Positions 1 through 64,000 of a stretch of 64,000 nt of DNA are shown in pieces. This stretch comes from Lacinutrix venerupis (lineage in GTDB: Bacteria > Bacteroidota > Bacteroidia > Flavobacteriales > Flavobacteriaceae). A program made the position numbers and the translations under genes. How positions within the stretch are numbered: the stretch's first letter is position 1; every line of letters starts with the position of its first letter. The stretch spans positions 434,001 through 498,000 of the forward strand of contig NZ_RCCH01000001.1 of the NCBI RefSeq assembly GCF_003663945.1, in the 5' to 3' direction. The notes under the pieces were generated by a model. That model saw only the letters and a program-made list of their open reading frames with translations, did not search any database and was not told the origin of the DNA.

Positions 1-967
1 CATTATTAATTTGAAGATTTGCATCTAAAACTTTAGATATTTGCAAAACTTCAAAATTTCGTAGCGAATCATTAAAAGTATTTCTGGCATCAATATTTTT
101 AATACGATCATAATAATCAAAACTTAATCTAAAATATTTTCGAGTATCATAATCATTCATTGCGCCACGTAAGGACCCAAATTTTTGTAAATAAACTCCT
201 AAAGAATCATTATTATTATTTTTTAAATAAAAACTTGCAATAGTGCCATACAATGTTACTTCATGCTTATTATATAGTGATTTTGGTATGGTTTTATTCT
301 TTTTTAATTTTTTTAAACGATTAAAGTATTTGTGGGCATTATTTATATCTCCTAAATTAGTATAATTAGTGGTTAACATAAATAATGCATACATATGGTA
401 ATATGCATCGTCTTTAATACTTTTATAGTAATCTAAATCTTTAAATATTATGGCGTTGCTTTTTTTGTAATTTTCATTATTTAAAGCCATATAAGCAGGC
501 ATTTGTTTTACTTCAGCTAAACCATTTTTATTGTTTGAAAGCAAATAATATTTCTCTGCTTCTTTTAAATACCTTAATGCCAAAACAGAATCTTGTTTTA
601 CCAAATGAATATTATAAAAAAGCTCTAAACTACTCATTCCTGCAACATCATAATTTTCTTCAATTTTAGCATATTTTAATGCCTGCATAAAATTTTGAAA
701 TACAAGTGTTTGCTCATCGAAATCATCATTTATAATACCATTTAGCTGATAATATTCAGCCAATCGACCTTCAATATTTTTATCAACTGGTTTAGGAATG
801 GAGTCTAAATATATTTTTGCTAATTTTTTGTTTTCATCTATATGATTAGCTGCAGAGTCAATAAATTTTACAAACTCAATTTTATTAGTTTGTGCAAGTA
901 AGCTACTAAAAAAACTTAAGGAAAATAAGAGAGAAAAAAAAGCACCTTTTAAGTAGTTATTATACAT
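1..967 (-). CDS. TPR-repeat signalling protein, N-terminal part (partial)
   Basis: The frame is open from an ATG at 967 down to the window edge, giving 322 residues with no stop, so the C-terminus lies outside. It begins with a signal peptide (hydrophobic core, then SSLLAQ near residue 26), so the sensor part is exported. The rest is helical with tetratricopeptide-like pairs, for example LALRYLKEAEKYY and NAHKYFNRLKKLKK. In Flavobacteriaceae, exported TPR arrays like this usually lead into a transmembrane helix and either a LuxR-type helix-turn-helix or a histidine kinase. Which one applies here cannot be told from the visible part. It faces away from the DinB-like gene, with about 100 bases between them. 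Confidence 0.7.
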   Translation of the reverse strand, partial: MYNNYLKGAFFSLLFSLSFFSSLLAQTNKIEFVKFIDSAANHIDENKKLAKIYLDSIPKPVDKNIEGRLAEYYQLNGIINDDFDEQTLVFQNFMQALKYAKIEENYDVAGMSSLELFYNIHLVKQDSVLALRYLKEAEKYYLLSNNKNGLAEVKQMPAYMALNNENYKKSNAIIFKDLDYYKSIKDDAYYHMYALFMLTTNYTNLGDINNAHKYFNRLKKLKKNKTIPKSLYNKHEVTLYGTIASFYLKNNNNDSLGVYLQKFGSLRGAMNDYDTRKYFRLSFDYYDRIKNIDARNTFNDSLRNFEVLQISKVLDANLQINN

Positions 968-1065
968 TTTAAAACTTTATTTAAAAAAAGTGTAAATGTA
1001 AAAATAATAAGATGATTTTTCCTATTAAATAGTTGTATTGAAAAATAATTTACATGTATTTTTCT

Positions 1066-1512
1066 TTATAAATCTAGCAAGCTCCTGTGATAATTAATTT
1101 GCCCTAAATGATAACTTAAATGCATTGCTAAATGGATTAAAAAGAATTCAACAGTCATTGTATCTTCATGAGTACGACGTTTATATTCTTTATTTAAATC
1201 TTCAGTAGTCAATTTTTCTAAAGTAGCTTCTATTACTTGTTTAACGTTTTCAATTTGAAGCATTAAATCTATTTTCGAAACGTTTTTTAATGAGAATTCT
1301 AATTCACGCTGTCTCACATAGCCAGTGTTTCCTAATTCTGCTCCAATAAAATGATTAAGATTTCCTACAATATGCAAACATAAATTACCGGCACAATTGG
1401 GAGTCATTTCTGTTGTTAACCATAAATTAGTTTCATTTTTATAAAGATTTATTTCATTTTTTAATTTATTTAATTCTCTTTTATAAAGTTTAATTAAGGT
1501 ATCTGTAAGCAT
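1066..1512 (-). CDS. DinB superfamily protein (DUF1572-like)
   Basis: This 148-residue protein has the four-helix layout of the DinB/YfiT superfamily. Histidines that usually make up the metal site are visible in CLHIVGNLNHF and FLIHLAMHLSYHLGQI. The length fits the DUF1572 branch. Some members of the superfamily are thiol transferases or damage-induced proteins, but for this branch no reaction is established and none is claimed. The start ATG at 1512 is the only sensible one. The gene is divergent from the MFS exporter, with 68 bases between the start codons. Confidence 0.75.
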   Translation of the reverse strand: MLTDTLIKLYKRELNKLKNEINLYKNETNLWLTTEMTPNCAGNLCLHIVGNLNHFIGAELGNTGYVRQRELEFSLKNVSKIDLMLQIENVKQVIEATLEKLTTEDLNKEYKRRTHEDTMTVEFFLIHLAMHLSYHLGQINYHRSLLDL

Positions 1513-1568
1513 TTATAATTTATATTAGTATTAACTTTTTTCCGAGTAAAAATAGTTAATATTTGGCG

Positions 1569-1576
1569 TACTTTTG
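1569..1576 (+). promoter_or_regulatory. Candidate -7 element, MFS exporter
   Basis: TACTTTTG matches the Bacteroidota -7 consensus TAnnTTTG. It lies only four bases before the ATG at 1581, so transcription from it would give a leaderless or nearly leaderless mRNA. A weaker AATATTTG at 1558-1565 would give a leader of about 12 bases. No convincing -33 element is seen. Confidence 0.4.
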
Positions 1577-1580
1577 CACG

Positions 1581-2798
1581 ATGAAAGAAAACCAACCTGT
1601 AAAACTAAGTTTTGTTGCTTTAATGGCTTCTTTAATGGCTATAGTTGCCTTAGCTATTGATGCTATATTGCCTGCAATTTCTACAATTACTTCAGACATT
1701 AATAGTGTAGATGCAAATGATGGTAAACAATTAATTACCATGATATTTTTAGGACTAGGTTTTGGGCAACTAGTTTTTGGACCACTATCTGATAGTTTTG
1801 GAAGAAAGCCTATTGTTTACATTGGTTTTTCAATTTTTGTTATCGCTAGTTTAATTTGTGTTGTATCTCCATCCATGGAACTTATGATAATTGGTAGAGT
1901 TTTACAAGGTATTGGTTTAGCTGCACCAAGAACAATTGCTATTACAATAATTAGAGATACATATAAAGGCGATTTTATGGCAAAAATAATGTCTTTTATT
2001 ACAACTATATTTATTCTTGTTCCTGTTGTAGCACCACTTATGGGCAAATTTATTTTAAATCATTATAATTGGTCTGGAATTTTTTATGTGCAATTAGTAA
2101 TTGCCATTTTAGTTGGTTTTTGGTTTTGGAAAAAACAACCAGAAACCTTAAAACCGGAGCATAAAATAAAATTTAATAAACTTGTATTTATAAATGGTTT
2201 AAAAGAACTTTTAAAGCATAAAATATCTATAGGTTTTACTATTGTTTCTGGTTTTATTTCTGGCGCATTTATAGTATACTTAAGTGCTTCTCAAGTAATT
2301 TTTGAAAATCAATATGGGCTAATAGACGAATTCCCATACATATTTGCTGGTTTAGCCACAGGTGTTGGCTTAGCCACTTTTTTAAATGGTAATTTGGTTA
2401 TGAAATTAGGGATGTGGCGATTATCTTTTATTGCCATATGCGTATTTAGTTTTAATGCTTTAATTTATGTTTTATTATTTTGGAATACTAATAATCCTTC
2501 GTTAGAAGTTTTACTTGTTTTTATGGCTATACAGTTTTTTACTATTGGTTTTATTTTTGGAAATATTAGAGCAATAACTATGGAGCCAATTGGACATATA
2601 GCTGGTATTGGTGCTGCAATAACTGGTTTTGTTTCTACAATAATGGCTGTACCAATAGCTAATTTTATTGGAAGTTTTGTTACCAATACAGCACTACCAT
2701 TATTTCTTGGATTTACTGTTTTTGGAATGTTATCTCTTGCTATATTTATTTATATGAAACGCCTCTCTAAACGTGAGTTTATAAAACTTAATGCTTAA
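1581..2798 (+). CDS. MFS multidrug efflux transporter, Bcr/CflA type
   Basis: This inner-membrane major facilitator protein has about 405 residues and twelve predicted helices. The Bcr/CflA-type opening (AIDAILPAISTI after helix 1) and the loop 2-3 motif DSFGRKPIVY are visible. The family exports drugs such as bicyclomycin and chloramphenicol, or sulfonamides, by proton antiport; the substrate here is unknown. A TTG 18 bases upstream would add MAYFCT, but it overlaps the promoter-like TACTTTTG, so the ATG at 1581 is preferred. SelO follows on the same strand after 69 bases. Confidence 0.85.
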   Translation: MKENQPVKLSFVALMASLMAIVALAIDAILPAISTITSDINSVDANDGKQLITMIFLGLGFGQLVFGPLSDSFGRKPIVYIGFSIFVIASLICVVSPSMELMIIGRVLQGIGLAAPRTIAITIIRDTYKGDFMAKIMSFITTIFILVPVVAPLMGKFILNHYNWSGIFYVQLVIAILVGFWFWKKQPETLKPEHKIKFNKLVFINGLKELLKHKISIGFTIVSGFISGAFIVYLSASQVIFENQYGLIDEFPYIFAGLATGVGLATFLNGNLVMKLGMWRLSFIAICVFSFNALIYVLLFWNTNNPSLEVLLVFMAIQFFTIGFIFGNIRAITMEPIGHIAGIGAAITGFVSTIMAVPIANFIGSFVTNTALPLFLGFTVFGMLSLAIFIYMKRLSKREFIKLNA

Positions 2799-2867
2799 TA
2801 TTTTTAAAGTATATAATTAGTAAAAGCTATTATAAAAAATTTTGTATATTAAATAGAAAGTACCATA

Positions 2868-4430
2868 ATGCAACTTCATATAAAAGACACTTTTAATAAA
2901 GAGTTACCAGCAGATCCTATTGTTGAAAATACAAGACGCCAGGTTAAAAATGCCTGTTATTCTTTTGTTACTCCTAAACACACAAAAAAACCTGAATTAC
3001 TTCATGTCTCTCCAGAAATGTTAATGGAATTAGGTTTAACCCAAAAAGATGCAGAAAGTAACACTTTTTTAAACGTATTTACAGGCAATAGTGTGTTGCC
3101 AAATACAAAGCCTTATGCTATGTGTTATGGTGGACACCAATTTGGAAACTGGGCAGGACAATTAGGAGACGGTCGTGCCATTAATTTAGCCGAAGTTGAA
3201 CACAATAATAAACTTTGGGCCATACAGTTAAAAGGTGCTGGCGAAACACCATATTCTAGAACAGCAGACGGTTTAGCTGTTTTACGCTCCTCTATTCGCG
3301 AGTATTTATGTAGCGAAGCCATGCATCATTTAGGAGTGCCAACTACAAGAGCTTTATCTTTAGCATTATCTGGAGATCAAGTGTTAAGAGATATGCTTTA
3401 TAATGGTAATGCCGCTTTAGAAAAAGGTGCTATTGTATGCCGTGTTGCACCAAGTTTTTTACGTTTTGGTAATTATCAAATATTGGCAGCACAAGAGGAT
3501 ACTACAACTTTAAAAACACTAGTAGATTATACTATAAAACATCATTTTTCGCATTTAGGCGCACCATCAAAAAATACTTATTTACAGTTTTTTGAGAGTG
3601 TATTAAATAGTACTTTAAAAATGATTATACATTGGCAACGTGTAGGTTTTGTACATGGTGTTATGAATACAGATAACCTTTCTATTCTTGGTTTAACAAT
3701 AGATTATGGTCCTTACGGCTGGTTAGAAGGTTACGATAACGATTGGACGCCAAACACAACCGATAGTCAATTTAAGCGCTATCGCTTTGGTGCACAATTA
3801 GATATTGGACATTGGAACTTATTTCAACTCGCAAACGCTTTATATCCTTTAATTGAAGAGGCCGATGGTCTAGAGTCAATTTTAAATTCTTATCCCCAAA
3901 AAGCTAAAGCTCAATACATTGCAATGATGCGAACTAAACTTGGTTTGTATACAGAAGATGATAAAGATGAAGAGCTTATTATTAACTTAGAGAAAAACCT
4001 ACAGTTAACCGAAACAGATATGACTATTTTTTTTAGAAATCTTAGTCATTTCTCTACTAAGCATTCTCAAGATGGATTGAAAGTTATTAAAGATGCTTTT
4101 TATATACTAAGTGATGTAAACGATACTGTAAAAACAGAATGGAATACGTGGTTTAATAATTATGCTATACGTTTAAATAAAGAAACTATTTCTGCTAAAG
4201 AACGACAGCTTAAAATGAACCAAACAAACCCAAAATACGTATTACGTAATTATATGGCACAATTAGCAATAGACGATGCTAATAAAGGTGAGTATAAACT
4301 TATAGATGATTTATTTAATTTACTCAAAAAACCTTATGATGAGCAACCAGAAAACCAAAAATGGTTTGTAAAACGACCAGATTGGGCTAGATATAAAGTA
4401 GGTTGCTCTATGTTATCTTGCAGCTCTTAG
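2868..4430 (+). CDS. selO: Protein adenylyltransferase SelO (YdiU/UPF0061)
   Basis: This 520-residue pseudokinase-fold protein belongs to the family that transfers AMP from ATP to protein hydroxyls (established for E. coli SelO). Visible signatures are the glycine-rich GGHQFGNWAGQLGDGRA, GAGETPYSRTADGLAVLRSS, and the catalytic/metal region HGVMNTDNLSILGLTIDYG. The C-terminus reads CSMLSCSS. In eukaryotic SelO a selenocysteine sits in this tail, and here the position is cysteine. In E. coli the homologous cysteine takes part in a redox switch. The length is close to the bacterial norm. A shared terminator with convergent csbD follows the stop. Confidence 0.93.
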   Translation: MQLHIKDTFNKELPADPIVENTRRQVKNACYSFVTPKHTKKPELLHVSPEMLMELGLTQKDAESNTFLNVFTGNSVLPNTKPYAMCYGGHQFGNWAGQLGDGRAINLAEVEHNNKLWAIQLKGAGETPYSRTADGLAVLRSSIREYLCSEAMHHLGVPTTRALSLALSGDQVLRDMLYNGNAALEKGAIVCRVAPSFLRFGNYQILAAQEDTTTLKTLVDYTIKHHFSHLGAPSKNTYLQFFESVLNSTLKMIIHWQRVGFVHGVMNTDNLSILGLTIDYGPYGWLEGYDNDWTPNTTDSQFKRYRFGAQLDIGHWNLFQLANALYPLIEEADGLESILNSYPQKAKAQYIAMMRTKLGLYTEDDKDEELIINLEKNLQLTETDMTIFFRNLSHFSTKHSQDGLKVIKDAFYILSDVNDTVKTEWNTWFNNYAIRLNKETISAKERQLKMNQTNPKYVLRNYMAQLAIDDANKGEYKLIDDLFNLLKKPYDEQPENQKWFVKRPDWARYKVGCSMLSCSS

Positions 4431-4463
4431 CTTAAAATTTAAAAATTTTTAGAATATTTAAAT

Positions 4464-4504
4464 AAAAAAAGCGTCCATAAATTTTAAAATTAGAGACGCT
4501 TTTG
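4464..4504. terminator. Bidirectional terminator, selO / csbD
   Basis: The inverted repeat AAAAAAAGCGTC (4464-4475) pairs with GACGCTTT (4495-4502). It has an A-rich left flank and T-rich right flank, so it can act on both converging genes. Confidence 0.8.
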
Positions 4505-4521
4505 AAATTAAAAACTAGTTT

Positions 4522-4707
4522 CTACCAGTTATCAATTTCCTTTTTTAAATCTTCTTTAGTTTTACCATAGCGTTCTTGCATTTTTCCTGCAAGTTTATCC
4601 ATGTTCCCTTCTGCTTCAGTGTACTCATCATCGGTGATTTTTCCATACTTCTTTTTAAATTCACCTTTTATTTGTTTCCACTTACCTTTAAATTGATCTT
4701 CGTTCAT
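4522..4707 (-). CDS. CsbD family stress protein
   Basis: This 61-residue charged helical protein starts MNEDQFKGKWKQIKGEFKKK and carries the CsbD core W-K-Q-I-K-G, followed by an acidic turn and GKMQERYGKTKEDL. CsbD proteins accumulate under general stress in many bacteria, but their molecular role is not known. It is monocistronic, convergent with selO, and separated from the divergent patatin gene by 179 bases. Confidence 0.9.
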   Translation of the reverse strand: MNEDQFKGKWKQIKGEFKKKYGKITDDEYTEAEGNMDKLAGKMQERYGKTKEDLKKEIDNW

Positions 4708-4862
4708 AATATTTTTGTTTTAATGTTAATAATATTAAATATAAGCCTTTAACTACAAGATATTTAGCACTTTAAAAAATGATTTTGACTTTAAAAAAAT
4801 CAATATTTTGTTAAAATGGCTATCAATTTTTTGATTATTTTAGGATTTAATTAATTACAACG

Positions 4863-4880
4863 TTTCTGTAAACACAGAAA
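4863..4880 (+). promoter_or_regulatory. Hairpin abutting the patatin start codon
   Basis: TTTCTGT (4863-4869) and ACAGAAA (4874-4880) form a perfect 7-bp stem with a four-base loop. The stem ends six bases before the ATG at 4887, so in RNA it would occupy the ribosome-binding region. A translational effect is inferred. It could also be a protein-binding palindrome. Confidence 0.4.
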
Positions 4881-4886
4881 GCTCTT

Positions 4887-6194
4887 ATGAAAAACAATCA
4901 AAAAATAGGATTAAGTCTTTCTGGCGGAGGCTATCGCGCGACTATTTACCACCTAGGCACGCTTAAAAAACTTAAAGAATTAAACATTCTTGATAAGGTT
5001 GATATTATTTCTACCAATTCTGGTGGCTCTATTACCGGAGCTACTTATGGTTTGTACGAGCATGATTTTGAAACTTTCGAAAATGTTATAAGAAAAGGTG
5101 TAAAACGTAGCGTTATAAAAGGCATTTTAACATCGTGGCGCTTTTTATTCTCTTTTTTAGGTTTAATGTGCTCCATTGCTGTTATAATATATCTAATTTA
5201 CAGCAATCATTCATGGTTTGGTTTTGGTTTATTACTACTTTTAATAGTGCTTTTACTTTCGTTTCAGTTTAAAATATTTCCTTTTAGCAAACTTAACGAG
5301 CGTATGTATAATCGAATATTCTTTAATAATAAAACACTTTCTGCATTATCACCCAAAATTAGATTTGGCATTAATGCTACTAACTTAGAAACTGGACGTT
5401 TATTTACATTTTCTAATGCAAGTATGGGAGACTCGGTATACTCTTATCCAGACGACGAAGATAAAAGTGAGCCTATTGTTTTTAAAGCCAAAAAATTTCC
5501 TATTGCCAGAGCTGTTGCTGCCTCTACTTCTGTACCATTTGTTTTTACTCCTGTAAAAATTGATAAAGAATTTTTTAGTAATCCAGACGATTATACTCGT
5601 GTAAAACCAAGATTGGTTGACGGTGGTGTTTACGATAATCAAGGCGCACATAAACTTACACAAACCAAGAGTGCTTATGGTAGTCAAATTGTAATTATTA
5701 GCGATGCAGGAAATACTATGCCATTTAAAAATACTTATAAAAACACATTAACATTACTTATTAGAACTAGCGATGTGTTTATGAATAGGATTAAAAACTT
5801 ACAAATGGTACAATATTTATACGAAAATTATACTACAGCTAAACGTGAGATTGCCTATCAATCCTTAGGCTGGAATATAGAAGATTCTATTCCTAAATTT
5901 TTAGATGGTGTAAAAGAAGGTATTATTTTACCACAAGTTTTAAAGCATCATAACATTACAGAGACCGATATCTCTAATAAAGATTGGTTAAACATAAGTA
6001 ATAAAGTAAAAAAGAGTATTAATTATCAATCTATAGTAGCAAATGCTAATACTAAAGAACAATTAGAGATTGCAAGAAATGTAAGCACTAATCTTACGCC
6101 ATTAAAAGATATAGAAATTGAAGCGTTAATAAACCATGCTTCTGTTTTAACCGAAATACAAGTAAAGTTGTATTGTGTGAGTTTGTTTAAATAG
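4887..6194 (+). CDS. Membrane-anchored patatin-like phospholipase
   Basis: This 435-residue protein has a patatin fold. The oxyanion motif SGGGYRA is at residues 12-18, the nucleophile serine is in STNSGGS (about residue 45, with T in place of the first G of GxSxG), and the catalytic aspartate is in LVDGGVYDN. Two hydrophobic helices, with a short hinge, lie at about residues 88-135 between the nucleophile and the aspartate. The enzyme is therefore probably anchored in the membrane and acts on phospholipids or acyl esters. Its last eight bases overlap the convergent desaturase gene. Confidence 0.85.
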   Translation: MKNNQKIGLSLSGGGYRATIYHLGTLKKLKELNILDKVDIISTNSGGSITGATYGLYEHDFETFENVIRKGVKRSVIKGILTSWRFLFSFLGLMCSIAVIIYLIYSNHSWFGFGLLLLLIVLLLSFQFKIFPFSKLNERMYNRIFFNNKTLSALSPKIRFGINATNLETGRLFTFSNASMGDSVYSYPDDEDKSEPIVFKAKKFPIARAVAASTSVPFVFTPVKIDKEFFSNPDDYTRVKPRLVDGGVYDNQGAHKLTQTKSAYGSQIVIISDAGNTMPFKNTYKNTLTLLIRTSDVFMNRIKNLQMVQYLYENYTTAKREIAYQSLGWNIEDSIPKFLDGVKEGIILPQVLKHHNITETDISNKDWLNISNKVKKSINYQSIVANANTKEQLEIARNVSTNLTPLKDIEIEALINHASVLTEIQVKLYCVSLFK

Positions 6195-6921
6195 TTGTTT
6201 TTTTTAGCTTAATAATTTTAAGCTTATCTAAAACTACCATTATACAGTATGTAAAATCTATTTCATGCCATTTTACTCCAAAATTAGCACGACCACTATG
6301 TGTATGGTGGTTGTTATGATAACTTTCTCCCATCATTAAAAAATCGAATGGTAATAAATTTTTAGATGTATCTTTTACTTTAAAATTTGTATAACCATAA
6401 ATATGTGCAAACCAATTTATTATTACACCGTGTATTGGCGCCATAAAAAATGCTACTGGCAATAATAACCATTGCCACCATGCTGTTGCAAATAGTGCAA
6501 AGAAAACAACGTATAGAGCCGCCCAAGTTAAACGAGATACTCTAGAGCTTGCAAAATTATCAAAACGCTTCCATTGTGGTACATTTTTAGTAAATTTATC
6601 TGCTACAGTAATACGTTTTTGATTTATATCTTGATAGATGTTTTTTGTACGCCACATCATAGAAAATAGATTAGGATCGTATTTTGGTGAGTGCGGATCG
6701 TTTTCTGTATCTGCATAAGCATGATGCATTCTATGCATTACACCATAACCATAAGCACTTAAATAGTTACTGCCTTGAAAAACCCAAGTTAATACAAAGC
6801 AAACGCGCTCTGTAACTTTAGACATTGTAAAAGTTTGATGAGCTGCATAACGGTGTAGAAAAAAAGTTTGAAAAAATAAACCTGTATACCACAGTATTAT
6901 TATAAATATTAAAATTGCCAT
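6187..6921 (-). CDS. Acyl-CoA/fatty acid desaturase
   Basis: This 244-residue integral membrane di-iron desaturase has three histidine boxes: HRYAAH near residue 23, HRMHHAYAD near 64 and HNNHHTH near 202. Such enzymes introduce a cis double bond, usually delta-9, into acyl chains and help keep membranes fluid in the cold. The spacing of boxes and hydrophobic stretches fits the stearoyl-CoA desaturase type. Its end overlaps the patatin gene by eight bases. A Crp/Fnr gene lies upstream on the same strand. Confidence 0.88.
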   Translation of the reverse strand: MAILIFIIILWYTGLFFQTFFLHRYAAHQTFTMSKVTERVCFVLTWVFQGSNYLSAYGYGVMHRMHHAYADTENDPHSPKYDPNLFSMMWRTKNIYQDINQKRITVADKFTKNVPQWKRFDNFASSRVSRLTWAALYVVFFALFATAWWQWLLLPVAFFMAPIHGVIINWFAHIYGYTNFKVKDTSKNLLPFDFLMMGESYHNNHHTHSGRANFGVKWHEIDFTYCIMVVLDKLKIIKLKKTTI

Positions 6922-6981
6922 AGTCCTTGCTTTAATTTTGCAAAGGTCTATATACTTACTACCAATTAAAATGAACCTAAG

Positions 6982-7554
6982 TTAAGAAATACGTTTTCTA
7001 ATTCTACTTAATGCTTGTGCAGTAACACCAATGTAGGAAGCTATATATTTTAAAGGAACTTCTTTTATAAGGTTAGGACGCTCTGTAAATAAATTGAGAT
7101 AACGCTCTTCGGCTGTTTCATTTAAGAGAGATTGTTCTCTTTTAGATTTGATAAGAAATAACCGCTCTGAGGATAAACGACCAATAACATTTCCTGCAAA
7201 ACTTTTGGTGTAAACCTCTTGCAAGTCGTTATAAGAAATACTCCACATGGAAATATCAGACAGTGCTTGTAATTTGTATAATGAAGGTTTTCTTGTTAAA
7301 AAAGAATCGTAAGCACTTACAAATTCGTTTTTAAAGCAAAAGCCAAAGGTTATGTCTTTATCTTTATCTTCTTTTGGTATTAAAAACCTAGCAATACCAC
7401 TCTCAATAAAAGATATATAATTTTCTGTTTCGCCAACATCTAGAATTGTACTTTTCTTTTTAAAAACTCTATTCTTTAATTTTGACGAAAACAGTTGCCA
7501 GTCTTCATCTGAAATTGCTACCGTTTTTTCTATGTATTCTCTAATATTTATCAT
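6982..7554 (-). CDS. Crp/Fnr family regulator
   Basis: This 190-residue protein has an N-terminal cyclic-nucleotide-binding-like barrel (about residues 20-125) and a C-terminal helix-turn-helix in [20 protein letters not shown]. The barrel lacks an obvious cAMP phosphate-binding R-S motif, as is usual for the many short Bacteroidota members, so the ligand is unknown. A 14-bp palindrome, AAATAACGTTATTT (7572-7585), lies 18-31 bases upstream of the start and could be an autoregulatory site. The desaturase gene lies 60 bases downstream on the same strand and may be a target. Confidence 0.85.
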
Positions 7555-7571
7555 TCTAAATTATTACATAC

Positions 7572-7585
7572 AAATAACGTTATTT
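7572..7585. promoter_or_regulatory. Palindrome upstream of the crp/fnr-like gene
   Basis: AAATAACGTTATTT is a perfect 14-bp palindrome located 18-31 bases before the start codon at 7554. Its position suggests an operator, possibly autoregulatory. This is inference from position only. Confidence 0.35.
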
Positions 7586-7613
7586 TTTTATCTAAACTTT
7601 TAATTTTCTTGCA

Positions 7614-7650
7614 TAAAAAAAGCGTCTTTATACCTAAGACGCTTTTAAAA
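7614..7650 (-). terminator. Terminator of the yceI gene
   Basis: AAAAGCGTCTT and AAGACGCTTTT pair around a short loop, with an A-run on the left that becomes a U-run on the minus-strand transcript. It lies directly after the stop of the YceI gene. Confidence 0.75.
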
Positions 7651-7664
7651 TTTAATAAATAAAA

Positions 7665-8225
7665 TTAGAATTGTAAATCTGCTACCAAATCAAATTCATC
7701 ATAAATAGCTTTATCTTTTAAACCATCAAAAAAGTTTGCCGAACCATATTTTACACCAAACTTTGTTCTGTCTATTTTTAATGTTGCAGTTGCTTTACTC
7801 CCATAAACAGAAATGTTTACTGTTACAGGATTTGTTTTATCTTTAATTGTTAAATCTCCTGTTACTACGTAAGAGTTCTTTCCTGTTAATTTAACGTTTG
7901 TAAAAACTAATTTTGCTGTTTTAAAATTGTTTACACCAAAGAAATCGTCAGATTTTAAATGTCCATCTAATTGGCCTTTATAATCTCCTTCTAAATCTGT
8001 GGTATTAATAGTTGTCATATCCATAACAAACTCTCCACCAGTTAAAACCTCATCTTTAAAATTTAAATTTCCAGATTGTAATGTTATTGTACCTTCATGA
8101 GACCCTGTTACTTTGTAACCTTTCCACACTACTTTACTGTCTGCAGTGTTAATAGTTTTGTTTTGTGCCATAATTGTTGTTGTAAATGTTGCAAATGTTA
8201 TAATTGCTACTAAAATTTTGTTCAT
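7665..8225 (-). CDS. YceI family periplasmic protein
   Basis: This 186-residue protein has a clear signal peptide ending in TTTIMAQ. The remainder has the YceI lipocalin-like barrel pattern: NTADSKVVWKGYKVTGSHEGTI, SDDFFGVNNFKTAKLVF, and a C-terminal DEFDLVADLQF. Family members bind polyisoprenoid or other amphipathic ligands in the periplasm, and the physiological ligand is not known here. A Crp/Fnr gene lies upstream on the same strand, but a hairpin with a T-run separates the two, so YceI probably has its own promoter (a near-consensus GACCTTTG on the minus strand close to 8255). Confidence 0.9.
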   Translation of the reverse strand: MNKILVAIITFATFTTTIMAQNKTINTADSKVVWKGYKVTGSHEGTITLQSGNLNFKDEVLTGGEFVMDMTTINTTDLEGDYKGQLDGHLKSDDFFGVNNFKTAKLVFTNVKLTGKNSYVVTGDLTIKDKTNPVTVNISVYGSKATATLKIDRTKFGVKYGSANFFDGLKDKAIYDEFDLVADLQF

Positions 8226-8274
8226 TTTTATATGTATTAATATTAATACAACAAAGGTCTTACAACAGTTGGAT

Positions 8275-8313
8275 AGAAAAAATGACCTAGTTTATTAAAT
8301 AATATTAAACTAG
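8275..8313 (-). terminator. Hairpin after crp/fnr-like gene, before yceI
   Basis: CTAGTTTA (8287-8294) pairs with TAAACTAG (8306-8313) around an 11-base loop. On the minus strand it is followed by GTCATTTTTTC. This fits a terminator for the regulator gene. An operator role for YceI is the alternative. Confidence 0.5.
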
Positions 8314-8321
8314 ATTAACAT

Positions 8322-8906
8322 TTAATGTTGGTTAGCTATTTGGCTTTTAATTTTACTTAAAAACTCCTTAGTTATACCAAGATAAGATGCCACCATATAT
8401 TGCGGAATGCGCTGTTCTATTTCAGGATAACTTTGTTTAAAAACTAAATATCTTTGCTTTGCAGACATGCTAAAGTTTCTAACAATTCTTTTTTGTGAAG
8501 CAACATAGGCCTTTTCGATTATTATTCGAAATAAACGTTCTAACTTTGGTATTTTAGAATAGGCTTTTTCAATATTACTACGTGATATCTGAATTAATTC
8601 TGTATTTTCAATACATTGCACATTAAAATCTGAAGGTGCATGAGAAATAAAACTTCCCAAATCTGAAGCCCACCAATTTTCAACACCAAACATGATTATG
8701 TGCTCTTGACCTAAATCGTCCACATAAAACATTTTAACACAACCAGAAATAATAAAACAACTAGTATTGCAAATATCGCCTTGTTGTAAAATATATTGAC
8801 CTTTTAAATATTTACGATACACTAATTTTGAAGCAAAATATAACTCTTCGTCTTCTGTTAATGTAACTATTTTATTAATGTAGGTTAATAGTGGTTGGAT
8901 TTTCAT
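8322..8906 (-). CDS. Crp/Fnr family regulator
   Basis: This 194-residue protein has a cNMP-binding-like barrel (YILQQGDICNTSCFIISGCV) and a C-terminal helix-turn-helix (YMVASYLGITKEFLSKIKSQ). It carries several cysteines in the barrel (CNTSC, SGC) and one in NVQCIEN, but no arrangement typical of an iron-sulfur FNR. The effector is unknown. It lies 96 bases upstream of yceI on the same strand, which suggests but does not prove that yceI is a target. Confidence 0.85.
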   Translation of the reverse strand: MKIQPLLTYINKIVTLTEDEELYFASKLVYRKYLKGQYILQQGDICNTSCFIISGCVKMFYVDDLGQEHIIMFGVENWWASDLGSFISHAPSDFNVQCIENTELIQISRSNIEKAYSKIPKLERLFRIIIEKAYVASQKRIVRNFSMSAKQRYLVFKQSYPEIEQRIPQYMVASYLGITKEFLSKIKSQIANQH

Positions 8907-8933
8907 TATAGTAATTTAATTACTAAACAAATA

Positions 8934-8970
8934 TAAAAAAAGCCATTATAAGTAATGGCTCTAGTTTTTT
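8934..8970 (-). terminator. Terminator of the serine hydrolase gene
   Basis: AGCCATTA and TAATGGCT pair around a short AAG-type loop, with an A-run at 8934-8941 that is a U-run in the minus-strand RNA. It lies just past the stop at 9005. Confidence 0.7.
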
Positions 8971-9004
8971 AATACTTGTTTAAATATATGTTATAAGGCT
9001 ACAT

Positions 9005-10714
9005 TTATTCCACACGTTTACCAGGTATAGTTTGTCCATTTTGAAACAGAGTTAAACTATCTATCTTACCTTTATTATTTGCATTAAATTCTACCTTAGC
9101 TTCTACCACTTTTAGGTAAAACTTATTATAGTCTGATGGAAATAACTCAAATTGTGGTTGTCCTGTTGCCTGAGCAAATAATCTACCGTCTTTAGTTGTA
9201 ATTTTAATACTAAAAGTTGGAGCTAACTGGTAATTACCTACATAACTTTCTAGCATTTCTTTTGAAACACTTACTTCTTTTAATGTTACACCTAATTCTT
9301 GTAATACTTTTTTAGCATTATCATTTCCTGGATTAAGTTCTAATGACTTTTTATAATTTTTAATAGCTAAGTCTTGATTTTCCATTTTTAAATAAGCTTC
9401 TCCTAAAGAATCGTATGGATTTGATTCTTTTGGAAAAACTTCAACATTAAGTTTAAAAAGCTCTAATGCAATTTCTGGTTTGTTGTTTTGTAAATATTTA
9501 TAACCAAGTGTATTTAATTGCTCAACATCAAAATTATAAGCCGCTTCATTAGTATTCTTTTCATTTTTATAACTTGCTATAGCCTTTGTAATACCTTTAT
9601 TTGTAATTTCTTTATCTAAAAATTGTGCAATGGAAGGCTTTATAGCTTTTAGCGGATAACTTGGCATCATTAATTTTATAGCAATAGCATCTACATTCTC
9701 ATTGCTATTTGTTAATACTACAACTCCTTTTTTAGCTTCTTTGTCTAAGGCTGCCATTGCGCTATAGCCTCCTGTAGCTCCATTATGTATTAAAAACTTG
9801 CCACCTTCTATAAACCATCCTAAAGCCATTTCTACTTTTTGTTCTGGATTTTTGTATGCAGATTGATGTGCTAACGACATTGCATTATGCAACTTAGAAT
9901 CTACATTATCACTATTAATATTAGCTTGAATATATTTTACCATATCGCTAACCGAAGAACGAATTCCTCCTGCTCCTCCAAGTGTAATAATATCCCAATT
10001 TGAAGTTTCAACAAGACCTGTATGACCTTTAGCTAATCGATTTTTCATAGCTTTTGTAAAAACTAATCTTGTATCGTTCATTTTTAATGGATTTGCAATA
10101 TGCTCAATTACTAATTCTTCGTATGTTTTTCCACTTTGTAACTCTAAAATATGTCCTAGCAATCCCATACCAACATTAGAATAGTCTGTAACAGAACCAA
10201 TATCTACTGTTAATTCATGATTAGATAGAAAACTATATAAATCTTTATAAGTATAATCTACATAAGGATTATTAGGGTCTGTTTGCATTAAATTACTTGG
10301 TAGTTTTGGTAACCCAGAGGTATGCGTTGCTAAATTTTTTAAAGTAATTTCTTTTCCGTTACGTGTTGGTGTTTTAACATCTTTTGGTAAATATTTTGAG
10401 ATAGGATCTTCTAAATTCATTTCTCCACTATTTACTTTTAAAGCTAAAAGTGTTGTTGTAAATGTTTTTGAAATTGAACCTATTTCGAAAACAGTGTTCT
10501 CATTAATAGTTGTTCCGTTTTTTAAAGCGGTTTTTCCAAAGCTATAATACTCTACATCATCACCATCAATAAATCCAACCACAATACCAACATTAATTTG
10601 GTTATTTATTCTAGATTGAATGTATTCTTTTACTTCATTAGAAATTTTATCTTGTTGAGCATAAGTTGCAACACTTAACGTAATTAAGCTTATAAAAAGA
10701 ACGATTTTTTTCAT
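9005..10714 (-). CDS. Exported serine hydrolase (beta-lactamase/class C fold) with TPR
   Basis: This 569-residue protein has a signal peptide (ending VATYAQ) and a class C beta-lactamase/D-alanyl-carboxypeptidase-like domain. That domain shows the SxxK motif in GSISKTF, the YxN motif in DYSNVGMG, and HNGATGGYS in the third motif position. TPR-like helices follow at about residues 420-470 (NPYDSLGEAYLKMENQDLAI). A C-terminal beta domain like that of many Bacteroidota serine hydrolases closes the protein. The substrate is unknown; peptides or esters are possible. It lies 63 bases downstream of acs and may be read with it. Confidence 0.88.
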   Translation of the reverse strand: MKKIVLFISLITLSVATYAQQDKISNEVKEYIQSRINNQINVGIVVGFIDGDDVEYYSFGKTALKNGTTINENTVFEIGSISKTFTTTLLALKVNSGEMNLEDPISKYLPKDVKTPTRNGKEITLKNLATHTSGLPKLPSNLMQTDPNNPYVDYTYKDLYSFLSNHELTVDIGSVTDYSNVGMGLLGHILELQSGKTYEELVIEHIANPLKMNDTRLVFTKAMKNRLAKGHTGLVETSNWDIITLGGAGGIRSSVSDMVKYIQANINSDNVDSKLHNAMSLAHQSAYKNPEQKVEMALGWFIEGGKFLIHNGATGGYSAMAALDKEAKKGVVVLTNSNENVDAIAIKLMMPSYPLKAIKPSIAQFLDKEITNKGITKAIASYKNEKNTNEAAYNFDVEQLNTLGYKYLQNNKPEIALELFKLNVEVFPKESNPYDSLGEAYLKMENQDLAIKNYKKSLELNPGNDNAKKVLQELGVTLKEVSVSKEMLESYVGNYQLAPTFSIKITTKDGRLFAQATGQPQFELFPSDYNKFYLKVVEAKVEFNANNKGKIDSLTLFQNGQTIPGKRVE

Positions 10715-10777
10715 GAGAAATTATTATTGAAGGTTGGTTAATATGCTTATAAGACGCATAAATTTAAAAAAGTTACA

Positions 10778-12685
10778 TTATAAAGCATTATCTATAATCT
10801 CTTGTACGCATTCTGGATTTAAAAGTGTACTAATATCTCCTAAATTACTGGTATCTTTTTCGGCTATTTTACGTAAAATACGACGCATAATTTTACCGCT
10901 TCTTGTTTTTGGTAATCCATTAGTAAATTGAATTTTATTTAATTTAGCTATAGGACCAACTCTATCTGAAATAAGCTGATTTATTTCTATTCGTAAATTA
11001 TCATGGCTTCTACTTTCTCCAACATCTTTTAAAGTAATGTAACCGTATAAAGCACTTCCTTTTACATCATGTGGGAATCCTACAATTGCACTTTCTGAAA
11101 CAGCTGGATGCTCGTTAATTGCATCTTCAATTGGAGCTGTACCTAAATTATGTCCAGAAACAATAATAACATCGTCTACTCTACCGGTAATTCTATAATA
11201 ACCAACCTCGTCTCGTAATGCGCCATCTCCAGTAAAATATTTATTATTAAAGGCAGAGAAATAGGTTTCTTTATAACGCTGGTGGTTTCCCCAAATAGTA
11301 CGTGCTATACTTGGCCATGGATATTTTATACATAAACGACCCTCTACTTGATTACCTTTTAATTCTTCTCCATTTTCATCCATTAAACATGGTTGAATAC
11401 CTATAAATGGTAAAGTTGCATAGGTTGGTTTTGTAGGTGTAACATAAGGAATTGGTGTTATCATTATACCTCCTGTTTCGGTTTGCCACCACGAATCTAT
11501 AATTGGGCTTTGTCCTTTTCCTATATTATCATTATACCAATGCCATGCTTCTTCATTAATTGGTTCGCCCACACTTCCTAAAACCTTAAGCGACGATAAA
11601 TTGTATTTTTCTACCAATTCTACTCCTTGTTTTGCTAAAGCACGAATTGCTGTTGGCGCAGTATAAAATTGTGTAATTTTATGTTTTTCTACTATATCCC
11701 AAAAACGTCCAAAATCTGGATAACTTGGAACACCTTCAAACATTACAGTTGTTGCTCCATTTGCTAATGGTCCATAAACAATATAACTGTGTCCTGTAAT
11801 CCAACCAATATCTGCTGTACACCAATACACATCGCCTTCTCTATATTGAAAAGCATTTTTAAACGTGTATGCCGTATAAACCATATAACCAGCGGTTGTA
11901 TGTACCATACCTTTTGGTTTACCTGTAGAACCTGATGTATATAATATAAATAATGGATCTTCGGCATTCATAACTTCAGCCTTTAATTGATCTGAAGCTT
12001 TGTCTAATAAAGGTTGCAACCATTTATCGCGACCTTCTTTCATATTTATATTAGAATTAATTCGCTTAGCAACCAAAACAGTTTCTACATTGTCGCAACT
12101 TTCTAAAGCTTCGTCTACAATACCTTTTAAATCTATAGTTTTTGCGCCACGATAAGAACCGTCACTAGTAATTACCATTTTACAATCACTATCATTTATT
12201 CTGGTTGCTAATGCTGTTGCAGAAAATCCTGCAAATACTACGGAGTGTATTGCGCCTATTCTTGCACAAGCTAAAATGGAAATTGCTAATTCTGGAATCA
12301 TTGGTACATAAATACAAACGCGATCACCTTTATTAACTCCTTGTTCCTTTAATACATTTGCAAATTTATTTACACGATGATATAATTGTCTATATGTAAT
12401 ATGCTCTGCTCCTTCTTCTGGGTTATTAGGCTCAAAAAGTATTGCTGTTTTATCTCCTCTTGTTGCTAAATGCCTGTCTATACAGTTTTCTGTAATGTTT
12501 AGTTTTGCACCTTCAAACCATTTAATTTTTGGTTTAGTAAAGTCCCATTCTAATACTTTATCCCATTTCTTTCGCCATAGAAAATGTTCTTCGGCTATTT
12601 CTTCCCAGAAATGTTCTGGTTCTCTAACCGATTTTCTATAAACTTGATAATATTCTTCTAAATGTTTTATGTGGTAATTACTCAT
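10778..12685 (-). CDS. acs: Acetyl-CoA synthetase (AMP-forming)
   Basis: This 635-residue enzyme converts acetate, ATP and CoA to acetyl-CoA in two steps through acetyl-AMP. Visible family motifs are the P-loop YTSGSTGKPKGMVHT, the substrate-pocket region SWWQTETGG, and the C-terminal PKTRSGKIMRRIL, whose lysine is the usual site of regulatory acetylation. The length is typical. It lies 24 bases downstream of the DUF779 gene and further downstream of an aldehyde dehydrogenase. The cluster can therefore take a C2 aldehyde through acetate to acetyl-CoA. Confidence 0.96.
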   Translation of the reverse strand: MSNYHIKHLEEYYQVYRKSVREPEHFWEEIAEEHFLWRKKWDKVLEWDFTKPKIKWFEGAKLNITENCIDRHLATRGDKTAILFEPNNPEEGAEHITYRQLYHRVNKFANVLKEQGVNKGDRVCIYVPMIPELAISILACARIGAIHSVVFAGFSATALATRINDSDCKMVITSDGSYRGAKTIDLKGIVDEALESCDNVETVLVAKRINSNINMKEGRDKWLQPLLDKASDQLKAEVMNAEDPLFILYTSGSTGKPKGMVHTTAGYMVYTAYTFKNAFQYREGDVYWCTADIGWITGHSYIVYGPLANGATTVMFEGVPSYPDFGRFWDIVEKHKITQFYTAPTAIRALAKQGVELVEKYNLSSLKVLGSVGEPINEEAWHWYNDNIGKGQSPIIDSWWQTETGGIMITPIPYVTPTKPTYATLPFIGIQPCLMDENGEELKGNQVEGRLCIKYPWPSIARTIWGNHQRYKETYFSAFNNKYFTGDGALRDEVGYYRITGRVDDVIIVSGHNLGTAPIEDAINEHPAVSESAIVGFPHDVKGSALYGYITLKDVGESRSHDNLRIEINQLISDRVGPIAKLNKIQFTNGLPKTRSGKIMRRILRKIAEKDTSNLGDISTLLNPECVQEIIDNAL

Positions 12686-12709
12686 TATATTAATATTTGC
12701 TACAGCAAT

Positions 12710-13075
12710 TTAAGATTTCTTATTGGTATTTAAAAACGCTTCTTCTTCTTTAGTTAATAATCTAGAATGAATTAAAAAACGTAAGCCTAACGGAATTTCT
12801 AATGAGAAACTTGCTCCTCTACCTTCTGTAATATCTACCGTTAAATGTGTATGTTTCCAATACTCAAACTGGTCTTGATTCATATAAAAATTCACACCAT
12901 TTATAGTCCCTAAAAGCACATCGCTTTCGTCTAGGTACATGTCGTCTTTTTCAAAAAGCATTGGTGCAGAACCATCACAACAACCACCACTTTGATGAAA
13001 TATTAACTCGCCATGTTTTTGTTTTAATTGTTCTAAAATCTTTGATGCTTTATCTGTAATTGCTATTCTTTCCAT
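12710..13075 (-). CDS. DUF779 family protein
   Basis: This 121-residue protein has the DUF779 signature, including the cysteine pair in HQSGGCCDGSAPM and WKHTHLTVDITEGRG. The family is very often encoded beside aldehyde dehydrogenases of the ExaC/AldB type, as here, which suggests a role in aldehyde metabolism. No catalytic activity is established. A hairpin at 13094-13123 separates it from the dehydrogenase gene, and acs follows after 24 bases. Confidence 0.88.
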   Translation of the reverse strand: MERIAITDKASKILEQLKQKHGELIFHQSGGCCDGSAPMLFEKDDMYLDESDVLLGTINGVNFYMNQDQFEYWKHTHLTVDITEGRGASFSLEIPLGLRFLIHSRLLTKEEEAFLNTNKKS

Positions 13076-13090
13076 AACTTAAATGTATTA

Positions 13091-13126
13091 AAAAAAGGCT
13101 GAATTATTTTAAACTCAGCCTTTAAT
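13091..13126 (-). terminator. Intercistronic terminator/attenuating hairpin
   Basis: AAAGGCTGA (13094-13102) and TCAGCCTTT (13115-13123) form a 9-bp stem between the aldehyde dehydrogenase stop and the DUF779 start, with A/T runs on both sides. It probably lowers read-through within the operon rather than ending it, since DUF779 has no clear promoter of its own. Confidence 0.6.
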
Positions 13127-13144
13127 GCTATTAATTAAAAACTT

Positions 13145-14644
13145 CTAAAAGAAGCCTAATTTATTTTTATTGTAAGAGATTAGCATGTTTTTAGTTTGAC
13201 GATAGTAATTAAGCATCATCACATGGTTTTCTCTACCAAATCCAGATTTTTTATAACCACCAAATGGTGCGTGAGCAGGATAAGCATGATAACAATTTAC
13301 CCAAACACGACCTGCTTTTATAGCTCTTGGTATTTGGTAAAGTTGGTGAGCATCACGTGTCCAAACTCCAGCTCCTAATCCGTACAGTGTATCGTTTGCA
13401 ATTTCTATAGCTTCTGCTTCATCTTTAAACTTTGTAACACAAGCTACTGGACCAAAAATTTCTTCTTGAAAAACTCTCATTTTATTATGGCCTTCTAATA
13501 ATGTTGGCTTAATGTAAAAACCGTTTGCCAAATTACCTTCAAGTTTATTAGCTTCTCCTCCTGTAAGCACCTTGGCACCTTCGTCTTTACCTATTTTAAA
13601 ATAAGATTGGATTTTTTCATATTGATCGTTAGATGCTTGTGCTCCAACCATACAATTTTCATCATACGGATTTGACTGTACAATAGCATTTGTTCTTTCT
13701 ATAACACGTTCCATAAAAGCATCGTAAATGTCTTCTTGCACTAAAATTCTAGATGGACATGTACAAACTTCTCCTTGATTAAAAGCAAATAAAACAGCGC
13801 CTTCTATGGCTTTATCTAAATATTCATCATCATGATCCATTACCGAGTTAAAAAACACGTTTGGTGATTTACCACCAAGTTCCATAGTAACAGGATTTAA
13901 GTTTTTAGATGCATATTGCATAATTAATTGTCCTGTTGTAGTTTCTCCAGTAAAAGCTACTTTATCAACACGAGAACTTGACGCTAAAGGTTTTCCGGCT
14001 TCAGGCCCAAAACCATGAACTATATTTACAACTCCTGGAGGAAAAACTTCTGCAATTTTTTCCATTAATAAAGTTGCTGATGATGGTGTTTGTTCTGCTG
14101 GTTTTAGCACAACGCAATTTCCTGTTACTAAAGCTGGAGGCAGTTTCCACGACAACATTAACAAAGGAAAATTCCACGGTATTATTTGCCCAACTACACC
14201 TAATGGTTCTTTAATATTCATAGAAAGTGTATGCTGGTCTAGCTCTGTCGCACTACCTTCTTCCGATCGAATACAAGCTGCAAAATAACGCCAATGGTCT
14301 ATTGCTAAAGGAATATCGGCATTTAAAGTTTCACGAATTGGCTTACCATTATCACAGGTTTCTACAAGAGCAAATTCTTCAAGATTAGCTTCAATAATAT
14401 CTGCTACTTTATTTAGTAAAGTTGCACGTTCTGTTGCAGATGTATTTCCCCAACTTTCTTTTGCTGCATTAGCAGCATCTAAAGCCAACTCTACATCTTC
14501 TTTTTGTGATCTTGGATATTTTGCTATTAAACTATTATCTACAGGAGACGTGTTTTCAAAATATTGACCTCCTAATGGATCTACAAATTTCCCATTAATA
14601 AAATTGCCGTATTTTTCTTTAAATTTTGGTTTTGAATAACTCAT
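13145..14644 (-). CDS. NAD-dependent aldehyde dehydrogenase (acetaldehyde type)
   Basis: This 499-residue enzyme of the aldehyde dehydrogenase superfamily oxidises an aldehyde to the acid with NAD(P). Visible features are the catalytic glutamate in [12 protein letters not shown] and the catalytic cysteine in [13 protein letters not shown]. The substrate and cofactor loop reads [13 protein letters not shown]. It resembles the ExaC/AldB/AldA acetaldehyde-type group, and the neighbours DUF779 and acs agree with a C2 aldehyde. The AraC gene is divergent, and the shared upstream region holds a direct-repeat operator. Confidence 0.92.
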
Positions 14645-14709
14645 ATAAATTTGTATTAAATTGCTAATTAGATAATATTTACACTTAAAAAATATATTAT
14701 CTTTATTTT

Positions 14710-14728
14710 TGATAAAGTTATTTTATCA
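14710..14728. promoter_or_regulatory. Inverted repeat in the ald-araC intergenic region
   Basis: TGATAA (14710-14715) and TTATCA (14723-14728) are separated by seven bases. It lies between the aldehyde dehydrogenase start and the two AraC-type direct repeats and may be a second protein site. No consensus -7 element for the dehydrogenase is visible, which fits an activator-dependent promoter. Confidence 0.3.
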
Positions 14729-14741
14729 TATCCTAATATTC

Positions 14742-14779
14742 TTGAACATATTTATTATATTATTGAACATATCTATTAT
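14742..14779. promoter_or_regulatory. Tandem direct-repeat operator, probably AraC-type
   Basis: TTGAACATATTTATTAT (14742-14758) is repeated as TTGAACATATCTATTAT (14763-14779), with 16 of 17 bases identical. The two units start 21 bp apart, two helical turns, as in the paired half-sites bound by AraC-family dimers. They lie between the AraC gene and the aldehyde dehydrogenase gene. The second copy falls where the -33 region of the araC promoter would be. Confidence 0.65.
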
Positions 14780-14816
14780 TTCTTTATTTATGGATTAAAA
14801 TTTTGTAATATTGAGT

Positions 14817-15740
14817 ATGAAGTCTTTATTAAATAAACATAAAAGCAAAAGAAAAATTACTACTTTAGTAGAGAACAGAACGACGTATAGTGCTGAATAC
14901 GCAGAGCTTAACATTTATGAAACTCATGCTTTTGCAGAAAAAGTTTCGTTAACTTTTGATTTTCCTATTATAGCTAGCATGCTTACAGGAAAAAAAGTAA
15001 TGCATATTGATGGATTTGAAGCTTTCGATTTTTTTCCTGGAGAATCTGTAGTTATGCCTACAAAAAAAGAAATGGTTATTGATTTTCCTATTGCGACCAA
15101 AGAACAACCAACACAATGTTTAGCTTTAGGTATTGATGCCTTTAAAATTGATGAAGTTGTTGAAAAATTTAATCAACAAGTAGCTATTGAAAATGAAAAT
15201 AACACTTGGGATTTGGATGAAACTGCTTCACATTTAATAAATAATATAGATGTTAATCATTTAATTGAAAGATTAACTTATACTTTTACTAATAACAATA
15301 AATCTAAAGATGTATTATTAGATTTAATGATACAAGAATTAATTGTTAGACTGCTACAAACTAAAGCAAAATCCCTAATTATAAATGATCCGCATCAAGT
15401 ATTTAATGATACTAGAATTGGAACTGTTATTAAGTTTATAAAAGAAAATTTAACCAATAAAAATATTAGTGTAGATCTTTTAGCTAAGAAAGCATATATG
15501 AGTACTTCTCATTTTCATAAACAATTTAAGAACACATTAGGTATATCTCCTATTGATTATATTAATTCGGAAAAAATAAAGTTTTCAAAAAAACTGATTA
15601 AGGAATCTAAAAACTTTAGAATGTCTGAAATTGCATTTAAATCCGGATTTAATAACACAAGTTATTTTAATAGACAGTTTAAAAAAATGGAGTTAATGAC
15701 ACCGCAACAATTTAAAGCCTCTATAAACAATAAAGCTTAA
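14817..15740 (+). CDS. AraC family transcriptional regulator
   Basis: This 307-residue regulator has a two-part plan. An N-terminal ligand domain of the AraC_N type occupies about residues 1-180, and a C-terminal double helix-turn-helix spans about 205-300 (ISVDLLAKKAYMSTSHFHKQ, then MSEIAFKSGFNNTSYFNRQF). A TTG six bases upstream of the ATG at 14817 is not needed. It is transcribed away from the aldehyde dehydrogenase/acs cluster and probably controls it, perhaps in response to an alcohol or aldehyde. Its last four bases overlap the convergent symporter gene. Confidence 0.88.
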   Translation: MKSLLNKHKSKRKITTLVENRTTYSAEYAELNIYETHAFAEKVSLTFDFPIIASMLTGKKVMHIDGFEAFDFFPGESVVMPTKKEMVIDFPIATKEQPTQCLALGIDAFKIDEVVEKFNQQVAIENENNTWDLDETASHLINNIDVNHLIERLTYTFTNNNKSKDVLLDLMIQELIVRLLQTKAKSLIINDPHQVFNDTRIGTVIKFIKENLTNKNISVDLLAKKAYMSTSHFHKQFKNTLGISPIDYINSEKIKFSKKLIKESKNFRMSEIAFKSGFNNTSYFNRQFKKMELMTPQQFKASINNKA

Positions 15741-17110
15741 GCGTTTTTAGTTCTTTTAAAATATGCTTTTGCCTCTTTTAAAACTTTTGGAGCTAAAATT
15801 AAAGTTGCTGTCATTGTTGGTATTGCCATTAGCGCAAATACACCATCTATTAAATTAATCATTAATGCTAAAGAAGTTGTTGCTCCTAAAATAATACTTA
15901 AAATATAGAAGTAATTATAATAATGTTTGTTCTTTTCTCCTACAAGAAACGACAAACACTTACCGCCATAATAGGCATAAGAAAATAAAGACGACACACT
16001 AAAAACAACAATACAAAGTAATAATAAATACCTACCAAATGTTGGCATTGCAGCACCAAAAGCATTAGCTGTTAAACTTACTCCATTTGCTTCTGTAGTT
16101 TGCCAAACACCTGTTACTAAAATAGCTAAAGCTGTAAGTGTACAAACAATTAAAGTATCTATTGCCGGACCTAACATAGCAACTAAACCTTCACGAATTG
16201 GTTCGTTTGTTTTTGCTGCGCCATGTGCTAAAGGCGCAGTACCTATTCCTGCTTCGTTAGAAAATGCACCACGACGAATTCCCAGAATAATTAATCCACC
16301 TAAAAGTCCGCCTAAAAAGGCATCACCTTTATAATTTTGTGCTGCAAAAGCATCTGTAAAAATGAGTTTAAAATATGTTGGTACCACATCTACATTCACA
16401 AATAAAATTACTAAAATTAATACAAAATAGAGTAATACCATACTTGGTACTAGTTTAGATGCAACCTTACTAATCCTATTTAAGCCTCCTAAAATTACAA
16501 TAGATGTAATTGTAACTAAACAAATACCAATAATTAAATTTGACGTAAAATTTACGGCAACTCCATTTGGCTTTAATACAATATCATTAATTGCTTGTGT
16601 AAGTTGATTTACGTTAAAAACAGGTAACGCACCAATTAAGCCACAAAGACTAAAAAATACAGCCAAAGGTTTCCAATGTTTTCCCAAACCTTCTGTAATA
16701 AAATACATTGGTCCACCTTGTGTATTACCTTCACTGTCTTCTCCTCTATACATAATCGCTAAACTAGACGTGAAAAACTTTGTAGACATGCCAATAATTG
16801 CACTAATCCACATCCAAAAAACAGCTCCCGGTCCACCAATGGAAATTGCGACAGCAACACCTGCAATGTTTCCCATACCAATAGTAGAAGATAATGCTGT
16901 TGTTAAGGCTTGAAAATGGCTTATTTCGCCTTTGTCTTCTGGATTGTCATATTTACCACGAAGTACTTGTATGGCATGACCTAAGTAACGAAATGGTAGA
17001 AAACGAGATAGAATTAGCAAATACAAACCTCCTCCTATTAATAATATTAATAATGGTAGTCCCCAAACGAATGAGGCAAAATCTGCTATAATTTTATTTA
17101 TTGTCTGCAA
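15737..17110 (-). CDS. Sodium:alanine symporter, AGCS family
   Basis: This 457-residue inner-membrane transporter imports alanine or glycine with sodium. Family signatures LSSTIGMGNIAGVAVAI (about residue 74) and GAFSNEAGIGTAPLAHGAA are present, and about eleven hydrophobic helices can be counted. Its 3' end overlaps the last four bases of araC in the opposite direction. Confidence 0.93.
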   Translation of the reverse strand: MQTINKIIADFASFVWGLPLLILLIGGGLYLLILSRFLPFRYLGHAIQVLRGKYDNPEDKGEISHFQALTTALSSTIGMGNIAGVAVAISIGGPGAVFWMWISAIIGMSTKFFTSSLAIMYRGEDSEGNTQGGPMYFITEGLGKHWKPLAVFFSLCGLIGALPVFNVNQLTQAINDIVLKPNGVAVNFTSNLIIGICLVTITSIVILGGLNRISKVASKLVPSMVLLYFVLILVILFVNVDVVPTYFKLIFTDAFAAQNYKGDAFLGGLLGGLIILGIRRGAFSNEAGIGTAPLAHGAAKTNEPIREGLVAMLGPAIDTLIVCTLTALAILVTGVWQTTEANGVSLTANAFGAAMPTFGRYLLLLCIVVFSVSSLFSYAYYGGKCLSFLVGEKNKHYYNYFYILSIILGATTSLALMINLIDGVFALMAIPTMTATLILAPKVLKEAKAYFKRTKNA

Positions 17111-17143
17111 TGCTTAAATTTTTAATGTGTAAACTATTGTAAA

Positions 17144-17188
17144 TAAAAAGACCTGTCTGCTTTAAAAAAAATAGACAGGCTTTTTTAT
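17144..17188. terminator. Terminator between alanine symporter and purC
   Basis: CCTGTCT (17152-17158) pairs with AGACAGG (17173-17179), flanked by AAAAAG on the left and TTTTTT on the right. It lies after the purC stop and mainly serves the minus-strand purC transcript. Confidence 0.7.
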
Positions 17189-17205
17189 AAAAATTTGATG
17201 ATTTA

Positions 17206-18156
17206 TTATTTAGATAAATAAGCCATAACATTCTTCTCTATACGTTCTTGAATATTACTTACATCTGCTTTTACAAATTTTTCACCCATAATTTTTTCAT
17301 ATAATTCTATATATCTTTCTGAGACAGTTTCAATATATTCATCACTCATTACAGGAACGGTTTGTCCTTCTAAACCTTGAAAATTATTAGCAATTAGCCA
17401 TTGGCGTACAAATTCTTTAGAGAGTTGTTTCTGTGCTTCACCTTTATCTTGACGTTCTTGATAACCATCTGCGTAGAAATATCGTGATGAATCTGGTGTG
17501 TGAATTTCATCGATTAATACAATTTTTCCTTCTTTAGTTTTTCCAAATTCATATTTAGTATCTACTAAAATTAAACCTCGAGAAGCTGCAATTTCTGTTC
17601 CTCTTTTAAAAAGTTTTCTTGTATAATCTTCTAAAACTATGTAATCTTCTTCTGTAACAATTCCTTTTGCTAAAATATCTTCTCTTGAGATATCCTCATC
17701 ATGATCTCCCATTTCTGCTTTTGTTGCAGGTGTAATAATTGGTTCTGGAAATTTATCGTTTTCCTGCATTCCTTCTGGCATAGCAACTCCACAAAGTATA
17801 CGCTTTCCTGCTTTATATTCTCTAGCTGCATGGCCAGACATGTAACCACGAATAACCATTTCTACTTTAAAAGGCTCACATAAATGACCTACAGCTACAT
17901 TTGGATCTGGTGTTGCTGTTAGCCAATTTGGTACCAAATTTTCTGTTGCTTTCATCATACTTGTTGCAATCTGGTTTAATATTTGTCCTTTGTATGGAAT
18001 ACCTTTTGGCATCACTACATCGAAAGCAGATAATCTATCTGTTGCAACCATTACTAATTCTTGATCGTTTATATTGTAAACTGCTCTTACTTTTCCTTTA
18101 TAAAGACTTTTTTGATTTGGAAAGTTAAAATTAGTGTCTATTATTGTATTACTCAT
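17206..18156 (-). CDS. purC: Phosphoribosylaminoimidazole-succinocarboxamide synthase
   Basis: This 316-residue SAICAR synthetase joins aspartate to CAIR with ATP in purine biosynthesis. It shows [12 protein letters not shown] for nucleotide binding, [26 protein letters not shown] and [13 protein letters not shown]. The length is that of the longer form of the family. It has its own promoter-like TACCTTTG upstream and a terminator after it, so it looks monocistronic. Confidence 0.96.
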
Positions 18157-18198
18157 TAGTTTTATTTATTGATGAGTTGATTTATTATTTTTTATTAA

Positions 18199-18231
18199 AA
18201 TACTTAATAAGTATTAGGCAAAACAAAGGTA
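18199..18231 (-). promoter_or_regulatory. purC promoter with leader inverted repeat
   Basis: On the minus strand, TACCTTTG (18224-18231) matches TAnnTTTG and predicts a transcript starting near 18220. Just downstream, AATACTT and AAGTATT (18199-18215) form a 7-bp inverted repeat with a three-base spacer. It could be an operator overlapping the first transcribed bases. The regulator is unknown. Confidence 0.4.
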
Positions 18232-18247
18232 TAAATACACTTTAAAA

Positions 18248-19204
18248 TTATGCTTCAATATTTTCAATATTTCTATAAGCAGCAATAACTTTCTTAACTA
18301 ACTTATGCCTAATAACATCTTTATCGTCTAAGAAAATCATACCTATACCTTCAATATCTTTAAGTACTAAAAGCGCTTCTTTAAGTCCAGAAACAGTACG
18401 ACGTGGCAAATCTATTTGACCTGGATCACCTGTTAATAAAAATTTTGCATTTTTTCCCATACGTGTTAAAAACATTTTCATTTGTGCATGTGTTGTATTT
18501 TGACCTTCATCTAAAATTACAAATGCATTATCTAATGTTCTACCACGCATAAATGCTAATGGTGCAATTTGTATGGTTCCGTTTTCTATATACTGCGATA
18601 GCTTTTCTGGTGCTATCATGTCGCGAAGTGCATCATACAATGGTTGCATATAAGGATCTAATTTTTCTTTTAAATCTCCTGGAAGAAACCCTAAATTCTC
18701 ACCTGCTTCTACTGCTGGACGCGTTAAAATTATACGTTTAACCTCCTTATTTTTTAATGCTCTTACAGCCAATGCCACTCCGGTATATGTTTTTCCTGTT
18801 CCAGCTGGACCAATAGCAAAAACCATATCGTTTTTACGTACCAGCTCAACCATTTTTCGCTGATTTGCCGTTTGAGCTTTTATTATTTTACCATTAACAC
18901 CATGTACAATAGTTTCGCCGCTTTTTTCGGAAGTAGCATAATCGTCACTACTATTACTGGTTAGCACACGCTCTATTACGTTTTCATCTAATTTATTGTA
19001 CTTAGCAAAGTGTTTTAGTAACATGGTTAGCCTTCTGTCAAACTCATCTAGGAGTTCTTCTTCGCCATAAGCTTTAATTTCATTGCCGCGAGCAACAATT
19101 TTTAATTTTGGAAAGTGCTTTTTTAAAAGCTTAATATTTTCATTTCCTGCTCCAAAAAATTCTTTTGGAGTAATTTCTTCAAGTTGAATTATTATTTCGT
19201 TCAA
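18248..19204 (-). CDS. phoH: PhoH family ATPase (PhoL/YbeZ type)
   Basis: This 318-residue cytoplasmic ATPase has a Walker A motif in GPAGTGKTYTG (about residue 133), a Walker B-type segment in AFVILDEGQNTT, and a KH-like N-terminal region (about residues 1-80). PhoH/YbeZ proteins are linked to RNA processing and often work with the endonuclease YbeY. Neither purC nor the divergent SAM hydrolase gene is functionally tied to it in an obvious way. Confidence 0.92.
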   Translation of the reverse strand: MNEIIIQLEEITPKEFFGAGNENIKLLKKHFPKLKIVARGNEIKAYGEEELLDEFDRRLTMLLKHFAKYNKLDENVIERVLTSNSSDDYATSEKSGETIVHGVNGKIIKAQTANQRKMVELVRKNDMVFAIGPAGTGKTYTGVALAVRALKNKEVKRIILTRPAVEAGENLGFLPGDLKEKLDPYMQPLYDALRDMIAPEKLSQYIENGTIQIAPLAFMRGRTLDNAFVILDEGQNTTHAQMKMFLTRMGKNAKFLLTGDPGQIDLPRRTVSGLKEALLVLKDIEGIGMIFLDDKDVIRHKLVKKVIAAYRNIENIEA

Positions 19205-19244
19205 AAGCGCACCGTTTTAATTAAGTTTTTATATTCTAATTTCT

Positions 19245-19252
19245 TAGTTTTG
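19245..19252 (+). promoter_or_regulatory. Candidate -7 element, SAM hydrolase operon
   Basis: TAGTTTTG matches TAnnTTTG and would start a transcript near 19257, about 70 bases before the ATG at 19327. The following gene is read in the same direction with close spacing. Confidence 0.4.
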
Positions 19253-19326
19253 TTCTGTGTTATAAACTTAAGAAAGTTATAGAACTTTTATTCGCTAATA
19301 TTAAAATAAATATCAACAATTACTAA

Positions 19327-20160
19327 ATGGCAATTATCACGTTAACAACAGACTTTGGTGAGAAAGATCACTTTGCTGGTGCGATAAAAGGCGCTATTTA
19401 TAGCGAAATGCCAAATGTTAGAATTGTTGATATCTCTCATTCTATTTCTCCTTTTAATATTCCTGAGGCTGCTTATATTATTCAAAACGCATATAGTAGT
19501 TTTCCAGATGGCACTATACATATTATTGGTATTGATGCAGAAATAAATCAAGAAAACAAACATATTGCAATGGAATTAGACGGGCATTATTTTGTTTGTG
19601 CTAATAATGGTATTATGAGTATGATTTGTGCTGAAATTTCGCCAAAACAAATTGTAGAAATAAACATTCACGATAAAATTGAAACTAGTTTTCCTGTTTT
19701 AGACGTTTTTGTAAAAGTTGCTTGCCACATTGCTCGTGGTGGTACGCTTGGAGTTATTGGTAAAAATATTACAGAAATTAAACCAATTAGAAATTTACAA
19801 CCATATGTAAATGATGAGAAAACACAAATTATAGGTAGTATTATTTATATAGATAATTATGGCAATGTAGTTACTAATATAAAGAAATCTTTTTTTGAAA
19901 AAATACAATTAGGACGACCTTTTGAAGTCTCTGCAAGAAACCATAAATTTAAAAATATACATACTAAATATAGTGATATTGTAAATTTTGATACACCTGA
20001 AGAATTAAGAACAGATGAAGGTCGAGGACTGGTTGTTTTTAATTCTTCTAATTACTTAGAAATTGCTATTTATAAAGGAAACACCGGAAATATTGGTGGA
20101 GCAAGTAGCTTAATGGGATTAAAATTACGTGATACCGTTTCAATTAATTTTATAAAATAA
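19327..20160 (+). CDS. SAM hydroxide adenosyltransferase (DUF62)
   Basis: This 277-residue protein belongs to the fluorinase/chlorinase/DUF62 fold. Most bacterial members hydrolyse S-adenosylmethionine to adenosine and methionine. It starts with ITLTTDFGEKDHFAGAIKG (SAM-binding aspartate), followed by VDISHSISPFNIPEAAY and YIDNYGNVVTNI in the C-terminal barrel. A halogenase activity is unlikely because the long fluorinase loop is not apparent. The monooxygenase gene follows after three bases. Confidence 0.9.
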   Translation: MAIITLTTDFGEKDHFAGAIKGAIYSEMPNVRIVDISHSISPFNIPEAAYIIQNAYSSFPDGTIHIIGIDAEINQENKHIAMELDGHYFVCANNGIMSMICAEISPKQIVEINIHDKIETSFPVLDVFVKVACHIARGGTLGVIGKNITEIKPIRNLQPYVNDEKTQIIGSIIYIDNYGNVVTNIKKSFFEKIQLGRPFEVSARNHKFKNIHTKYSDIVNFDTPEELRTDEGRGLVVFNSSNYLEIAIYKGNTGNIGGASSLMGLKLRDTVSINFIK

Positions 20161-20163
20161 ATA

Positions 20164-20460
20164 ATGTTAGTAAGAATTGTAAAAATGAGTTTTGCAGAAG
20201 AAAATATCGAGACTTTTCTCGCTAATTTTGAAAAAGTTAAACTAAAAATAAGAGGTTTTAATGGTTGTCAATATTTAGAATTATATCGTGATAAGCACAA
20301 TACAAATATCTTTTTTACGTACTCTTATTGGAATACTGAAAACGATTTAAATAATTATAGACACTCCAATTTATTTAAAGATGTTTGGGCAGAAACAAAA
20401 CCAATGTTTAATGCTAAGCCTGAGGCTTGGAGTGTGGATAAAGTTGTTAGCTTACAATAA
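20164..20460 (+). CDS. Antibiotic biosynthesis monooxygenase-like protein
   Basis: This 98-residue ferredoxin-like (ABM) domain protein shows the pattern MLVRIVKMSFAEENIETFL, RGFNGCQYLELYRDK, TYSYWNTENDLNNYRHSNLF. Family members are dimeric cofactor-free oxygenases or haem-related proteins, and the substrate here is unknown. It follows the SAM hydrolase gene by three bases and precedes gldF-gldG by 56 bases, so the three may be one operon. Confidence 0.8.
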   Translation: MLVRIVKMSFAEENIETFLANFEKVKLKIRGFNGCQYLELYRDKHNTNIFFTYSYWNTENDLNNYRHSNLFKDVWAETKPMFNAKPEAWSVDKVVSLQ

Positions 20461-20516
20461 ACAATCTGCAATAGAGAATAAAAGTATAATTTAGATAATA
20501 ATAATAAACATTTTAA

Positions 20517-22907
20517 ATGTTCGCAATCTTAAAAAAAGAAATCAACTCATTTTTTGCATCACCAATTGGTTATTTGGTAATTGCAATTTTTCTACTACTA
20601 AACGGTCTATTTTTATGGTTATTTAAAGGCGAATTTAATATTCTAGATTACGGTTTTGCAGATTTATCGTCTTTCTTTTTATTAGCGCCTTGGATTCTTA
20701 TTTTCCTTATTCCTGCTGTTACCATGCGTAGCTTTAGCGACGAAAAGAAACAAGGCACTTTAGAACTGTTATTAACAAAACCTATTTCGCATTCGCAAAT
20801 TGTACTTGGCAAATACCTTGGAGCTTTTTTATTAATAATTTTAGCACTAATTCCAACTCTACTTTATGTTTATACAGTAAACCAATTAGGAAAACCTGTA
20901 GGAAATTTAGATGTTGGTAGCACTTTAGGTTCTTATTTTGGATTATTATTTTTAGTAGCAGCTTATACTGCAATAGGTGTTTTTTCTTCAACATTAAGCG
21001 ACAACCAAATTGTAGCATTTATTATTGCTGTGTTTTTATGTTTTTTATTTTATGTTGGATTTGAAGGTTTAGCAGATATTTTAGGCAGTTTTATAGAACA
21101 AATTGGTATGGCGTCTCACTTTAAAAGTATGAGCCGAGGTGTTTTAGATACACGAGATATATTTTATTTTTTAAGCATAACTTTCTTCTTTATTTTTTTA
21201 ACCATAAAACGTATAAATACCGAAGCCTCTAAAAAAATAAAATGGCTACCTCTTGTTATCATTCCATTAGGTTTAATTGTTTTTAATATTTTAAGTTCTT
21301 CAATTTATAAACGCTTCGATTTAACATCAGATAAACGCTATACGCTAAATAAAGCCTCTTTAAATGTTGTAAAAGATGTAGATTCTCCTATTATAATTGA
21401 TGTGTTTTTAGAAGGCGACGATTTTCCTTCAGAATTTAGAAGACTACAAACAGAAACCAAACAATTGTTAGAAGAATTTTCTGCCTACAATAGCAATATA
21501 AAATTTAGTTTTATAAATCCTATTGAAGATGAAGCCACTAGAGATAATAATATTGCCCAACTTACAGAGCGTGGTTTAACACCAATGCAATTAAGTGTTC
21601 AAGAAAATGGAAAACAATCGCAACGCGTTATTATTCCATGGGCTTTGGCGAGTTATAATAATCAAACGGTAGACATTCCTTTGGTAAAATATAAAGTGAA
21701 TGCCAATCAACAAGAATTAGTAACAAATTCTGTACAGCATCTAGAATATGCCTTTGCCGATGGCTTAAGTAAGTTAATACACCCTAAACGAAGAAAAATT
21801 GCTGTTTTAAAAGGCAATGCAGAACTAGAAGATAAATACATTGCAGACTTTTTAAAAACACTTGGCCAATACTACTATATTGCTCCATTTACTTTAGATA
21901 GTGTCTCTGCAAATGCACAAAAAACATCAAAAACTTTAAATAGTTACGACTTAGTAATTGCTGCAAAACCAACTGAAGCCTTTTCTGAAGAAGAAAAATA
22001 TGTGCTTGACCAATATACAATGAATGGCGGAAAAAGTTTATGGCTTATAGACCAAATTAACATGGAAAAGGATAGTTTATTTAATCCTGAAGGTAAAAAC
22101 GTAGCAGTACCACGCGATTTAAATTTAACTAACTTTTTCTTTAAATATGGAGCCAGAATAAATCCATTATTAACAAGTGTTAAGAGCCAAAACATAGGTA
22201 GAATTACATTGGAAACAGGACAAGACGAGAGTTTAAAATTACAGCATTTTTTATGGCCATATTCTCCTTTGGCTTTAAGCGATGTAAACCATCCAATAGT
22301 GAATAATATAAACTTTGTAAAGTTTGATTTTGCAAACCAAATAGACACGCTTAAAAACAATATTAAAAAAACAATATTATTAAAAAGCGATAAACCAAGT
22401 CGTTTAGAAGGCACACCTAAAGAAATTAGTTTAGGTTTTGCTTTGCAAGAGCCACCTTCAGAATTGTTTACAAAAGACAGACAGAATTTAGCCGTACTAT
22501 TAGAAGGTGAATTTACTTCAGTTTACAACAATCGAGTAAAACCAATAAAACTTGATAATGATAGAACAAAAAGTACTGATACTAAAATGATTATTATAGC
22601 AGATGGAGATGTTATAAAAAACGATTTAGACAAAGGCAGACCAACAACTTTAGGTTTCGATAAATGGACAAAAGAAACTTATGGTAATAAAGAATTCTTA
22701 CTTAATGCGGTAAACTATCTTTTAGATGACGACGGACTTATAAACATTCGCAGCAAAGAAGTAAAAGTTGCGTTTTTAGACCAAGTAAAAATTGCCAAAG
22801 AAAAAACAAAATGGCAAATACTAAATATTGTTTTACCTTTATTGATTTTAGGGCTATTTGGGTTCATTTTTAATTTTTTAAGACAACGTAAATACGTTAA
22901 AAAATAA
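20517..22907 (+). CDS. gldFG: Fused gliding ABC transporter permease/auxiliary protein GldF-GldG
   Basis: This single 796-residue reading frame combines two proteins that are separate in Flavobacterium johnsoniae. Residues 1 to about 232 are a GldF-type ABC-2 permease with six hydrophobic helices (RSFSDEKKQGTLELLLTKPI in the usual loop). From about residue 243 comes GldG: a membrane anchor (WLPLVIIPLGLIVFNILSS), a long periplasmic part, and a C-terminal helix followed by RQRKYVKK. With the ATPase GldA, not in this window, these form a transporter linked to gliding motility. The join (KRINTEASKKIK) has no stop and no in-frame internal ATG; the ATG at 21242 is out of frame. Confidence 0.9.
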   Translation: MFAILKKEINSFFASPIGYLVIAIFLLLNGLFLWLFKGEFNILDYGFADLSSFFLLAPWILIFLIPAVTMRSFSDEKKQGTLELLLTKPISHSQIVLGKYLGAFLLIILALIPTLLYVYTVNQLGKPVGNLDVGSTLGSYFGLLFLVAAYTAIGVFSSTLSDNQIVAFIIAVFLCFLFYVGFEGLADILGSFIEQIGMASHFKSMSRGVLDTRDIFYFLSITFFFIFLTIKRINTEASKKIKWLPLVIIPLGLIVFNILSSSIYKRFDLTSDKRYTLNKASLNVVKDVDSPIIIDVFLEGDDFPSEFRRLQTETKQLLEEFSAYNSNIKFSFINPIEDEATRDNNIAQLTERGLTPMQLSVQENGKQSQRVIIPWALASYNNQTVDIPLVKYKVNANQQELVTNSVQHLEYAFADGLSKLIHPKRRKIAVLKGNAELEDKYIADFLKTLGQYYYIAPFTLDSVSANAQKTSKTLNSYDLVIAAKPTEAFSEEEKYVLDQYTMNGGKSLWLIDQINMEKDSLFNPEGKNVAVPRDLNLTNFFFKYGARINPLLTSVKSQNIGRITLETGQDESLKLQHFLWPYSPLALSDVNHPIVNNINFVKFDFANQIDTLKNNIKKTILLKSDKPSRLEGTPKEISLGFALQEPPSELFTKDRQNLAVLLEGEFTSVYNNRVKPIKLDNDRTKSTDTKMIIIADGDVIKNDLDKGRPTTLGFDKWTKETYGNKEFLLNAVNYLLDDDGLINIRSKEVKVAFLDQVKIAKEKTKWQILNIVLPLLILGLFGFIFNFLRQRKYVKK

Positions 22908-22989
22908 TTATATTTTTAGTATAAAATCATCTTGTTTTCGTGGGAAAAAACTGTTAATAAGTTTGTTTCAGTTTTAGGTGCTTAAACTC

Positions 22990-22997
22990 TATATTTG
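22990..22997 (+). promoter_or_regulatory. Candidate -7 element of dnaN
   Basis: TATATTTG matches TAnnTTTG and lies 39 bases before the dnaN ATG. A TTTG at 22962 could be a -33 element, but the spacing of 24 bases is longer than usual. Confidence 0.45.
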
Positions 22998-23035
22998 TAT
23001 TAATTAATATTCAGAATTTAACGACCAGATTATAT

Positions 23036-24154
23036 ATGAAGTTTATAGTTTCAAGCACGTATTTACTTAAGCAATTACAAGTTTTAGGTGGAGTAATTAA
23101 CAGCTCTAACACCTTACCTATTTTAGATAATTTTCTTTTCGATATCGATAATAACTCACTTACAGTTTCTGCAAGTGATTTAGAAACCACTATGTCTTCA
23201 ACTTTAGATATAGAAAGCGATAGTAAAGGAAGTGTTGCTATTCCTGCTCGATTATTATTAGACACTTTAAAAACATTTCCAGAACAGCCATTAACATTTA
23301 CAGTAGAAGAAAACAATACTATTGAAATTAGTTCTAACCATGGAAAATATGCATTAGCTTATGCAGATGGTGCAGAGTTTCCTAAAGCTGTTGCCTTAGA
23401 AGATCCTTCAAGCACTACAATTGCTGGAGACATTTTAGCAACTGCTATTAGCAAAACTATTTTTGCTGCTGGTAACGACGATTTAAGACCTGTAATGAGT
23501 GGTGTTTTCTTTCAATTCTCGACAGATAATTTAACTTTTGTAGCAACAGATGCTCATAAACTAGTAAAATATACTCGCGAAGATGTTTCTGCTTCTCAAG
23601 TTGCAGAATTTATTATGCCTAAAAAGCCTTTAACATTATTAAAAGGAATTTTGGCAACAAGTGATGAAAACGTTACAATTGAATATAACGATTCTAATGC
23701 TAAATTCACTTTTGAAAACACCGTATTAGTTTGTCGTTTAATTGATGGAAAATATCCAAACTACGAAGCTGTAATACCTAAGGAAAACCCTAATAAATTA
23801 AGTATAGATCGTACACAGTTTTTAAGTTCTGTAAAACGTGTTAGTATTTTCTCTAACAAAACAACACACCAAATAAAATTAAAAATTGCTGGAGCAGAAT
23901 TAAATATTTCTGCCGAAGATATAGATTACTCTAACAAAGCAGAAGAACGTTTAACTTGTGATTACCAAGGAGACGATATGCAAATAGGTTTTAACTCTCG
24001 TTTTTTAACAGAAATGCTTAACAACTTAAATGCTACAGATGTACAACTTGAAATGAGTATGCCTAACAGAGCTGGAATTTTAACACCTATTGATGGTCTT
24101 GATGAAGGTGAACATGTAACAATGTTAGTAATGCCAGTGATGTTAAATAGCTAA
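23036..24154 (+). CDS. dnaN: DNA polymerase III sliding clamp, beta subunit
   Basis: This 372-residue protein has the three-domain clamp fold: MKFIVSSTYLLKQLQVLGGV opens domain 1, DDLRPVMSGVFFQF lies in domain 2, and the C-terminal tail is EHVTMLVMPVML. The clamp is a dimer that encircles DNA and tethers the replicative polymerase. Here dnaN is not next to dnaA or an origin-like region. It follows gldF-gldG on the same strand, with its own promoter-like element, and has a strong terminator after it. Confidence 0.96.
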   Translation: MKFIVSSTYLLKQLQVLGGVINSSNTLPILDNFLFDIDNNSLTVSASDLETTMSSTLDIESDSKGSVAIPARLLLDTLKTFPEQPLTFTVEENNTIEISSNHGKYALAYADGAEFPKAVALEDPSSTTIAGDILATAISKTIFAAGNDDLRPVMSGVFFQFSTDNLTFVATDAHKLVKYTREDVSASQVAEFIMPKKPLTLLKGILATSDENVTIEYNDSNAKFTFENTVLVCRLIDGKYPNYEAVIPKENPNKLSIDRTQFLSSVKRVSIFSNKTTHQIKLKIAGAELNISAEDIDYSNKAEERLTCDYQGDDMQIGFNSRFLTEMLNNLNATDVQLEMSMPNRAGILTPIDGLDEGEHVTMLVMPVMLNS

Positions 24155-24179
24155 AATAAACTCTTATATATAACTAATA

Positions 24180-24213
24180 AACGCAATCTTTTAAGGTTGC
24201 GTTTTTTTTATCT
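24180..24213 (+). terminator. Terminator of dnaN
   Basis: CGCAATC pairs with GGTTGCG around TTTTAA (24182-24201), followed by a run of eight T. Confidence 0.8.
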
Positions 24214-24313
24214 ATTCGATAAACAAAATAATAAGCACTTAATCGGATAAGTAATTGAAAGTTTGAACTTTAATTATAAATTTATTCTTTTCAATTTTTA
24301 TTAAAATAAATTA

Positions 24314-24694
24314 ATGTATAACTCTATTAGATTAGTATTAATTCTTGCTATTTGTTGTTTACAATTTAATTGTAGCTCAGACGACAATGGTAACGCCATT
24401 GACCATAGCACACACAATGTATTAATTGGTGAATGGTTAAGAGAAGATTTTAATGAAAATACAGAATATAAATTAACTTTTAACCCTGATAATACAGTAT
24501 TAAATACATTTAAAATTACTACTGAAGAAGGTATAACATCTACTGCACAAATTTATAATTGGTCTATTGAAAATAATTTAATTACCATAGAAAATTTTGC
24601 AAACAACGAGAATGTTACAACTTCTTACGAACTTATATCAAATGAAATTGTAATTCTAAATAACCTATCAGAATATCAATTTTTAAGACAATAA
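24314..24694 (+). CDS. Small surface lipoprotein, lipocalin-like
   Basis: This 126-residue protein has a type II signal peptide ending at the cysteine of CLQFNCSSDDNG. The Ser-Ser-Asp-Asp that follows resembles the lipoprotein export signal that sends Bacteroidota lipoproteins to the outer face of the outer membrane. The mature part (GEWLREDFNENTEYKLTFN, then alternating strands) looks like the small lipocalin-like domain common in Flavobacteriaceae. No function is known. It converges with another lipoprotein gene, and a palindromic terminator lies between them. Confidence 0.75.
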   Translation: MYNSIRLVLILAICCLQFNCSSDDNGNAIDHSTHNVLIGEWLREDFNENTEYKLTFNPDNTVLNTFKITTEEGITSTAQIYNWSIENNLITIENFANNENVTTSYELISNEIVILNNLSEYQFLRQ

Positions 24695-24710
24695 TTTCTC
24701 AAATACATAT

Positions 24711-24742
24711 AAAAAACGCAACCTAATTAGGTTGCGTTTTTT
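24711..24742. terminator. Perfect 32-bp palindromic bidirectional terminator
   Basis: The sequence is a perfect palindrome with arms AAAAAACGCAACCTAA and its complement, centred between 24726 and 24727. It provides a strong stem and U-run for both converging lipoprotein genes. Confidence 0.85.
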
Positions 24743-24765
24743 ATTTTATATACTTACTAAATTAT

Positions 24766-25323
24766 TTACTCTTCATCATCTAAAGACATAAATGCACCAT
24801 TATAATTTCCTGAAATTTCTGTGCCATCACTTCTAACAAAATTAAATGTTAATGTTAAATTATCAACAGAATAGTTAGTTACAGTAATGTTACCAGACGT
24901 AACCTCTAAATCTGAATTAGAGCCACTATTGTAAAATTGACTAAACCCGTTTTCATATTCAGAATTAATAACATCTCCATTTACAATAAATTCTAAACTT
25001 GATATTTCAGACAAATCATAAGTGACATTAGATGTCAAATCTGAGTGGCCTATTCTAGCCGTAAAGTAATCTACACTATTAAGTGTAGTACCATTATAAG
25101 ACGCTTCAATTTGTGCTTGTGTTTTATTTGTTAAACTTAAAAACACTGAATTATTTAATGTAGGTTCAACAATAGCTGTATTCATTTCAAAATCTGAATC
25201 TCCAACAGTTATTTTATTTGTTACTGCATTGTCTACAATTGAATTATTATCATCGTCTGAAGAACAATTTAATACGGCTAAAGCAAGACAAAATAAGATT
25301 ACAAGTTTGTTTAATTTTTTCAT
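24766..25323 (-). CDS. Surface lipoprotein of unknown function
   Basis: This 185-residue protein has a lipobox in LALAVLNCSSDDDNNS, with an acidic export signal just after the cysteine. The rest is beta-rich (FFTA-type strands, FNFVRSDGTEISGNYNG) and ends in an acidic SLDDEE. No family was recognised. It lies eight bases downstream of the T9SS cargo gene on the same strand, so the two are likely co-expressed and may act together at the cell surface. Confidence 0.75.
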   Translation of the reverse strand: MKKLNKLVILFCLALAVLNCSSDDDNNSIVDNAVTNKITVGDSDFEMNTAIVEPTLNNSVFLSLTNKTQAQIEASYNGTTLNSVDYFTARIGHSDLTSNVTYDLSEISSLEFIVNGDVINSEYENGFSQFYNSGSNSDLEVTSGNITVTNYSVDNLTLTFNFVRSDGTEISGNYNGAFMSLDDEE

Positions 25324-25331
25324 TTTAAAAA

Positions 25332-27389
25332 TTACTGTTTTAAGATTTTTATTGTTTGGTTTGATTGGTTAGTGTTTATGTTTAAAAAGTACATTCCTGT
25401 TGGTAAATTAGAAATATTAATTTGAGATTGATTAGCTATTTCAAGTACTTTTTGACCATTTACATTAAATACTGAAACGTTTTCAATAGTTTGATTAGTC
25501 TTAATATTTACAACGTCTGTTGCTGGATTAGGATATAATTTTATTGAATTTGTACTTAAAGAAACAGCATCAACACTTAATGTAGAATCGTATTCATAAG
25601 CACCTAAATCTATTGTAGAGTTGAAAATTCTTGTGTTACCTGATAAATCTAAATCACCAAATAAAGCAGTATTATAAAATGTGTTTTCTCCATTATCTAA
25701 AACGTAAGAGGAACTTGTTGTTGGTTTATAATCTGCACTTAAATTAAGTGATACTGTATTTGGATCTAAATCTTGAACATTAGTAAATAATGGTGCTGCA
25801 AAAGCTCCAGATGCGCCTCCATTGTTTGTTATTTGAGTTATAGAATTATTAATTACTAATTCATAATGATTACCTTGTGTACCATAAGAAATATCTCTAT
25901 CTGCATAAGCTCCGTTTAACGTATTGCCAAAAAAGATAGAGTTATTTATCTCTAAGTGTCCTCTAGTATTATCAGATCCCATGATAATAGCCTGTCCAAA
26001 AGATGTATTATTGACGTTTACTACATTATTATTAATAAAAGATGAATTAGTTATTATTAAATCTAAGTCACTGAAGTTTGTAAATGAACCATCAGGAATT
26101 CTATATGCATTGATAACAGAAAACTTGGTTTGGTTGTCAGCAAATAGTACGTTAGAAAAGTCTGCAAAAATATTGTTAAAACGATCTGTAAGTAATAAAA
26201 TAATACTTTGTCCTGTACTTATATTATTTGTAAAACTAACGTTGTAAAGTTTGAAGTTATCTTTTAAACCAAAACCTTTAATTAAAAAGTCATTACTATA
26301 GTTATTTTTAAAACTACAGTTTTTTATACTCAGGTTTTCAATCCAAGTTGAAGCACCACTATATCTTGAATAAATAACTCCATTATCTTGATTGTTAGCA
26401 TTACTTGAGGTATCGTAAATATTTTCTAAAATAAAACCGTCAATAATAATATTAGTAGCATCTACTAATATTAATCTATCGGCATTATCAGATTTATTAG
26501 ATGTAAAATCACCATCAATATCATCACCGTTCATATCACCTGTAATAACAGTTGCATTAGCTGTATTTATTAAAGATAAATCCCTATCTGACAGTTGAGT
26601 TTCAGTACCATCAAAACCACCATAAATAGCAACACTTGTATCATTTATTTCTAATGGCGTGTTTTTAGTTGTTGGCTTATAAACACCTTTAGCTACCCAT
26701 ATTTTACTATTTGGCGTAGCACCAACTAATGCAGCATCAATCGTTGTGTAAGCATCAGCCCAAGAACTTCCGTTATTTGCTCCAGAAGCGTTGGCATCTA
26801 CATAAACAGGTCCATAATTACAGTTAGAAGAATAGCTAGAGTTTGCATCTCTTGTCCATCCATTAGCATATTGGCCTGCATTAGTATAAGGTGGCGTAAA
26901 ACTTGCATCATGCTGAATACATGTTAAATTAGGATTTCCGTATGATTTCATATACGAAAAATTAGCATTATTCCCATTAGCTAAATTTAATTCTACTAAC
27001 TGATTATTTTGACAATGAATCTGATTTAATGTTGGAATACCACTAACATCTATGGTTGTTATTTGGTTGTTTGCACAATGCAATCGTGTTAAATTAGTAT
27101 TGTTACTAACATCTAACGATGTTAGGATATTTGAATATACTTCTAATGTAGTTATATTTACAAAAGCTTCAATTCCTGTTAAATCTGTAATTCCTAAACT
27201 TGTAGCCGATATTGTTCCTGTAAAGGCTTGCGCTTCTGCAACAGAAATTTCGCTATCACCATTAGTATTAATAGTTGGATCTCCAACAAGATAAGCTTTA
27301 AAATTAGCATCGGGAATGTTTATTTGCGCATATATGCTACACCATGCAGTTGCTATTAAAAAGGAAAATAAGAGTAATGTTTTTTTCAT
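25332..27389 (-). CDS. T9SS-exported protein: LRR-like, parallel beta-helix, type A sorting domain
   Basis: About 685 residues. A signal peptide (ending WCSIYAQ) is followed by leucine-rich-repeat-like units (TSLDVSNNTNLTRLHCANNQ), then a right-handed beta-helix region of the choice-of-anchor kind (GNNGSSWADAYTTIDAAL, IYGGFDGTETQ). The C-terminus is a type A sorting domain, IKLYPNPATDVVNIKT to GMYFLNINTNQSNQTIKIL, recognised by the type IX secretion system. The ATG at 27389 is chosen over one at 27416 because it opens the signal peptide. A lipoprotein gene follows after eight bases. Confidence 0.85.
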   Translation of the reverse strand: MKKTLLLFSFLIATAWCSIYAQINIPDANFKAYLVGDPTINTNGDSEISVAEAQAFTGTISATSLGITDLTGIEAFVNITTLEVYSNILTSLDVSNNTNLTRLHCANNQITTIDVSGIPTLNQIHCQNNQLVELNLANGNNANFSYMKSYGNPNLTCIQHDASFTPPYTNAGQYANGWTRDANSSYSSNCNYGPVYVDANASGANNGSSWADAYTTIDAALVGATPNSKIWVAKGVYKPTTKNTPLEINDTSVAIYGGFDGTETQLSDRDLSLINTANATVITGDMNGDDIDGDFTSNKSDNADRLILVDATNIIIDGFILENIYDTSSNANNQDNGVIYSRYSGASTWIENLSIKNCSFKNNYSNDFLIKGFGLKDNFKLYNVSFTNNISTGQSIILLLTDRFNNIFADFSNVLFADNQTKFSVINAYRIPDGSFTNFSDLDLIITNSSFINNNVVNVNNTSFGQAIIMGSDNTRGHLEINNSIFFGNTLNGAYADRDISYGTQGNHYELVINNSITQITNNGGASGAFAAPLFTNVQDLDPNTVSLNLSADYKPTTSSSYVLDNGENTFYNTALFGDLDLSGNTRIFNSTIDLGAYEYDSTLSVDAVSLSTNSIKLYPNPATDVVNIKTNQTIENVSVFNVNGQKVLEIANQSQINISNLPTGMYFLNINTNQSNQTIKILKQ

Positions 27390-27525
27390 TGTAGTTAAGA
27401 TTAATATTAATTTCATCTACAAAATAACAGTAACACTAAAGGTTTTTAATTTGCTTTTTTCTGAATAGCTCTAATTTCTTTCTGAATGAATTACATAGGT
27501 TATTCTTACACTTTAAATCAAATAA

Positions 27526-27558
27526 AAAAGCCTGCTTAAATAAGCAGACTTTAAAAAC
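27526..27558. terminator. Terminator downstream of the secreted 405-residue protein
   Basis: AGCCTGCTTA and TAAGCAGACT pair with only AA between them (27530-27551), flanked by A- and T-rich runs. It lies after the stop at 27583 on the minus strand. Confidence 0.7.
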
Positions 27559-27582
27559 TTTAGGTTAATAGCGCGTTTTTAA

Positions 27583-28800
27583 TTATTCGCAATTCATTTT
27601 TTGTCCGTATGGCATTTGTCCATGTATAACACCACCAAATTGAGAACTACCATAACCACTACCATTGTATTGCTGTTTGATTAAAAAACCTTGTAAATAG
27701 CAGTCGTTATTTTTATTTTTTTCTGTGAATGCGCCTTTAATCCAACGGTACAAAATATGTCCTGTGTATTTGTTTTTTACAATACTCCAATCGTTAGATT
27801 CTATGTTTAATTTTAAAAGCTTTGCGCCATCTTTGGCTATGGTTTTAGATACATTTTCTTTAGCAAAACTCACTAATGAAGCATTACTATTCATGCTACC
27901 TGCTTTTGGCATTTTTATAGCATCCATGGTTGATTTTGCAGCTGCATCATAATTTGCTTTTAACGTGGCTTCAAACTCTTTTACAATTGGCTTCGCTTTT
28001 TCTAACCACTCTACATGAAATTGTTGCTCGCCTTTACCAATCACGTTTAAAATAGTAATATCTTTTTCGTGCATGTACGATGGTACATTAAATGCGTGTC
28101 CACCTTGGTGCGATGCTGCATAAATTACAAATACATCTTCTGCAATTAGCATACCTCTTACTAAAATTGGCATTCCTGTACCAAGCTCTAAAGTTTGCGA
28201 TCGGTCTGCGCCAACTTTGGTTGTAAACATTCCTGAAACCAACTCGTAACCAATATATCCTTCTGGTGACATAGCTACTAGTTCTGGTGTGGTTAAAAAG
28301 CGTAACCATGCATAATCTGGATCTTGTGCAGGTAATAAATCTACATTATCACCCATGTCTGTCATTTGACGTCTTATTTTCACACGGTCTACACCAACTG
28401 CGCTCATGCCCTTTGTCATTGCAAATGGATATGACATGTATAAAAACTCATCACTTACTGAATTTGCAGATTTAGGCTTATTAGCTTCGGCTTCTTGTTG
28501 CTTTTTCTCAAGATACTTTTGATAGTATAAATCTTGCTTTGCCTGGTCGTTTGGGTATTTTTGAGCTAATTCTGCTTTAAATTCCTCATCCGTGTATTCT
28601 GTTTTTGATGAATTTTCAGTTGAAGAACTGCCAACGATACCTGAAGCGTTATCAGATTTTGAAGACGAGCTACTCTTTTCTTTTTTATCTAACTTCTTCT
28701 CTACTGCTGCTTTGGCTTTCTTTTTTAGCATTTTACCAAATTGAGCATGAGAGACGTTGTAGCATAATGCCAAAACGAATAATAGAACTATTTTTTTCAT
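27583..28800 (-). CDS. Exported protein of unknown function
   Basis: This 405-residue protein has a signal peptide (ending YNVSHAQ), a lysine-rich then serine-rich segment (about residues 25-65), a charged coiled-coil-like stretch (about 70-110), and a globular remainder with a single cysteine near the end (NDCYLQ) plus the terminal MNCE. No family was recognised. It lies 113 bases downstream of the LytTR regulator, on the same strand as the sensor-regulator pair, so it may be part of the output of that system. Confidence 0.6.
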   Translation of the reverse strand: MKKIVLLFVLALCYNVSHAQFGKMLKKKAKAAVEKKLDKKEKSSSSSKSDNASGIVGSSSTENSSKTEYTDEEFKAELAQKYPNDQAKQDLYYQKYLEKKQQEAEANKPKSANSVSDEFLYMSYPFAMTKGMSAVGVDRVKIRRQMTDMGDNVDLLPAQDPDYAWLRFLTTPELVAMSPEGYIGYELVSGMFTTKVGADRSQTLELGTGMPILVRGMLIAEDVFVIYAASHQGGHAFNVPSYMHEKDITILNVIGKGEQQFHVEWLEKAKPIVKEFEATLKANYDAAAKSTMDAIKMPKAGSMNSNASLVSFAKENVSKTIAKDGAKLLKLNIESNDWSIVKNKYTGHILYRWIKGAFTEKNKNNDCYLQGFLIKQQYNGSGYGSSQFGGVIHGQMPYGQKMNCE

Positions 28801-28913
28801 AAGAATTGTGTTTAATAGGCTTCAAAATAAAGCACTTAGTCACTATTCTTAATTTGTTTTTTTCTGAAAATGATGATTTTTTTTCTGAAGGAATTTCAAA
28901 AACTTCAAATAAA

Positions 28914-29666
28914 TCACATAAACGTTTCCTTAATCACTTCAAGAAACTGATCGCGCTTAGATTTTGAAATAGGAATGCGTTTTTGGTTATTCATTAATAA
29001 ATAATCACCATCATCTCTTACCAATTCGTCTACATATTTTAAGTTGATTAAATACGATCGATGACATTTAAAAAACATCGCGTTGCGCTCTAATTGCTCA
29101 ACAAAATGCTTTAATGGCTTGCAAATGGTTTTTTGTTTGCCATCCATAAGCTGTACGTTGGTGTACATACCATCTGCTTCAAAATAAACAATATCATTGT
29201 GAGATGCGAACATAATACCTTTTGGTATTTCTAATGCAATTTTATCTATTGACAGTTGCTTTAACGAGTCGCGTAACTTGTTTAACTGGTCGTTTAAATT
29301 GTTCGTTTTTATCGCTTCTTCAGCTTTTGCAACTGCTTCTTTTAACTCGTTGGTATCAACTGGTTTTAATAAATAATCTACAGCGGAAAGCTTAAAAGCT
29401 TCAATTGCATATTGATTGTATGCCGTTACAAATATGATTTTAAAATCAATATGGTTTGGGAAGTATTCCAAAATATCTAATCCAGACTGATTAGGCATTT
29501 CAATATCTAAAAAAACAACATCAGGTTTACTAGATTTTATTAAATCTACTCCAGATGCTAAATCTTGTGCTTCTTTAATGCTAGTAATACTTGCGCAATG
29601 TTCGGTTAGCAAGTTTGATAGTAAATGTCTGGCGCGTTTTTCGTCGTCTATAATTATCGCTTTCAT
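28914..29666 (-). CDS. LytTR family response regulator
   Basis: This 250-residue protein has a receiver domain with the phospho-acceptor in PDVVFLDIEMPNQSG (about residue 55), a lysine in YLLKPVDTNEL, and a C-terminal LytTR DNA-binding domain (FKCHRSYLINLKYVDELVRD). LytTR proteins bind direct repeats in promoters. It starts three bases after the sensor kinase stop, so the two are co-translated as a cognate pair. Confidence 0.93.
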   Translation of the reverse strand: MKAIIIDDEKRARHLLSNLLTEHCASITSIKEAQDLASGVDLIKSSKPDVVFLDIEMPNQSGLDILEYFPNHIDFKIIFVTAYNQYAIEAFKLSAVDYLLKPVDTNELKEAVAKAEEAIKTNNLNDQLNKLRDSLKQLSIDKIALEIPKGIMFASHNDIVYFEADGMYTNVQLMDGKQKTICKPLKHFVEQLERNAMFFKCHRSYLINLKYVDELVRDDGDYLLMNNQKRIPISKSKRDQFLEVIKETFM

Positions 29667-29669
29667 ATC

Positions 29670-32573
29670 TTAATGTATTGGCATGGTGATGACCACTTTT
29701 GTACCTGCAGCAACGTCATTTTTGTCATACAAATCGTTGGTAGTTATGGCTATATCACGTTTTAATTTGTTTTTATAAAGATGCACACGTTCTTCATTAG
29801 CTTTAGTAGCAAACGGTTTGTGTTGTTGGTTTGGTCGTTTTAATTTTTCGGATTGCTCTCTACCAATTCCGTTATCTTCAACCGTAATTTCTAATTTATT
29901 TTGCTGAATAATTTTCGCTTCAATATGTAATTTTCGGTCGTTTAATTTGTGTAACAATCCGTGTTTTAAAGCATTTTCAACATATGGTTGAATGAATAAT
30001 GATGGTACTTTTATTTGTCTAGTTTTCAACTGATTATCAATAACAACCTTATATTCCAATTCATCTTCAAAACGCACTTTTTCTAATTCTAAATACAATT
30101 TTAAGGCATTTAATTCTTCCTCTAAAGTAATTTCATTTTGCTGACTGTAATCTAAATACATGCGGATTAATCGGCTAAACTTTACTAAATACGAGCTTGC
30201 CAATTCCTTTTCATTCGAAATAATATAATCTTGAATGGAGTTTAAAGCATTAAAAATGAAATGCGGATTCATTTGCGACCTTAGATTTTCTAATCTTAAA
30301 TTGGTGATTTTTTTGTCGGTTAAAATTTTATCAATTTCGCTAATACGTTGTGCTTCTTTTTGTTGTAATCGCCATCTAAAATAAATCCAAATTAAAGTAA
30401 TTATTGATATTAAAATAATACTATAAAACCAATAGGTTTCCCAGAATGGCTTTGCTATTTCAAAAGTAATTGGTGATGCAAAAACAGCTTTTTTTGCACT
30501 AACATTTTTTGCTTTAATTTCAAACGTATATGTACCACTTGATAAGCTATTAAAATTTACAAAGTGAGTGTTTAAAGGTACATTTTGCCAACTGGTATCA
30601 ATTTGTTTTACACGATATTGGTAATTAACATGCTGGTTAGATTGAAACCCATTGACATTAAATTTAACACCAATTTTATTAAAATTATAAGGCAATTTGT
30701 AGTTATTAGTAACCAAAGTATCCCGATCGTTTATGGTTACTGCTTCTACCCTAACTTTGGCTGTTTTAAAGGTTTTAAATAACTCTTGAGATTTAGGAAG
30801 TGTATAAAATGCTTTTGGCTGTATTATTACAATTTGATCTTCAAGTACCAAAAAGTCGTTTACAGCAGTATTTAACCCATCTTGTGCATTTAAAAATTTA
30901 AGTTGATGTGCTTGGGTATGATATTGAAACAGTCCAGAATCTGTAGATAGCCATAAAATATCTCCTTGAGATTGTATTGCATTTATTTGAAGATTGTTTG
31001 GTAACTTAATACCTGAAGGTTTTAGTTTATCGTTTTCATATTTTAAAAGTCCGTTATGTTGTGTAGCTAACCAAATGGTTTTGGTTGTATTTGCCATAGC
31101 ATTAACCAATAAACTGTTTGCGTTATAAGTGATTTCTTCTGAAGAATAAGTTGCTGTATTGTACTTAAATAATCCGTCAATATAAGACACAAACAAATTG
31201 TTATTATATACCACTGAAGCCTTTACACGACTGTCTTTAATACTATTTTTTTTAAATTCACCAAACGGATTTTTATACAGAATACCTTGACGGTAATTAC
31301 CATAAAACAATGTGTTGTTATCTATTTTTGAAAATGTTTTTGCTACCGAAAACCTATTGTTTACATCGGTAATTTTATCTGTCTTTAAATTAACTATAAA
31401 CGATTCTGACGCATTAATACTTACAATTAGCAGCTGTTTTTGTGCATCAAAATATAACTTACCCACAATTTTTTTTCCTGGTAATTTAAGTGTTTTTGTA
31501 AGTATGTTTTGTTTATAAAATAATAACTTACCATTATTAGTTCCTAAAACAAATTGATTGTTTTGCAGTGCTGTTGCAGCTGTTACTTTTGCATTAATTG
31601 CATCTAAATTGATATGTCTAATTTTAAGGTTTGGAGATACAAAAACACCATTGTCTAACGTAGTAAACCAATAATTTTTGTTAAAATCTTCTTGAACATC
31701 GGTTATAGACTCATTACTAAAAAGCTGCTCTTTAAAGGTAAACACATCATTTTTAAATTTATAAATAAAAGCACCAGAACCTGTTAAAAACCAATAAGTA
31801 TCCTTAAAATTTAATAAACTATAAATAATTTCGTTCTCTATTTGTGTAGGTGTTTTAAGCTGTGTTACTAAATTATTTGCTTTATTAATTGAGTAAATAA
31901 CATTATTGTTTTTATTTTTATGTGTAAAGAAAACAGCTTTATTAAAGGCAAATAATCTTGGCGATTGTATATTATCACTGCTTATAATTTCAAATATTTT
32001 TGAACTTTTATTTTTATCGAATTTATAAATGCGATGACGTTTTACGTCTCCTTCATTATTTATAGTAAAAGTGTAATTGGTAGTGTTAATAGTAGAATTA
32101 CTAATACACATGCCATCAAAAAATTTAGTGATTTTTTTTGTTACAATATCAATATCGTAAATACCTGTTACAGTAAATAATCTAATATAATTTTCGTGAA
32201 TTGAAAATGGTGCTAATTGGCCAACAACTAACTTACTAGCGTCATGAAAAAGTTTAAGACTATTATTTTCTACATAAAAAATTTGCCCATATATATTATT
32301 ACACCATAACGTGCCATTGGCATCTAATTGTAATTGAAAAAGAGAATTTGCTTTTTGTTTTGGATGACTAAATTTTTTATAAATTTTACCATCATAACGA
32401 TACAAACCTATATCTGCTGCCAACCAAATGTAGTTTTGTTGGTCTTCTAAAACGTCGTAAAACTCAACATCTGGTAGTTTAGATACGTTTGCCATAGGCA
32501 CAAAAACAGGATTTTGTGCTTGAACAAAACAAATGCTAATTAAAAATAATATGTAATAAATAAAACGTGACAT
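29670..32573 (-). CDS. Hybrid-like sensor histidine kinase with beta-propeller (LytS/YehU type)
   Basis: About 967 residues. A signal peptide (ending CFVQAQ) precedes a periplasmic two-component-type beta-propeller (DQQNYIWLAADIGLYRYDG and repeats such as IWLATQHNGLLKY) and a Y_Y_Y-type domain. A transmembrane helix (about residue 725) leads to a His_kinase domain with the phospho-histidine in QMNPHFIFNALNSIQDYI, then an ATP-binding domain (ENALKHGLLHK, VEDNGIGREQ). The ATG at 32573 is chosen over the upstream TTG because the promoter element predicts an mRNA start near 32583. It signals to the adjacent LytTR regulator. Confidence 0.9.
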   Translation of the reverse strand: MSRFIYYILFLISICFVQAQNPVFVPMANVSKLPDVEFYDVLEDQQNYIWLAADIGLYRYDGKIYKKFSHPKQKANSLFQLQLDANGTLWCNNIYGQIFYVENNSLKLFHDASKLVVGQLAPFSIHENYIRLFTVTGIYDIDIVTKKITKFFDGMCISNSTINTTNYTFTINNEGDVKRHRIYKFDKNKSSKIFEIISSDNIQSPRLFAFNKAVFFTHKNKNNNVIYSINKANNLVTQLKTPTQIENEIIYSLLNFKDTYWFLTGSGAFIYKFKNDVFTFKEQLFSNESITDVQEDFNKNYWFTTLDNGVFVSPNLKIRHINLDAINAKVTAATALQNNQFVLGTNNGKLLFYKQNILTKTLKLPGKKIVGKLYFDAQKQLLIVSINASESFIVNLKTDKITDVNNRFSVAKTFSKIDNNTLFYGNYRQGILYKNPFGEFKKNSIKDSRVKASVVYNNNLFVSYIDGLFKYNTATYSSEEITYNANSLLVNAMANTTKTIWLATQHNGLLKYENDKLKPSGIKLPNNLQINAIQSQGDILWLSTDSGLFQYHTQAHQLKFLNAQDGLNTAVNDFLVLEDQIVIIQPKAFYTLPKSQELFKTFKTAKVRVEAVTINDRDTLVTNNYKLPYNFNKIGVKFNVNGFQSNQHVNYQYRVKQIDTSWQNVPLNTHFVNFNSLSSGTYTFEIKAKNVSAKKAVFASPITFEIAKPFWETYWFYSIILISIITLIWIYFRWRLQQKEAQRISEIDKILTDKKITNLRLENLRSQMNPHFIFNALNSIQDYIISNEKELASSYLVKFSRLIRMYLDYSQQNEITLEEELNALKLYLELEKVRFEDELEYKVVIDNQLKTRQIKVPSLFIQPYVENALKHGLLHKLNDRKLHIEAKIIQQNKLEITVEDNGIGREQSEKLKRPNQQHKPFATKANEERVHLYKNKLKRDIAITTNDLYDKNDVAAGTKVVITMPIH

Positions 32574-32586
32574 AGTGACTAACAAA

Positions 32587-32594
32587 CAAAATTA
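32587..32594 (-). promoter_or_regulatory. Candidate -7 element, sensor kinase operon
   Basis: On the minus strand TAATTTTG matches TAnnTTTG. It predicts transcription from about 32583, between the TTG at 32585 and the ATG at 32573, which supports the ATG as start. Confidence 0.5.
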
Positions 32595-32649
32595 ATATTT
32601 AATCGTGTATTCCGTTTTATTTTTTTCTGTAGCCTTGTCTTTTTTTTCT

Positions 32650-32690
32650 AAACAAAAAGCGCAACCTCCATAGGTTGCGCTTTTCTTTAT
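32650..32690 (-). terminator. Strong terminator hairpin between small membrane ORF and sensor kinase
   Basis: AAAAGCGCAACCT (32655-32667) and AGGTTGCGCTTTT (32672-32684) form a 13-bp perfect stem with a four-base loop. On the minus strand it is followed by a T-rich run. It lies after the small membrane ORF and before the kinase operon. Confidence 0.8.
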
Positions 32691-32751
32691 CTTAAATTAA
32701 TATTCAACTAACTAACAAAATTATAAGATAAAGGTATTTTAAAGATAACTA

Positions 32752-32955
32752 TTATTCTTTACTTAAACTATTATAAACTACTGCTAATACAAGCCCTAAA
32801 GATATTCCTATGGGAATTCCATAACTTACCCAAAAAGCTGTATCATTGGTTAACGCTCCTATTATAGAACCAATAGTTACACCAAAAGAACTTCCTAATG
32901 CAACACCTAGTCCAATGCGTTTAGTTTTTTTAGATTCCGTTTTTATTATATAAAT
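32752..32955 (-). CDS. Small glycine-rich membrane protein without an AUG start
   Basis: The minus-strand frame from 32955 to the stop at 32752 encodes about 67 residues. A basic start (KTESKKTKRIG) leads to two hydrophobic, glycine-rich helices, LGVALGSSFGVTIGSIIGAL and GIPIGISLGLVLAVVY, and then NSLSKE. Small proteins with this layout are common in bacteria. There is no ATG, GTG or TTG at a suitable place; the frame opens after a stop with ATT TAT ATA ATA AAA. It overlaps the end of the DUF4870 gene by ten bases. Either a rare ATT/ATA start with translational coupling is used, or the start codon has been lost. Confidence 0.5.
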   Translation of the reverse strand: MYIIKTESKKTKRIGLGVALGSSFGVTIGSIIGALTNDTAFWVSYGIPIGISLGLVLAVVYNSLSKE

Positions 32956-33281
32956 TTATAACTTAATGGATACGTTGGATTTTCACCATTACTTGCCTTA
33001 ATAGCATTTACTATTGGATATAATATTGAAAAAACTCCTAAAACTATAAAACCTAATAAACCAAGTCCAAATAGAAGTATTAAAGGAATACAGATAATAA
33101 AATTAACAATTAAACTTAATTGAAAATTAATATTTTTTTTTCCTTGTTCATCAATATGGTAGTCTTCATCCTTTTTAGTGAACCATATTATTAATGGAAC
33201 AATAAGTCCTCCACAACCTGTAATTGCTGTTAGTAATTGACTTAAATGAGTAATTACTAATAATTGTCTGTCTCCTTGCAT
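32946..33281 (-). CDS. DUF4870 family small membrane protein
   Basis: About 111 residues with three hydrophobic helices: LSQLLTAITGCGGLIVPLII, LSLIVNFIICIPLILL and LGFIVLGVFSILYPIV. Between helices 1 and 2 lies TKKDEDYHIDEQGKKNINFQ, the DUF4870 signature (D..G....NFQ). The role is unknown. A TTG 33 bases upstream would extend it, but the ATG at 33281 is preferred. The small glycine-rich ORF overlaps its stop. Confidence 0.8.
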   Translation of the reverse strand: MQGDRQLLVITHLSQLLTAITGCGGLIVPLIIWFTKKDEDYHIDEQGKKNINFQLSLIVNFIICIPLILLFGLGLLGFIVLGVFSILYPIVNAIKASNGENPTYPLSYKFI

Positions 33282-33336
33282 AGTATTTTGATTTAGTTGC
33301 TGAATCTTCAGCAAGATTGATTGATACTAATAAGAC

Positions 33337-33357
33337 TAACAATTTAGCAAATTGTTA
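33337..33357. terminator. Inverted repeat after the YeeE pair
   Basis: TAACAATTT and AAATTGTTA form a 9-bp stem with loop AGC, between the end of the second YeeE gene and the start of the DUF4870 gene. On the minus strand it may be a weak terminator or a DNA site for DUF4870. The half-site TGTTACA overlaps its right end. Confidence 0.45.
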
Positions 33358-33377
33358 CAACTATAAATGTTAAAATA

Positions 33378-33791
33378 TTAATGAGGTAATTTATTTTTAA
33401 CTAATCCGTATAGAAAAGTTCCAAGTGTAGCACTAATTAAAACAATTAAAATTGGTAGGTAACCTGCTCCTACAAGAACAAATATAGGTCCAGGACATGC
33501 TCCTGCTAAAGCCCAACCTAAACCAAAAATAATACCTCCAAACATATATCTTGAAAAAGATTTACTTTTAGGTGCTATTGTTATTGGTTGCCCATCAAAA
33601 GATTTAACATTGAAACGTTTTATTAAGAAAACAAATAAAACACCAAAAACTAATGCGGTACCAATAATACCGTACATATGAAAAGATTCAAAACGAAACA
33701 TTTCATAAATACGAAACCATGAAGCAGCTTCAGATTTATACATAACAATACCAAAGAAAAAACCTATAAATATATATAATAACTGTTTCAT
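33378..33791 (-). CDS. YeeE/YedE family sulfur transporter, small subunit (DUF6691-like)
   Basis: This 137-residue membrane protein has four hydrophobic helices and the conserved cysteine motif GACPGPIFVLVGAGY. YeeE/YedE proteins carry sulfur species such as thiosulfate through cysteine thiols in short helices (shown for YeeE). It follows the longer YeeE protein by six bases. Two-gene halves of this kind are often encoded next to rhodanese and persulfide dioxygenase genes, as here. Confidence 0.88.
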   Translation of the reverse strand: MKQLLYIFIGFFFGIVMYKSEAASWFRIYEMFRFESFHMYGIIGTALVFGVLFVFLIKRFNVKSFDGQPITIAPKSKSFSRYMFGGIIFGLGWALAGACPGPIFVLVGAGYLPILIVLISATLGTFLYGLVKNKLPH

Positions 33792-33797
33792 AAAATT

Positions 33798-34352
33798 TTA
33801 AAAAATAAAAGGGAATAATAAATGAACCATAACTAGTCCTCCAATAAAGAAACCAATTACAGCAATTAAAGATGGTAATTGTAAATTACTTAATCCTGAA
33901 ATAGCATGACCAGAAGTACAACCTCCAGCATAACGGGCACCAAAACCAATTAATAAACCACCAACTACTAAAATTAATATTGTTTTAATATCGCTTAGAG
34001 CTTCTATTGAAAAAAGCTCTACAGGTAAATATCCATTTTCTGTAGAAATATTTAATTGAGTTAATGCCACTTTTGTAGCTTCACTTATTTCTGGAATTTC
34101 TGGATTAGATAGATAATGAGAGGCTACAAAACCACCTAACATTGCACCTAAAACAACTAATAAATTCCATTTGTCTGATTTCCAATCAAAATTAAAAAAC
34201 GAACTCGCTTTACCTGCTCCACATGCTGCACAAAATGTTCTTAAATTAGAAGACATTCCAAACTTTTTGCCCATTAGCAAAAGAACTAACATTATACATG
34301 CAATTAAAAAGCCTGAAACGTACCAAGGCCAAGGTTGATAAATAATTTCCAT
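33798..34352 (-). CDS. YeeE/YedE family sulfur transporter, large subunit
   Basis: This 184-residue protein has about five hydrophobic helices, with conserved cysteines in FCAACGAGKASSFF and in GGCTSGHAISG, the latter being the YeeE core motif. Together with the smaller protein it probably imports a sulfur-containing anion or moves persulfide-type sulfur. A promoter/operator pair lies 18-62 bases upstream, so this is its own transcription unit, distinct from the rhodanese gene. Confidence 0.9.
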   Translation of the reverse strand: MEIIYQPWPWYVSGFLIACIMLVLLLMGKKFGMSSNLRTFCAACGAGKASSFFNFDWKSDKWNLLVVLGAMLGGFVASHYLSNPEIPEISEATKVALTQLNISTENGYLPVELFSIEALSDIKTILILVVGGLLIGFGARYAGGCTSGHAISGLSNLQLPSLIAVIGFFIGGLVMVHLLFPFIF

Positions 34353-34369
34353 TAGTTAATTTTTTGTTT

Positions 34370-34414
34370 CAAATATAGTTTTTTAAACAAGTATTAATTG
34401 TAACAATAGTAACA
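34370..34414 (-). promoter_or_regulatory. Promoter and Crp/Fnr-type site of the YeeE pair
   Basis: On the minus strand TATATTTG (34370-34377) is the -7 element. TGTAACAATAGTAACA (34399-34414) is a degenerate form of the palindrome TGTAACAnnTGTTACA, with two mismatches. The centres are 33 bp apart, the same distance as in the other two sulfur promoters. Confidence 0.65.
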
Positions 34415-34455
34415 CAACTGCATCCTTATTTTTACATAATTACACATGCTTATTA

Positions 34456-34496
34456 AAAAAACGTGTATTACAATTTGTAACACACGTTTTTACTTA
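34456..34496 (-). terminator. Terminator of the MBL/rhodanese gene
   Basis: AAAAACGTGT (34457-34466) pairs with ACACGTTTTT (34482-34491). The loop holds the palindrome TTACAATTTGTAA. The hairpin follows the stop at 34512 on the minus strand. Confidence 0.7.
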
Positions 34497-34511
34497 TTTA
34501 TTAATAATGAT

Positions 34512-35924
34512 TTATAATGTTGATGGGCAAACGTAATCTGTTCTAGGTATTGACGTTTTTTTAATTGCGCCATAACCTCCTTCTACATTTATTAAGTTGT
34601 GAATTCCTCTACTTTTAAGTATTGATGCTGCTATTACAGATCTATAACCACCTGCGCAATGCACATAAAAAGGTTTGTTTTCTGGAAATTTATCTAGATG
34701 ACTATTAATATTATCTAAAGCCGTATGTTTTGCATCTACAATATGTTCAGACTTAAACTCGCCATCTTTTCTAACATCGAAAACAACATCTTTATTTTCT
34801 GGATATTGCTTTTCAAATTCTTCTGTAGAAATTGAAGCCATAGTGTCGTACTCCATTCCTGTATCTTTCCAAGAATTAAAACCACCTTCTAAATAACCTA
34901 TAACATTATCGAAACCAACACGAGATAAACGTGTTATTACTTCTTCTTCTCTTCCTTCTGGAGTTACTAATAATATTGGTTGACTAACGTCTGCTATTAA
35001 TGCTCCTACCCATGGTGCAAAACCTCCATCGATACCTATAAAAATAGATCTTGGAATATGACCTTTAACAAATTCTTTTTGATGACGTACATCTAAAACT
35101 ATTGCTTCTGTTTCGTTAGCAGCTGCTTCAAAGGCTTTAGGTGATAATGGTTTTTGAGATTTTGTCATCACATTATCGAAACTTTCGTAACCTTTAATAT
35201 TCATCATTACGTTTTGTGGAAAATATGCTGGAGGCTCTGCTAAACCGTCTAAAAGCTCTGCTATAAATTCCTCTTTAGTCATATCTGCACGAAGTGCGTA
35301 ATTAACTTCTTTTTGATTCCCTAAAGTATCTGTGGTTTCTTTACTCATGTTTTTACCACATGCAGATCCTGCTCCATGAGCTGGATAAACAATAATATTA
35401 TCTGGTAATGTCATGATTTTGTTTCTTAAAGAATCAAATAAATAACCAGCTAATTTTTCTTGAGTTAAATCTGAGGCAATTTTTTGTGCTAAATCTGGGC
35501 GCCCAACGTCTCCAATAAATAAAGTGTCTCCGGTTACAATACCATGTTCTTTACCATTTTCATCTATAAGGAGGTATGTTGTACTTTCCATAGTATGACC
35601 CGGTGTATGGATTACTTTTATCTTATAGTCACCAATTTCAAATATTTGTCCATCTTCTGCTATTAAAGCATCGTAAGATGGCTTTGCTGTAGGTCCAAAT
35701 ACAATTTGAGCTCCTGTTTTCTTTTTTAAATCTAAATGCCCTGAAACAAAATCTGCATGAAAATGTGTTTCAAAAATATATTTTACTTTAGCATCGTCTA
35801 ATTTTGCTCTTTTTATATAAGGTTGCACCTCTCTTAATGGATCTATAATAGCTGCCTCTCCATTACTTTCTATGTAATAAGCTGCATGTGCTAAGCATCC
35901 TGTATAAATTTGTTCTACCTTCAT
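34512..35924 (-). CDS. Persulfide dioxygenase-like MBL hydrolase fused to two rhodanese domains
   Basis: This 470-residue protein has an N-terminal metallo-beta-lactamase domain with ETHFHADFVSGH, GHTMESTTYL and GDTLFIGDVGRPD, the pattern of ETHE1/BLH persulfide dioxygenases. These oxidise glutathione-type or other low-molecular-weight persulfides to sulfite. Two rhodanese domains follow. The first (about residues 265-360) has no cysteine where the active-site loop should be (VTPEGREEE). The second has CAGGYR with the catalytic cysteine. It is flanked by sulfur transporters and a Crp/Fnr gene. Confidence 0.9.
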   Translation of the reverse strand: MKVEQIYTGCLAHAAYYIESNGEAAIIDPLREVQPYIKRAKLDDAKVKYIFETHFHADFVSGHLDLKKKTGAQIVFGPTAKPSYDALIAEDGQIFEIGDYKIKVIHTPGHTMESTTYLLIDENGKEHGIVTGDTLFIGDVGRPDLAQKIASDLTQEKLAGYLFDSLRNKIMTLPDNIIVYPAHGAGSACGKNMSKETTDTLGNQKEVNYALRADMTKEEFIAELLDGLAEPPAYFPQNVMMNIKGYESFDNVMTKSQKPLSPKAFEAAANETEAIVLDVRHQKEFVKGHIPRSIFIGIDGGFAPWVGALIADVSQPILLVTPEGREEEVITRLSRVGFDNVIGYLEGGFNSWKDTGMEYDTMASISTEEFEKQYPENKDVVFDVRKDGEFKSEHIVDAKHTALDNINSHLDKFPENKPFYVHCAGGYRSVIAASILKSRGIHNLINVEGGYGAIKKTSIPRTDYVCPSTL

Positions 35925-35943
35925 TTTATCTATTTTAATTCTT

Positions 35944-35988
35944 CAAATTTACTAATGTTTTTAAATTTTTATAGTAACAAAAGTTACA
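35944..35988 (-). promoter_or_regulatory. Promoter and Crp/Fnr-type site of the MBL/rhodanese gene
   Basis: On the minus strand TAAATTTG (35944-35951) is the -7 element. AGTAACAAAAGTTACA (35973-35988) contains the perfect arms GTAAC and GTTAC around four bases. The site centre is 33 bp upstream of the -7 centre, that is near -41 from the start of transcription, the classical class II activator position. Confidence 0.75.
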
Positions 35989-35992
35989 ATTA

Positions 35993-36787
35993 TCATTTTG
36001 TTAACTCTTTAAAAATGATATAAACCGACATTGCTAAAACAAACCACCCAAAACTCTTTTTTAATTTTCTACTAGAAATAAATTTTGAAAAGTAACCTCC
36101 TACTAAAATTCCTAAAATGGTTACAAAAGAAAATGTTAGTAAAAATTTCCAGTCTATACTTAAAACTTGTACATCTCCAGCAAATCCAATTAAAGAGTTT
36201 ATTGCTATAATTATTAAAGATGTCCCTACAGCTTTTTTCATGTCTAAACCTGCCCAAAGCACTAATGCTGGCACATATAGAAAGCCTCCTCCAGCTCCTA
36301 TTAATCCTGTAACAATACCTATAAATATACCTTGTAAAAAGGTTTTAAAATATGCTTGTGGTTTTCTCTCTTCTGTAGCATTTTTTTTAGACTTTATCAT
36401 TGAAAAGGCAGATAGAAACATAATTACTGCAAAAAATATCATGATTGCCATTCCCTTTGTAAATGAAAAATCACCAAAAGTAAAAAGTGTTTCTGGTATT
36501 GCTGGCACTAAAAACCGTCTTGAAAAATACACCGCAATAAATGATGGAAACGAGAATATTAATCCTGTTTTAAAATCTACTAGGCCTTTTTTATGTTTTT
36601 GTATAACTCCAACCAAAGAAGAAGATCCTACTACAAATAAAGAGTATGCGGTAGCTATTACAGGATTAAAGCTTAAAAAATATACTAATAAAGGTACTGT
36701 TAAAATTGAACCTCCGCCACCTATTAATCCTAGAATTGCTCCAATTAAAAAAGCGCCAAAGTATGTTATAATTTGCTGTATATCCAT
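35993..36787 (-). CDS. TauE/SafE family sulfite exporter-like permease
   Basis: About 264 residues with eight hydrophobic helices and the family repeats IGAILGLIGGGGSILTVPLL and TGLIGAGGGFLYVPALVL. TauE/SafE proteins export sulfite, sulfoacetate or related organosulfonates. Next to a persulfide dioxygenase, whose product is sulfite, sulfite export is the natural role. A TTG 21 bases upstream was rejected in favour of the ATG at 36787, which also gives the same leader length as the other sulfur genes. Confidence 0.9.
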   Translation of the reverse strand: MDIQQIITYFGAFLIGAILGLIGGGGSILTVPLLVYFLSFNPVIATAYSLFVVGSSSLVGVIQKHKKGLVDFKTGLIFSFPSFIAVYFSRRFLVPAIPETLFTFGDFSFTKGMAIMIFFAVIMFLSAFSMIKSKKNATEERKPQAYFKTFLQGIFIGIVTGLIGAGGGFLYVPALVLWAGLDMKKAVGTSLIIIAINSLIGFAGDVQVLSIDWKFLLTFSFVTILGILVGGYFSKFISSRKLKKSFGWFVLAMSVYIIFKELTK

Positions 36788-36805
36788 TTTAAGGTAAGTT
36801 GAATG

Positions 36806-36850
36806 CAAACTTAATTTACATTTCTAACTTAATTTGTAACATCTGTTACA
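36806..36850 (-). promoter_or_regulatory. Promoter and perfect Crp/Fnr-type palindrome of the TauE gene
   Basis: On the minus strand TAAGTTTG (36806-36813) is the -7 element. TGTAACATCTGTTACA (36835-36850) has perfect 7-bp arms around TC. The centres are 33 bp apart. The site sits in the 66-base gap between the TauE gene and the Crp/Fnr regulator gene. Confidence 0.8.
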
Positions 36851-36853
36851 TTG

Positions 36854-37486
36854 TTATAATTCTAGAATTTTAATATTATTTCTATGTAATTCTATTTTTC
36901 CATCAATCTCTAAAGTTTTTAATAATCTAGAAATAACTACACGAGAGGTGTGTAAATCGTTAGCAATTTGTTGGTGTGTAACATGTATAACTTCATTATG
37001 GTTAACCATTGCTTTATCTTTAAGATATTTAAATAAGCGTTCGTCCATTTTTAAAAATGCAATAGTATCTACTGCTTCAAGAAGCTCTGTCATGCGATTA
37101 TGGTAGCTTTGTAATACAAAATTTTGCCAACTTTTATATTTAGAAAGCCATACTTCCATTTTCTCGACTGGCACCATAATTAATTTGGTATCTGTTTCTG
37201 CAATGGCTCTAATTTCGCTTTTAGCGTTTCCTAAACAACAAGAAAGCGTCATTGCACAAGTGTCTCCATGTTCTAAAAAATAGAGAATGAGTTCTTCTCC
37301 ATCTTTATCTTCTCGTAAAATTTTAACAGCTCCACTTACCAAAAGCGGCATCGATTTTATATAATCTCCTATTTCAATTAATTTAAAACCTTCTGGTACA
37401 TCTTTGTATGTGCCAACGTTATTAATTTCTTGAAGTAATTCGTCTTCAAATAAATAACCGTATTGTTCTTTAAGCTCTTTTAACAT
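36854..37486 (-). CDS. Crp/Fnr regulator of the sulfur module
   Basis: This 210-residue protein has an N-terminal cNMP-like barrel (about residues 25-125), a dimer helix, and a C-terminal helix-turn-helix (VTHQQIANDLHTSRVVISRL). Its only cysteines are C77, C83 and C84 in DTCAMTLSCCLG, so a thiol or persulfide switch, or a metal site, is possible. It precedes the TauE gene on the same strand. Three palindromes in the promoters of the neighbouring sulfur genes have the spacing expected for it. Target assignment is inferred. No copy of the site is seen upstream of its own start. Confidence 0.88.
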   Translation of the reverse strand: MLKELKEQYGYLFEDELLQEINNVGTYKDVPEGFKLIEIGDYIKSMPLLVSGAVKILREDKDGEELILYFLEHGDTCAMTLSCCLGNAKSEIRAIAETDTKLIMVPVEKMEVWLSKYKSWQNFVLQSYHNRMTELLEAVDTIAFLKMDERLFKYLKDKAMVNHNEVIHVTHQQIANDLHTSRVVISRLLKTLEIDGKIELHRNNIKILEL

Positions 37487-37547
37487 AAACCTTTTTTACG
37501 ATTGTAAATTTAATGTTTTATCATTAGTTAAAATATGAATATTATAT

Positions 37548-38324
37548 TTAAGAATTACTTTTAGGCTTTTGAAAGCACAGAGACAACATTTTAAATAATT
37601 CTGGATGTTTTTGTTTAAACAGTTTTGGTCTTTCGAAAAAGTATTCTGAAGCTACAGCAAAAAATTCGGCTTGACTTGTTCCTCCATATTTTCTAATATC
37701 AGATTCGTTATTATTTATAGCTTCCATTTCTTGGTGCATTAATTCTAACCAAGGTTTTATATAATCTTTTCCTAATAATTGTTCTGGAATACCATCGGTT
37801 TGCCCGTCCATTTTATCTAATAAATGTACAAACTCATGTACAGGTGTATTATGCTTATCGGTATCGTTTAAAAACGATTGTCTTAAAGCTTTTCTAGAAA
37901 GAATCATTTGTTTTTCAAAACGACCAGTTCCAACCATTCCAAGGATTTTTCTTGATTTATTTTTTTCATCGAATTGCAAATCTTCATCAAAAGTATCTGG
38001 ATACAATATAATACCACTTAAATTTTTGTAATGCCACTCTTTAAAACCAAAAACAGGAATAATTGCACTTGCTGCAATAAGAATTCTATCTAACTCTTCT
38101 ATTTCTATTTTTACACTGTCTATTGTAACTTCAGTAAAAAAAAGCATCATTCTATTCTGAAATATTTTTTGATTCTTTTTAGATAATTTTGAATAGAACA
38201 GTACGTTTTCTGTTAAAATTTTATGCCAATGTTTAGGAAACGCTTCTTGTTTTTTTTGAGCTGTTTTTGTAAATGCATAGACTGCAAACGCAACTAAACC
38301 AATAAATATAATAATGTATACCAT
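37548..38324 (-). CDS. mtfA: MtfA-like zinc peptidase (M90)
   Basis: About 258 residues. An N-terminal membrane helix (VYIIIFIGLVAFAVYAF) precedes a zinc metallopeptidase domain with HEFVHLLDKMDGQTDG (HExxH) and a downstream glutamate in QAEFFAVASEYFF. E. coli MtfA binds the repressor Mlc and is a zinc-dependent peptidase; the partner in this organism is unknown. An upstream GTG at 38354 was rejected in favour of the ATG at 38324, which opens the membrane helix. Confidence 0.85.
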   Translation of the reverse strand: MVYIIIFIGLVAFAVYAFTKTAQKKQEAFPKHWHKILTENVLFYSKLSKKNQKIFQNRMMLFFTEVTIDSVKIEIEELDRILIAASAIIPVFGFKEWHYKNLSGIILYPDTFDEDLQFDEKNKSRKILGMVGTGRFEKQMILSRKALRQSFLNDTDKHNTPVHEFVHLLDKMDGQTDGIPEQLLGKDYIKPWLELMHQEMEAINNNESDIRKYGGTSQAEFFAVASEYFFERPKLFKQKHPELFKMLSLCFQKPKSNS

Positions 38325-38414
38325 AAAAGTTATGTAATAAGTATAAAGAAACACTAATATTTTTAAATTTATTTATGTTTTAAAAAAGATTAACATCTAA
38401 TGTTTTTAACCTTT

Positions 38415-38422
38415 TATATTTG
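38415..38422 (+). promoter_or_regulatory. Candidate -7 element, HAD hydrolase gene
   Basis: TATATTTG matches TAnnTTTG and lies 15 bases before the ATG at 38438, giving a leader of about ten bases. It covers the upstream TTG, which argues against that start. Confidence 0.5.
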
Positions 38423-38437
38423 CATAAAAAACAACGT

Positions 38438-39103
38438 ATGTTAAAAGCAGTATTATTTGATATGGATGGTGTAATTGTAGATACAGAGCCATTACACAAA
38501 AAAGCTTATTTTTTAATGTTCGATGCTTTTAATATTGAAGTATCTGAAACACTGTACGAGTCTACTACAGGACAATCTACAATTAATGTTTGTAGAGAAC
38601 TTTGCGACATTTTTAATTTGAAAGATAAGCCAGAAACATTAATGCTAACTAAGCGTAAAATATTTACAGATTTGTTTCATAGTGATCCTGCTTTACAATT
38701 AATTGATGGTGTATTAGATTTAATTAAAGATTATCATAAAAATGGTCTTACTCTTGTCCTAGCATCTTCGGCATCTATGCAAACCATTACAAATGTTTTT
38801 AATCGTTTTGGTTTAGACCAATATTTTAAAGCTAAAATTAGTGGTGCAGACTTAAAAGCCTCTAAACCGCATCCTGAAATTTTTGAAAAAGCAGCAGAAT
38901 TAGCTGGTTTTTCGAAAAATAATTGTTTGGTTATTGAAGACTCTACAAATGGTATTAAAGCAGCAAAAGCAGCAGGTATATACTGTGTTGGTTATGATAG
39001 CCACCACTCTAAAAACCAAGATTATAGTTTAGCAGATTTAGTAGTTAACGATTTTTCTTTAATTAAGTATAGTTTAATATCTGAAAGATTTAAAACAGTA
39101 TAA
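38438..39103 (+). CDS. HAD family phosphatase, beta-phosphoglucomutase-like
   Basis: About 221 residues. It has motif I in FDMDGVIVDTEPLH (nucleophile and acid-base aspartates), motif II in LASSASMQT, motif III lysine in KPHPEIFEKA, and motif IV in VIEDSTNGIKAA, with a four-helix cap between motifs I and II. This is the subfamily I plan of beta-phosphoglucomutases and sugar-phosphate phosphatases. The substrate cannot be told. It is monocistronic on the plus strand and converges with rnz. Confidence 0.88.
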   Translation: MLKAVLFDMDGVIVDTEPLHKKAYFLMFDAFNIEVSETLYESTTGQSTINVCRELCDIFNLKDKPETLMLTKRKIFTDLFHSDPALQLIDGVLDLIKDYHKNGLTLVLASSASMQTITNVFNRFGLDQYFKAKISGADLKASKPHPEIFEKAAELAGFSKNNCLVIEDSTNGIKAAKAAGIYCVGYDSHHSKNQDYSLADLVVNDFSLIKYSLISERFKTV

Positions 39104-39112
39104 ATTATTTTT

Positions 39113-40018
39113 TTAAAACTCGAAAACTTTACCGTCGTCTGCAAGTTCAACATTTTTAAAAAGTGTTTGTGCTTCGGTTTTAAAAAGGTTTAAATCATCG
39201 TAACGTGTAGAATAATGCCCTAATAATAGTTTACCAACATTGGCTTGTTTGGCAATACTTCCTGCTTCTTTAGCTGTACTGTGTTTTGTTTTTGGTGCTA
39301 AATGTGCATGTTGTTCTAAAAAAGTAGATTCATGATATAATACATCTACATTTTTAATTATTGGTACAATATCCTCTTTATAGGCAGTATCACTACAAAA
39401 AGCATAACTTTTTGGTTTGTCTGGAGCAAATGTAACAGCTTCGTTATTTATAATTTCACCATCGTTATTTATAACATCTGCACCTTGCTTCAACTTTCTG
39501 TAATATGCAATATCTATGTTTGCATTTAATACGGCATTCATATCTAATTTACGTTCTCCAGGTTTTTCTTTAAAAAGAAAACCATTAGTATAAACACGAT
39601 GATTTAAAGGTATTGTGTAAACTTCTACTTTTTTATCTTCGAAAATTAATTCTGAAAATTCACTAGTTAATTCATGAAAAATAAGGTCGAAATTTGTCCA
39701 GGAATTTGCTAATTTCATTTGAAGTGTAATTACTTCTTTTAAACCTTTAGGAGCATAAATGTGTAATTCTGTTTCTCTTGTTAATAAACGCATTGTGGAA
39801 ATTAAACCAACTAATCCAAAAAAATGATCGCCATGTAAATGAGAAATAAAGATATGCTTAATTCTATTAAACTTAATTTTATGCCTACGCAATTGCACTT
39901 GTGTTCCTTCTCCACAGTCTATTAAAAACAAATGATTGTTTATTTCTAATACTTGAGATGTTGGATTGGTGAACGTTCTTGGTGTTGCACTATAACAGCC
40001 TAAAATGTTTAATTTCAT
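39113..40018 (-). CDS. rnz: Ribonuclease Z
   Basis: This 301-residue short-form RNase Z of the metallo-beta-lactamase superfamily cuts the 3' trailer from tRNA precursors. Zinc ligands are visible in ISHLHGDHFFGLVG, FCSDTAYKEDIVP and GHYSTRYDDL, and the family's HEST motif is present in VLYHESTFLEQHAH. It is the last gene of the pyrR-pyrB-STAS-rnz group, 79 bases after the STAS-like gene. Confidence 0.94.
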   Translation of the reverse strand: MKLNILGCYSATPRTFTNPTSQVLEINNHLFLIDCGEGTQVQLRRHKIKFNRIKHIFISHLHGDHFFGLVGLISTMRLLTRETELHIYAPKGLKEVITLQMKLANSWTNFDLIFHELTSEFSELIFEDKKVEVYTIPLNHRVYTNGFLFKEKPGERKLDMNAVLNANIDIAYYRKLKQGADVINNDGEIINNEAVTFAPDKPKSYAFCSDTAYKEDIVPIIKNVDVLYHESTFLEQHAHLAPKTKHSTAKEAGSIAKQANVGKLLLGHYSTRYDDLNLFKTEAQTLFKNVELADDGKVFEF

Positions 40019-40097
40019 ATAAATAATGTCAATTCGTTTTTATGCTAATGGATTTAGCTTAATTAATAAGCTATTTAACTAGAAACAAATAAACAGT

Positions 40098-40433
40098 TTA
40101 AAACCCTAAATCACGCTCCATTTCCTCCATATCTATAATATCGTAGGCTTCTTTTAAAGTAGGAACTACTATTATTTCTTCTGGCGTTTCGTTTGGATTT
40201 ATTGCGTTTGTAACAATTACAAATGATTGTTTTGATGCACGATGAGTATTCGAGAGTCTTAAAAACTCAATAATGTCTTGTAAAGCTATTGTACCTAAAG
40301 AAGATAATTTTATTATAATATTATGCTTTTTAAATTTTGGGTATAAAGCTTCTATTTTTTTTACTAATTCAATAATACTCGCCTTTTCTTGAGTAATTAT
40401 TGTGATATTTTCTTCTTGATCTATAATCATCAC
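40098..40433 (-). CDS. STAS-like small protein between pyrB and rnz
   Basis: This 111-residue protein alternates strands and helices in the order expected of a STAS/anti-anti-sigma-like fold: ENITIITQEKASIIELVKKI, then HNIIIKLSSLG, LQDIIEFLRLSNTHR, FVIVTNAINP. A short acidic tail closes it. The usual phosphorylated serine region is not clear. The ATG lies directly after the pyrB stop, so the two are translationally linked. It is commonly placed before rnz in this group of bacteria (from memory). Its function is unknown. Confidence 0.65.
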   Translation of the reverse strand: MMIIDQEENITIITQEKASIIELVKKIEALYPKFKKHNIIIKLSSLGTIALQDIIEFLRLSNTHRASKQSFVIVTNAINPNETPEEIIVVPTLKEAYDIIDMEEMERDLGF

Positions 40434-41363
40434 TTATTGTTTTATTTTGCCAGCTAATAAATATATTACTGCCATTCTAACTGCTACTCCATTTTGTACT
40501 TGATCTAAAATAATAGCCTGTTTAGAATCTGCAACATCACTTGTTATTTCAACACCTCTATTTATAGGTCCTGGATGCATAATTGTGATTTCTTTATTTA
40601 AAGAATCTAATAATGCTTTATTAACTCCAAATTGTTGTGTATATTCTCTAGTTGATGGAAAATAACTAATATCCATACGTTCATTTTGAACACGAAGCAT
40701 ATTTGCAACGTCACACCATTCTAACGCTTTGCGTAAGTTAGTTTCTACTTTTACACCTAAATCTCCAATATATTTAGGAATTAAAGTTTTAGGACCGCAA
40801 ACCATAACATTTGCACCTTGTAATTTTAATGCATAAATATTAGAAAGTGCAACTCGACTGTGCAAAATATCTCCAACAATTACTACATTTTTTCCTGCTA
40901 CATCTCCTAATCGTTCTCTAATAGAATAAGAGTCTAGTAAAGCTTGCGTAGGATGCTCGTGTGCGCCGTCTCCAGCATTAATTATATTTGCTTTTACATG
41001 TTTAGATAAAAAAACACCTGCTCCTGGATTGGGATGACGCATAACCACCATATCCACCTTCATAGATAATATATTATTTACTGTATCTATTAAAGTTTCT
41101 CCTTTTTTAACCGAAGATTGTCCAGCAGAAAAATTAATAACATCTGCAGATAAACGTTTCTCTGCCAATTCGAAAGACAGTTTCGTTCTGGTGGAGTTTT
41201 CAAAAAATAAGTTTGCTATAGTTATATCACGAAGTGATGGCACTTTTTTTATTGGCCTATTTATCACCTCTTTAAAATGATCGGCTGTTTCAAAAATAAG
41301 TTGAATATCTTTTTCTTGAAGGTATTTAATTCCTAATAAGTGATTGACACTTAACTCGCTCAT
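40434..41363 (-). CDS. pyrB: Aspartate carbamoyltransferase, catalytic subunit
   Basis: This 309-residue enzyme makes N-carbamoyl-aspartate in pyrimidine synthesis. It has the carbamoyl-phosphate motif FENSTRTKLSFELAEKRL, the substrate motif GDGAHEHPTQALLDSY and HPGPINRGVE. No regulatory PyrI subunit is adjacent; the upstream neighbour pyrR and the catalytic length suggest the unregulated trimer type. pyrR precedes it by 47 bases. Confidence 0.96.
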   Translation of the reverse strand: MSELSVNHLLGIKYLQEKDIQLIFETADHFKEVINRPIKKVPSLRDITIANLFFENSTRTKLSFELAEKRLSADVINFSAGQSSVKKGETLIDTVNNILSMKVDMVVMRHPNPGAGVFLSKHVKANIINAGDGAHEHPTQALLDSYSIRERLGDVAGKNVVIVGDILHSRVALSNIYALKLQGANVMVCGPKTLIPKYIGDLGVKVETNLRKALEWCDVANMLRVQNERMDISYFPSTREYTQQFGVNKALLDSLNKEITIMHPGPINRGVEITSDVADSKQAIILDQVQNGVAVRMAVIYLLAGKIKQ

Positions 41364-41410
41364 ATCTTTTAGTCTTCGGTTATGCTTTTTATATTGTTAT
41401 GTTACTAATA

Positions 41411-41950
41411 TTAACTATTAACTAAGTAAACAACATCTTCTCCATCATTTTCTATCCAGCTAACTTTTACCTTTTCTTTGTTAATTGCATCTACTTGCCT
41501 TCCTCGATAATTTGGTTGTATAGGTAAATGTCTACTAAAGCGTCGATCTATTAATGTTAGTAATTCTATTTCATTTGGTCTCCCAAAGGATTGTATTGCT
41601 GTTAATGCAGCACGTATGCTTCGTCCTGTATATAAAACATCGTCGATAAAGACAACGTTTTTATCTTCTACTATAAAATCTATTTTTGTAGTATTTGCTT
41701 CGTGTATTTTATCGCCTCTTCTAAAATCGTCACGATAAAATGTAATATCTAAATATCCTACCTGTAAATTTTTTATTTTGTATTCGTCTTTTAGCATTTG
41801 TGCTAAACGACTAGCTAGATATTTTCCTCGTGGCTGTATGCCTACTAAAACGGTATTAGAAAAATCTTTATGGTTTTCAATTAATTGACAAGCCAATCTG
41901 TGAAGAATGATGTTTATGTCTGTTGCATTAAGTAGCACTTTCTGACTCAT
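41411..41950 (-). CDS. pyrR: Bifunctional pyr operon regulator/uracil phosphoribosyltransferase
   Basis: This 179-residue PRTase-fold protein has the PRPP-binding motif VVFIDDVLYTGRSIRAAL and the conserved VGIQPRGKYLASRL. In Bacillus PyrR it binds a leader RNA to attenuate pyr transcription. Here a candidate -7 element at 41976-41983 leaves a leader of only about 20 bases, too short for an anti-terminator, so the enzyme activity (uracil plus PRPP to UMP) may be the main one. It heads the pyrR-pyrB group. Confidence 0.93.
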   Translation of the reverse strand: MSQKVLLNATDINIILHRLACQLIENHKDFSNTVLVGIQPRGKYLASRLAQMLKDEYKIKNLQVGYLDITFYRDDFRRGDKIHEANTTKIDFIVEDKNVVFIDDVLYTGRSIRAALTAIQSFGRPNEIELLTLIDRRFSRHLPIQPNYRGRQVDAINKEKVKVSWIENDGEDVVYLVNS

Positions 41951-41975
41951 ATACGCTGTAAGGGTATTTGAAAAA

Positions 41976-41983
41976 CAAAGTTA
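41976..41983 (-). promoter_or_regulatory. Candidate -7 element of the pyrR-pyrB operon
   Basis: On the minus strand TAACTTTG matches TAnnTTTG, 25 bases before the pyrR start. The predicted leader is too short to hold a PyrR-binding attenuator. Confidence 0.45.
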
Positions 41984-42069
41984 GGTTAAATTATTTGAAG
42001 TTGAAAGATAAGTTTTAAAGTTAATCTTTATTTATTGAATTTTAATACAGTTAAAACTTTAAAAAAAGC

Positions 42070-42110
42070 TTAATAAAAAAAGCCTCTCGTTTCCGAGAGG
42101 CTTAAAATTT
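42070..42110 (-). terminator. Terminator of rpsA
   Basis: AAGCCTCTCG (42080-42089) pairs with CGAGAGGCTT (42094-42103) around TTTC, followed on the minus strand by a run of T. It closes the rpsA transcript. Confidence 0.85.
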
Positions 42111-42141
42111 AATAGGATAAGATTCCTGCTTTCGCTAGAAT

Positions 42142-43986
42142 TTATTTTTTCCCATCCATTTTATCTTTAAGAGCTTGTAAAGCGTCGTTAGCGTCACCTA
42201 AAGTTGGCTTAGCTTCTGCTGCCTGAGAGGCTTGCTTAGCTTGAGCGGCTTTTACGTTTGCCATTTCTTCTTCTCTAAAGATTGCAGTATGCGAAGCTAC
42301 TACTCTCTTAAACTCTTTATTAAATTCAATAATTTTGAATTCTGCAGTATCACCTTTCTTTAATTTCTTACCGTCTTCTTTTTCAAGGTGACGAGAAGGA
42401 ACAAATGCTACGATGTCTTCATTAAATTCAATTGTTGCTCCTTTGTCTACTACTTCAGCAATTTCTGCTGTATGTGTAGTACCTAAAGCAAATTCAGTTT
42501 CGTATTTATCCCAAGGATTCTCAGTTGTTTGTTTGTGACCTAAAGATAATTTACGTCCTTCAACATCTAACTCTAATACTACTACGTCTAATTTGTCTCC
42601 AACTGCACAGAACTCAGATGGGTGCTTAATTTTCTTAGTCCAAGATAAATCTGAGATGTAAATTAATCCATCGATACCTTCTTCTAATTCAACAAAAACA
42701 CCAAAGTTTGTAAAGTTACGTACAATACCTGTGTGCTTAGAACCTACAGGATATTTAGTTGTAATGTCTGTCCATGGATCTTGCGTTAATTGCTTGATAC
42801 CTAATGACATTTTTCTATCTTCTCTATCTAATGTTAAGATTTGAGCATCAATTTCATCTCCAACTTTTACAAAATCGTTAGCCGAACGTAAGTGTGTAGA
42901 CCAAGACATTTCAGAAACGTGAACTAAACCTTCAACTCCTTCTGCTACTTCAATAAATGCACCGTAATCTGCGATTACAACTACTTTACCTTTTACTTTG
43001 TCTCCAACTGATACGCTTTCTCCTAAAGCATCCCAAGGATGTTTAGATAATTGCTTAAGACCTAATTGGATTCTTGATTTGTTTTCATCAAAATCAAGGA
43101 TTACAACATTTAATTTTTGGTCTAACTCAACAATCTCGTTTGGATGGTTAATTCTTGACCAAGATAAATCTGTAATATGTACTAATCCGTCAACTCCTCC
43201 AAGATCGATAAATACACCGTAAGAAGTAATGTTCTTAACGATACCTTCTAATACTTGACCTTTTTCTAATTGACCAATAATTTCTTTCTTTTGCTCTTCA
43301 ATATCAGCCTCAATAAGTGCTTTATGAGAAACTACTACGTTTTTGAATTCGTGGTTGATTTTTACAACTTTAAATTCCATAGTTTTGTTTACGTACTGGT
43401 CGTAATCTCTAATTGGTTTAACATCAATTTGAGAACCTGGTAAGAATGCTTCAATTCCAAAAACATCTACAATCATACCACCTTTAGTTCTACACTTAAC
43501 GAAACCGTTAACTATTTCACCTGTATCGTGTGCATTGTTTACACGATCCCAAGCTTTAATAACACGTGCTTTTCTGTGAGATAATACTAATTGTCCTGTT
43601 GCGTCTTCACGTACATCTATTAATACTTCTACTTTGTCTCCAACTTTTAAATCTGGATTGTAACGAAATTCGTTTAAAGAAATTACACCTTCAGATTTTG
43701 CGTTGATGTCGATAATAGCATCACGATCTGTAATGTGTACTACTTCTCCAGTTACAACTTCGTCATCTAATGTGTCTACGAAATTTTCTGATACTAATTT
43801 TTCAAATTCTTTTAATTGAGAATCTTCAACCTCATCAATACCTTCTTGGTAATTGTGCCAGTTAAATTCTTTTAAGAATTTTTCAGGGTTTGCTTGTGCT
43901 TCAGATACTACTGGAGCTTCTTTTGTTGTGTTTGCAGTTTCTTGTGCTTCTGCTACAACTTCTTCTTGTTTTGCTTTATCAGCCAT
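42142..43986 (-). CDS. rpsA: 30S ribosomal protein S1
   Basis: This 614-residue protein has six S1 RNA-binding repeats. The third to fifth are the clearest (GQVLEGIVKNITSYGVFIDL, GDKVKGKVVVIADYGAFIEV, GSKHTGIVRNFTNFGVFVEL). The N-terminus has an extra alanine/glutamate-rich stretch, and the C-terminus ends in an acidic/lysine tail. S1 helps the ribosome unwind and start on mRNA with weak Shine-Dalgarno sequences, which are the rule in this group. A 165-base leader lies upstream and a strong terminator follows. Confidence 0.96.
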   Translation of the reverse strand: MADKAKQEEVVAEAQETANTTKEAPVVSEAQANPEKFLKEFNWHNYQEGIDEVEDSQLKEFEKLVSENFVDTLDDEVVTGEVVHITDRDAIIDINAKSEGVISLNEFRYNPDLKVGDKVEVLIDVREDATGQLVLSHRKARVIKAWDRVNNAHDTGEIVNGFVKCRTKGGMIVDVFGIEAFLPGSQIDVKPIRDYDQYVNKTMEFKVVKINHEFKNVVVSHKALIEADIEEQKKEIIGQLEKGQVLEGIVKNITSYGVFIDLGGVDGLVHITDLSWSRINHPNEIVELDQKLNVVILDFDENKSRIQLGLKQLSKHPWDALGESVSVGDKVKGKVVVIADYGAFIEVAEGVEGLVHVSEMSWSTHLRSANDFVKVGDEIDAQILTLDREDRKMSLGIKQLTQDPWTDITTKYPVGSKHTGIVRNFTNFGVFVELEEGIDGLIYISDLSWTKKIKHPSEFCAVGDKLDVVVLELDVEGRKLSLGHKQTTENPWDKYETEFALGTTHTAEIAEVVDKGATIEFNEDIVAFVPSRHLEKEDGKKLKKGDTAEFKIIEFNKEFKRVVASHTAIFREEEMANVKAAQAKQASQAAEAKPTLGDANDALQALKDKMDGKK

Positions 43987-44302
43987 TTAAGTAATTCTTG
44001 TAATGCTCACGTTATTTCTATATAATAAAACGTTTTTACATTACATTTGTATTCTGCATGTATTGGAAAACTTAAGCACTAATCACACAGAAGTGTTATA
44101 AATATTTGTTTTTGATTCCTTTTTTGTTTTTCCTACAGGTGCTAAAAAGGAGTGCAAAAATACTACTTTTTAATAATATTGCCTAATTCTTTAATAAAAA
44201 TTTAAACGGCTGATTTTTAAACTAATAATTAGATATTAGTTGATTGTATTTTGTCAGAAATTTTATACCTTTAAACACGTAAAATTATAATTTAATTAAA
44301 AT
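43987..44302. other. Gene-free region: rpsA leader and LysM gene upstream region
   Basis: This 316-base stretch has no ORF. On the minus strand TATTTTTG (44155-44162) is a -7 element for rpsA, giving a leader of about 165 bases. Within that leader ACGTTATT and AATAAAACGT (44009-44033) can form a stem-loop about 23-47 bases before the S1 start codon. The right part is upstream of the LysM gene and has a near-consensus TACCTTTA at 44266-44273. S1 is known to control its own translation in E. coli, but here this is only inference. Confidence 0.5.
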
Positions 44303-44683
44303 ATGGCTGTAAAAGCAAAATATCAAGGCGTACTTGATTTAGGAGAAAAATTAAATATAGCTAATGGAGATGTTTCTGAAGCTAATGGAGTATTAACTGT
44401 AAAAGGTACTGCTGCAACGCAATACGAAAAAAACTTACTTTGGGATGAGATTAAAGCCATTGGTGGCGAGAACCCTAGTGATATTGTTGCAGATATTAAG
44501 GTTGCAGACACTAGTTTGTACGCAAAACATACTGTTAAAAGTGGTGAAACTTTAGGTGCTATTGCTAAGCAATATTATGGAAATGCTAGTAAGTATAACG
44601 CTATTTTTAAAGCAAACACAAATATCTTAGATAATCCAGATGTAATTCACCCAAATCAAGAATTAATAATCCCGAACTTGTAG
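44303..44683 (+). CDS. LysM-domain protein with BON-like N-terminus (YgaU/Kbp-like)
   Basis: This 126-residue protein has no signal peptide. A BON-like segment comes first (about residues 10-65: EANGVLTVKGTAATQYEKN), and then a LysM domain, HTVKSGETLGAIAKQYYG to DNPDVIHPNQELIIPNL. This is the plan of E. coli YgaU/Kbp, a small cytoplasmic potassium-binding protein. The match is by layout. It stands alone, convergent with cmk, with a terminator between them. Confidence 0.8.
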   Translation: MAVKAKYQGVLDLGEKLNIANGDVSEANGVLTVKGTAATQYEKNLLWDEIKAIGGENPSDIVADIKVADTSLYAKHTVKSGETLGAIAKQYYGNASKYNAIFKANTNILDNPDVIHPNQELIIPNL

Positions 44684-44704
44684 GGATTAATAGCAGATTT
44701 CTTT

Positions 44705-44740
44705 TGAAAAGCGGACTAACAATTGTTGGTTCGCTTTTTG
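44705..44740. terminator. Terminator between LysM gene and cmk
   Basis: AAAAGCG at the left and CGCTTTT at the right close a stem whose inner part holds AACAATTGTT. The right flank ends in a T run. It serves the LysM gene and possibly cmk. Confidence 0.65.
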
Positions 44741-44754
44741 TTTGGCTTTAATGT

Positions 44755-45450
44755 TTATTTTATTTTGTTAAAAGTCTTTTCTACTAGATGTAATACTTTA
44801 TTAAATTGCTCTACTAAAGATAAATCACTATTATCTATTTCTATAGCATCTTCTGCTTTACGTAATGGAGAGTCTTCGCGGTTAGAGTCTATATAATCTC
44901 GTTCTTGTACGTTTCTTAAAACGTCTTCATATTTAACATTGTCTCCTCTTTCTATTAACTCATTAAAACGTCTGGTTGCTCTTTTTTCTGCACTAGCAAT
45001 CATAAATAGTTTTAGTTCTGCATATGGAAATACTACGGTACCAATATCTCTACCATCCATAACAACTCCTTTATCTTTACCCATTTGTTGTTGTTGTTTT
45101 ACCAATTGGTAACGCACTTCTGGTATTGCTGCTACTTTACTTACATAACTAGAGACTTCTAAAGTTCTAATTTCTTTTTCTACGTTTACACCATTTAAGT
45201 ATACCTCGGCAAAACCCAAATCTTTATTAAATTTAAAACTAATGGTTATATTTCTTAATTTTTCTACTAAAGCGTTTATATTAAAGTGCTCTTTATCTAT
45301 AAAACCATTTTGCATAGTAAATAAAGTTACAGCACGATACATTGCGCCAGTATCTACATAAATGTATCCTAAATGTTTTGCTAATTGCTTAGCTACTGTA
45401 CTTTTTCCTGTAGAAGAAAAACCGTCTATGGCTATTGTTATTTTTTGCAC
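44755..45450 (-). CDS. cmk: Cytidylate kinase
   Basis: This 231-residue kinase phosphorylates CMP and dCMP with ATP. The P-loop is GFSSTGKSTVAKQLAK, the CMP-binding region is YVDTGAMYRAVTLF, and MDGRDIGTVVFPYAELK and the lid SNREDSPLRKAEDAI are clear. It is near porQ, as in other Flavobacteria, with the accessory lipoprotein and peroxiredoxin genes inserted between them. Confidence 0.95.
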   Translation of the reverse strand: MQKITIAIDGFSSTGKSTVAKQLAKHLGYIYVDTGAMYRAVTLFTMQNGFIDKEHFNINALVEKLRNITISFKFNKDLGFAEVYLNGVNVEKEIRTLEVSSYVSKVAAIPEVRYQLVKQQQQMGKDKGVVMDGRDIGTVVFPYAELKLFMIASAEKRATRRFNELIERGDNVKYEDVLRNVQERDYIDSNREDSPLRKAEDAIEIDNSDLSLVEQFNKVLHLVEKTFNKIK

Positions 45451-45484
45451 TTTATTGTATTTAAATTTTGAAAGGTTCGTTTAA

Positions 45485-45608
45485 CGTTGTTGTGTATGGT
45501 TAGTTGCGTTGGCGAAAACTAAGTTAACAAAAAGAAACTAGACGTTAGGAAAATCCTGCGGATTTTCCGAGTACACACAAACCAAGTAATTAGTTATACA
45601 CGTTGTTG
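45485..45608 (+). repeat. Foldable 124-bp intergenic element with 8-bp direct terminal repeats
   Basis: CGTTGTTG at 45485-45492 is repeated at 45601-45608. Just inside, the arms 45491-45507 and 45586-45602 pair along 17 consecutive positions if the plus strand is folded as RNA (11 Watson-Crick pairs and 6 G-U). A perfect hairpin, GGAAAATCC and GGATTTTCC around TGC, sits at 45548-45568. No ORF is present. It resembles interspersed intergenic repeats that I recall from marine Flavobacteriaceae, not checked. It could be a small mobile element, or a structured RNA. Confidence 0.6.
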
Positions 45609-45617
45609 GCAGTAGTT

Positions 45618-46058
45618 TTAAAGTTTATTTTTGATTTCATTTAAAAGCGAATATACTTTTTTACCTGTTTCTAAATTTTCAAAAGATATAACACCTTCAT
45701 TGAAATAACCATAAGTTTGAGGATCTGCAGGATCAGTTACACATTTAGTTTCGTTTTCACATTTAAAATGAATCAGAGCCATTTCTGGACAAATATCAGC
45801 ACAACCAGGGTGTTCTGGAATTATTTCTAATGAAATAAAAACTTTTGATAATTTACCAGATACTCTACCTGTTGAAGCAGCTCCTGTATCAAATTTGAAA
45901 TTACCTAAATTATCAATATCTGCATCAGAAACTTCTCCTTCAAAATAACTCTCTACTTCAGTGATTAATTCTTTTAATTCTGAATTTTTGTTCTTAGAGT
46001 CTTCTTTACAGGCTTGTAAAAAGAAAAAAATTGAGGCGATTATAATTAGATTTCTCAT
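45618..46058 (-). CDS. Orphan lipoprotein bracketed by inverted repeats
   Basis: This 146-residue lipoprotein has its lipobox cysteine in FFFLQACKEDSKN, with charged residues after it that may act as an export signal. The rest includes SDADIDNLGNFKFDTGAAST and a cysteine-rich stretch (HPGCADICPEM, CENETKCVTDP), so disulfides are likely. No family was recognised. An ATG at 46127 would add 23 residues before the signal peptide and is rejected. The 9-bp repeats TTGGCAGTA (45606-45614) and TACTGCCAA (46080-46088) bracket the gene, as if it were a movable cassette. Confidence 0.65.
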   Translation of the reverse strand: MRNLIIIASIFFFLQACKEDSKNKNSELKELITEVESYFEGEVSDADIDNLGNFKFDTGAASTGRVSGKLSKVFISLEIIPEHPGCADICPEMALIHFKCENETKCVTDPADPQTYGYFNEGVISFENLETGKKVYSLLNEIKNKL

Positions 46059-46079
46059 GATGTTTCGTTTTATGATAGT

Positions 46080-46148
46080 TACTGCCAATGCGTTCTGATA
46101 TTTAAAGTTAAGTATGTTTTGTATCAAACGTTACTGAAACAAGTTCAG
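46080..46148. repeat. Repeat block upstream of the orphan lipoprotein
   Basis: After TACTGCCAA (46080-46088), CGTT with TGATA (46091-46100, one bulged base) can pair with TATCA and AACG (46122-46130). CTGAA and TTCAG around ACAAG follow (46134-46148). The latter resembles a short hairpin repeat that I recall as widespread in Bacteroidota intergenic DNA. No coding sequence is present up to 46239. Confidence 0.45.
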
Positions 46149-46239
46149 CACGAGTAAACGAAGTTAGTCGATTTTTTTTACAAAGTCAAGCTACCTCTCT
46201 CTTAAGTAAAAAAGCAGGAGCGTTTGTTTTCTGTAAAAT

Positions 46240-46890
46240 TTATGATAGCCTTTTTAAAGCATCAATAATTTCATCTGGTTCAGAACGTGTCCTATAATCT
46301 ACATTTACATAATTCCACTTTACAACACCATCTTGCCCTAAAATAAATGTTCCTGGAATTGGCAATATATTAGAATTTCCATTATTAATAGCCTCTAAAT
46401 CGAGACCACGGTCTACGCGCATGTGCTCCATTAAAAATTCGGGAACTTCCCAAGCAACACCATACTCTGAAGCTACTTTTGCATTTTGGTCTGATAGGAC
46501 TATAAATTCCATTTTACTAATTTCGCTTTCTGTTAAAGATCCATCTGGAACTTGTGGGCTTATAGCAACTAAATTAGCTCCTAATTCGTGTATTTGGTTT
46601 AATTTTGCTTGAAGCGCTCTTAATTGTAAATTGCAATATAGGCACCAATCTCCACGGTAAAATGTAACTACTACTGGTCCTTTATTTAATAACTTATTTA
46701 AACTTATAGATGCACCTTTAGCGTTTGGGAGTGTAAAATCTGGCGCTTTATCTCCTACTTTTAAAGCATTTTCTCCTTCTTTAAATGCTTTAGCTTTTGC
46801 TATAACCTCATCTACACCTTTCATAAATTCTGGTTTAGCTTTTCTACCTGCTTCTATTTTAGCGTCTGTTTGTTTTTTTAAATCTCCCAT
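46240..46890 (-). CDS. Peroxiredoxin-like protein, AhpC/TSA family
   Basis: This 216-residue protein has a thioredoxin-like fold: GDKAPDFTLPNAKGASISLN, then VVTFYRGDWCLYCNLQLRAL, with two cysteines spaced as CxxC in place of the single peroxidatic TxxC of classical peroxiredoxins. This is the peroxiredoxin-like group with a thioredoxin-type CxxC. A role in reducing peroxides or disulfides is likely. There is no signal peptide. Confidence 0.85.
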   Translation of the reverse strand: MGDLKKQTDAKIEAGRKAKPEFMKGVDEVIAKAKAFKEGENALKVGDKAPDFTLPNAKGASISLNKLLNKGPVVVTFYRGDWCLYCNLQLRALQAKLNQIHELGANLVAISPQVPDGSLTESEISKMEFIVLSDQNAKVASEYGVAWEVPEFLMEHMRVDRGLDLEAINNGNSNILPIPGTFILGQDGVVKWNYVNVDYRTRSEPDEIIDALKRLS

Positions 46891-46999
46891 TAGTTTTATG
46901 TATTTTCTTTTATATTTTATTAAATTAAAAGATTGAAATTGTATTAATTTTTTTTAAAATTATACGCAGCTATAAACTTCATAAAAAAGCTAATTACTA

Positions 47000-48019
47000 C
47001 TATCTTAAATCTATTTGTAAACCAAAAAAGTTAGAATTAGAAGCTGCCGTATATTTAGCATGTGTATAACTAAAACGCATTTTATTAAGCTTTACAGAAA
47101 AGCCGGCTGAAAGACCAGAAAAATTACGTTGGTCTTCTATACGAAGTTCTTCGGCACGTCTAAAATTGTAACCTAAGCGTATATTAAAACCTTTACTTGG
47201 AAAAAGCTCTGCTCCTAGTATTGTATGTCTTACAACTTGTGCTAAAAAGCCAACTTTTTCTTGTGTTTGGTTTCCTTCTAAGTCTGTAGTTGCTCTTGCT
47301 GGATTTGGCTCTCCAATTGGCCATTGCTGCAAATTATCGAATGTTAAGTGCCAACGTAATGGTATGTTTTCTAATGTTTGAGATAAACCAATTGCTACTT
47401 CGAATGGTAATGATTCTTGTGTGCCTGCATAAGTAGTAATTTGCGTACCTAAGTTTCTAACTACTAAAGTGCCTTGAAACTCCAAACGCTCGTCTATATA
47501 CATTAATGCTAAATCTGTTGCCGCACCAAAAGAGTTATACTGCTCTAAACTAGAGTTAATTAATTTTATGTTTGCTCCTGCATAAAAATCGCTATAGCCT
47601 ATTTGCAATGCGTAACCAAAAGACAATGCTGTTTCTGCTCCAGAAAATGTTCCTGTTGCATTACCATCTTCATCATAACCATCAAAATCACCATAATTAA
47701 TATAAGTGATTCCTGCATGATAGGTTTGTACTCGCCTATCTACAGTGTAAGCATAAGCGGCAGTTCCATATTTTACACCTCCTAAATAACTGGTATAGTT
47801 TAATGCAAACTGATTATCCATTTCTACATTAATTGCAGACGGATTGTAAATACCTTGTGTAACGTCCCAATCTATATTTGTAAGTACTTTTCCTCCTAAA
47901 GCTGCTTGTCTTGGCGAAGATACCAGGTTTAAAAACTGATATGTAGATTGCCCTCCTAATTGCGCGAAACAATAAGAGCTAATTAAAGTAAAGCAAAAAA
48001 GTGCAATTTTTTTTACCAT
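47000..48019 (-). CDS. porQ: Type IX secretion protein PorQ
   Basis: This 339-residue outer-membrane beta-barrel protein has a signal peptide (ending YCFAQ). The opening STYQFLNLVSSPRQAALGGK and the body of strands such as QTYHAGITYINYGDFDGYDE fit PorQ. In the type IX secretion system PorQ works with PorU, PorV and PorZ at the cell-surface attachment complex. Other T9SS-related genes in the window are the sorting-domain protein at 25-27 kb and gldF-gldG. Confidence 0.88.
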   Translation of the reverse strand: MVKKIALFCFTLISSYCFAQLGGQSTYQFLNLVSSPRQAALGGKVLTNIDWDVTQGIYNPSAINVEMDNQFALNYTSYLGGVKYGTAAYAYTVDRRVQTYHAGITYINYGDFDGYDEDGNATGTFSGAETALSFGYALQIGYSDFYAGANIKLINSSLEQYNSFGAATDLALMYIDERLEFQGTLVVRNLGTQITTYAGTQESLPFEVAIGLSQTLENIPLRWHLTFDNLQQWPIGEPNPARATTDLEGNQTQEKVGFLAQVVRHTILGAELFPSKGFNIRLGYNFRRAEELRIEDQRNFSGLSAGFSVKLNKMRFSYTHAKYTAASNSNFFGLQIDLR

Positions 48020-48068
48020 AAAGAGACAAAAGTAGTTAAATCTATCTTAAAACGCTACGTTGAGTTTT

Positions 48069-48599
48069 TTATTTTAATTTAAGTTCTTGCCCTACTTTAA
48101 TAATATTAGTTTCAAGGCCATTTAATTGCTTTAATTCTGCAACCGAAAGACCTTCTCTTTTTGCAATACCAAATAGCGAGTCTCCTTTCTTTACAATATA
48201 AACCGAGTTATTACTAATTTCTGCTTTTGTATTATAACCTATTTTTAACTGTTGATTTACACTTAGCACATTAGAGCTTAAATTATTTAAACTTTTTATA
48301 TGTGCCATGCTAATTTCGTACTTTTTAGATATAGAATACAAAGTTTCTCCTTTAACTACAGTATGAATTTTACTATCTAAAACTGTTTTGGCTTCTACGT
48401 TTGGGTTTGCTTTTTCTGTAACTGTTGTTACCGTATTATTGGAAGTATAACTATCTGGTGCTCCAGTTGTAAATGTATAAACTCCAGTTGTTGTATTCAT
48501 TTTTGCAGGTTTACCATCTATTACAACATCTACCAAATTATCCTGAGCGAATGCACTAATGCCTACAAGACATGAAAGTGCCAGAATTGTTCTTTTCAT
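48069..48599 (-). CDS. Exported double-LysM protein
   Basis: This 176-residue protein has a signal peptide (ending GISAFAQ), a short N-terminal motif VVIDGKPAKMNTTTGVYTF, and two LysM domains (HTVVKGETLYSISKKYEISM and VYIVKKGDSLFGIAKREGLS). LysM domains bind peptidoglycan, so it is probably a cell-wall protein of the periplasm. The N-terminal motif is shared with the neighbouring larger LysM gene at 48640, so the two are tandem paralogues. Confidence 0.82.
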   Translation of the reverse strand: MKRTILALSCLVGISAFAQDNLVDVVIDGKPAKMNTTTGVYTFTTGAPDSYTSNNTVTTVTEKANPNVEAKTVLDSKIHTVVKGETLYSISKKYEISMAHIKSLNNLSSNVLSVNQQLKIGYNTKAEISNNSVYIVKKGDSLFGIAKREGLSVAELKQLNGLETNIIKVGQELKLK

Positions 48600-48606
48600 A
48601 TATGTC

Positions 48607-48622
48607 TCTCGAGAAAGCGAGA
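48607..48622 (-). promoter_or_regulatory. Hairpin before the double-LysM start codon
   Basis: TCTCG (48607-48611) and CGAGA (48618-48622) form a 5-bp stem just upstream of the start at 48599, in the gap between the two LysM genes. It may control translation of the second gene or mark RNA processing. Confidence 0.3.
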
Positions 48623-48639
48623 ATCTTATTTTTTTTGGG

Positions 48640-49854
48640 TTATTTTTTAGGTGTAACTTTTAATTTTTGGCCAATAGTAAGATTATTGTTTTTTAAGTTA
48701 TTTAACTTTTTTACATCATCTACAGTCATGTTGTGCATTCGTGCAATGGACCAAAGTGAATTTCCTTTTTTTACTGTATAATATGAAACGTCTTCTTTAT
48801 TATTTTTATCCTCATTACTTTCGTTAGAAGTACTTTCAATTAAAGCCTCTTTTTCTTTATCTATTTTTTTTGAAGCTTCTATTTCTTTTTCTGTTTTCCT
48901 TACAGATGCTATAACTTGTTTTGCTTTTTCTGCTGTTGATTCTTCTTTTTCTAAAGGTTTGTTTTCAAACACTATAACTTTTTTTCCCTCTTTATCTTCT
49001 TCAATTTTAGCATTAGGATTACTTGCTTTTACTTTTTCTAAAGCATTAGTTTCTTGCTCTTTAGATTCTATTGAAGGTTTAGCATCTATTTTTTCCTCTA
49101 CAATTTCTTCTACTGTTTCAACTGGAGCAGGTATTTTACTTTCTATTTCTTCTTCTTTCTCCTCTTCTTTTTCAAGCTCTGCTTCTAGAGCTTTCATTTC
49201 TGCTTTAAGCTTAGCTAAACGTTCTTTTTTATTGAGGGCTGCTTCATTTTCTACAACGGTTTTAGTTTCTTTGGCATCGTCTTCTAAACCAAAAATTGGG
49301 TTTTTAATACTAGTTTCTGCCTTATATACTGTTGCCGAAGCTTTTTCTTGAGTTTTTTCGGTTTTAATAACTTTATTCTCTACATCTTCTATTGAAGGTG
49401 GAGGTGCAAATTGACCAGGAGATTCGCCTGGTCTTAATTTAGCAATAATACGTTCTCTACCAACATAACTTACTACAGGACTGCTAGATTTTACTAATAT
49501 TTTTTTTACAATTTTTAAACTAGATCCTATTTTTAAATTACCATTTGTAATGTTATTATGTGCTTTAATTTCGGCAACAGACACTTCATTTTTTTTGGCA
49601 ATAGTAGATAATGTTTCTCCTTTTTTAACAGTATGTGTGCTTATATCTGTATAAACCACTCCGCTTGGTGTTGTTTTTAACTGTGTAGGATCTGTTTTAT
49701 CGTGTTCGCGAAAGGTAAATTCTCCTGTTTTTGTAGACATATAAGCTTCCTTTCCCTCTACATTAACAGGAAGAAACTCTTCTGTAACTTCATGTTCTTG
49801 AGCAAAAGTTCCTATTGATAGTAAACCGAATAAACCAATTGCAATTGCCTTCAT
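48640..49854 (-). CDS. Exported LysM protein with long charged linker
   Basis: This 404-residue protein has a signal peptide (ending IGTFAQ), the N-terminal motif VNVEGKEAYMSTKTGEFTF, a first LysM domain (HTVKKGETLSTIAKKNEV), a long glutamate/lysine-rich, coiled-coil-like linker (about residues 160-340), and a last LysM domain (YTVKKGNSLWSIARMHNM). The linker looks like a spacer between two wall-binding ends. The lon gene is four bases upstream, so the LysM genes may be read from the lon promoter. Confidence 0.8.
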   Translation of the reverse strand: MKAIAIGLFGLLSIGTFAQEHEVTEEFLPVNVEGKEAYMSTKTGEFTFREHDKTDPTQLKTTPSGVVYTDISTHTVKKGETLSTIAKKNEVSVAEIKAHNNITNGNLKIGSSLKIVKKILVKSSSPVVSYVGRERIIAKLRPGESPGQFAPPPSIEDVENKVIKTEKTQEKASATVYKAETSIKNPIFGLEDDAKETKTVVENEAALNKKERLAKLKAEMKALEAELEKEEEKEEEIESKIPAPVETVEEIVEEKIDAKPSIESKEQETNALEKVKASNPNAKIEEDKEGKKVIVFENKPLEKEESTAEKAKQVIASVRKTEKEIEASKKIDKEKEALIESTSNESNEDKNNKEDVSYYTVKKGNSLWSIARMHNMTVDDVKKLNNLKNNNLTIGQKLKVTPKK

Positions 49855-49858
49855 TTTT

Positions 49859-52306
49859 TTAAATTTTTTTAGCGCCTTTTACTTTTTGCTTTGTAATAGC
49901 TAGTTTTAAAACATCTTTCATATCTGAAACATAATGAAAAGTTAAACCTTTTAAATAATCTGGTTTAATTTCTTCAATATCTCGTCTATTATCTTCGCAA
50001 AGTAATATTTCTTTAATTTTTGCTCGTTTTGCAGCTAAGATTTTTTCTTTTATTCCGCCAACTGGTAAAACTTTCCCACGAAGTGTAATTTCACCTGTCA
50101 TTGCTAAACTCTTTTTAACCTTACGTTGCGTGAACAAAGATACTAAAGAAGTTAACATAGTAACACCTGCACTCGGCCCATCTTTAGGTGTTGCACCTTC
50201 TGGTACGTGAATATGCACGTTATATTTATCGAAAACTTCAGAATTTATACCAAACTCATCTGCATTGGCTTTTATGTACTCCATAGCAATGGTTGCAGAT
50301 TCTTTCATTACTTTTCCTAAATTTCCTGTAATGGACATAGAACCTTTTCCTTTAGATAAAATAGATTCTATAAATAAAATATCGCCTCCTACTCTAGTCC
50401 AAGCTAAGCCTGTTACTACTCCGGCAACATCATTATTTTCGTATTTATCACGTTCTAATTTTGGTCCACCTAAAACTTCAACAATAGTATCGTTATTTAC
50501 TTTAAGGCTGTATTCTTCTTCCATTGCAATATTCATGGCAGCATAACGTACCATTTTTGCAATTTGTTTTTCTAGGCTTCTTACTCCAGATTCTCTAGTA
50601 TAACCTTCTACTATTTTTTCTATTTGTGGTTTTCCTAATTTTAAATCGTTATCTGTTAAACCATGCTCTTTTAATTGTTTTGGTAATAAATGTCTTTTTC
50701 CTATTTCGGCTTTTTCTTCAATTGTATAACCTGTAACATTTATTATCTCCATTCTATCTCGAAGCGCTGGCTGTATATTTGCTAAACTGTTGGATGTTGC
50801 TATAAACATAACTTTAGACAAATCGTAACCCATTTCAAGGAAGTTATCATGGAACTCGCTATTTTGTTCTGGATCTAAAACCTCTAATAAAGCTGATGAT
50901 GGATCACCTTGGTTTGAGTTAGATAGCTTATCTATTTCATCTAATACAAATACCGGATTAGATGTTCCTGCCTTTTTTAAAGATTGAATAATACGTCCTG
51001 GCATAGCACCTATATAGGTTTTTCTATGTCCTCTAATTTCGGCTTCATCACGTAAACCTCCTAAAGACATACGTACGTATTCTCTTCCTAATGCTTCGGC
51101 AATAGACTTTCCTAATGATGTTTTACCAACACCTGGAGGTCCATATAAACAAAGAATAGGCGATTTCATGTCGTTACGTAATTTTAACACTGCTAAATAC
51201 TCTATAATTCGTTTTTTAACATCGTCAAGTCCGTAGTGGTCTCTATCTAATATTTTTTTAGCACGCTTAAGATCGAATTTATCTTTACTAAACTCATTCC
51301 ACGGTAAATCTAGAAACAAGTCTAAATAATTACGTTGGATTGAATACTCCGCAACTTGCGGATTCATACGTTGCATTTTAGATAATTCTTTTTCAAAATG
51401 CTCTCCAACTTTATCGTCCCACTTTTTAAGTTTAGCACGCTTTTTCATGTCTTCCATTTCCTCTGCATTCCCACCACCAAGTTCTTCTTGTATGGTTTTC
51501 ATTTGCTGATTAAGGAAATATTCACGTTGCTGCTGGTTCATATCGCTTTGAACCTTAGATTGTATATCGTTTTTTAACTCCAATTTTTGAAGTTCGATAT
51601 TCATAAACTTTAATGTTTCTAAAGCACGTTCTTTAAGGTCGTTTGTTTCTAATAGTTTTTGCTTGTCTTTAACAGGCAAATTCATATTTGAAGACACAAA
51701 ATTTATTAAAAACGAATCGCTTTCAATATTCTTAATTGCAAAAGACGCTTCGCTAGGAATATTTGGGCTATCCTTTATAATTTTAAGCGCTAAGTCTTTA
51801 ATAGAGTCTGTAATAGCTTGAAACTCTTTATTTACTTTTGCTGGTTTTGCTTCTGGAACTTCACGAACTGTAGCATTTATGTAAGGCTCTTCGGTAATCA
51901 CCTCTGCAACACTAAAACGTTTTTTACCTTGTATAATAACGGTTGTATTACCATCTGGCATTTTTAAAACCTTTAAAATACGTGCAACGGTTCCTATTTC
52001 GTGTATATCTCCAGCTTTAGGATTTTCTATTGCTTCATCCTTTTGTGATACTACTCCAATAACTTTAGAACCTTTATTTGCATCATCTATTAACTTAATA
52101 CTTTTATCTCTTCCAGCAGTAATAGGTATTACAACACCAGGAAATAAAACTGTATTACGCAATGATAGAATTGGTAATGTTTCTGGTAACTGTTCGTTAT
52201 TTATTTGCTCTTCATCTTCAGGTGTCATTAATGGGATTAATTCAGAATTTTCATCAAAATCCTGCAATGACAAACTGTCCAGACTAATAAAATTAGATTT
52301 CTTCAT
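49859..52306 (-). CDS. lon: ATP-dependent protease Lon
   Basis: This 815-residue AAA+ serine protease degrades misfolded and regulatory proteins. It has an N-terminal substrate domain ([20 protein letters not shown]), Walker [14 protein letters not shown], Walker [11 protein letters not shown], and the protease dyad: serine in [15 protein letters not shown], lysine in [13 protein letters not shown]. The length is typical. It is divergent from the ECF sigma operon. Confidence 0.97.
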
Positions 52307-52602
52307 AGATATATATACGTCATTATGTCACCAAAAAATATTAGTTATATAATGCTCTGTTTGTAAAATTAATATTTATAATTATTAAAAACACTGATTT
52401 ATAGCGAATTAACAACAATCAATTGTTTTTATTTGTTTATAAAACTTCAATTAATATGCCAATGTTATGGAGACAAATAAAAGTGAACTACTATTTATAA
52501 ATCAGCTCTTTCACTTTAACCTTTAATAATTTTTATATTTTTTTTTACTAAAGTGTAACAAACTCATTTAACTTGTATCTTTAGTATAACAAACCATTAA
52601 AA

Positions 52603-53160
52603 TTGACATTAACCAACTACAATATAGAACAGCTCGTAGAGCTTTGTAAAACCAACAACCAATTTGCGCAATTGGAATTGTACAATAGGTATTATAAAGC
52701 AATGTACAATACAGCTTACCGTATTGTGAAAAATAGTTTTGAAGCCGAGGATGTTATGCAAAATGCTTTTTTACAAGCTTTTTCTAAACTAGAATCTCTA
52801 AAAGATAATAAAACTTTTGGAGCTTGGTTAAAGCGAATAGTAATTAATAAAAGTATTTACCATTACAATAAAAGTACAAAATTTGATGAAGTACCATTAG
52901 ACGATGTACTCTACAAAGTAGAAGATTCTAACGGCATAGACGAAAATTACGAGTTTACAACAATACAAGCTAAACAGGTAATAGAAACAATGAAAACCCT
53001 AAAGGATAACTACCGTATTGCTCTAACATTACATTTAATTGAAGGTTTCGATTACGAAGAAATAAGTGATATTATGAGAATTTCTAGTGCTAATTGTCGT
53101 ACAACTATTTCTAGAGCAAAAGAAAGTTTAAGAAAAAAAATGCAAGCCTTGGTTTGCTAA
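52603..53160 (+). CDS. ECF-type RNA polymerase sigma factor
   Basis: This 185-residue sigma-70 family ECF factor has sigma region 2 (YNTAYRIVKNSFEAEDVMQN) and region 4 (FDYEEISDIMRISSANCRTTI). The start is a TTG at 52603 (MTLTNYNIEQ); no ATG lies near, and the first ATG in the frame would cut into region 2. A near-consensus TATCTTTA at 52576-52583 precedes it. The next gene, 14 bases on, encodes a membrane protein of anti-sigma type. Confidence 0.88.
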   Translation: MTLTNYNIEQLVELCKTNNQFAQLELYNRYYKAMYNTAYRIVKNSFEAEDVMQNAFLQAFSKLESLKDNKTFGAWLKRIVINKSIYHYNKSTKFDEVPLDDVLYKVEDSNGIDENYEFTTIQAKQVIETMKTLKDNYRIALTLHLIEGFDYEEISDIMRISSANCRTTISRAKESLRKKMQALVC

Positions 53161-53173
53161 AAAAACAATATTA

Positions 53174-53740
53174 ATGAAAGACGATAAAATACATCAGCTT
53201 TTTGAGAAATTTCAACACGATTTTGATGTTGAAACTCCAAATCATGGTCATAAGAACAGGTTTTTAGAAAAATTGAATGCTCAAAATAACACACAAAATA
53301 TTGTTGCTGAAAAAGCAAATAAAAATTTGTGGAAACCCTTTTTAGGTGTTGCTGCTACAATAGTATTATTAATAACATTAGCATTTAGTTTTAATACAGA
53401 ACCTAAAATACAAGATTTAGCAAGTGTATCTCCAGAGATGGCAAATACTCAAAATTTCTTTACCTCAGTTATTGCAGAAGAACTAGAAAAAATCAATAGT
53501 GAACGTACACCAGAAACAGAAGCACTTATTAAAGATGCTATGTCGCAAATGGAAATTCTTGAAATAGAATATTCACAATTAAAAATAGATTTAACAGAAA
53601 GCGGAAATGATAAACGTGTAATACACGCCATGATTGATAATTTCTGGAATAGAATAAACATATTAAAATCTGTATTAGAAAATATAGAAGGTATAAAAAC
53701 ATTTAAACTAAACACTGATGAAACAATTAATACAATATAA
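53174..53740 (+). CDS. Membrane anti-sigma factor-like protein
   Basis: This 188-residue protein has a charged N-terminal cytoplasmic part (FEKFQHDFDVETPNHGHKNRF) and a single transmembrane helix (FLGVAATIVLLITLAFSF, about residues 55-72), followed by a periplasmic part. Position and layout match anti-sigma factors of Bacteroidota ECF operons, which hold the sigma factor until a surface signal arrives. It lacks a zinc-finger HxxxCxxC motif. The next ORF overlaps its end by 23 bases. Confidence 0.7.
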   Translation: MKDDKIHQLFEKFQHDFDVETPNHGHKNRFLEKLNAQNNTQNIVAEKANKNLWKPFLGVAATIVLLITLAFSFNTEPKIQDLASVSPEMANTQNFFTSVIAEELEKINSERTPETEALIKDAMSQMEILEIEYSQLKIDLTESGNDKRVIHAMIDNFWNRINILKSVLENIEGIKTFKLNTDETINTI

Positions 53741-54815
53741 ATTACTCTCCATATTATTACTATTCCCTTTAGTAATATTTGCTAACGTAACTAATGGAAA
53801 AGATGGTAAATACAAAAAAGAAAAAACCATTACAAAATCTTTTAACGTTAAGGATAACGCCACTTTAAAAGTAGATAATAGCTACGGCAACTTAGATGTT
53901 GTAACCTGGAATGGAAACACCATAGATTTTGAAATAAAAATAACAACATCTGGTGATGACGAAGATAATGTACAACAAAAACTAGATGGTATTACTGTAG
54001 ATTTTTCTAATTCTCCAGACTTAGTTACAGCTGTTACAAAATTTAGCAAAAACAAAAATAAATCTTGGTGGAGTTGGACAAATAAAAACAACGTTCAAAT
54101 GAAAATAAACTACATTATTAAAATGCCTATTACTAATAATGTAAATTTAAGCAACGATTATGGCAACATAAATTTAGGCACACTTGAAGGTCGTGCAGAA
54201 CTTAACTGTGATTACGGAAAGATTACCACAAAAGAACTTTTAGCCGATAACAATATTATAAATTTTGACTACTCTAATAATTGCTATTTCGAATTTATAA
54301 AAAGCGGAAAAATTTATGCAGATTATAGTGGTTTTACAGTTTCTAAAACAAATTCATTAGAAGTTATTGCAGATTATACAAAATCTAAAATAGACATCGC
54401 TGAAGAAGTAACTTACAATTGCGATTATGGAGGCATTACTATAGACAAAGCAAACAGTATTAAAGGTAATGGAGATTACTTAACTGTTATTGTTGGCGAT
54501 GTTTTTAAGCATTTAGATATAACAGCAGACTATGGCTCAATAAAAATTTCCAAACTACATAAAAGTGTAAAAAATGTTTCTGTAGATAGCGATTATGTAG
54601 GTATAAAAATTGGCTACGATAAGACTTTTGCCTTCGATTTTGATATAGAACTGGAGTATGGTTCTTTAAAAGATAACGACGACAACTTTAAATTTATTAA
54701 AAAAAGAATAGAATCCTCAGACAGATACTACACGGGCTATAACATTTCACAAAACTCAGGCAACTTAGTAAGAATTAATGCTGAATATGGCAGTGTTACT
54801 TTTTATGAAAACTAA
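53718..54815 (+). CDS. Exported beta-solenoid protein (DUF4097-like)
   Basis: This 365-residue protein has a signal peptide (ending PLVIFANVTNG), and a mature part made of rung-like repeats with D-Y-G-x-I motifs (NDYGNINLG, CDYGKITTK, CDYGGITID, ADYGSIKIS, AEYGSVTFY) spaced about 20 residues apart. This looks like a beta-solenoid of the DUF4097 (adhesin-like) type. It is in the sigma/anti-sigma operon, starting within the anti-sigma gene, and so is probably a target or co-player at the cell envelope. Confidence 0.75.
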   Translation: MKQLIQYKLLSILLLFPLVIFANVTNGKDGKYKKEKTITKSFNVKDNATLKVDNSYGNLDVVTWNGNTIDFEIKITTSGDDEDNVQQKLDGITVDFSNSPDLVTAVTKFSKNKNKSWWSWTNKNNVQMKINYIIKMPITNNVNLSNDYGNINLGTLEGRAELNCDYGKITTKELLADNNIINFDYSNNCYFEFIKSGKIYADYSGFTVSKTNSLEVIADYTKSKIDIAEEVTYNCDYGGITIDKANSIKGNGDYLTVIVGDVFKHLDITADYGSIKISKLHKSVKNVSVDSDYVGIKIGYDKTFAFDFDIELEYGSLKDNDDNFKFIKKRIESSDRYYTGYNISQNSGNLVRINAEYGSVTFYEN

Positions 54816-54863
54816 ACTTAAAACAAAAAAATCAATCAAAATATAATTTAAAAAACAAACGTT

Positions 54864-55598
54864 ATGAACACACTAAAACAAACTTTACTATTAGCTATTA
54901 CTCTATCAAGTTTTACTTTTGCGCAAGCTCAACTTTGGGGAAACAAAAAAATTAAAGGTAATGGGAATGTTACAACCATAACACGTTCTACAAGCGATTA
55001 CGATGAAATAAAATGTGCTGGTTGGATGGATTTTATTTTAGTAAAAGGAAATGAAGGCGATATAACTTTAGAGGGCGAAAGCAATCTTTTAGAATATATT
55101 ATTACAGAAGTTGAAGGAAATACTCTTAAAATAAAAACTGAAAACAACATTAATTTAAAACCTAGTTTTAAAAAAACCATTACTATTACAATTCCTTTTC
55201 AAGATATTGATTATGTAAGTCTTTCTGGTTCTGGAGACGTTTCTTCTAAAAATATAATTGTAGCAAATAATTTTACAACACGTGTATCTGGTTCTGGAGA
55301 TATAATTTTAGATGTTGATGCTGATGAAATTGAAGGCAGTGTAACTGGTTCTGGAGACTTAACTTTAAATGGTAAAACCAATAAATTAAAAGCTAGTGTA
55401 ACTGGTTCTGGAGATTTTCATGGTTATAATTTAGATGCTAAAGATGTAGAGGCCAAAGTAACAGGATCTGGAGATGTAGAAATTGTATGTAACGGCCATT
55501 TAGATGCTAAAGTTACAGGCTCTGGAGATATTGAATATAAAGGCTCTCCTAAAAGTGAGGATACTAAAGTTACTGGCTCTGGTAGTATTGGGAATTAA
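54864..55598 (+). CDS. Head GIN-domain DUF2807 protein with TGSGD repeats
   Basis: This 244-residue exported protein (signal peptide ending TFAQAQ) has a DUF2807 start (ITRSTSDYDEIKCAGWMDFI) and seven rungs with [TS]GSG[DS]: LSGSGDVSS, VSGSGDIIL, VTGSGDLTL, VTGSGDFHG, VTGSGDVEI, VTGSGDIEY and VTGSGSIGN. The DNA repeats too, with GGTTCTGGAGA or a close variant about every 60 bases. The protein is probably a surface or periplasmic solenoid, last gene of the sigma-factor operon, with a terminator after it. Confidence 0.82.
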   Translation: MNTLKQTLLLAITLSSFTFAQAQLWGNKKIKGNGNVTTITRSTSDYDEIKCAGWMDFILVKGNEGDITLEGESNLLEYIITEVEGNTLKIKTENNINLKPSFKKTITITIPFQDIDYVSLSGSGDVSSKNIIVANNFTTRVSGSGDIILDVDADEIEGSVTGSGDLTLNGKTNKLKASVTGSGDFHGYNLDAKDVEAKVTGSGDVEIVCNGHLDAKVTGSGDIEYKGSPKSEDTKVTGSGSIGN

Positions 55599-55616
55599 AA
55601 AGTGTAACTTTTAATA

Positions 55617-55655
55617 TAAAAGCCTTAATTCTATTTTTAGGATTAAGGCTTTTAT
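55617..55655. terminator. Terminator between the DUF2807 gene and the lipoprotein gene
   Basis: AAAGCCTTAAT (55619-55629) pairs with ATTAAGGCTTT (55642-55652), flanked by A and T runs. It can serve both converging genes. Confidence 0.75.
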
Positions 55656-55689
55656 ATTTATTAGTAATATTTATATTTATTAGTAATAA
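55652..55689. repeat. 19-bp tandem duplication at a lipoprotein stop codon
   Basis: TTATATTTATTAGTAATAT (55652-55670) is followed at once by TTATATTTATTAGTAATAA (55671-55689), identical in 18 of 19 positions. The second copy contains the stop codon and last codons of the lipoprotein gene, so the duplication may have added or preserved its tail. Confidence 0.6.
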
Positions 55690-56879
55690 GTATAAACAGA
55701 TGTAAAGTCTTCAACACCATCTACCGATGTTGTAGAACTTTCTGGATAATTATCAGAATTGTAAGTATAAGAAGTTGTCTCTGTTTCAGAGTTTCCTGCT
55801 CCATCTGTATAATTTGCCGATGTTGGGTTATTTAAATCAACTCCACCTGCAAAATGGATATTTAACATATCGCGCTGGTGAATGTTTTTAAAATAACCAT
55901 TCATATTATCATAAGAATGAGTATAAGAGCTGTTTACAAAGTTTTCTGAAATTAAGTTACCATTTTCAAAAGTTAACGTATACTCTTCTAACAAATCTGT
56001 TTGAGACGTTAAATCTCCCGTATAGCTTTTTACAAGAATAGTACCATCTGTATTATATGTATACTCCCATTTTTGTGCTTCATTTAAAGATGGATTATAT
56101 AAAATAGTATTTATTAACTGGTTGGACGAGTTATACTCAAATTCTTCATAATTATCTGAAGAACCAGAGTACTCATAATCTACTCGTTTAAGTATTTCAT
56201 TTTCGTAAATGTATGTTTCTGTTTCTGTTTGAGTATTACCACCATCAACATCTGTAAAAACTACTGTTTTTATCTTATTTCCTTCGTATGTAAACTCCGA
56301 GGTAAAAGTCTCTGTTGCAGAATAAGTATGGACTACTTTTTTTAATAGAACTAAATTGGATCCTGTTGTAGAAGAACAATCTCCTAATGCATCAATAGTA
56401 GCTTGAATTGAACCATCTGCATCTCCACAAACATCTATTTGATCTTGTAGTGCTAAAATATAGACATTACATGCTTGTGATAAAAACTCTTCTGTTGCAT
56501 TATTATAATTATTTGCAGCAACCGAAACCGCTATGGTAACTCCTTCACAAGAGTCTGGATCTATAGGCTCGCTACAATCTCCATAAGTTCCTAATAAGGT
56601 TTGTAAATTATTATCTGGATCTCCACAAGTATCTATTACACCTTGTATAGCATTAGTTAGTGCTGTACATAATGTAGTATATTGGCTTTCAGAAACACCA
56701 TCCCATGTACTAAAATTTAAAGTTGCTACAGCATAAGCCTGTGATGCGGTTAAACATTCAAAACTAGCTCCTGTTGATGGAACTTCGGTTTCAAAAGCTG
56801 GATCTAATGGCTCATTTTCACATGTAAATAAAAACACAGTTAAAAATAATGTAAAAAAAGGTAATACTATTTTTTTCAT
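55680..56879 (-). CDS. Cysteine-rich surface lipoprotein
   Basis: This 399-residue lipoprotein has its lipobox cysteine in LFTCENEPLDPAF. Two imperfect repeats of about 65 residues follow, each with three to four cysteines (CGDPDNNLQTLLGTYGDC, CGDADGSIQATIDALGDC). The C-terminal half is tyrosine- and threonine-rich (YEYSGSSDNYEEFEYNSSNQ, YTYNTDG), like a beta-sheet chain of RHS-type spacing. No family was recognised. It shares CENEPL after the cysteine with the lipoprotein at 57014 and probably belongs with it. Confidence 0.7.
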   Translation of the reverse strand: MKKIVLPFFTLFLTVFLFTCENEPLDPAFETEVPSTGASFECLTASQAYAVATLNFSTWDGVSESQYTTLCTALTNAIQGVIDTCGDPDNNLQTLLGTYGDCSEPIDPDSCEGVTIAVSVAANNYNNATEEFLSQACNVYILALQDQIDVCGDADGSIQATIDALGDCSSTTGSNLVLLKKVVHTYSATETFTSEFTYEGNKIKTVVFTDVDGGNTQTETETYIYENEILKRVDYEYSGSSDNYEEFEYNSSNQLINTILYNPSLNEAQKWEYTYNTDGTILVKSYTGDLTSQTDLLEEYTLTFENGNLISENFVNSSYTHSYDNMNGYFKNIHQRDMLNIHFAGGVDLNNPTSANYTDGAGNSETETTSYTYNSDNYPESSTTSVDGVEDFTSVYTYY

Positions 56880-56956
56880 AATTTAAAATTTATTTAACAA
56901 ACATAAGAAATATTATCTTAATTCAATATTTGAACAATTTACATGAATATACAGAA

Positions 56957-56996
56957 TAAAAAAGCCACTATTTTTAATAAAACAGTGGCTTCTCTT
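56957..56996 (-). terminator. Terminator of the 57014 lipoprotein gene
   Basis: AAGCCACT at the left and AGTGGCTT at the right form the closing stem around an AT-rich loop. On the minus strand it is followed by a T run. Confidence 0.7.
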
Positions 56997-57013
56997 ACTA
57001 TATTTTGCTTTTA

Positions 57014-57763
57014 TTAAAATTCGTAAGATGTTAAGAAAGCATCATTACCTGTTGTTTGTGTAAAATTTATTGGTCCAATATCTTTTGAAAAATAATAATT
57101 TGATGTTGCAACAACACTACCAGAAGATATTGTTTCTAATTCAATATGTATTACGTTTTGGTATTCTACTCCGCCAACCTCATAAGTAATATCTCGTTCT
57201 ATCATTTCGGTAACATACGTGGTTGTTACATTTTGATCTGGAAAATCAGGATATCCTGGATCTGGTGTATAAGAAACTGTATAATTAATATTTTGTGTAA
57301 ACGTCTCTCCTACTTCTAAATTATCTTTTAAAAGTAAAACTTTAATTACTGGAGCTGCTACAGTATAACCATTTACGTTTGATCCTGAAATATCTTGAGC
57401 TACATAATAGTTACTACCATCTTTTCTTATATAAAAACTAGCCTGTCCCATAAAATTATCGTACTCGAAATAGGTTTCATCTCCAAATACTGTAGTTCCA
57501 GATATTTCGCTAATAGTATTACCATAAGTGGTTGTATTAAAATTCCACACATAGCCAACTTGTGTAGGCCAATAATCTCCTGTAGAGGCTTCAACTTCTA
57601 CATTTTCACCTTCAACAGGTGTAACACTGTCGTTATTAGAAATAGGATCTACAATAATATTATTTTCAAAATCAAAACCTTCTAAAGGCTCATTTTCACA
57701 AGACACGAAAAATATTGCAAATAAAGCAATTGAAAATATTGATGTAAGTGTATTTAATTTCAT
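57014..57763 (-). CDS. Lipoprotein of unknown function
   Basis: This 249-residue lipoprotein has its lipobox cysteine in FFVSCENEPLEGFDFEN. The mature part is beta-rich (YWPTQVGYVWNFNTTTYG, then strands), with few charged residues in the core. No family was recognised. The CENEPL start is shared with the 55680 gene, which lies downstream on the same strand after a terminator. The upstream neighbour is an MFS transporter, 35 bases away. Confidence 0.65.
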   Translation of the reverse strand: MKLNTLTSIFSIALFAIFFVSCENEPLEGFDFENNIIVDPISNNDSVTPVEGENVEVEASTGDYWPTQVGYVWNFNTTTYGNTISEISGTTVFGDETYFEYDNFMGQASFYIRKDGSNYYVAQDISGSNVNGYTVAAPVIKVLLLKDNLEVGETFTQNINYTVSYTPDPGYPDFPDQNVTTTYVTEMIERDITYEVGGVEYQNVIHIELETISSGSVVATSNYYFSKDIGPINFTQTTGNDAFLTSYEF

Positions 57764-57798
57764 AAATTTTAATTTATTTTTTTACAAACATAAGTAAA

Positions 57799-59082
57799 TT
57801 AAACGTTTTCTTTAGGAACTCTAAATAATAATATAATACCTACTAAAAAGAATATAAATAAAAACAAAATAGCGTTTCGCATAGTACTAATTTGGTCTAC
57901 AATAGCGAAAATGGTCATCCCTATTACAATACCAATTTTTTCGGCAACATCGTAGAAACTAAAGTAGGATGTAGTATCATCTGTCTCTGGTAAAAATTTA
58001 GAGTATGTAGACCTTGCCAACGCTTGCACTCCTCCCATTACAAAACCTACTAAACCTGCTGCAATATAAAATTGAGTTGGTGTCACCATAAAATATGCAT
58101 AAAAACACAAAAACATCCAAAACGCATTAATTACAATTAATGTTTTTATGTTACCAAATTTTGCAGAAGCTTTAGACGTTAAAACAGCACCTAAAATAGC
58201 AACTACTTGTATTACTAATATACTTGCTATTAAACCCATTGTTTTTTGGTCGCTATCTATCCATTCAATTTCTTTTTCGCCAAAATAAACAGCCATCAAC
58301 ATAATGGTTTGTACTGCCATGCTAAACACAAAAAAAGCATTTAAATAACGTTTTAAACGTTTATTTTGGTTTAATGCTTTCCAAACCTGCTTTAACTCTT
58401 TAAAACCATTAAAAACAACTGCTTTAGTAACCTTATGTCCTGTAGATACTCCTTTAGGTAACATATAGAATGTATATTGACTAAAAAGCATCCACCATAA
58501 TCCAACGGTTATAAAAGAGTAACGCATCATTTGTAAAGCAGCTTCACCTTCAACACTCATAACCATTGCCAGATTAATTATTAAAAGTATTACACTACCT
58601 ATATAGCCTAAACTAAAACCTTTAGCACTTATTTTATCTTGTTGTTCTGGAAATGCAATATCCGGAAGATAAGAGTTGTAAAAAACTAAACTTCCCCAAT
58701 AACCTATTAAGCCCATAAAATAAAATAACATGCTTAAATGTATAGCATCTGCACTAAACCAAAATAAACCTATACAACCTAGACCACCTATGTAACAAAA
58801 GAGTTTCATAAATACTTTTTTGTTTCCTACATAATCTGCAATACCAGATAATAAAGGTGATAAAAAAGCTACCACCAAAAATGTAAAGGCAGTTACCGCA
58901 GATACCAAAACTGTAGGTTTTAATTGAAAAACACTAATAAGCTCATCTTTATTTGGGTATATATAACCGTAAAATAATGGAAATATTGACGATGCAATTG
59001 TTAATGTGTAGACAGAGTTTGCCCAATCATAAAACGCCCAAGCGTTAAGAAGTTTTTTACTTCCTTTTTGTAAATTTTTCAT
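57799..59082 (-). CDS. MFS transporter, UMF1 type
   Basis: This 427-residue inner-membrane transporter has twelve hydrophobic segments. It opens with AWAFYDWANSVYTLTIASSI, which is the UMF1/Atg22-like start, and contains GGVQALARSTYSKFLPETDD. The substrate is unknown. A terminator hairpin lies between it and the M48 peptidase gene upstream. Confidence 0.85.
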   Translation of the reverse strand: MKNLQKGSKKLLNAWAFYDWANSVYTLTIASSIFPLFYGYIYPNKDELISVFQLKPTVLVSAVTAFTFLVVAFLSPLLSGIADYVGNKKVFMKLFCYIGGLGCIGLFWFSADAIHLSMLFYFMGLIGYWGSLVFYNSYLPDIAFPEQQDKISAKGFSLGYIGSVILLIINLAMVMSVEGEAALQMMRYSFITVGLWWMLFSQYTFYMLPKGVSTGHKVTKAVVFNGFKELKQVWKALNQNKRLKRYLNAFFVFSMAVQTIMLMAVYFGEKEIEWIDSDQKTMGLIASILVIQVVAILGAVLTSKASAKFGNIKTLIVINAFWMFLCFYAYFMVTPTQFYIAAGLVGFVMGGVQALARSTYSKFLPETDDTTSYFSFYDVAEKIGIVIGMTIFAIVDQISTMRNAILFLFIFFLVGIILLFRVPKENV

Positions 59083-59116
59083 AAAAAAACCACTCGTTTA
59101 ATAGAGTGGCTTCGAA
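59083..59116 (-). terminator. Terminator of the M48 peptidase gene
   Basis: CCACTC and GAGTGG pair around TTTAATA (59090-59109), with A- and T-rich flanks. It lies between the M48 stop and the start of the MFS gene. Confidence 0.65.
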
Positions 59117-59135
59117 AATAAGAATTTATATTTAT

Positions 59136-59972
59136 TTAGTAAGGTGTAACAGGCCTAAAAGATTGCACACCGAATTTTTTTGCCTCTGCTTTAGCTGTTG
59201 GAGCCAGTGCTTCTAAATTTGCAATTCGCGTTGCTGTAGCTGGATGCGTACTTAAAAACTCTGGTGGTGCTTGTCCTCCACTTGCTTCTCCCATTCTTCT
59301 CCATAAGTTTGCTGCTTCATCTGGATTATAACCTGCAATTCCTGTAAGTATTAATCCTATTCTATCTGCCTCTGTTTCATGACTTCGACTAAATGGTAAC
59401 ATAACACCAACTTGAGAGCCTACACCATAAGCTTGATTAAATAATGCTCTATCATTATCATCCTTTAACACAATATTTCCTGCAACGGCACCAATTTGCT
59501 GTAACATTCCTGCACTCATACGCTGTTGTCCATGGTTAGCCAAAGCGTGTGCAACTTCATGACCCATAATAGCTGCTATCGCAGCTTCATTTTCTGCAAC
59601 TGGTAAAATTCCTGTATAAAAAACAATTTTTCCTCCTGGCATACACCAAGCATTTATAACATCATCTTTAACCAAATTATAATCCCATTGGTAATCATTT
59701 AAATATCCTTGATTTCCGTTTGCATTTAACCAGCGTTCTGCAGCAACCGCAATACGTTGTCCTACACGAGTAATCATTTGTGCTTCGGTTGTACCAGTAA
59801 TAACATTATTCTCATTTAAAAACTGATTGTACTGTGCAAATGAAGTTGGAAATAACGAACTATTTTCAGTCCCAGGCAGTGCTAAAGTGCTTTTTCCTGT
59901 AAAAGGATTTGTTGCACATGAGAAAAATATAAGTAGTGTTAAAACTAAGGTTATACTTGATTTAAATTTCAT
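59136..59972 (-). CDS. M48 family metallopeptidase lipoprotein (LoiP-like)
   Basis: This 278-residue lipoprotein has its lipobox cysteine in IFFSCATNPFTG. It has the zinc motif HEVAHALANHGQQRM (HExxH) and a downstream glutamate in SRSHETEADRIGL. The layout fits periplasmic quality-control M48 peptidases such as LoiP or BepA. The catalytic domain spans about residues 60-250. Confidence 0.9.
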   Translation of the reverse strand: MKFKSSITLVLTLLIFFSCATNPFTGKSTLALPGTENSSLFPTSFAQYNQFLNENNVITGTTEAQMITRVGQRIAVAAERWLNANGNQGYLNDYQWDYNLVKDDVINAWCMPGGKIVFYTGILPVAENEAAIAAIMGHEVAHALANHGQQRMSAGMLQQIGAVAGNIVLKDDNDRALFNQAYGVGSQVGVMLPFSRSHETEADRIGLILTGIAGYNPDEAANLWRRMGEASGGQAPPEFLSTHPATATRIANLEALAPTAKAEAKKFGVQSFRPVTPY

Positions 59973-60195
59973 TTATTTATTATTTTTATAATTATTGAAA
60001 CCAATTTACAAAAAGTTGCGTTAATTAATAGTAAAGGCAATAGTAAATATTAAGTAATTATTCGACAAAGAACCTAAAAAAACGTTTAAAGCTAGTTTTA
60101 AAATGTTTTTAAGATTTATAATAATAATGTTAGGTTCTACTTAATTTTACGACTATAAAAACACTAAGTTTACCTTAATTATTAAAAAAAATTAT

Positions 60196-60675
60196 ATGAA
60201 AAAAATAGCATTATTAGTATTAACCATTTTCTTATTTAATTGTAATGGTAATGCTCAAGATTCTAAAAAAGAAAAAAAAGATTACGAGATTACTAAAACT
60301 GAAGCTGAATGGAAACAAATATTATCTAACGAAGCATATCAAGTTTTAAGAAAAGCTGGTACAGAGAGACCATTTTCTAGTGCACTAAACAAAGAATATG
60401 GCGCTGGTGTATACGTTTGTGCAGCATGCGAAACGCCACTATTTAATAGTGAAGATAAATTCGATTCTGGTACAGGATGGCCAAGTTTTGATAGAGAAAT
60501 TAAAGGAAATGTAGAATATTCTGTAGATTATAATTTAGGTCATGCAAGAACCGAAGAACATTGTGCTACTTGCGGTGGCCATTTAGGTCACGTTTTTAAC
60601 GATGGCCCAAGTAAAACTACAGGAAAAAGACACTGCATAAACGGTGTAGCATTAAAATTTATTCCTAAGAAATAA
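60196..60675 (+). CDS. msrB: Methionine-R-sulfoxide reductase B, exported lipoprotein form
   Basis: This 159-residue MsrB has a lipobox-like start (IFLFNCNGNAQ), so it works outside the cytoplasm. The zinc cysteines are in CAACETPLF and CATCGGHLGH, and the catalytic cysteine is in RHCINGVAL. The resolving cysteine normally in the CGWPSF motif is absent: this protein has SGTGWPSF, so another thiol must resolve or reduce it. The second msrB starts in the stop codon of this gene (TAATG). Confidence 0.93.
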   Translation: MKKIALLVLTIFLFNCNGNAQDSKKEKKDYEITKTEAEWKQILSNEAYQVLRKAGTERPFSSALNKEYGAGVYVCAACETPLFNSEDKFDSGTGWPSFDREIKGNVEYSVDYNLGHARTEEHCATCGGHLGHVFNDGPSKTTGKRHCINGVALKFIPKK

Positions 60676-61076
60676 TGAGTGATTATAACATTGAAAAATC
60701 TGACAAAGAATGGAAAGACCAACTTACAGATGAAGAATATCGTATTTTAAGAGAAAAAGGGACTGAAAGACCTCATACAGGAAAATACAATCTTCATTTT
60801 GAAGAAGGTACATACAAATGTGCAGGCTGTAATCAACAATTATTTGAAAGTTCTAGTAAATTTGATGCACACTGTGGCTGGCCAAGTTTTGACGAATCTA
60901 TAAAAGGTACAGTTAAGTATGTTTTAGACAAATCGCACGGTATGATAAGAACCGAAATTGTTTGTAGTAATTGCGGTGGTCATTTAGGTCATGTTTTTAA
61001 TGATGGCCCAACAGAAACAGGCACTCGTTACTGTGTAAATTCTATTAGTGTTAAGTTTGATAGTGAATCTAAATAG
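60675..61076 (+). CDS. msrB: Methionine-R-sulfoxide reductase B, cytoplasmic form
   Basis: This 133-residue MsrB has no signal peptide. Zinc cysteines are in CAGCNQQLF and CSNCGGHLGH, the catalytic cysteine is in RYCVNSISV, and the resolving cysteine is kept in HCGWPSF. It overlaps the exported copy by one base and was clearly made by tandem duplication. Together they repair oxidised methionine in envelope and cytoplasm. Confidence 0.94.
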   Translation: MSDYNIEKSDKEWKDQLTDEEYRILREKGTERPHTGKYNLHFEEGTYKCAGCNQQLFESSSKFDAHCGWPSFDESIKGTVKYVLDKSHGMIRTEIVCSNCGGHLGHVFNDGPTETGTRYCVNSISVKFDSESK

Positions 61077-61177
61077 CTCTAATTAATATTTTAACTAAAT
61101 AAAATTATTAATCCTTAGCAATTTTAATAATCACCTTTCCATTTCAAGACTATTCACAAAAAACAGAATAAATAAGG

Positions 61178-61207
61178 TTTTAGCATAAAATTAATTTTAT
61201 GCTAAAA
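61178..61207. other. 30-bp perfect palindrome between msrB and lpd
   Basis: TTTTAGCATAAAATT and its exact complement abut, centred between 61192 and 61193. It lies 102 bases after the second msrB stop and can form a long hairpin. The downstream flank is A/C-rich rather than T-rich, so a classical terminator on the plus strand is doubtful. A protein site or a hairpin stabilising the msrB mRNA is possible. Confidence 0.5.
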
Positions 61208-61304
61208 ACCCAAAACCCCAACTCCAATCTCTAGTAAACGAATGTTTTTTAGAATTTATTTGTTTTTGGTTTTTGGAATTTAGGATATTCCAATTGAAAA
61301 TCCT

Positions 61305-61312
61305 TAAATTTG
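61305..61312 (+). promoter_or_regulatory. Candidate -7 element of lpd
   Basis: TAAATTTG matches TAnnTTTG, 29 bases before the ATG at 61342. It sits inside the longer open frame that starts at 61273, which supports the shorter start. Confidence 0.5.
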
Positions 61313-61341
61313 TGTTTCTTAAAACGACTAAAAATTATACG

Positions 61342-62718
61342 ATGAGTAAATACGATATTATTGTTCTTGGAAGTGGTCCTGGAGGCTATGTAGCTGCTAT
61401 TAGAGCATCTCAATTAGGTTTTAAAACTGCTATTGTAGAAAAGGAAAATCTTGGTGGAATATGCTTAAATTGGGGATGTATACCTACAAAAGCATTGTTA
61501 AAATCTGCTCAAGTTTTCGAATATTTAAAACATGCAGAAGATTATGGTCTATCTGTAAAAGAATACGATAAAGATTTTAATGCTGTTGTTAAGCGTAGTC
61601 GTGGTGTTGCTGAAGGAATGAGTAATGGCGTTAAATTTTTAATGAAAAAAAATAAAATTGACGTTATTGACGGCTTTGGAAAATTAAAAGCTGGAAAGAA
61701 AATTGATGTTGATGGTAAAGAGTATAGCGCAGACCACATTATTATTGCAACTGGTGCACGCTCTAGAGAATTACCAAGTTTACCACAAGATGGTAAAAAA
61801 GTAATAGGCTATAGACAAGCTATGTCATTACCAAAACAACCTAAAAAGATTATAGTTGTTGGTTCTGGAGCTATAGGTGTTGAGTTTGCTTACTTTTATA
61901 ATTCTATGGGTACAGAAGTAACCATAGTAGAATATCTAGACCGAATTGTACCAGTTGAAGACGAAGAAGTTTCTAAGCAGTTAGAACGTTCTTTTAAGAA
62001 AAATGGTATAAAAGTTATGACTTCTGCAGAGGTAACAAGTGTGGATACATCTGGAGAAGGTGTTAAAGCTACAGTTAAAACTAAAAAAGGTGAAGAAATA
62101 CTAGAAGCTGATATTGTATTATCTGCAGTTGGTATTAAATCTAACATTGAAAACATTGGATTAGAAGATGTTGGTATTGCTGTAGATAGAGATAAAGTTT
62201 TAGTAAACGATTATTACCAAACAAATATTCCTGGCTACTATGCAATTGGAGATATAACTCCTGGTCAAGCCTTAGCCCACGTAGCATCGGCTGAAGCTAT
62301 TTTATGTGTTGAAAAAATTGCAGGAATGCACGTTGAAGCTATAGATTACGGTAATGTACCTGGTTGTACTTATTGTACTCCAGAAATTGCTAGTGTTGGT
62401 TTAACAGAAAAACAAGCCAAAGAAAAAGGTTTCGATATTAAAGTTGGTAAATTTCCATTCTCTGCCTCTGGTAAAGCAAGTGCCGGTGGAAATAAAGAAG
62501 GTTTTGTAAAAGTAATTTTCGATGCCAAATATGGCGAATGGTTAGGATGCCACATGATTGGTGCTGGTGTTACAGATATGATTGCAGAAGCTGTTTTAGG
62601 TAGAAAATTAGAAACTACTGGACACGAAGTTTTAAAAGCAATACATCCACATCCTACTATGAGTGAAGCTGTTATGGAAGCTGTAGCAGATGCTTATGAT
62701 GAGGTTATACATTTATAA
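61342..62718 (+). CDS. lpdA: Dihydrolipoyl dehydrogenase (E3)
   Basis: This 458-residue flavoprotein reoxidises dihydrolipoamide in 2-oxo acid dehydrogenase complexes and the glycine cleavage system, reducing NAD. The FAD motif is VLGSGPGGYVAAIRA, the redox disulfide is in GGICLNWGCIPTK, the NAD motif is VVGSGAIGVEFAYFY, and the C-terminal catalytic base is in HPHPTMSE. The upstream extension from 61273 is rejected because the promoter element lies within it. A palindromic terminator follows. Confidence 0.96.
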   Translation: MSKYDIIVLGSGPGGYVAAIRASQLGFKTAIVEKENLGGICLNWGCIPTKALLKSAQVFEYLKHAEDYGLSVKEYDKDFNAVVKRSRGVAEGMSNGVKFLMKKNKIDVIDGFGKLKAGKKIDVDGKEYSADHIIIATGARSRELPSLPQDGKKVIGYRQAMSLPKQPKKIIVVGSGAIGVEFAYFYNSMGTEVTIVEYLDRIVPVEDEEVSKQLERSFKKNGIKVMTSAEVTSVDTSGEGVKATVKTKKGEEILEADIVLSAVGIKSNIENIGLEDVGIAVDRDKVLVNDYYQTNIPGYYAIGDITPGQALAHVASAEAILCVEKIAGMHVEAIDYGNVPGCTYCTPEIASVGLTEKQAKEKGFDIKVGKFPFSASGKASAGGNKEGFVKVIFDAKYGEWLGCHMIGAGVTDMIAEAVLGRKLETTGHEVLKAIHPHPTMSEAVMEAVADAYDEVIHL

Positions 62719-62739
62719 TAGATAAATATTATTTACATA

Positions 62740-62773
62740 AAAAAAAGTTCCAGAATATTCTGGAACTTTTTTT
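62740..62773. terminator. Perfect 34-bp palindromic bidirectional terminator
   Basis: GTTCCAGAATATTCTGGAAC is the core of a perfect 34-bp palindrome with A7 and T7 flanks, centred between 62756 and 62757. It serves lpd on the plus strand and the porin-like gene on the minus strand. Confidence 0.88.
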
Positions 62774-62791
62774 ATTATATCTATTTATGTT

Positions 62792-63430
62792 TTAAAACAT
62801 AAAACCTAATCCTACTTGTAAAACATTATTTTTAGCATCTATTCCTTGAAATGGTGTATTGTCATCAAATATATCTGTAACTCCAAAATTGTAACGTCCA
62901 TTTACAAACAAGCCACTATCAAATTTATATGATGCACCTAATGCTACACTTGTACTAAAATCTTTAACGTATGAGTCTTCAGAATTTATTTCAATATCTC
63001 CTCCATCGTTAGTAGGTTGAAAATCTAATTCTTCGTGAATTTTAAAGCCAAATTGAGGTCCAACCTCTACACTTAATCCTTTAACTAAATATGCTTTTAA
63101 TAATAAAGGAACTTGTATGTAGTCTAATTGATATTCTATATTATCATTAGTATCAAAAATATTATCTTGATCGTTTTCGGCAACATCAAATCCTTGTCCA
63201 GAATAAAAAACCTCTGGCTGAAATGATAGACGTTCAGAAATTGGAACTTCTGCAAGAACACCTACATTAAAACTAGTTCTCGATTCTAAATCTCCAAAAT
63301 CGTCACCACTAATTGTAGAAGAGTTTAAACCTCCTTTTACTCCAAATTGAACTTCTTTTGAATCTGATTGTGCATTTAAAAATACTAAACCAGAAATAAA
63401 AACTGCTGTACTTAAAATTATTTTTTTCAT
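62792..63430 (-). CDS. Porin-like outer-membrane beta-barrel protein
   Basis: This 212-residue protein has a signal peptide (ending VFLNAQ) and the small outer-membrane barrel pattern: EVQFGVKGGLNSSTISGDDF at the start, RLSFQPEVFYSGQGFDV in the middle, and LQVGLGFMF at the end. It belongs with the OMP beta-barrel (PorT-like) group and probably has eight strands. The function is unknown. Confidence 0.82.
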   Translation of the reverse strand: MKKIILSTAVFISGLVFLNAQSDSKEVQFGVKGGLNSSTISGDDFGDLESRTSFNVGVLAEVPISERLSFQPEVFYSGQGFDVAENDQDNIFDTNDNIEYQLDYIQVPLLLKAYLVKGLSVEVGPQFGFKIHEELDFQPTNDGGDIEINSEDSYVKDFSTSVALGASYKFDSGLFVNGRYNFGVTDIFDDNTPFQGIDAKNNVLQVGLGFMF

Positions 63431-63679
63431 GTTATATATTTTTTGGTTATTACATCGAAATTACGAACTGTAATCCAAAAAAGATGTCCAATTAACATGG
63501 TTTAACAGCGATATTAAATTATTTAACTTTTATTAATAATTATGCTAAATATCATCCTTAAAATTTATATTTTTTTTAATATTTTATTTATGGTTATTAA
63601 TAATAAAAACATGATTTTATATTACCAATAAAATCGACTACCTTATTTAGAAAAAATTATTTTCTTAAATTTTAGAATA

Positions 63680-64000
63680 TTATAAAAAACTCTGGATAGC
63701 AAGCTCATAGCTCTGCAATCCAAATCCTAATACAACGCCTTTAGCATTGGGAGCAATAAACGATTGGTGCCTAAACTCTTCTCTAGAAAAAGTATTTGAT
63801 ATATGCACTTCTACAACCGGAGTTTCTATAGCTTTTACAGCATCTCCAATACCAACAGAAGTATGTGTATAAGCGGCTGCATTTAAAATAATACCATCAT
63901 AATTGAAACCACATGATTGAATTTTATCTATTATTTCACCTTCTATATTAGATTGAAAGTGCTCCAAGGCCACGTTGGGATATTTTTCTTTAACAGTATC
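63680..64000 (-). CDS. aroQ: 3-dehydroquinate dehydratase, type II (partial)
   Basis: The C-terminal part of AroQ runs from the window edge to the stop at 63680, about 106 residues. It has VALEHFQSNIEGEIIDKI, GIILNAAAYTHTSVGIGDA (with the catalytic region around NAAAYTH) and VEVHISN with the catalytic histidine. The N-terminal part with the active-site tyrosine is outside the window. The enzyme removes water from 3-dehydroquinate in the shikimate pathway. The first codons at the edge read DTVKEKYPNV. Confidence 0.92.
   Translation of the reverse strand, partial: DTVKEKYPNVALEHFQSNIEGEIIDKIQSCGFNYDGIILNAAAYTHTSVGIGDAVKAIETPVVEVHISNTFSREEFRHQSFIAPNAKGVVLGFGLQSYELAIQSFL

Follow-up and report, generated by a model that had tools for sequence, protein, structure and literature searches.

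A Crp/Fnr-type operator at fixed promoter spacing marks a probable sulfide/persulfide-defence regulon in Lacinutrix venerupis and related Flavobacteriaceae

CstR, a repressor of the CsoR family, belongs to the cst operon of Staphylococcus aureus together with TauE, CstB and SQR. CstB and cst are mentioned in excerpts of two papers (PMC9774590, PMC7315123). The same excerpts describe FisR as an activator that responds to persulfide, controls PDO, SQR and TauE genes and senses through three conserved cysteines, and BigR/SqrR, of the ArsR family, as regulators of PDO/Blh, SQR and YeeE-type genes that employ cysteine-based polysulfide sensing. In the Bacteroidota, PgRsp of Porphyromonas gingivalis is a Crp/Fnr redox regulator reported to bind haem and to affect oxidative-stress and virulence genes (excerpts of PMC6955866). 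HcpR2, as predicted by comparative genomics, is assigned to hcp and to the operator core GTAACnnnnGTTAC, and its helix has Pro (or Ser/Gln) where CRP has Glu181 (Rodionov et al. 2005, excerpts of PMC1274295). In open-licence full texts, neither a Crp/Fnr regulator of the kind described below nor a sulfide/persulfide sensing mechanism from Bacteroidota was found.

The locus analysed here lies in a window of 64,000 nucleotides from Lacinutrix venerupis. Like cst, it holds TauE and a CstB-type MBL-rhodanese protein as a putative sulfide/persulfide detoxification unit, but a Crp/Fnr protein stands in the place of CstR, and no CsoR-family (PF02583) match was found in this genome. As in the FisR regulon of Cupriavidus and Acinetobacter, TauE and persulfide genes would be controlled by a proposed activator with three conserved cysteines; FisR, however, is sigma-54-dependent, whereas the protein considered here would act at a sigma-A-type promoter. 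Sulfur gene types are also shared with BigR/SqrR, which are repressors from a different family. PgRsp differs in its reported haem binding and target genes, and HcpR2 in being assigned to hcp and not to sulfur genes. With HcpR2 the operator core is common, yet the helix differs (Val183 here) and no PF03063 match to hcp was found in this genome. The features of the locus are as follows.

36854 to 37486, minus strand: Crp/Fnr-family regulator, 210 aa, cNMP_binding and HTH_Crp_2 (Pfam)
36835 to 36850, minus strand: candidate Crp/Fnr operator before tauE, TGTAACAGATGTTACA (site-plus-spacing pattern; conservation in relatives)
36806 to 36813, minus strand: -7 box of the tauE promoter, TAAGTTTG (sequence pattern)
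35993 to 36787, minus strand: TauE/SafE-family exporter, 264 aa (Pfam PF01925)
35973 to 35988, minus strand: candidate Crp/Fnr operator before the MBL-rhodanese gene, TGTAACTTTTGTTACT (conservation in relatives)
35944 to 35951, minus strand: -7 box of the MBL-rhodanese promoter, TAAATTTG (sequence pattern)
34512 to 35924, minus strand: MBL fold with two rhodanese-like stretches, 470 aa, candidate CstB-like persulfide dioxygenase/sulfurtransferase (Pfam, PDB matches)
34399 to 34414, minus strand: candidate Crp/Fnr operator before yeeE1, TGTTACTATTGTTACA (sequence pattern)
34370 to 34377, minus strand: -7 box of the yeeE1 promoter, TATATTTG (sequence pattern)
33798 to 34352, minus strand: YeeE/YedE (Sulf_transp) half-transporter, 184 aa (PF04143)
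33378 to 33791, minus strand: YeeE/YedE-DUF6691 half-transporter, 137 aa (PF04143 and PF20398)

The MBL-rhodanese protein has the architecture of CstB, an MBL domain and then two rhodanese-like domains that together span its full length, with a putative activity to match. Its PDB matches are nearly full-length as well: 3tp9 covers residues 4-457 and 3r2u, presumably a staphylococcal protein, covers residues 4-454.

Palindromes of the TGTAACN4GTTACA type, which have the TGTNA...TNACA form of operators of the Crp/Fnr superfamily and are putative binding sites of the adjacent protein, precede tauE, the MBL-rhodanese gene and yeeE, each upstream of a TAnnTTTG box. The original prediction proposed the same 33 bp between centres at all three promoters, and 33.0 bp was measured at each; counted from the site's first base, the box begins 37 bases on in three of three cases. 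The distance from site to ATG is 47, 48 and 46 bases for tauE (start taken as the ATG at 36787), MBL-rhodanese and yeeE1, respectively, where 47-49 had been proposed. In mapped promoters of F. psychrophilum the box spans -12 to -5 (excerpts of PMC9723704), and together with the spacing of 33 bp this would put the operator centre at -41.5, a computed value that uses the F. psychrophilum box position rather than a start site from L. venerupis and agrees with the earlier placement near -41.

The palindrome alone is moderately rare, with 24 window matches at up to 3 mismatches against 8.9 expected. For palindrome, spacing and box combined, the same tolerance gave 51 matches in the 3.12 Mb genome and 32 for a reversed-pattern control, which indicates that the weak matches are mostly due to chance. 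At 0 or 1 mismatch, the site-plus-spacing pattern occurs genome-wide at the tauE, MBL-rhodanese and yeeE places alone. A search for RNA elements in region 33000-38500 gave no Rfam match at the gathering threshold.

Conservation was followed in 80 loci selected by similarity of the Crp protein, with upstream regions scored for those genes whose start was assignable. Site and box are kept in 39 of 50 tauE and 49 of 61 MBL regions (mean of shuffles, 0.02), but in only 2 of 12 yeeE1 regions. Persistence in relatives that keep the cluster, on which the prediction had been staked, is thus clear for tauE and MBL and weaker for yeeE. The yeeE1 gene follows mbl closely in L049, L050, L052 and L056, and in L032 and L037 the palindrome precedes yeeE1 without a matching box. 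The spacer drifts in sequence, yet the box offset has its maximum at 37: among 426 palindrome strand-hits in the 80 loci (up to 1 mismatch), the box stands at offset 37 in 146 and at 36 in 12, with at most 2 cases at each remaining offset between 30 and 43. Where crp and tauE are 45-200 bp apart, 39 of 42 loci have the tauE site, against none of 7 with a shorter gap; L052 (overlapping genes) and L107 (gap of 1032 bp) fall outside both classes, and neither has a tauE site. A TTG at the -33 position occurs in only 1 of 36 MBL promoters. Coincidence as the origin of the sites, which had been judged improbable from the three matching spacings, is ruled out by the shuffles, the genome-wide rarity and the conservation. 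Autoregulation of crp was rejected as a general feature: among the 49 loci that make up the two gap classes, only 1 has a correctly spaced site in the 400 bp before crp (L110, one of the 49, has almost no upstream sequence).

The site also accompanies this Crp clade across genomes. In 299 Flavobacteriaceae genomes, the pattern was found in 212 of 255 Crp-positive and in 4 of 44 Crp-negative genomes, while the reversed-pattern control hit 6 of 299. Graded by the best Crp E-value, the site occurs in 133 of 137 genomes below 1e-85, 71 of 97 between 1e-85 and 1e-60, 8 of 21 between 1e-60 and 1e-30, and 4 of 44 without Crp. Of the 43 Crp-positive genomes without a strict hit, 30 were inspected. With at most 1 core mismatch allowed, the Crp locus contains a site-like sequence in 23 of them and none in the other 7, and residue 183 is Val in 26, Glu in three and Thr in one. 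These figures (26/30 and 23/30) mostly rule out a switch to TGTGAC as the reason for the missing strict hits.

In more distant relatives, the operator base largely tracks residue 183 of the recognition helix (SRVVISRLLK in the window protein), Val going with TGTAAC and Glu with TGTGAC. The set comprised 40 loci, of which L227 was dropped for a broken frame and 21 of the remaining 39 had a scorable site; under a scoring rule fixed after the loci had been inspected, 9 of 10 Val183 loci had two A-type halves and 11 of 11 Glu183 loci had a GTGAC half. In L251, the lone exception, the stretch contains another Crp-like gene. The Fisher p of 3e-5 overstates independence, since the set includes near-copies (L221-L223) and the tree shows 6 changes of the residue label. 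Against the rule, four of the 20 Val183-type loci among the 23 site-bearing strict-negatives carry one TGTGAT half. When these genomes are pooled with the scored loci, 25 of 30 Val loci are without a G half and 12 of 13 Glu loci have one (Fisher test, with the same caveat on independence; L276, a Thr-type locus with two G halves, was excluded). At the same spacing, 92 of 299 genomes contain the related pattern GTGACN4GTYAC, with zero control hits. With its exceptions, this covariation ties the Crp family to the operator at the level of sequence. It thereby strengthens, with the co-occurrence, the earlier choice of the adjacent gene as candidate regulator.

The adjacent protein belongs to the Crp/Fnr superfamily by its domains, PF00027 and PF13545 both scoring above cut-off, and stays far below the NCBIfam CRP equivalog (55.8 against a cut-off of 266). 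FNR, a 4Fe-4S protein, is defined by an N-terminal cysteine cluster plus a central cysteine, and this set is absent here: Cys77, Cys83 and Cys84 are the only cysteines. All three, and likewise Val183, are kept without exception in the 78 close homologues aligned (the window protein and those of 77 of the 80 loci, the partial L109-L111 being left out). The six other cNMP-domain proteins of this genome lack the group at the same place. It is not universal in the family: of 30 more diverged members from the strict-hit-negative Flavobacteriaceae, 8 lack Cys83 and/or Cys84, as do distant relatives in which mbl or tauE is still a neighbour (e.g., L228, L231, L237 and L239). At E<=1e-30, the lineage was found in 111 of 296 sampled Bacteroidota genomes. 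The invariance in the close homologues suggests that the three cysteines may sense thiols or persulfides.

Two further site-bearing promoters of this genome lie before a Thioredoxin_9 protein and before CydA, families which are also found behind the site in relatives. There, the same promoter precedes SQR-like, rhodanese, peroxiredoxin, SulP, cytochrome bd and thioredoxin-like genes, and OEP/TolC, HMA, cytochrome c and CCP genes occur behind the site as well. The commonest are persulfide enzymes and TauE, partly due to the choice of loci: selection of the 80 loci by Crp similarity makes MBL and TauE dominate, L112-L191 (98 of 278 promoter-gene pairs) were chosen by pattern, and the later 40 regions were hand-picked from listed places. 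The downstream gene was the longest frame within about 320 bp, and some small groups are probably spurious. The description of a compact sulfur or persulfide regulon is backed by this gene content in its sulfur part, whereas "compact" understates the number of promoters and families. A broader thiol, oxidative or metal signal would likewise be compatible with the peroxiredoxin, OEP/TolC, HMA and cytochrome c genes.

Sites, spacing, conservation, co-occurrence, covariation and the genes behind the sites were all computed directly, and the reading that we consider probable is a sulfide/persulfide-defence regulon activated in class II style by the adjacent Crp/Fnr protein, perhaps through a cysteine switch. 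We infer that the product of 36854-37486 binds TGTAACN4GTTACA and acts as a transcriptional activator rather than a repressor. Its operator, whose centre precedes that of the sigma-A -7 box by 33 bp (about -41.5), would replace the absent -33 element. At least five promoters would be driven in this genome, those of tauE, MBL-rhodanese (CstB-like), yeeE1-yeeE2, cydA (cytochrome bd) and the thioredoxin-like gene, joined in relatives by SQR-like, rhodanese, peroxiredoxin and SulP genes. The products would oxidise sulfide and persulfides, carry sulfur compounds across the membrane and sustain respiration via a sulfide-tolerant oxidase. Because the regulator gene is generally without an operator, the switch is probably post-translational, and its likeliest form would be persulfide or polysulfide modification of Cys77, Cys83 and Cys84, a group predicted to sit at the ligand-binding place of other Crp-fold proteins. 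More tentatively, and with some doubt, a Bacteroidota-wide Crp/Fnr lineage may have turned its cNMP pocket into a C-x5-CC sulfane-sulfur sensor and become a master activator of sulfide/persulfide defence with a fixed operator at -41.5, its specificity changing several times between TGTAAC and TGTGAC via residue 183 (Val/Glu).

The same regulator and operator could instead serve a haem- or redox-based sensor of the PgRsp or CooA-like kind, with Cys77 as haem ligand and not persulfide acceptor. Such a sensor would account for the retention of Cys77 in most distant relatives examined, where Cys83/Cys84 are often lost, and for the cytochrome c, CCP and cytochrome bd genes behind the site. The best PDB match of the regulator is 3dv8, which we take to be the E. 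rectale Crp homologue. PgRsp, a haem-binding Crp/Fnr protein from the same phylum, was modelled on an E. rectale Crp homologue (excerpts of PMC6955866). However, the invariance of all three cysteines in the 78 closest homologues and the prevalence of persulfide enzymes and TauE behind the site (subject to the choice of loci) make a haem sensor unlikely.

That another Crp/Fnr protein uses the sites in place of the adjacent one is highly improbable. The main candidate would be an HcpR2-like paralogue with an SRP helix (G000:C4:33844-34512), whose TSRPTLN recalls the HcpR2 proteins with Pro at the Glu181 position to which GTAACnnnnGTTAC was assigned (excerpts of PMC1274295). This paralogue (E<=1e-30) is present in 84 of 299 genomes, yet site hits occur in 56 of 84 genomes with it and 160 of 215 without it, no positive association, and the site base varies together with residue 183 in the adjacent clade; co-occurrence and the lack of a PF03063 (hcp) match in this genome led to its rejection as the true regulator. 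There is also very little likelihood that the sites are repressor operators or generic Bacteroidota promoter features. The direction of regulation does rest on inference, and the 92 genomes with GTGACN4GTYAC mean that the spacing is common to other palindromes, but the step of 33 bp from operator centre to box, with no TTG at -33 in 35 of 36 MBL promoters, fits activation, and a generic feature would leave the co-occurrence with Crp unexplained.

On the activator reading, a Crp/Fnr-fold candidate would join the known CsoR-, ArsR-, MarR- and sigma-54-type sulfide/persulfide sensors. The fixed distance of 33 bp from the operator centre down to the TAnnTTTG centre offers a rule for spotting Crp/Fnr-activated promoters in Flavobacteriaceae. 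For the Bacteroidota, which are prominent in marine sediments, in the gut and on algae, the finding yields a candidate regulator, operator, promoter geometry and target list for direct testing.

All three pairs of palindrome (TGTAACN4GTTACA type) and TAnnTTTG box that had been placed in the window were confirmed, each with a centre-to-centre distance of exactly 33 bp. The relevant features are as follows:

36854-37486, minus strand: crp, encoding a Crp/Fnr-family regulator of 210 aa
36835-36850, minus strand: operator before tauE
35973-35988, minus strand: operator before the MBL-rhodanese gene (mbl)
34399-34414, minus strand: operator before yeeE1

The gap between site and ATG, first read as 47-49 bases, was 47 and 48 at two operators and 46 at the remaining one. 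Coincidence of three spacings had been considered improbable, and this proved correct, as matches with 0-1 mismatch were limited to these three sites in the 3.12 Mb genome. With up to three mismatches, the composite pattern TGTWACN4GTWACA-N21-TANNTTTG gave 51 genomic matches versus 32 for a reversed-pattern control, while the palindrome without the spacing was less striking (24 matches versus 8.9 expected at the same tolerance in the window alone). The stretch separating mbl from the yeeE operator holds an inverted repeat (34455-34491, AAACGTGTATTACAATTTGTAACACACGTTT) that has GTAAC inside it and looks like a terminator.

By Pfam, the cluster encodes a Crp/Fnr protein (cNMP_binding and HTH_Crp_2), a TauE protein, a protein with both MBL and rhodanese domains, and a pair of half proteins of the Sulf_transp (YeeE/YedE) family. 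Matches to 3tp9 and 3r2u cover the MBL protein almost from end to end, in the MBL-rhodanese-rhodanese domain layout of CstB. In most of 80 loci from named genomes, found by Crp similarity, crp is followed on the same strand by tauE and mbl.

Conservation of the arrangement in relatives was assessed for genes with a placeable start, accepting site and box at an offset of 36-38 (37 corresponding to 33 bp) with up to two mismatches. It held for tauE (39/50 upstream regions) and mbl (49/61) and much less so for yeeE1 (2/12), dinucleotide shuffles giving a mean of at most 0.02 matches. Of 426 strand-hits for the palindrome across the 80 loci, 146 were followed by a box at offset 37 and 12 by one at offset 36. 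Of the 49 mbl promoters, 36 have complete flanks and an offset of 37; in these, the information sits in the box and in both palindrome arms, where it reaches 3 bits; the spacer is constant in length and mostly below 0.5 bit, with a single position, offset 31, at 1.0, and TTG at the -33 position occurs in one promoter. The tauE profile comprised one sequence and was set aside. Where the crp-tauE gap measures 45-200 bp, 39 of 42 loci carry a separate tauE site, and where it is shorter none of seven does, as predicted by an operon reading; the site was also absent from both loci with other gaps. Upstream of crp itself, the arrangement occurred in one of the 49 loci of these two gap classes. Five Maribacter loci (L089, L093, L094, L095 and L098) carry exact copies of the TGTAACN4GTTACA palindrome upstream of several genes, one of which resembles the molybdopterin oxidoreductase found in locus L157; these palindromes have no TAnnTTT[GA] box at offsets 30-43 and possibly reflect a different mode of regulation.

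A Flavobacterium psychrophilum study places the TAnnTTTG box at -12 to -5 (PMC9723704); by analogy, a 33-bp distance would put the operator centre at the class II position, -41.5. Crp/Fnr-type operators of Flavobacteriaceae seem to share this geometry in general, because GTGACN4GTYAC stands at the same spacing from TAnnTTTR in 92 of 299 family genomes and the control gave no hits; other Crp/Fnr paralogues may thus use it as well. In the genome of the window, a TGTGACTTTTGTCACA site with an imperfect box precedes a gene judged by eye to be flavoprotein-reductase-like (locus L028, G000:C3:293707).

Concerning the regulator, a Crp homologue (E<=1e-30) is present in 255 of these 299 genomes and a strict site-plus-spacing hit in 216, the reversed pattern being found in six. 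The anticipated co-occurrence with this Crp clade was graded: from the closest homologue to none, the site was present in 133/137, 71/97, 8/21 and 4/44 genomes (class counts transcribed by hand twice, in agreement). An HcpR2-like paralogue with an SRP helix showed no positive association, the site occurring in 56/84 genomes with it versus 160/215 without, and was rejected. Covariation was examined in 39 loci of more remote relatives, the majority belonging to the phylum's other families; 18 of the loci were not scorable. Crp proteins with Val at recognition-helix residue 183 were accompanied by two A-type half-sites in 9/10 scored loci, and those with Glu183 by at least one GTGAC half in 11/11; this label changes six times on the tree. 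Among 30 strict-negative Flavobacteriaceae genomes, 20 of 26 Val-type loci held a site-like sequence, four of these 20 with one TGTGAT half, which counts against covariation. Rodionov et al. tied this position of the helix, Glu181 in CRP, to GTAAC-type motifs in HcpR2 (PMC1274295). Covariation and co-occurrence together are regarded here as the best evidence that this Crp family would read this operator.

Scanning of 150 loci gave 283 promoter matches in 142 of them, 278 with a downstream frame, falling into 36 gene groups.

Genes behind the site (hits of 278; identities from Pfam domains of one representative per group)
MBL: 64
TauE: 56
Rhodanese: 35
Outer-membrane efflux protein: 19
SQR-like (labelled from the Pyr_redox_2 domain and reading of sequences): 16
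AhpC-type peroxiredoxin: 14
Cytochrome bd subunit I: 9
Cytochrome c with Tll0287 domain: 8
SulP: 8
HMA: 6
Smaller groups include: Thioredoxin_9, NrfD, molybdopterin oxidoreductase, OsmC, DUF302

The pattern-selected subset (98 of 278) comprised MBL 15, efflux protein 12, TauE 10, SQR-like 7, SulP 7 and peroxiredoxin 6. Two further promoters in the window's genome show the site and box geometry with two pattern mismatches each, at C3:167050, before a Thioredoxin_9 protein that shares 61% identity with a relative's target, and at C9:78713, before cydA. The target set makes physiological sense, since cytochrome bd sustains respiration under sulfide, according to reference titles in PMC9774590. 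The TolC-like efflux gene is often a target, with 19 hits spread over 18 loci (L061:10864-12171 and 17 others), which suggests that the sulfide response includes an efflux system with unassigned substrate. In five loci the operator is followed by a small protein of some 120 aa (five hits, L163:1784-2146 and four others), its L163 representative having no Pfam match; a similar-looking small protein at L178:1995-2354 also lies behind the operator.

As for the signal, Cys77, Cys83 and Cys84 are invariant in 78 aligned close Crp homologues. They lie in the segment GDTCAMTLSCCLGNAKSEIRA, the counterpart of the cyclic-nucleotide-binding cassette in CRP; this genome encodes six other cNMP-domain proteins, and all of them lack cysteines at that place. 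A persulfide or polysulfide switch through these residues is the leading, still unproven proposal. It stays a proposal because Cys83 and/or Cys84 are missing, with Cys77 mostly kept, in eight of 30 more diverged family members and in numerous remote relatives, a few of which still adjoin mbl or tauE; the signal may instead be haem or general redox sensing. A second Bacteroidota Crp subfamily (L228, L230-L234, L237-L240, L254-L256) has a CIMSFLGG-type cassette with Cys77 and without Cys83/84; some members adjoin mbl or tauE, and the Crp/Fnr protein PgRsp of P. gingivalis may belong to it.

Searches of the open-licence literature brought up no recognisable description of a Bacteroidota Crp/Fnr protein that controls sulfide or persulfide genes, which does not in itself prove novelty. 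The finding is real, and the interpretation offered in the original prediction holds up. Judged from sequence, this is a putative sulfide/persulfide-defence regulon, in which a Crp/Fnr activator would hold the position of regulator known for CstR, BigR/SqrR and FisR.
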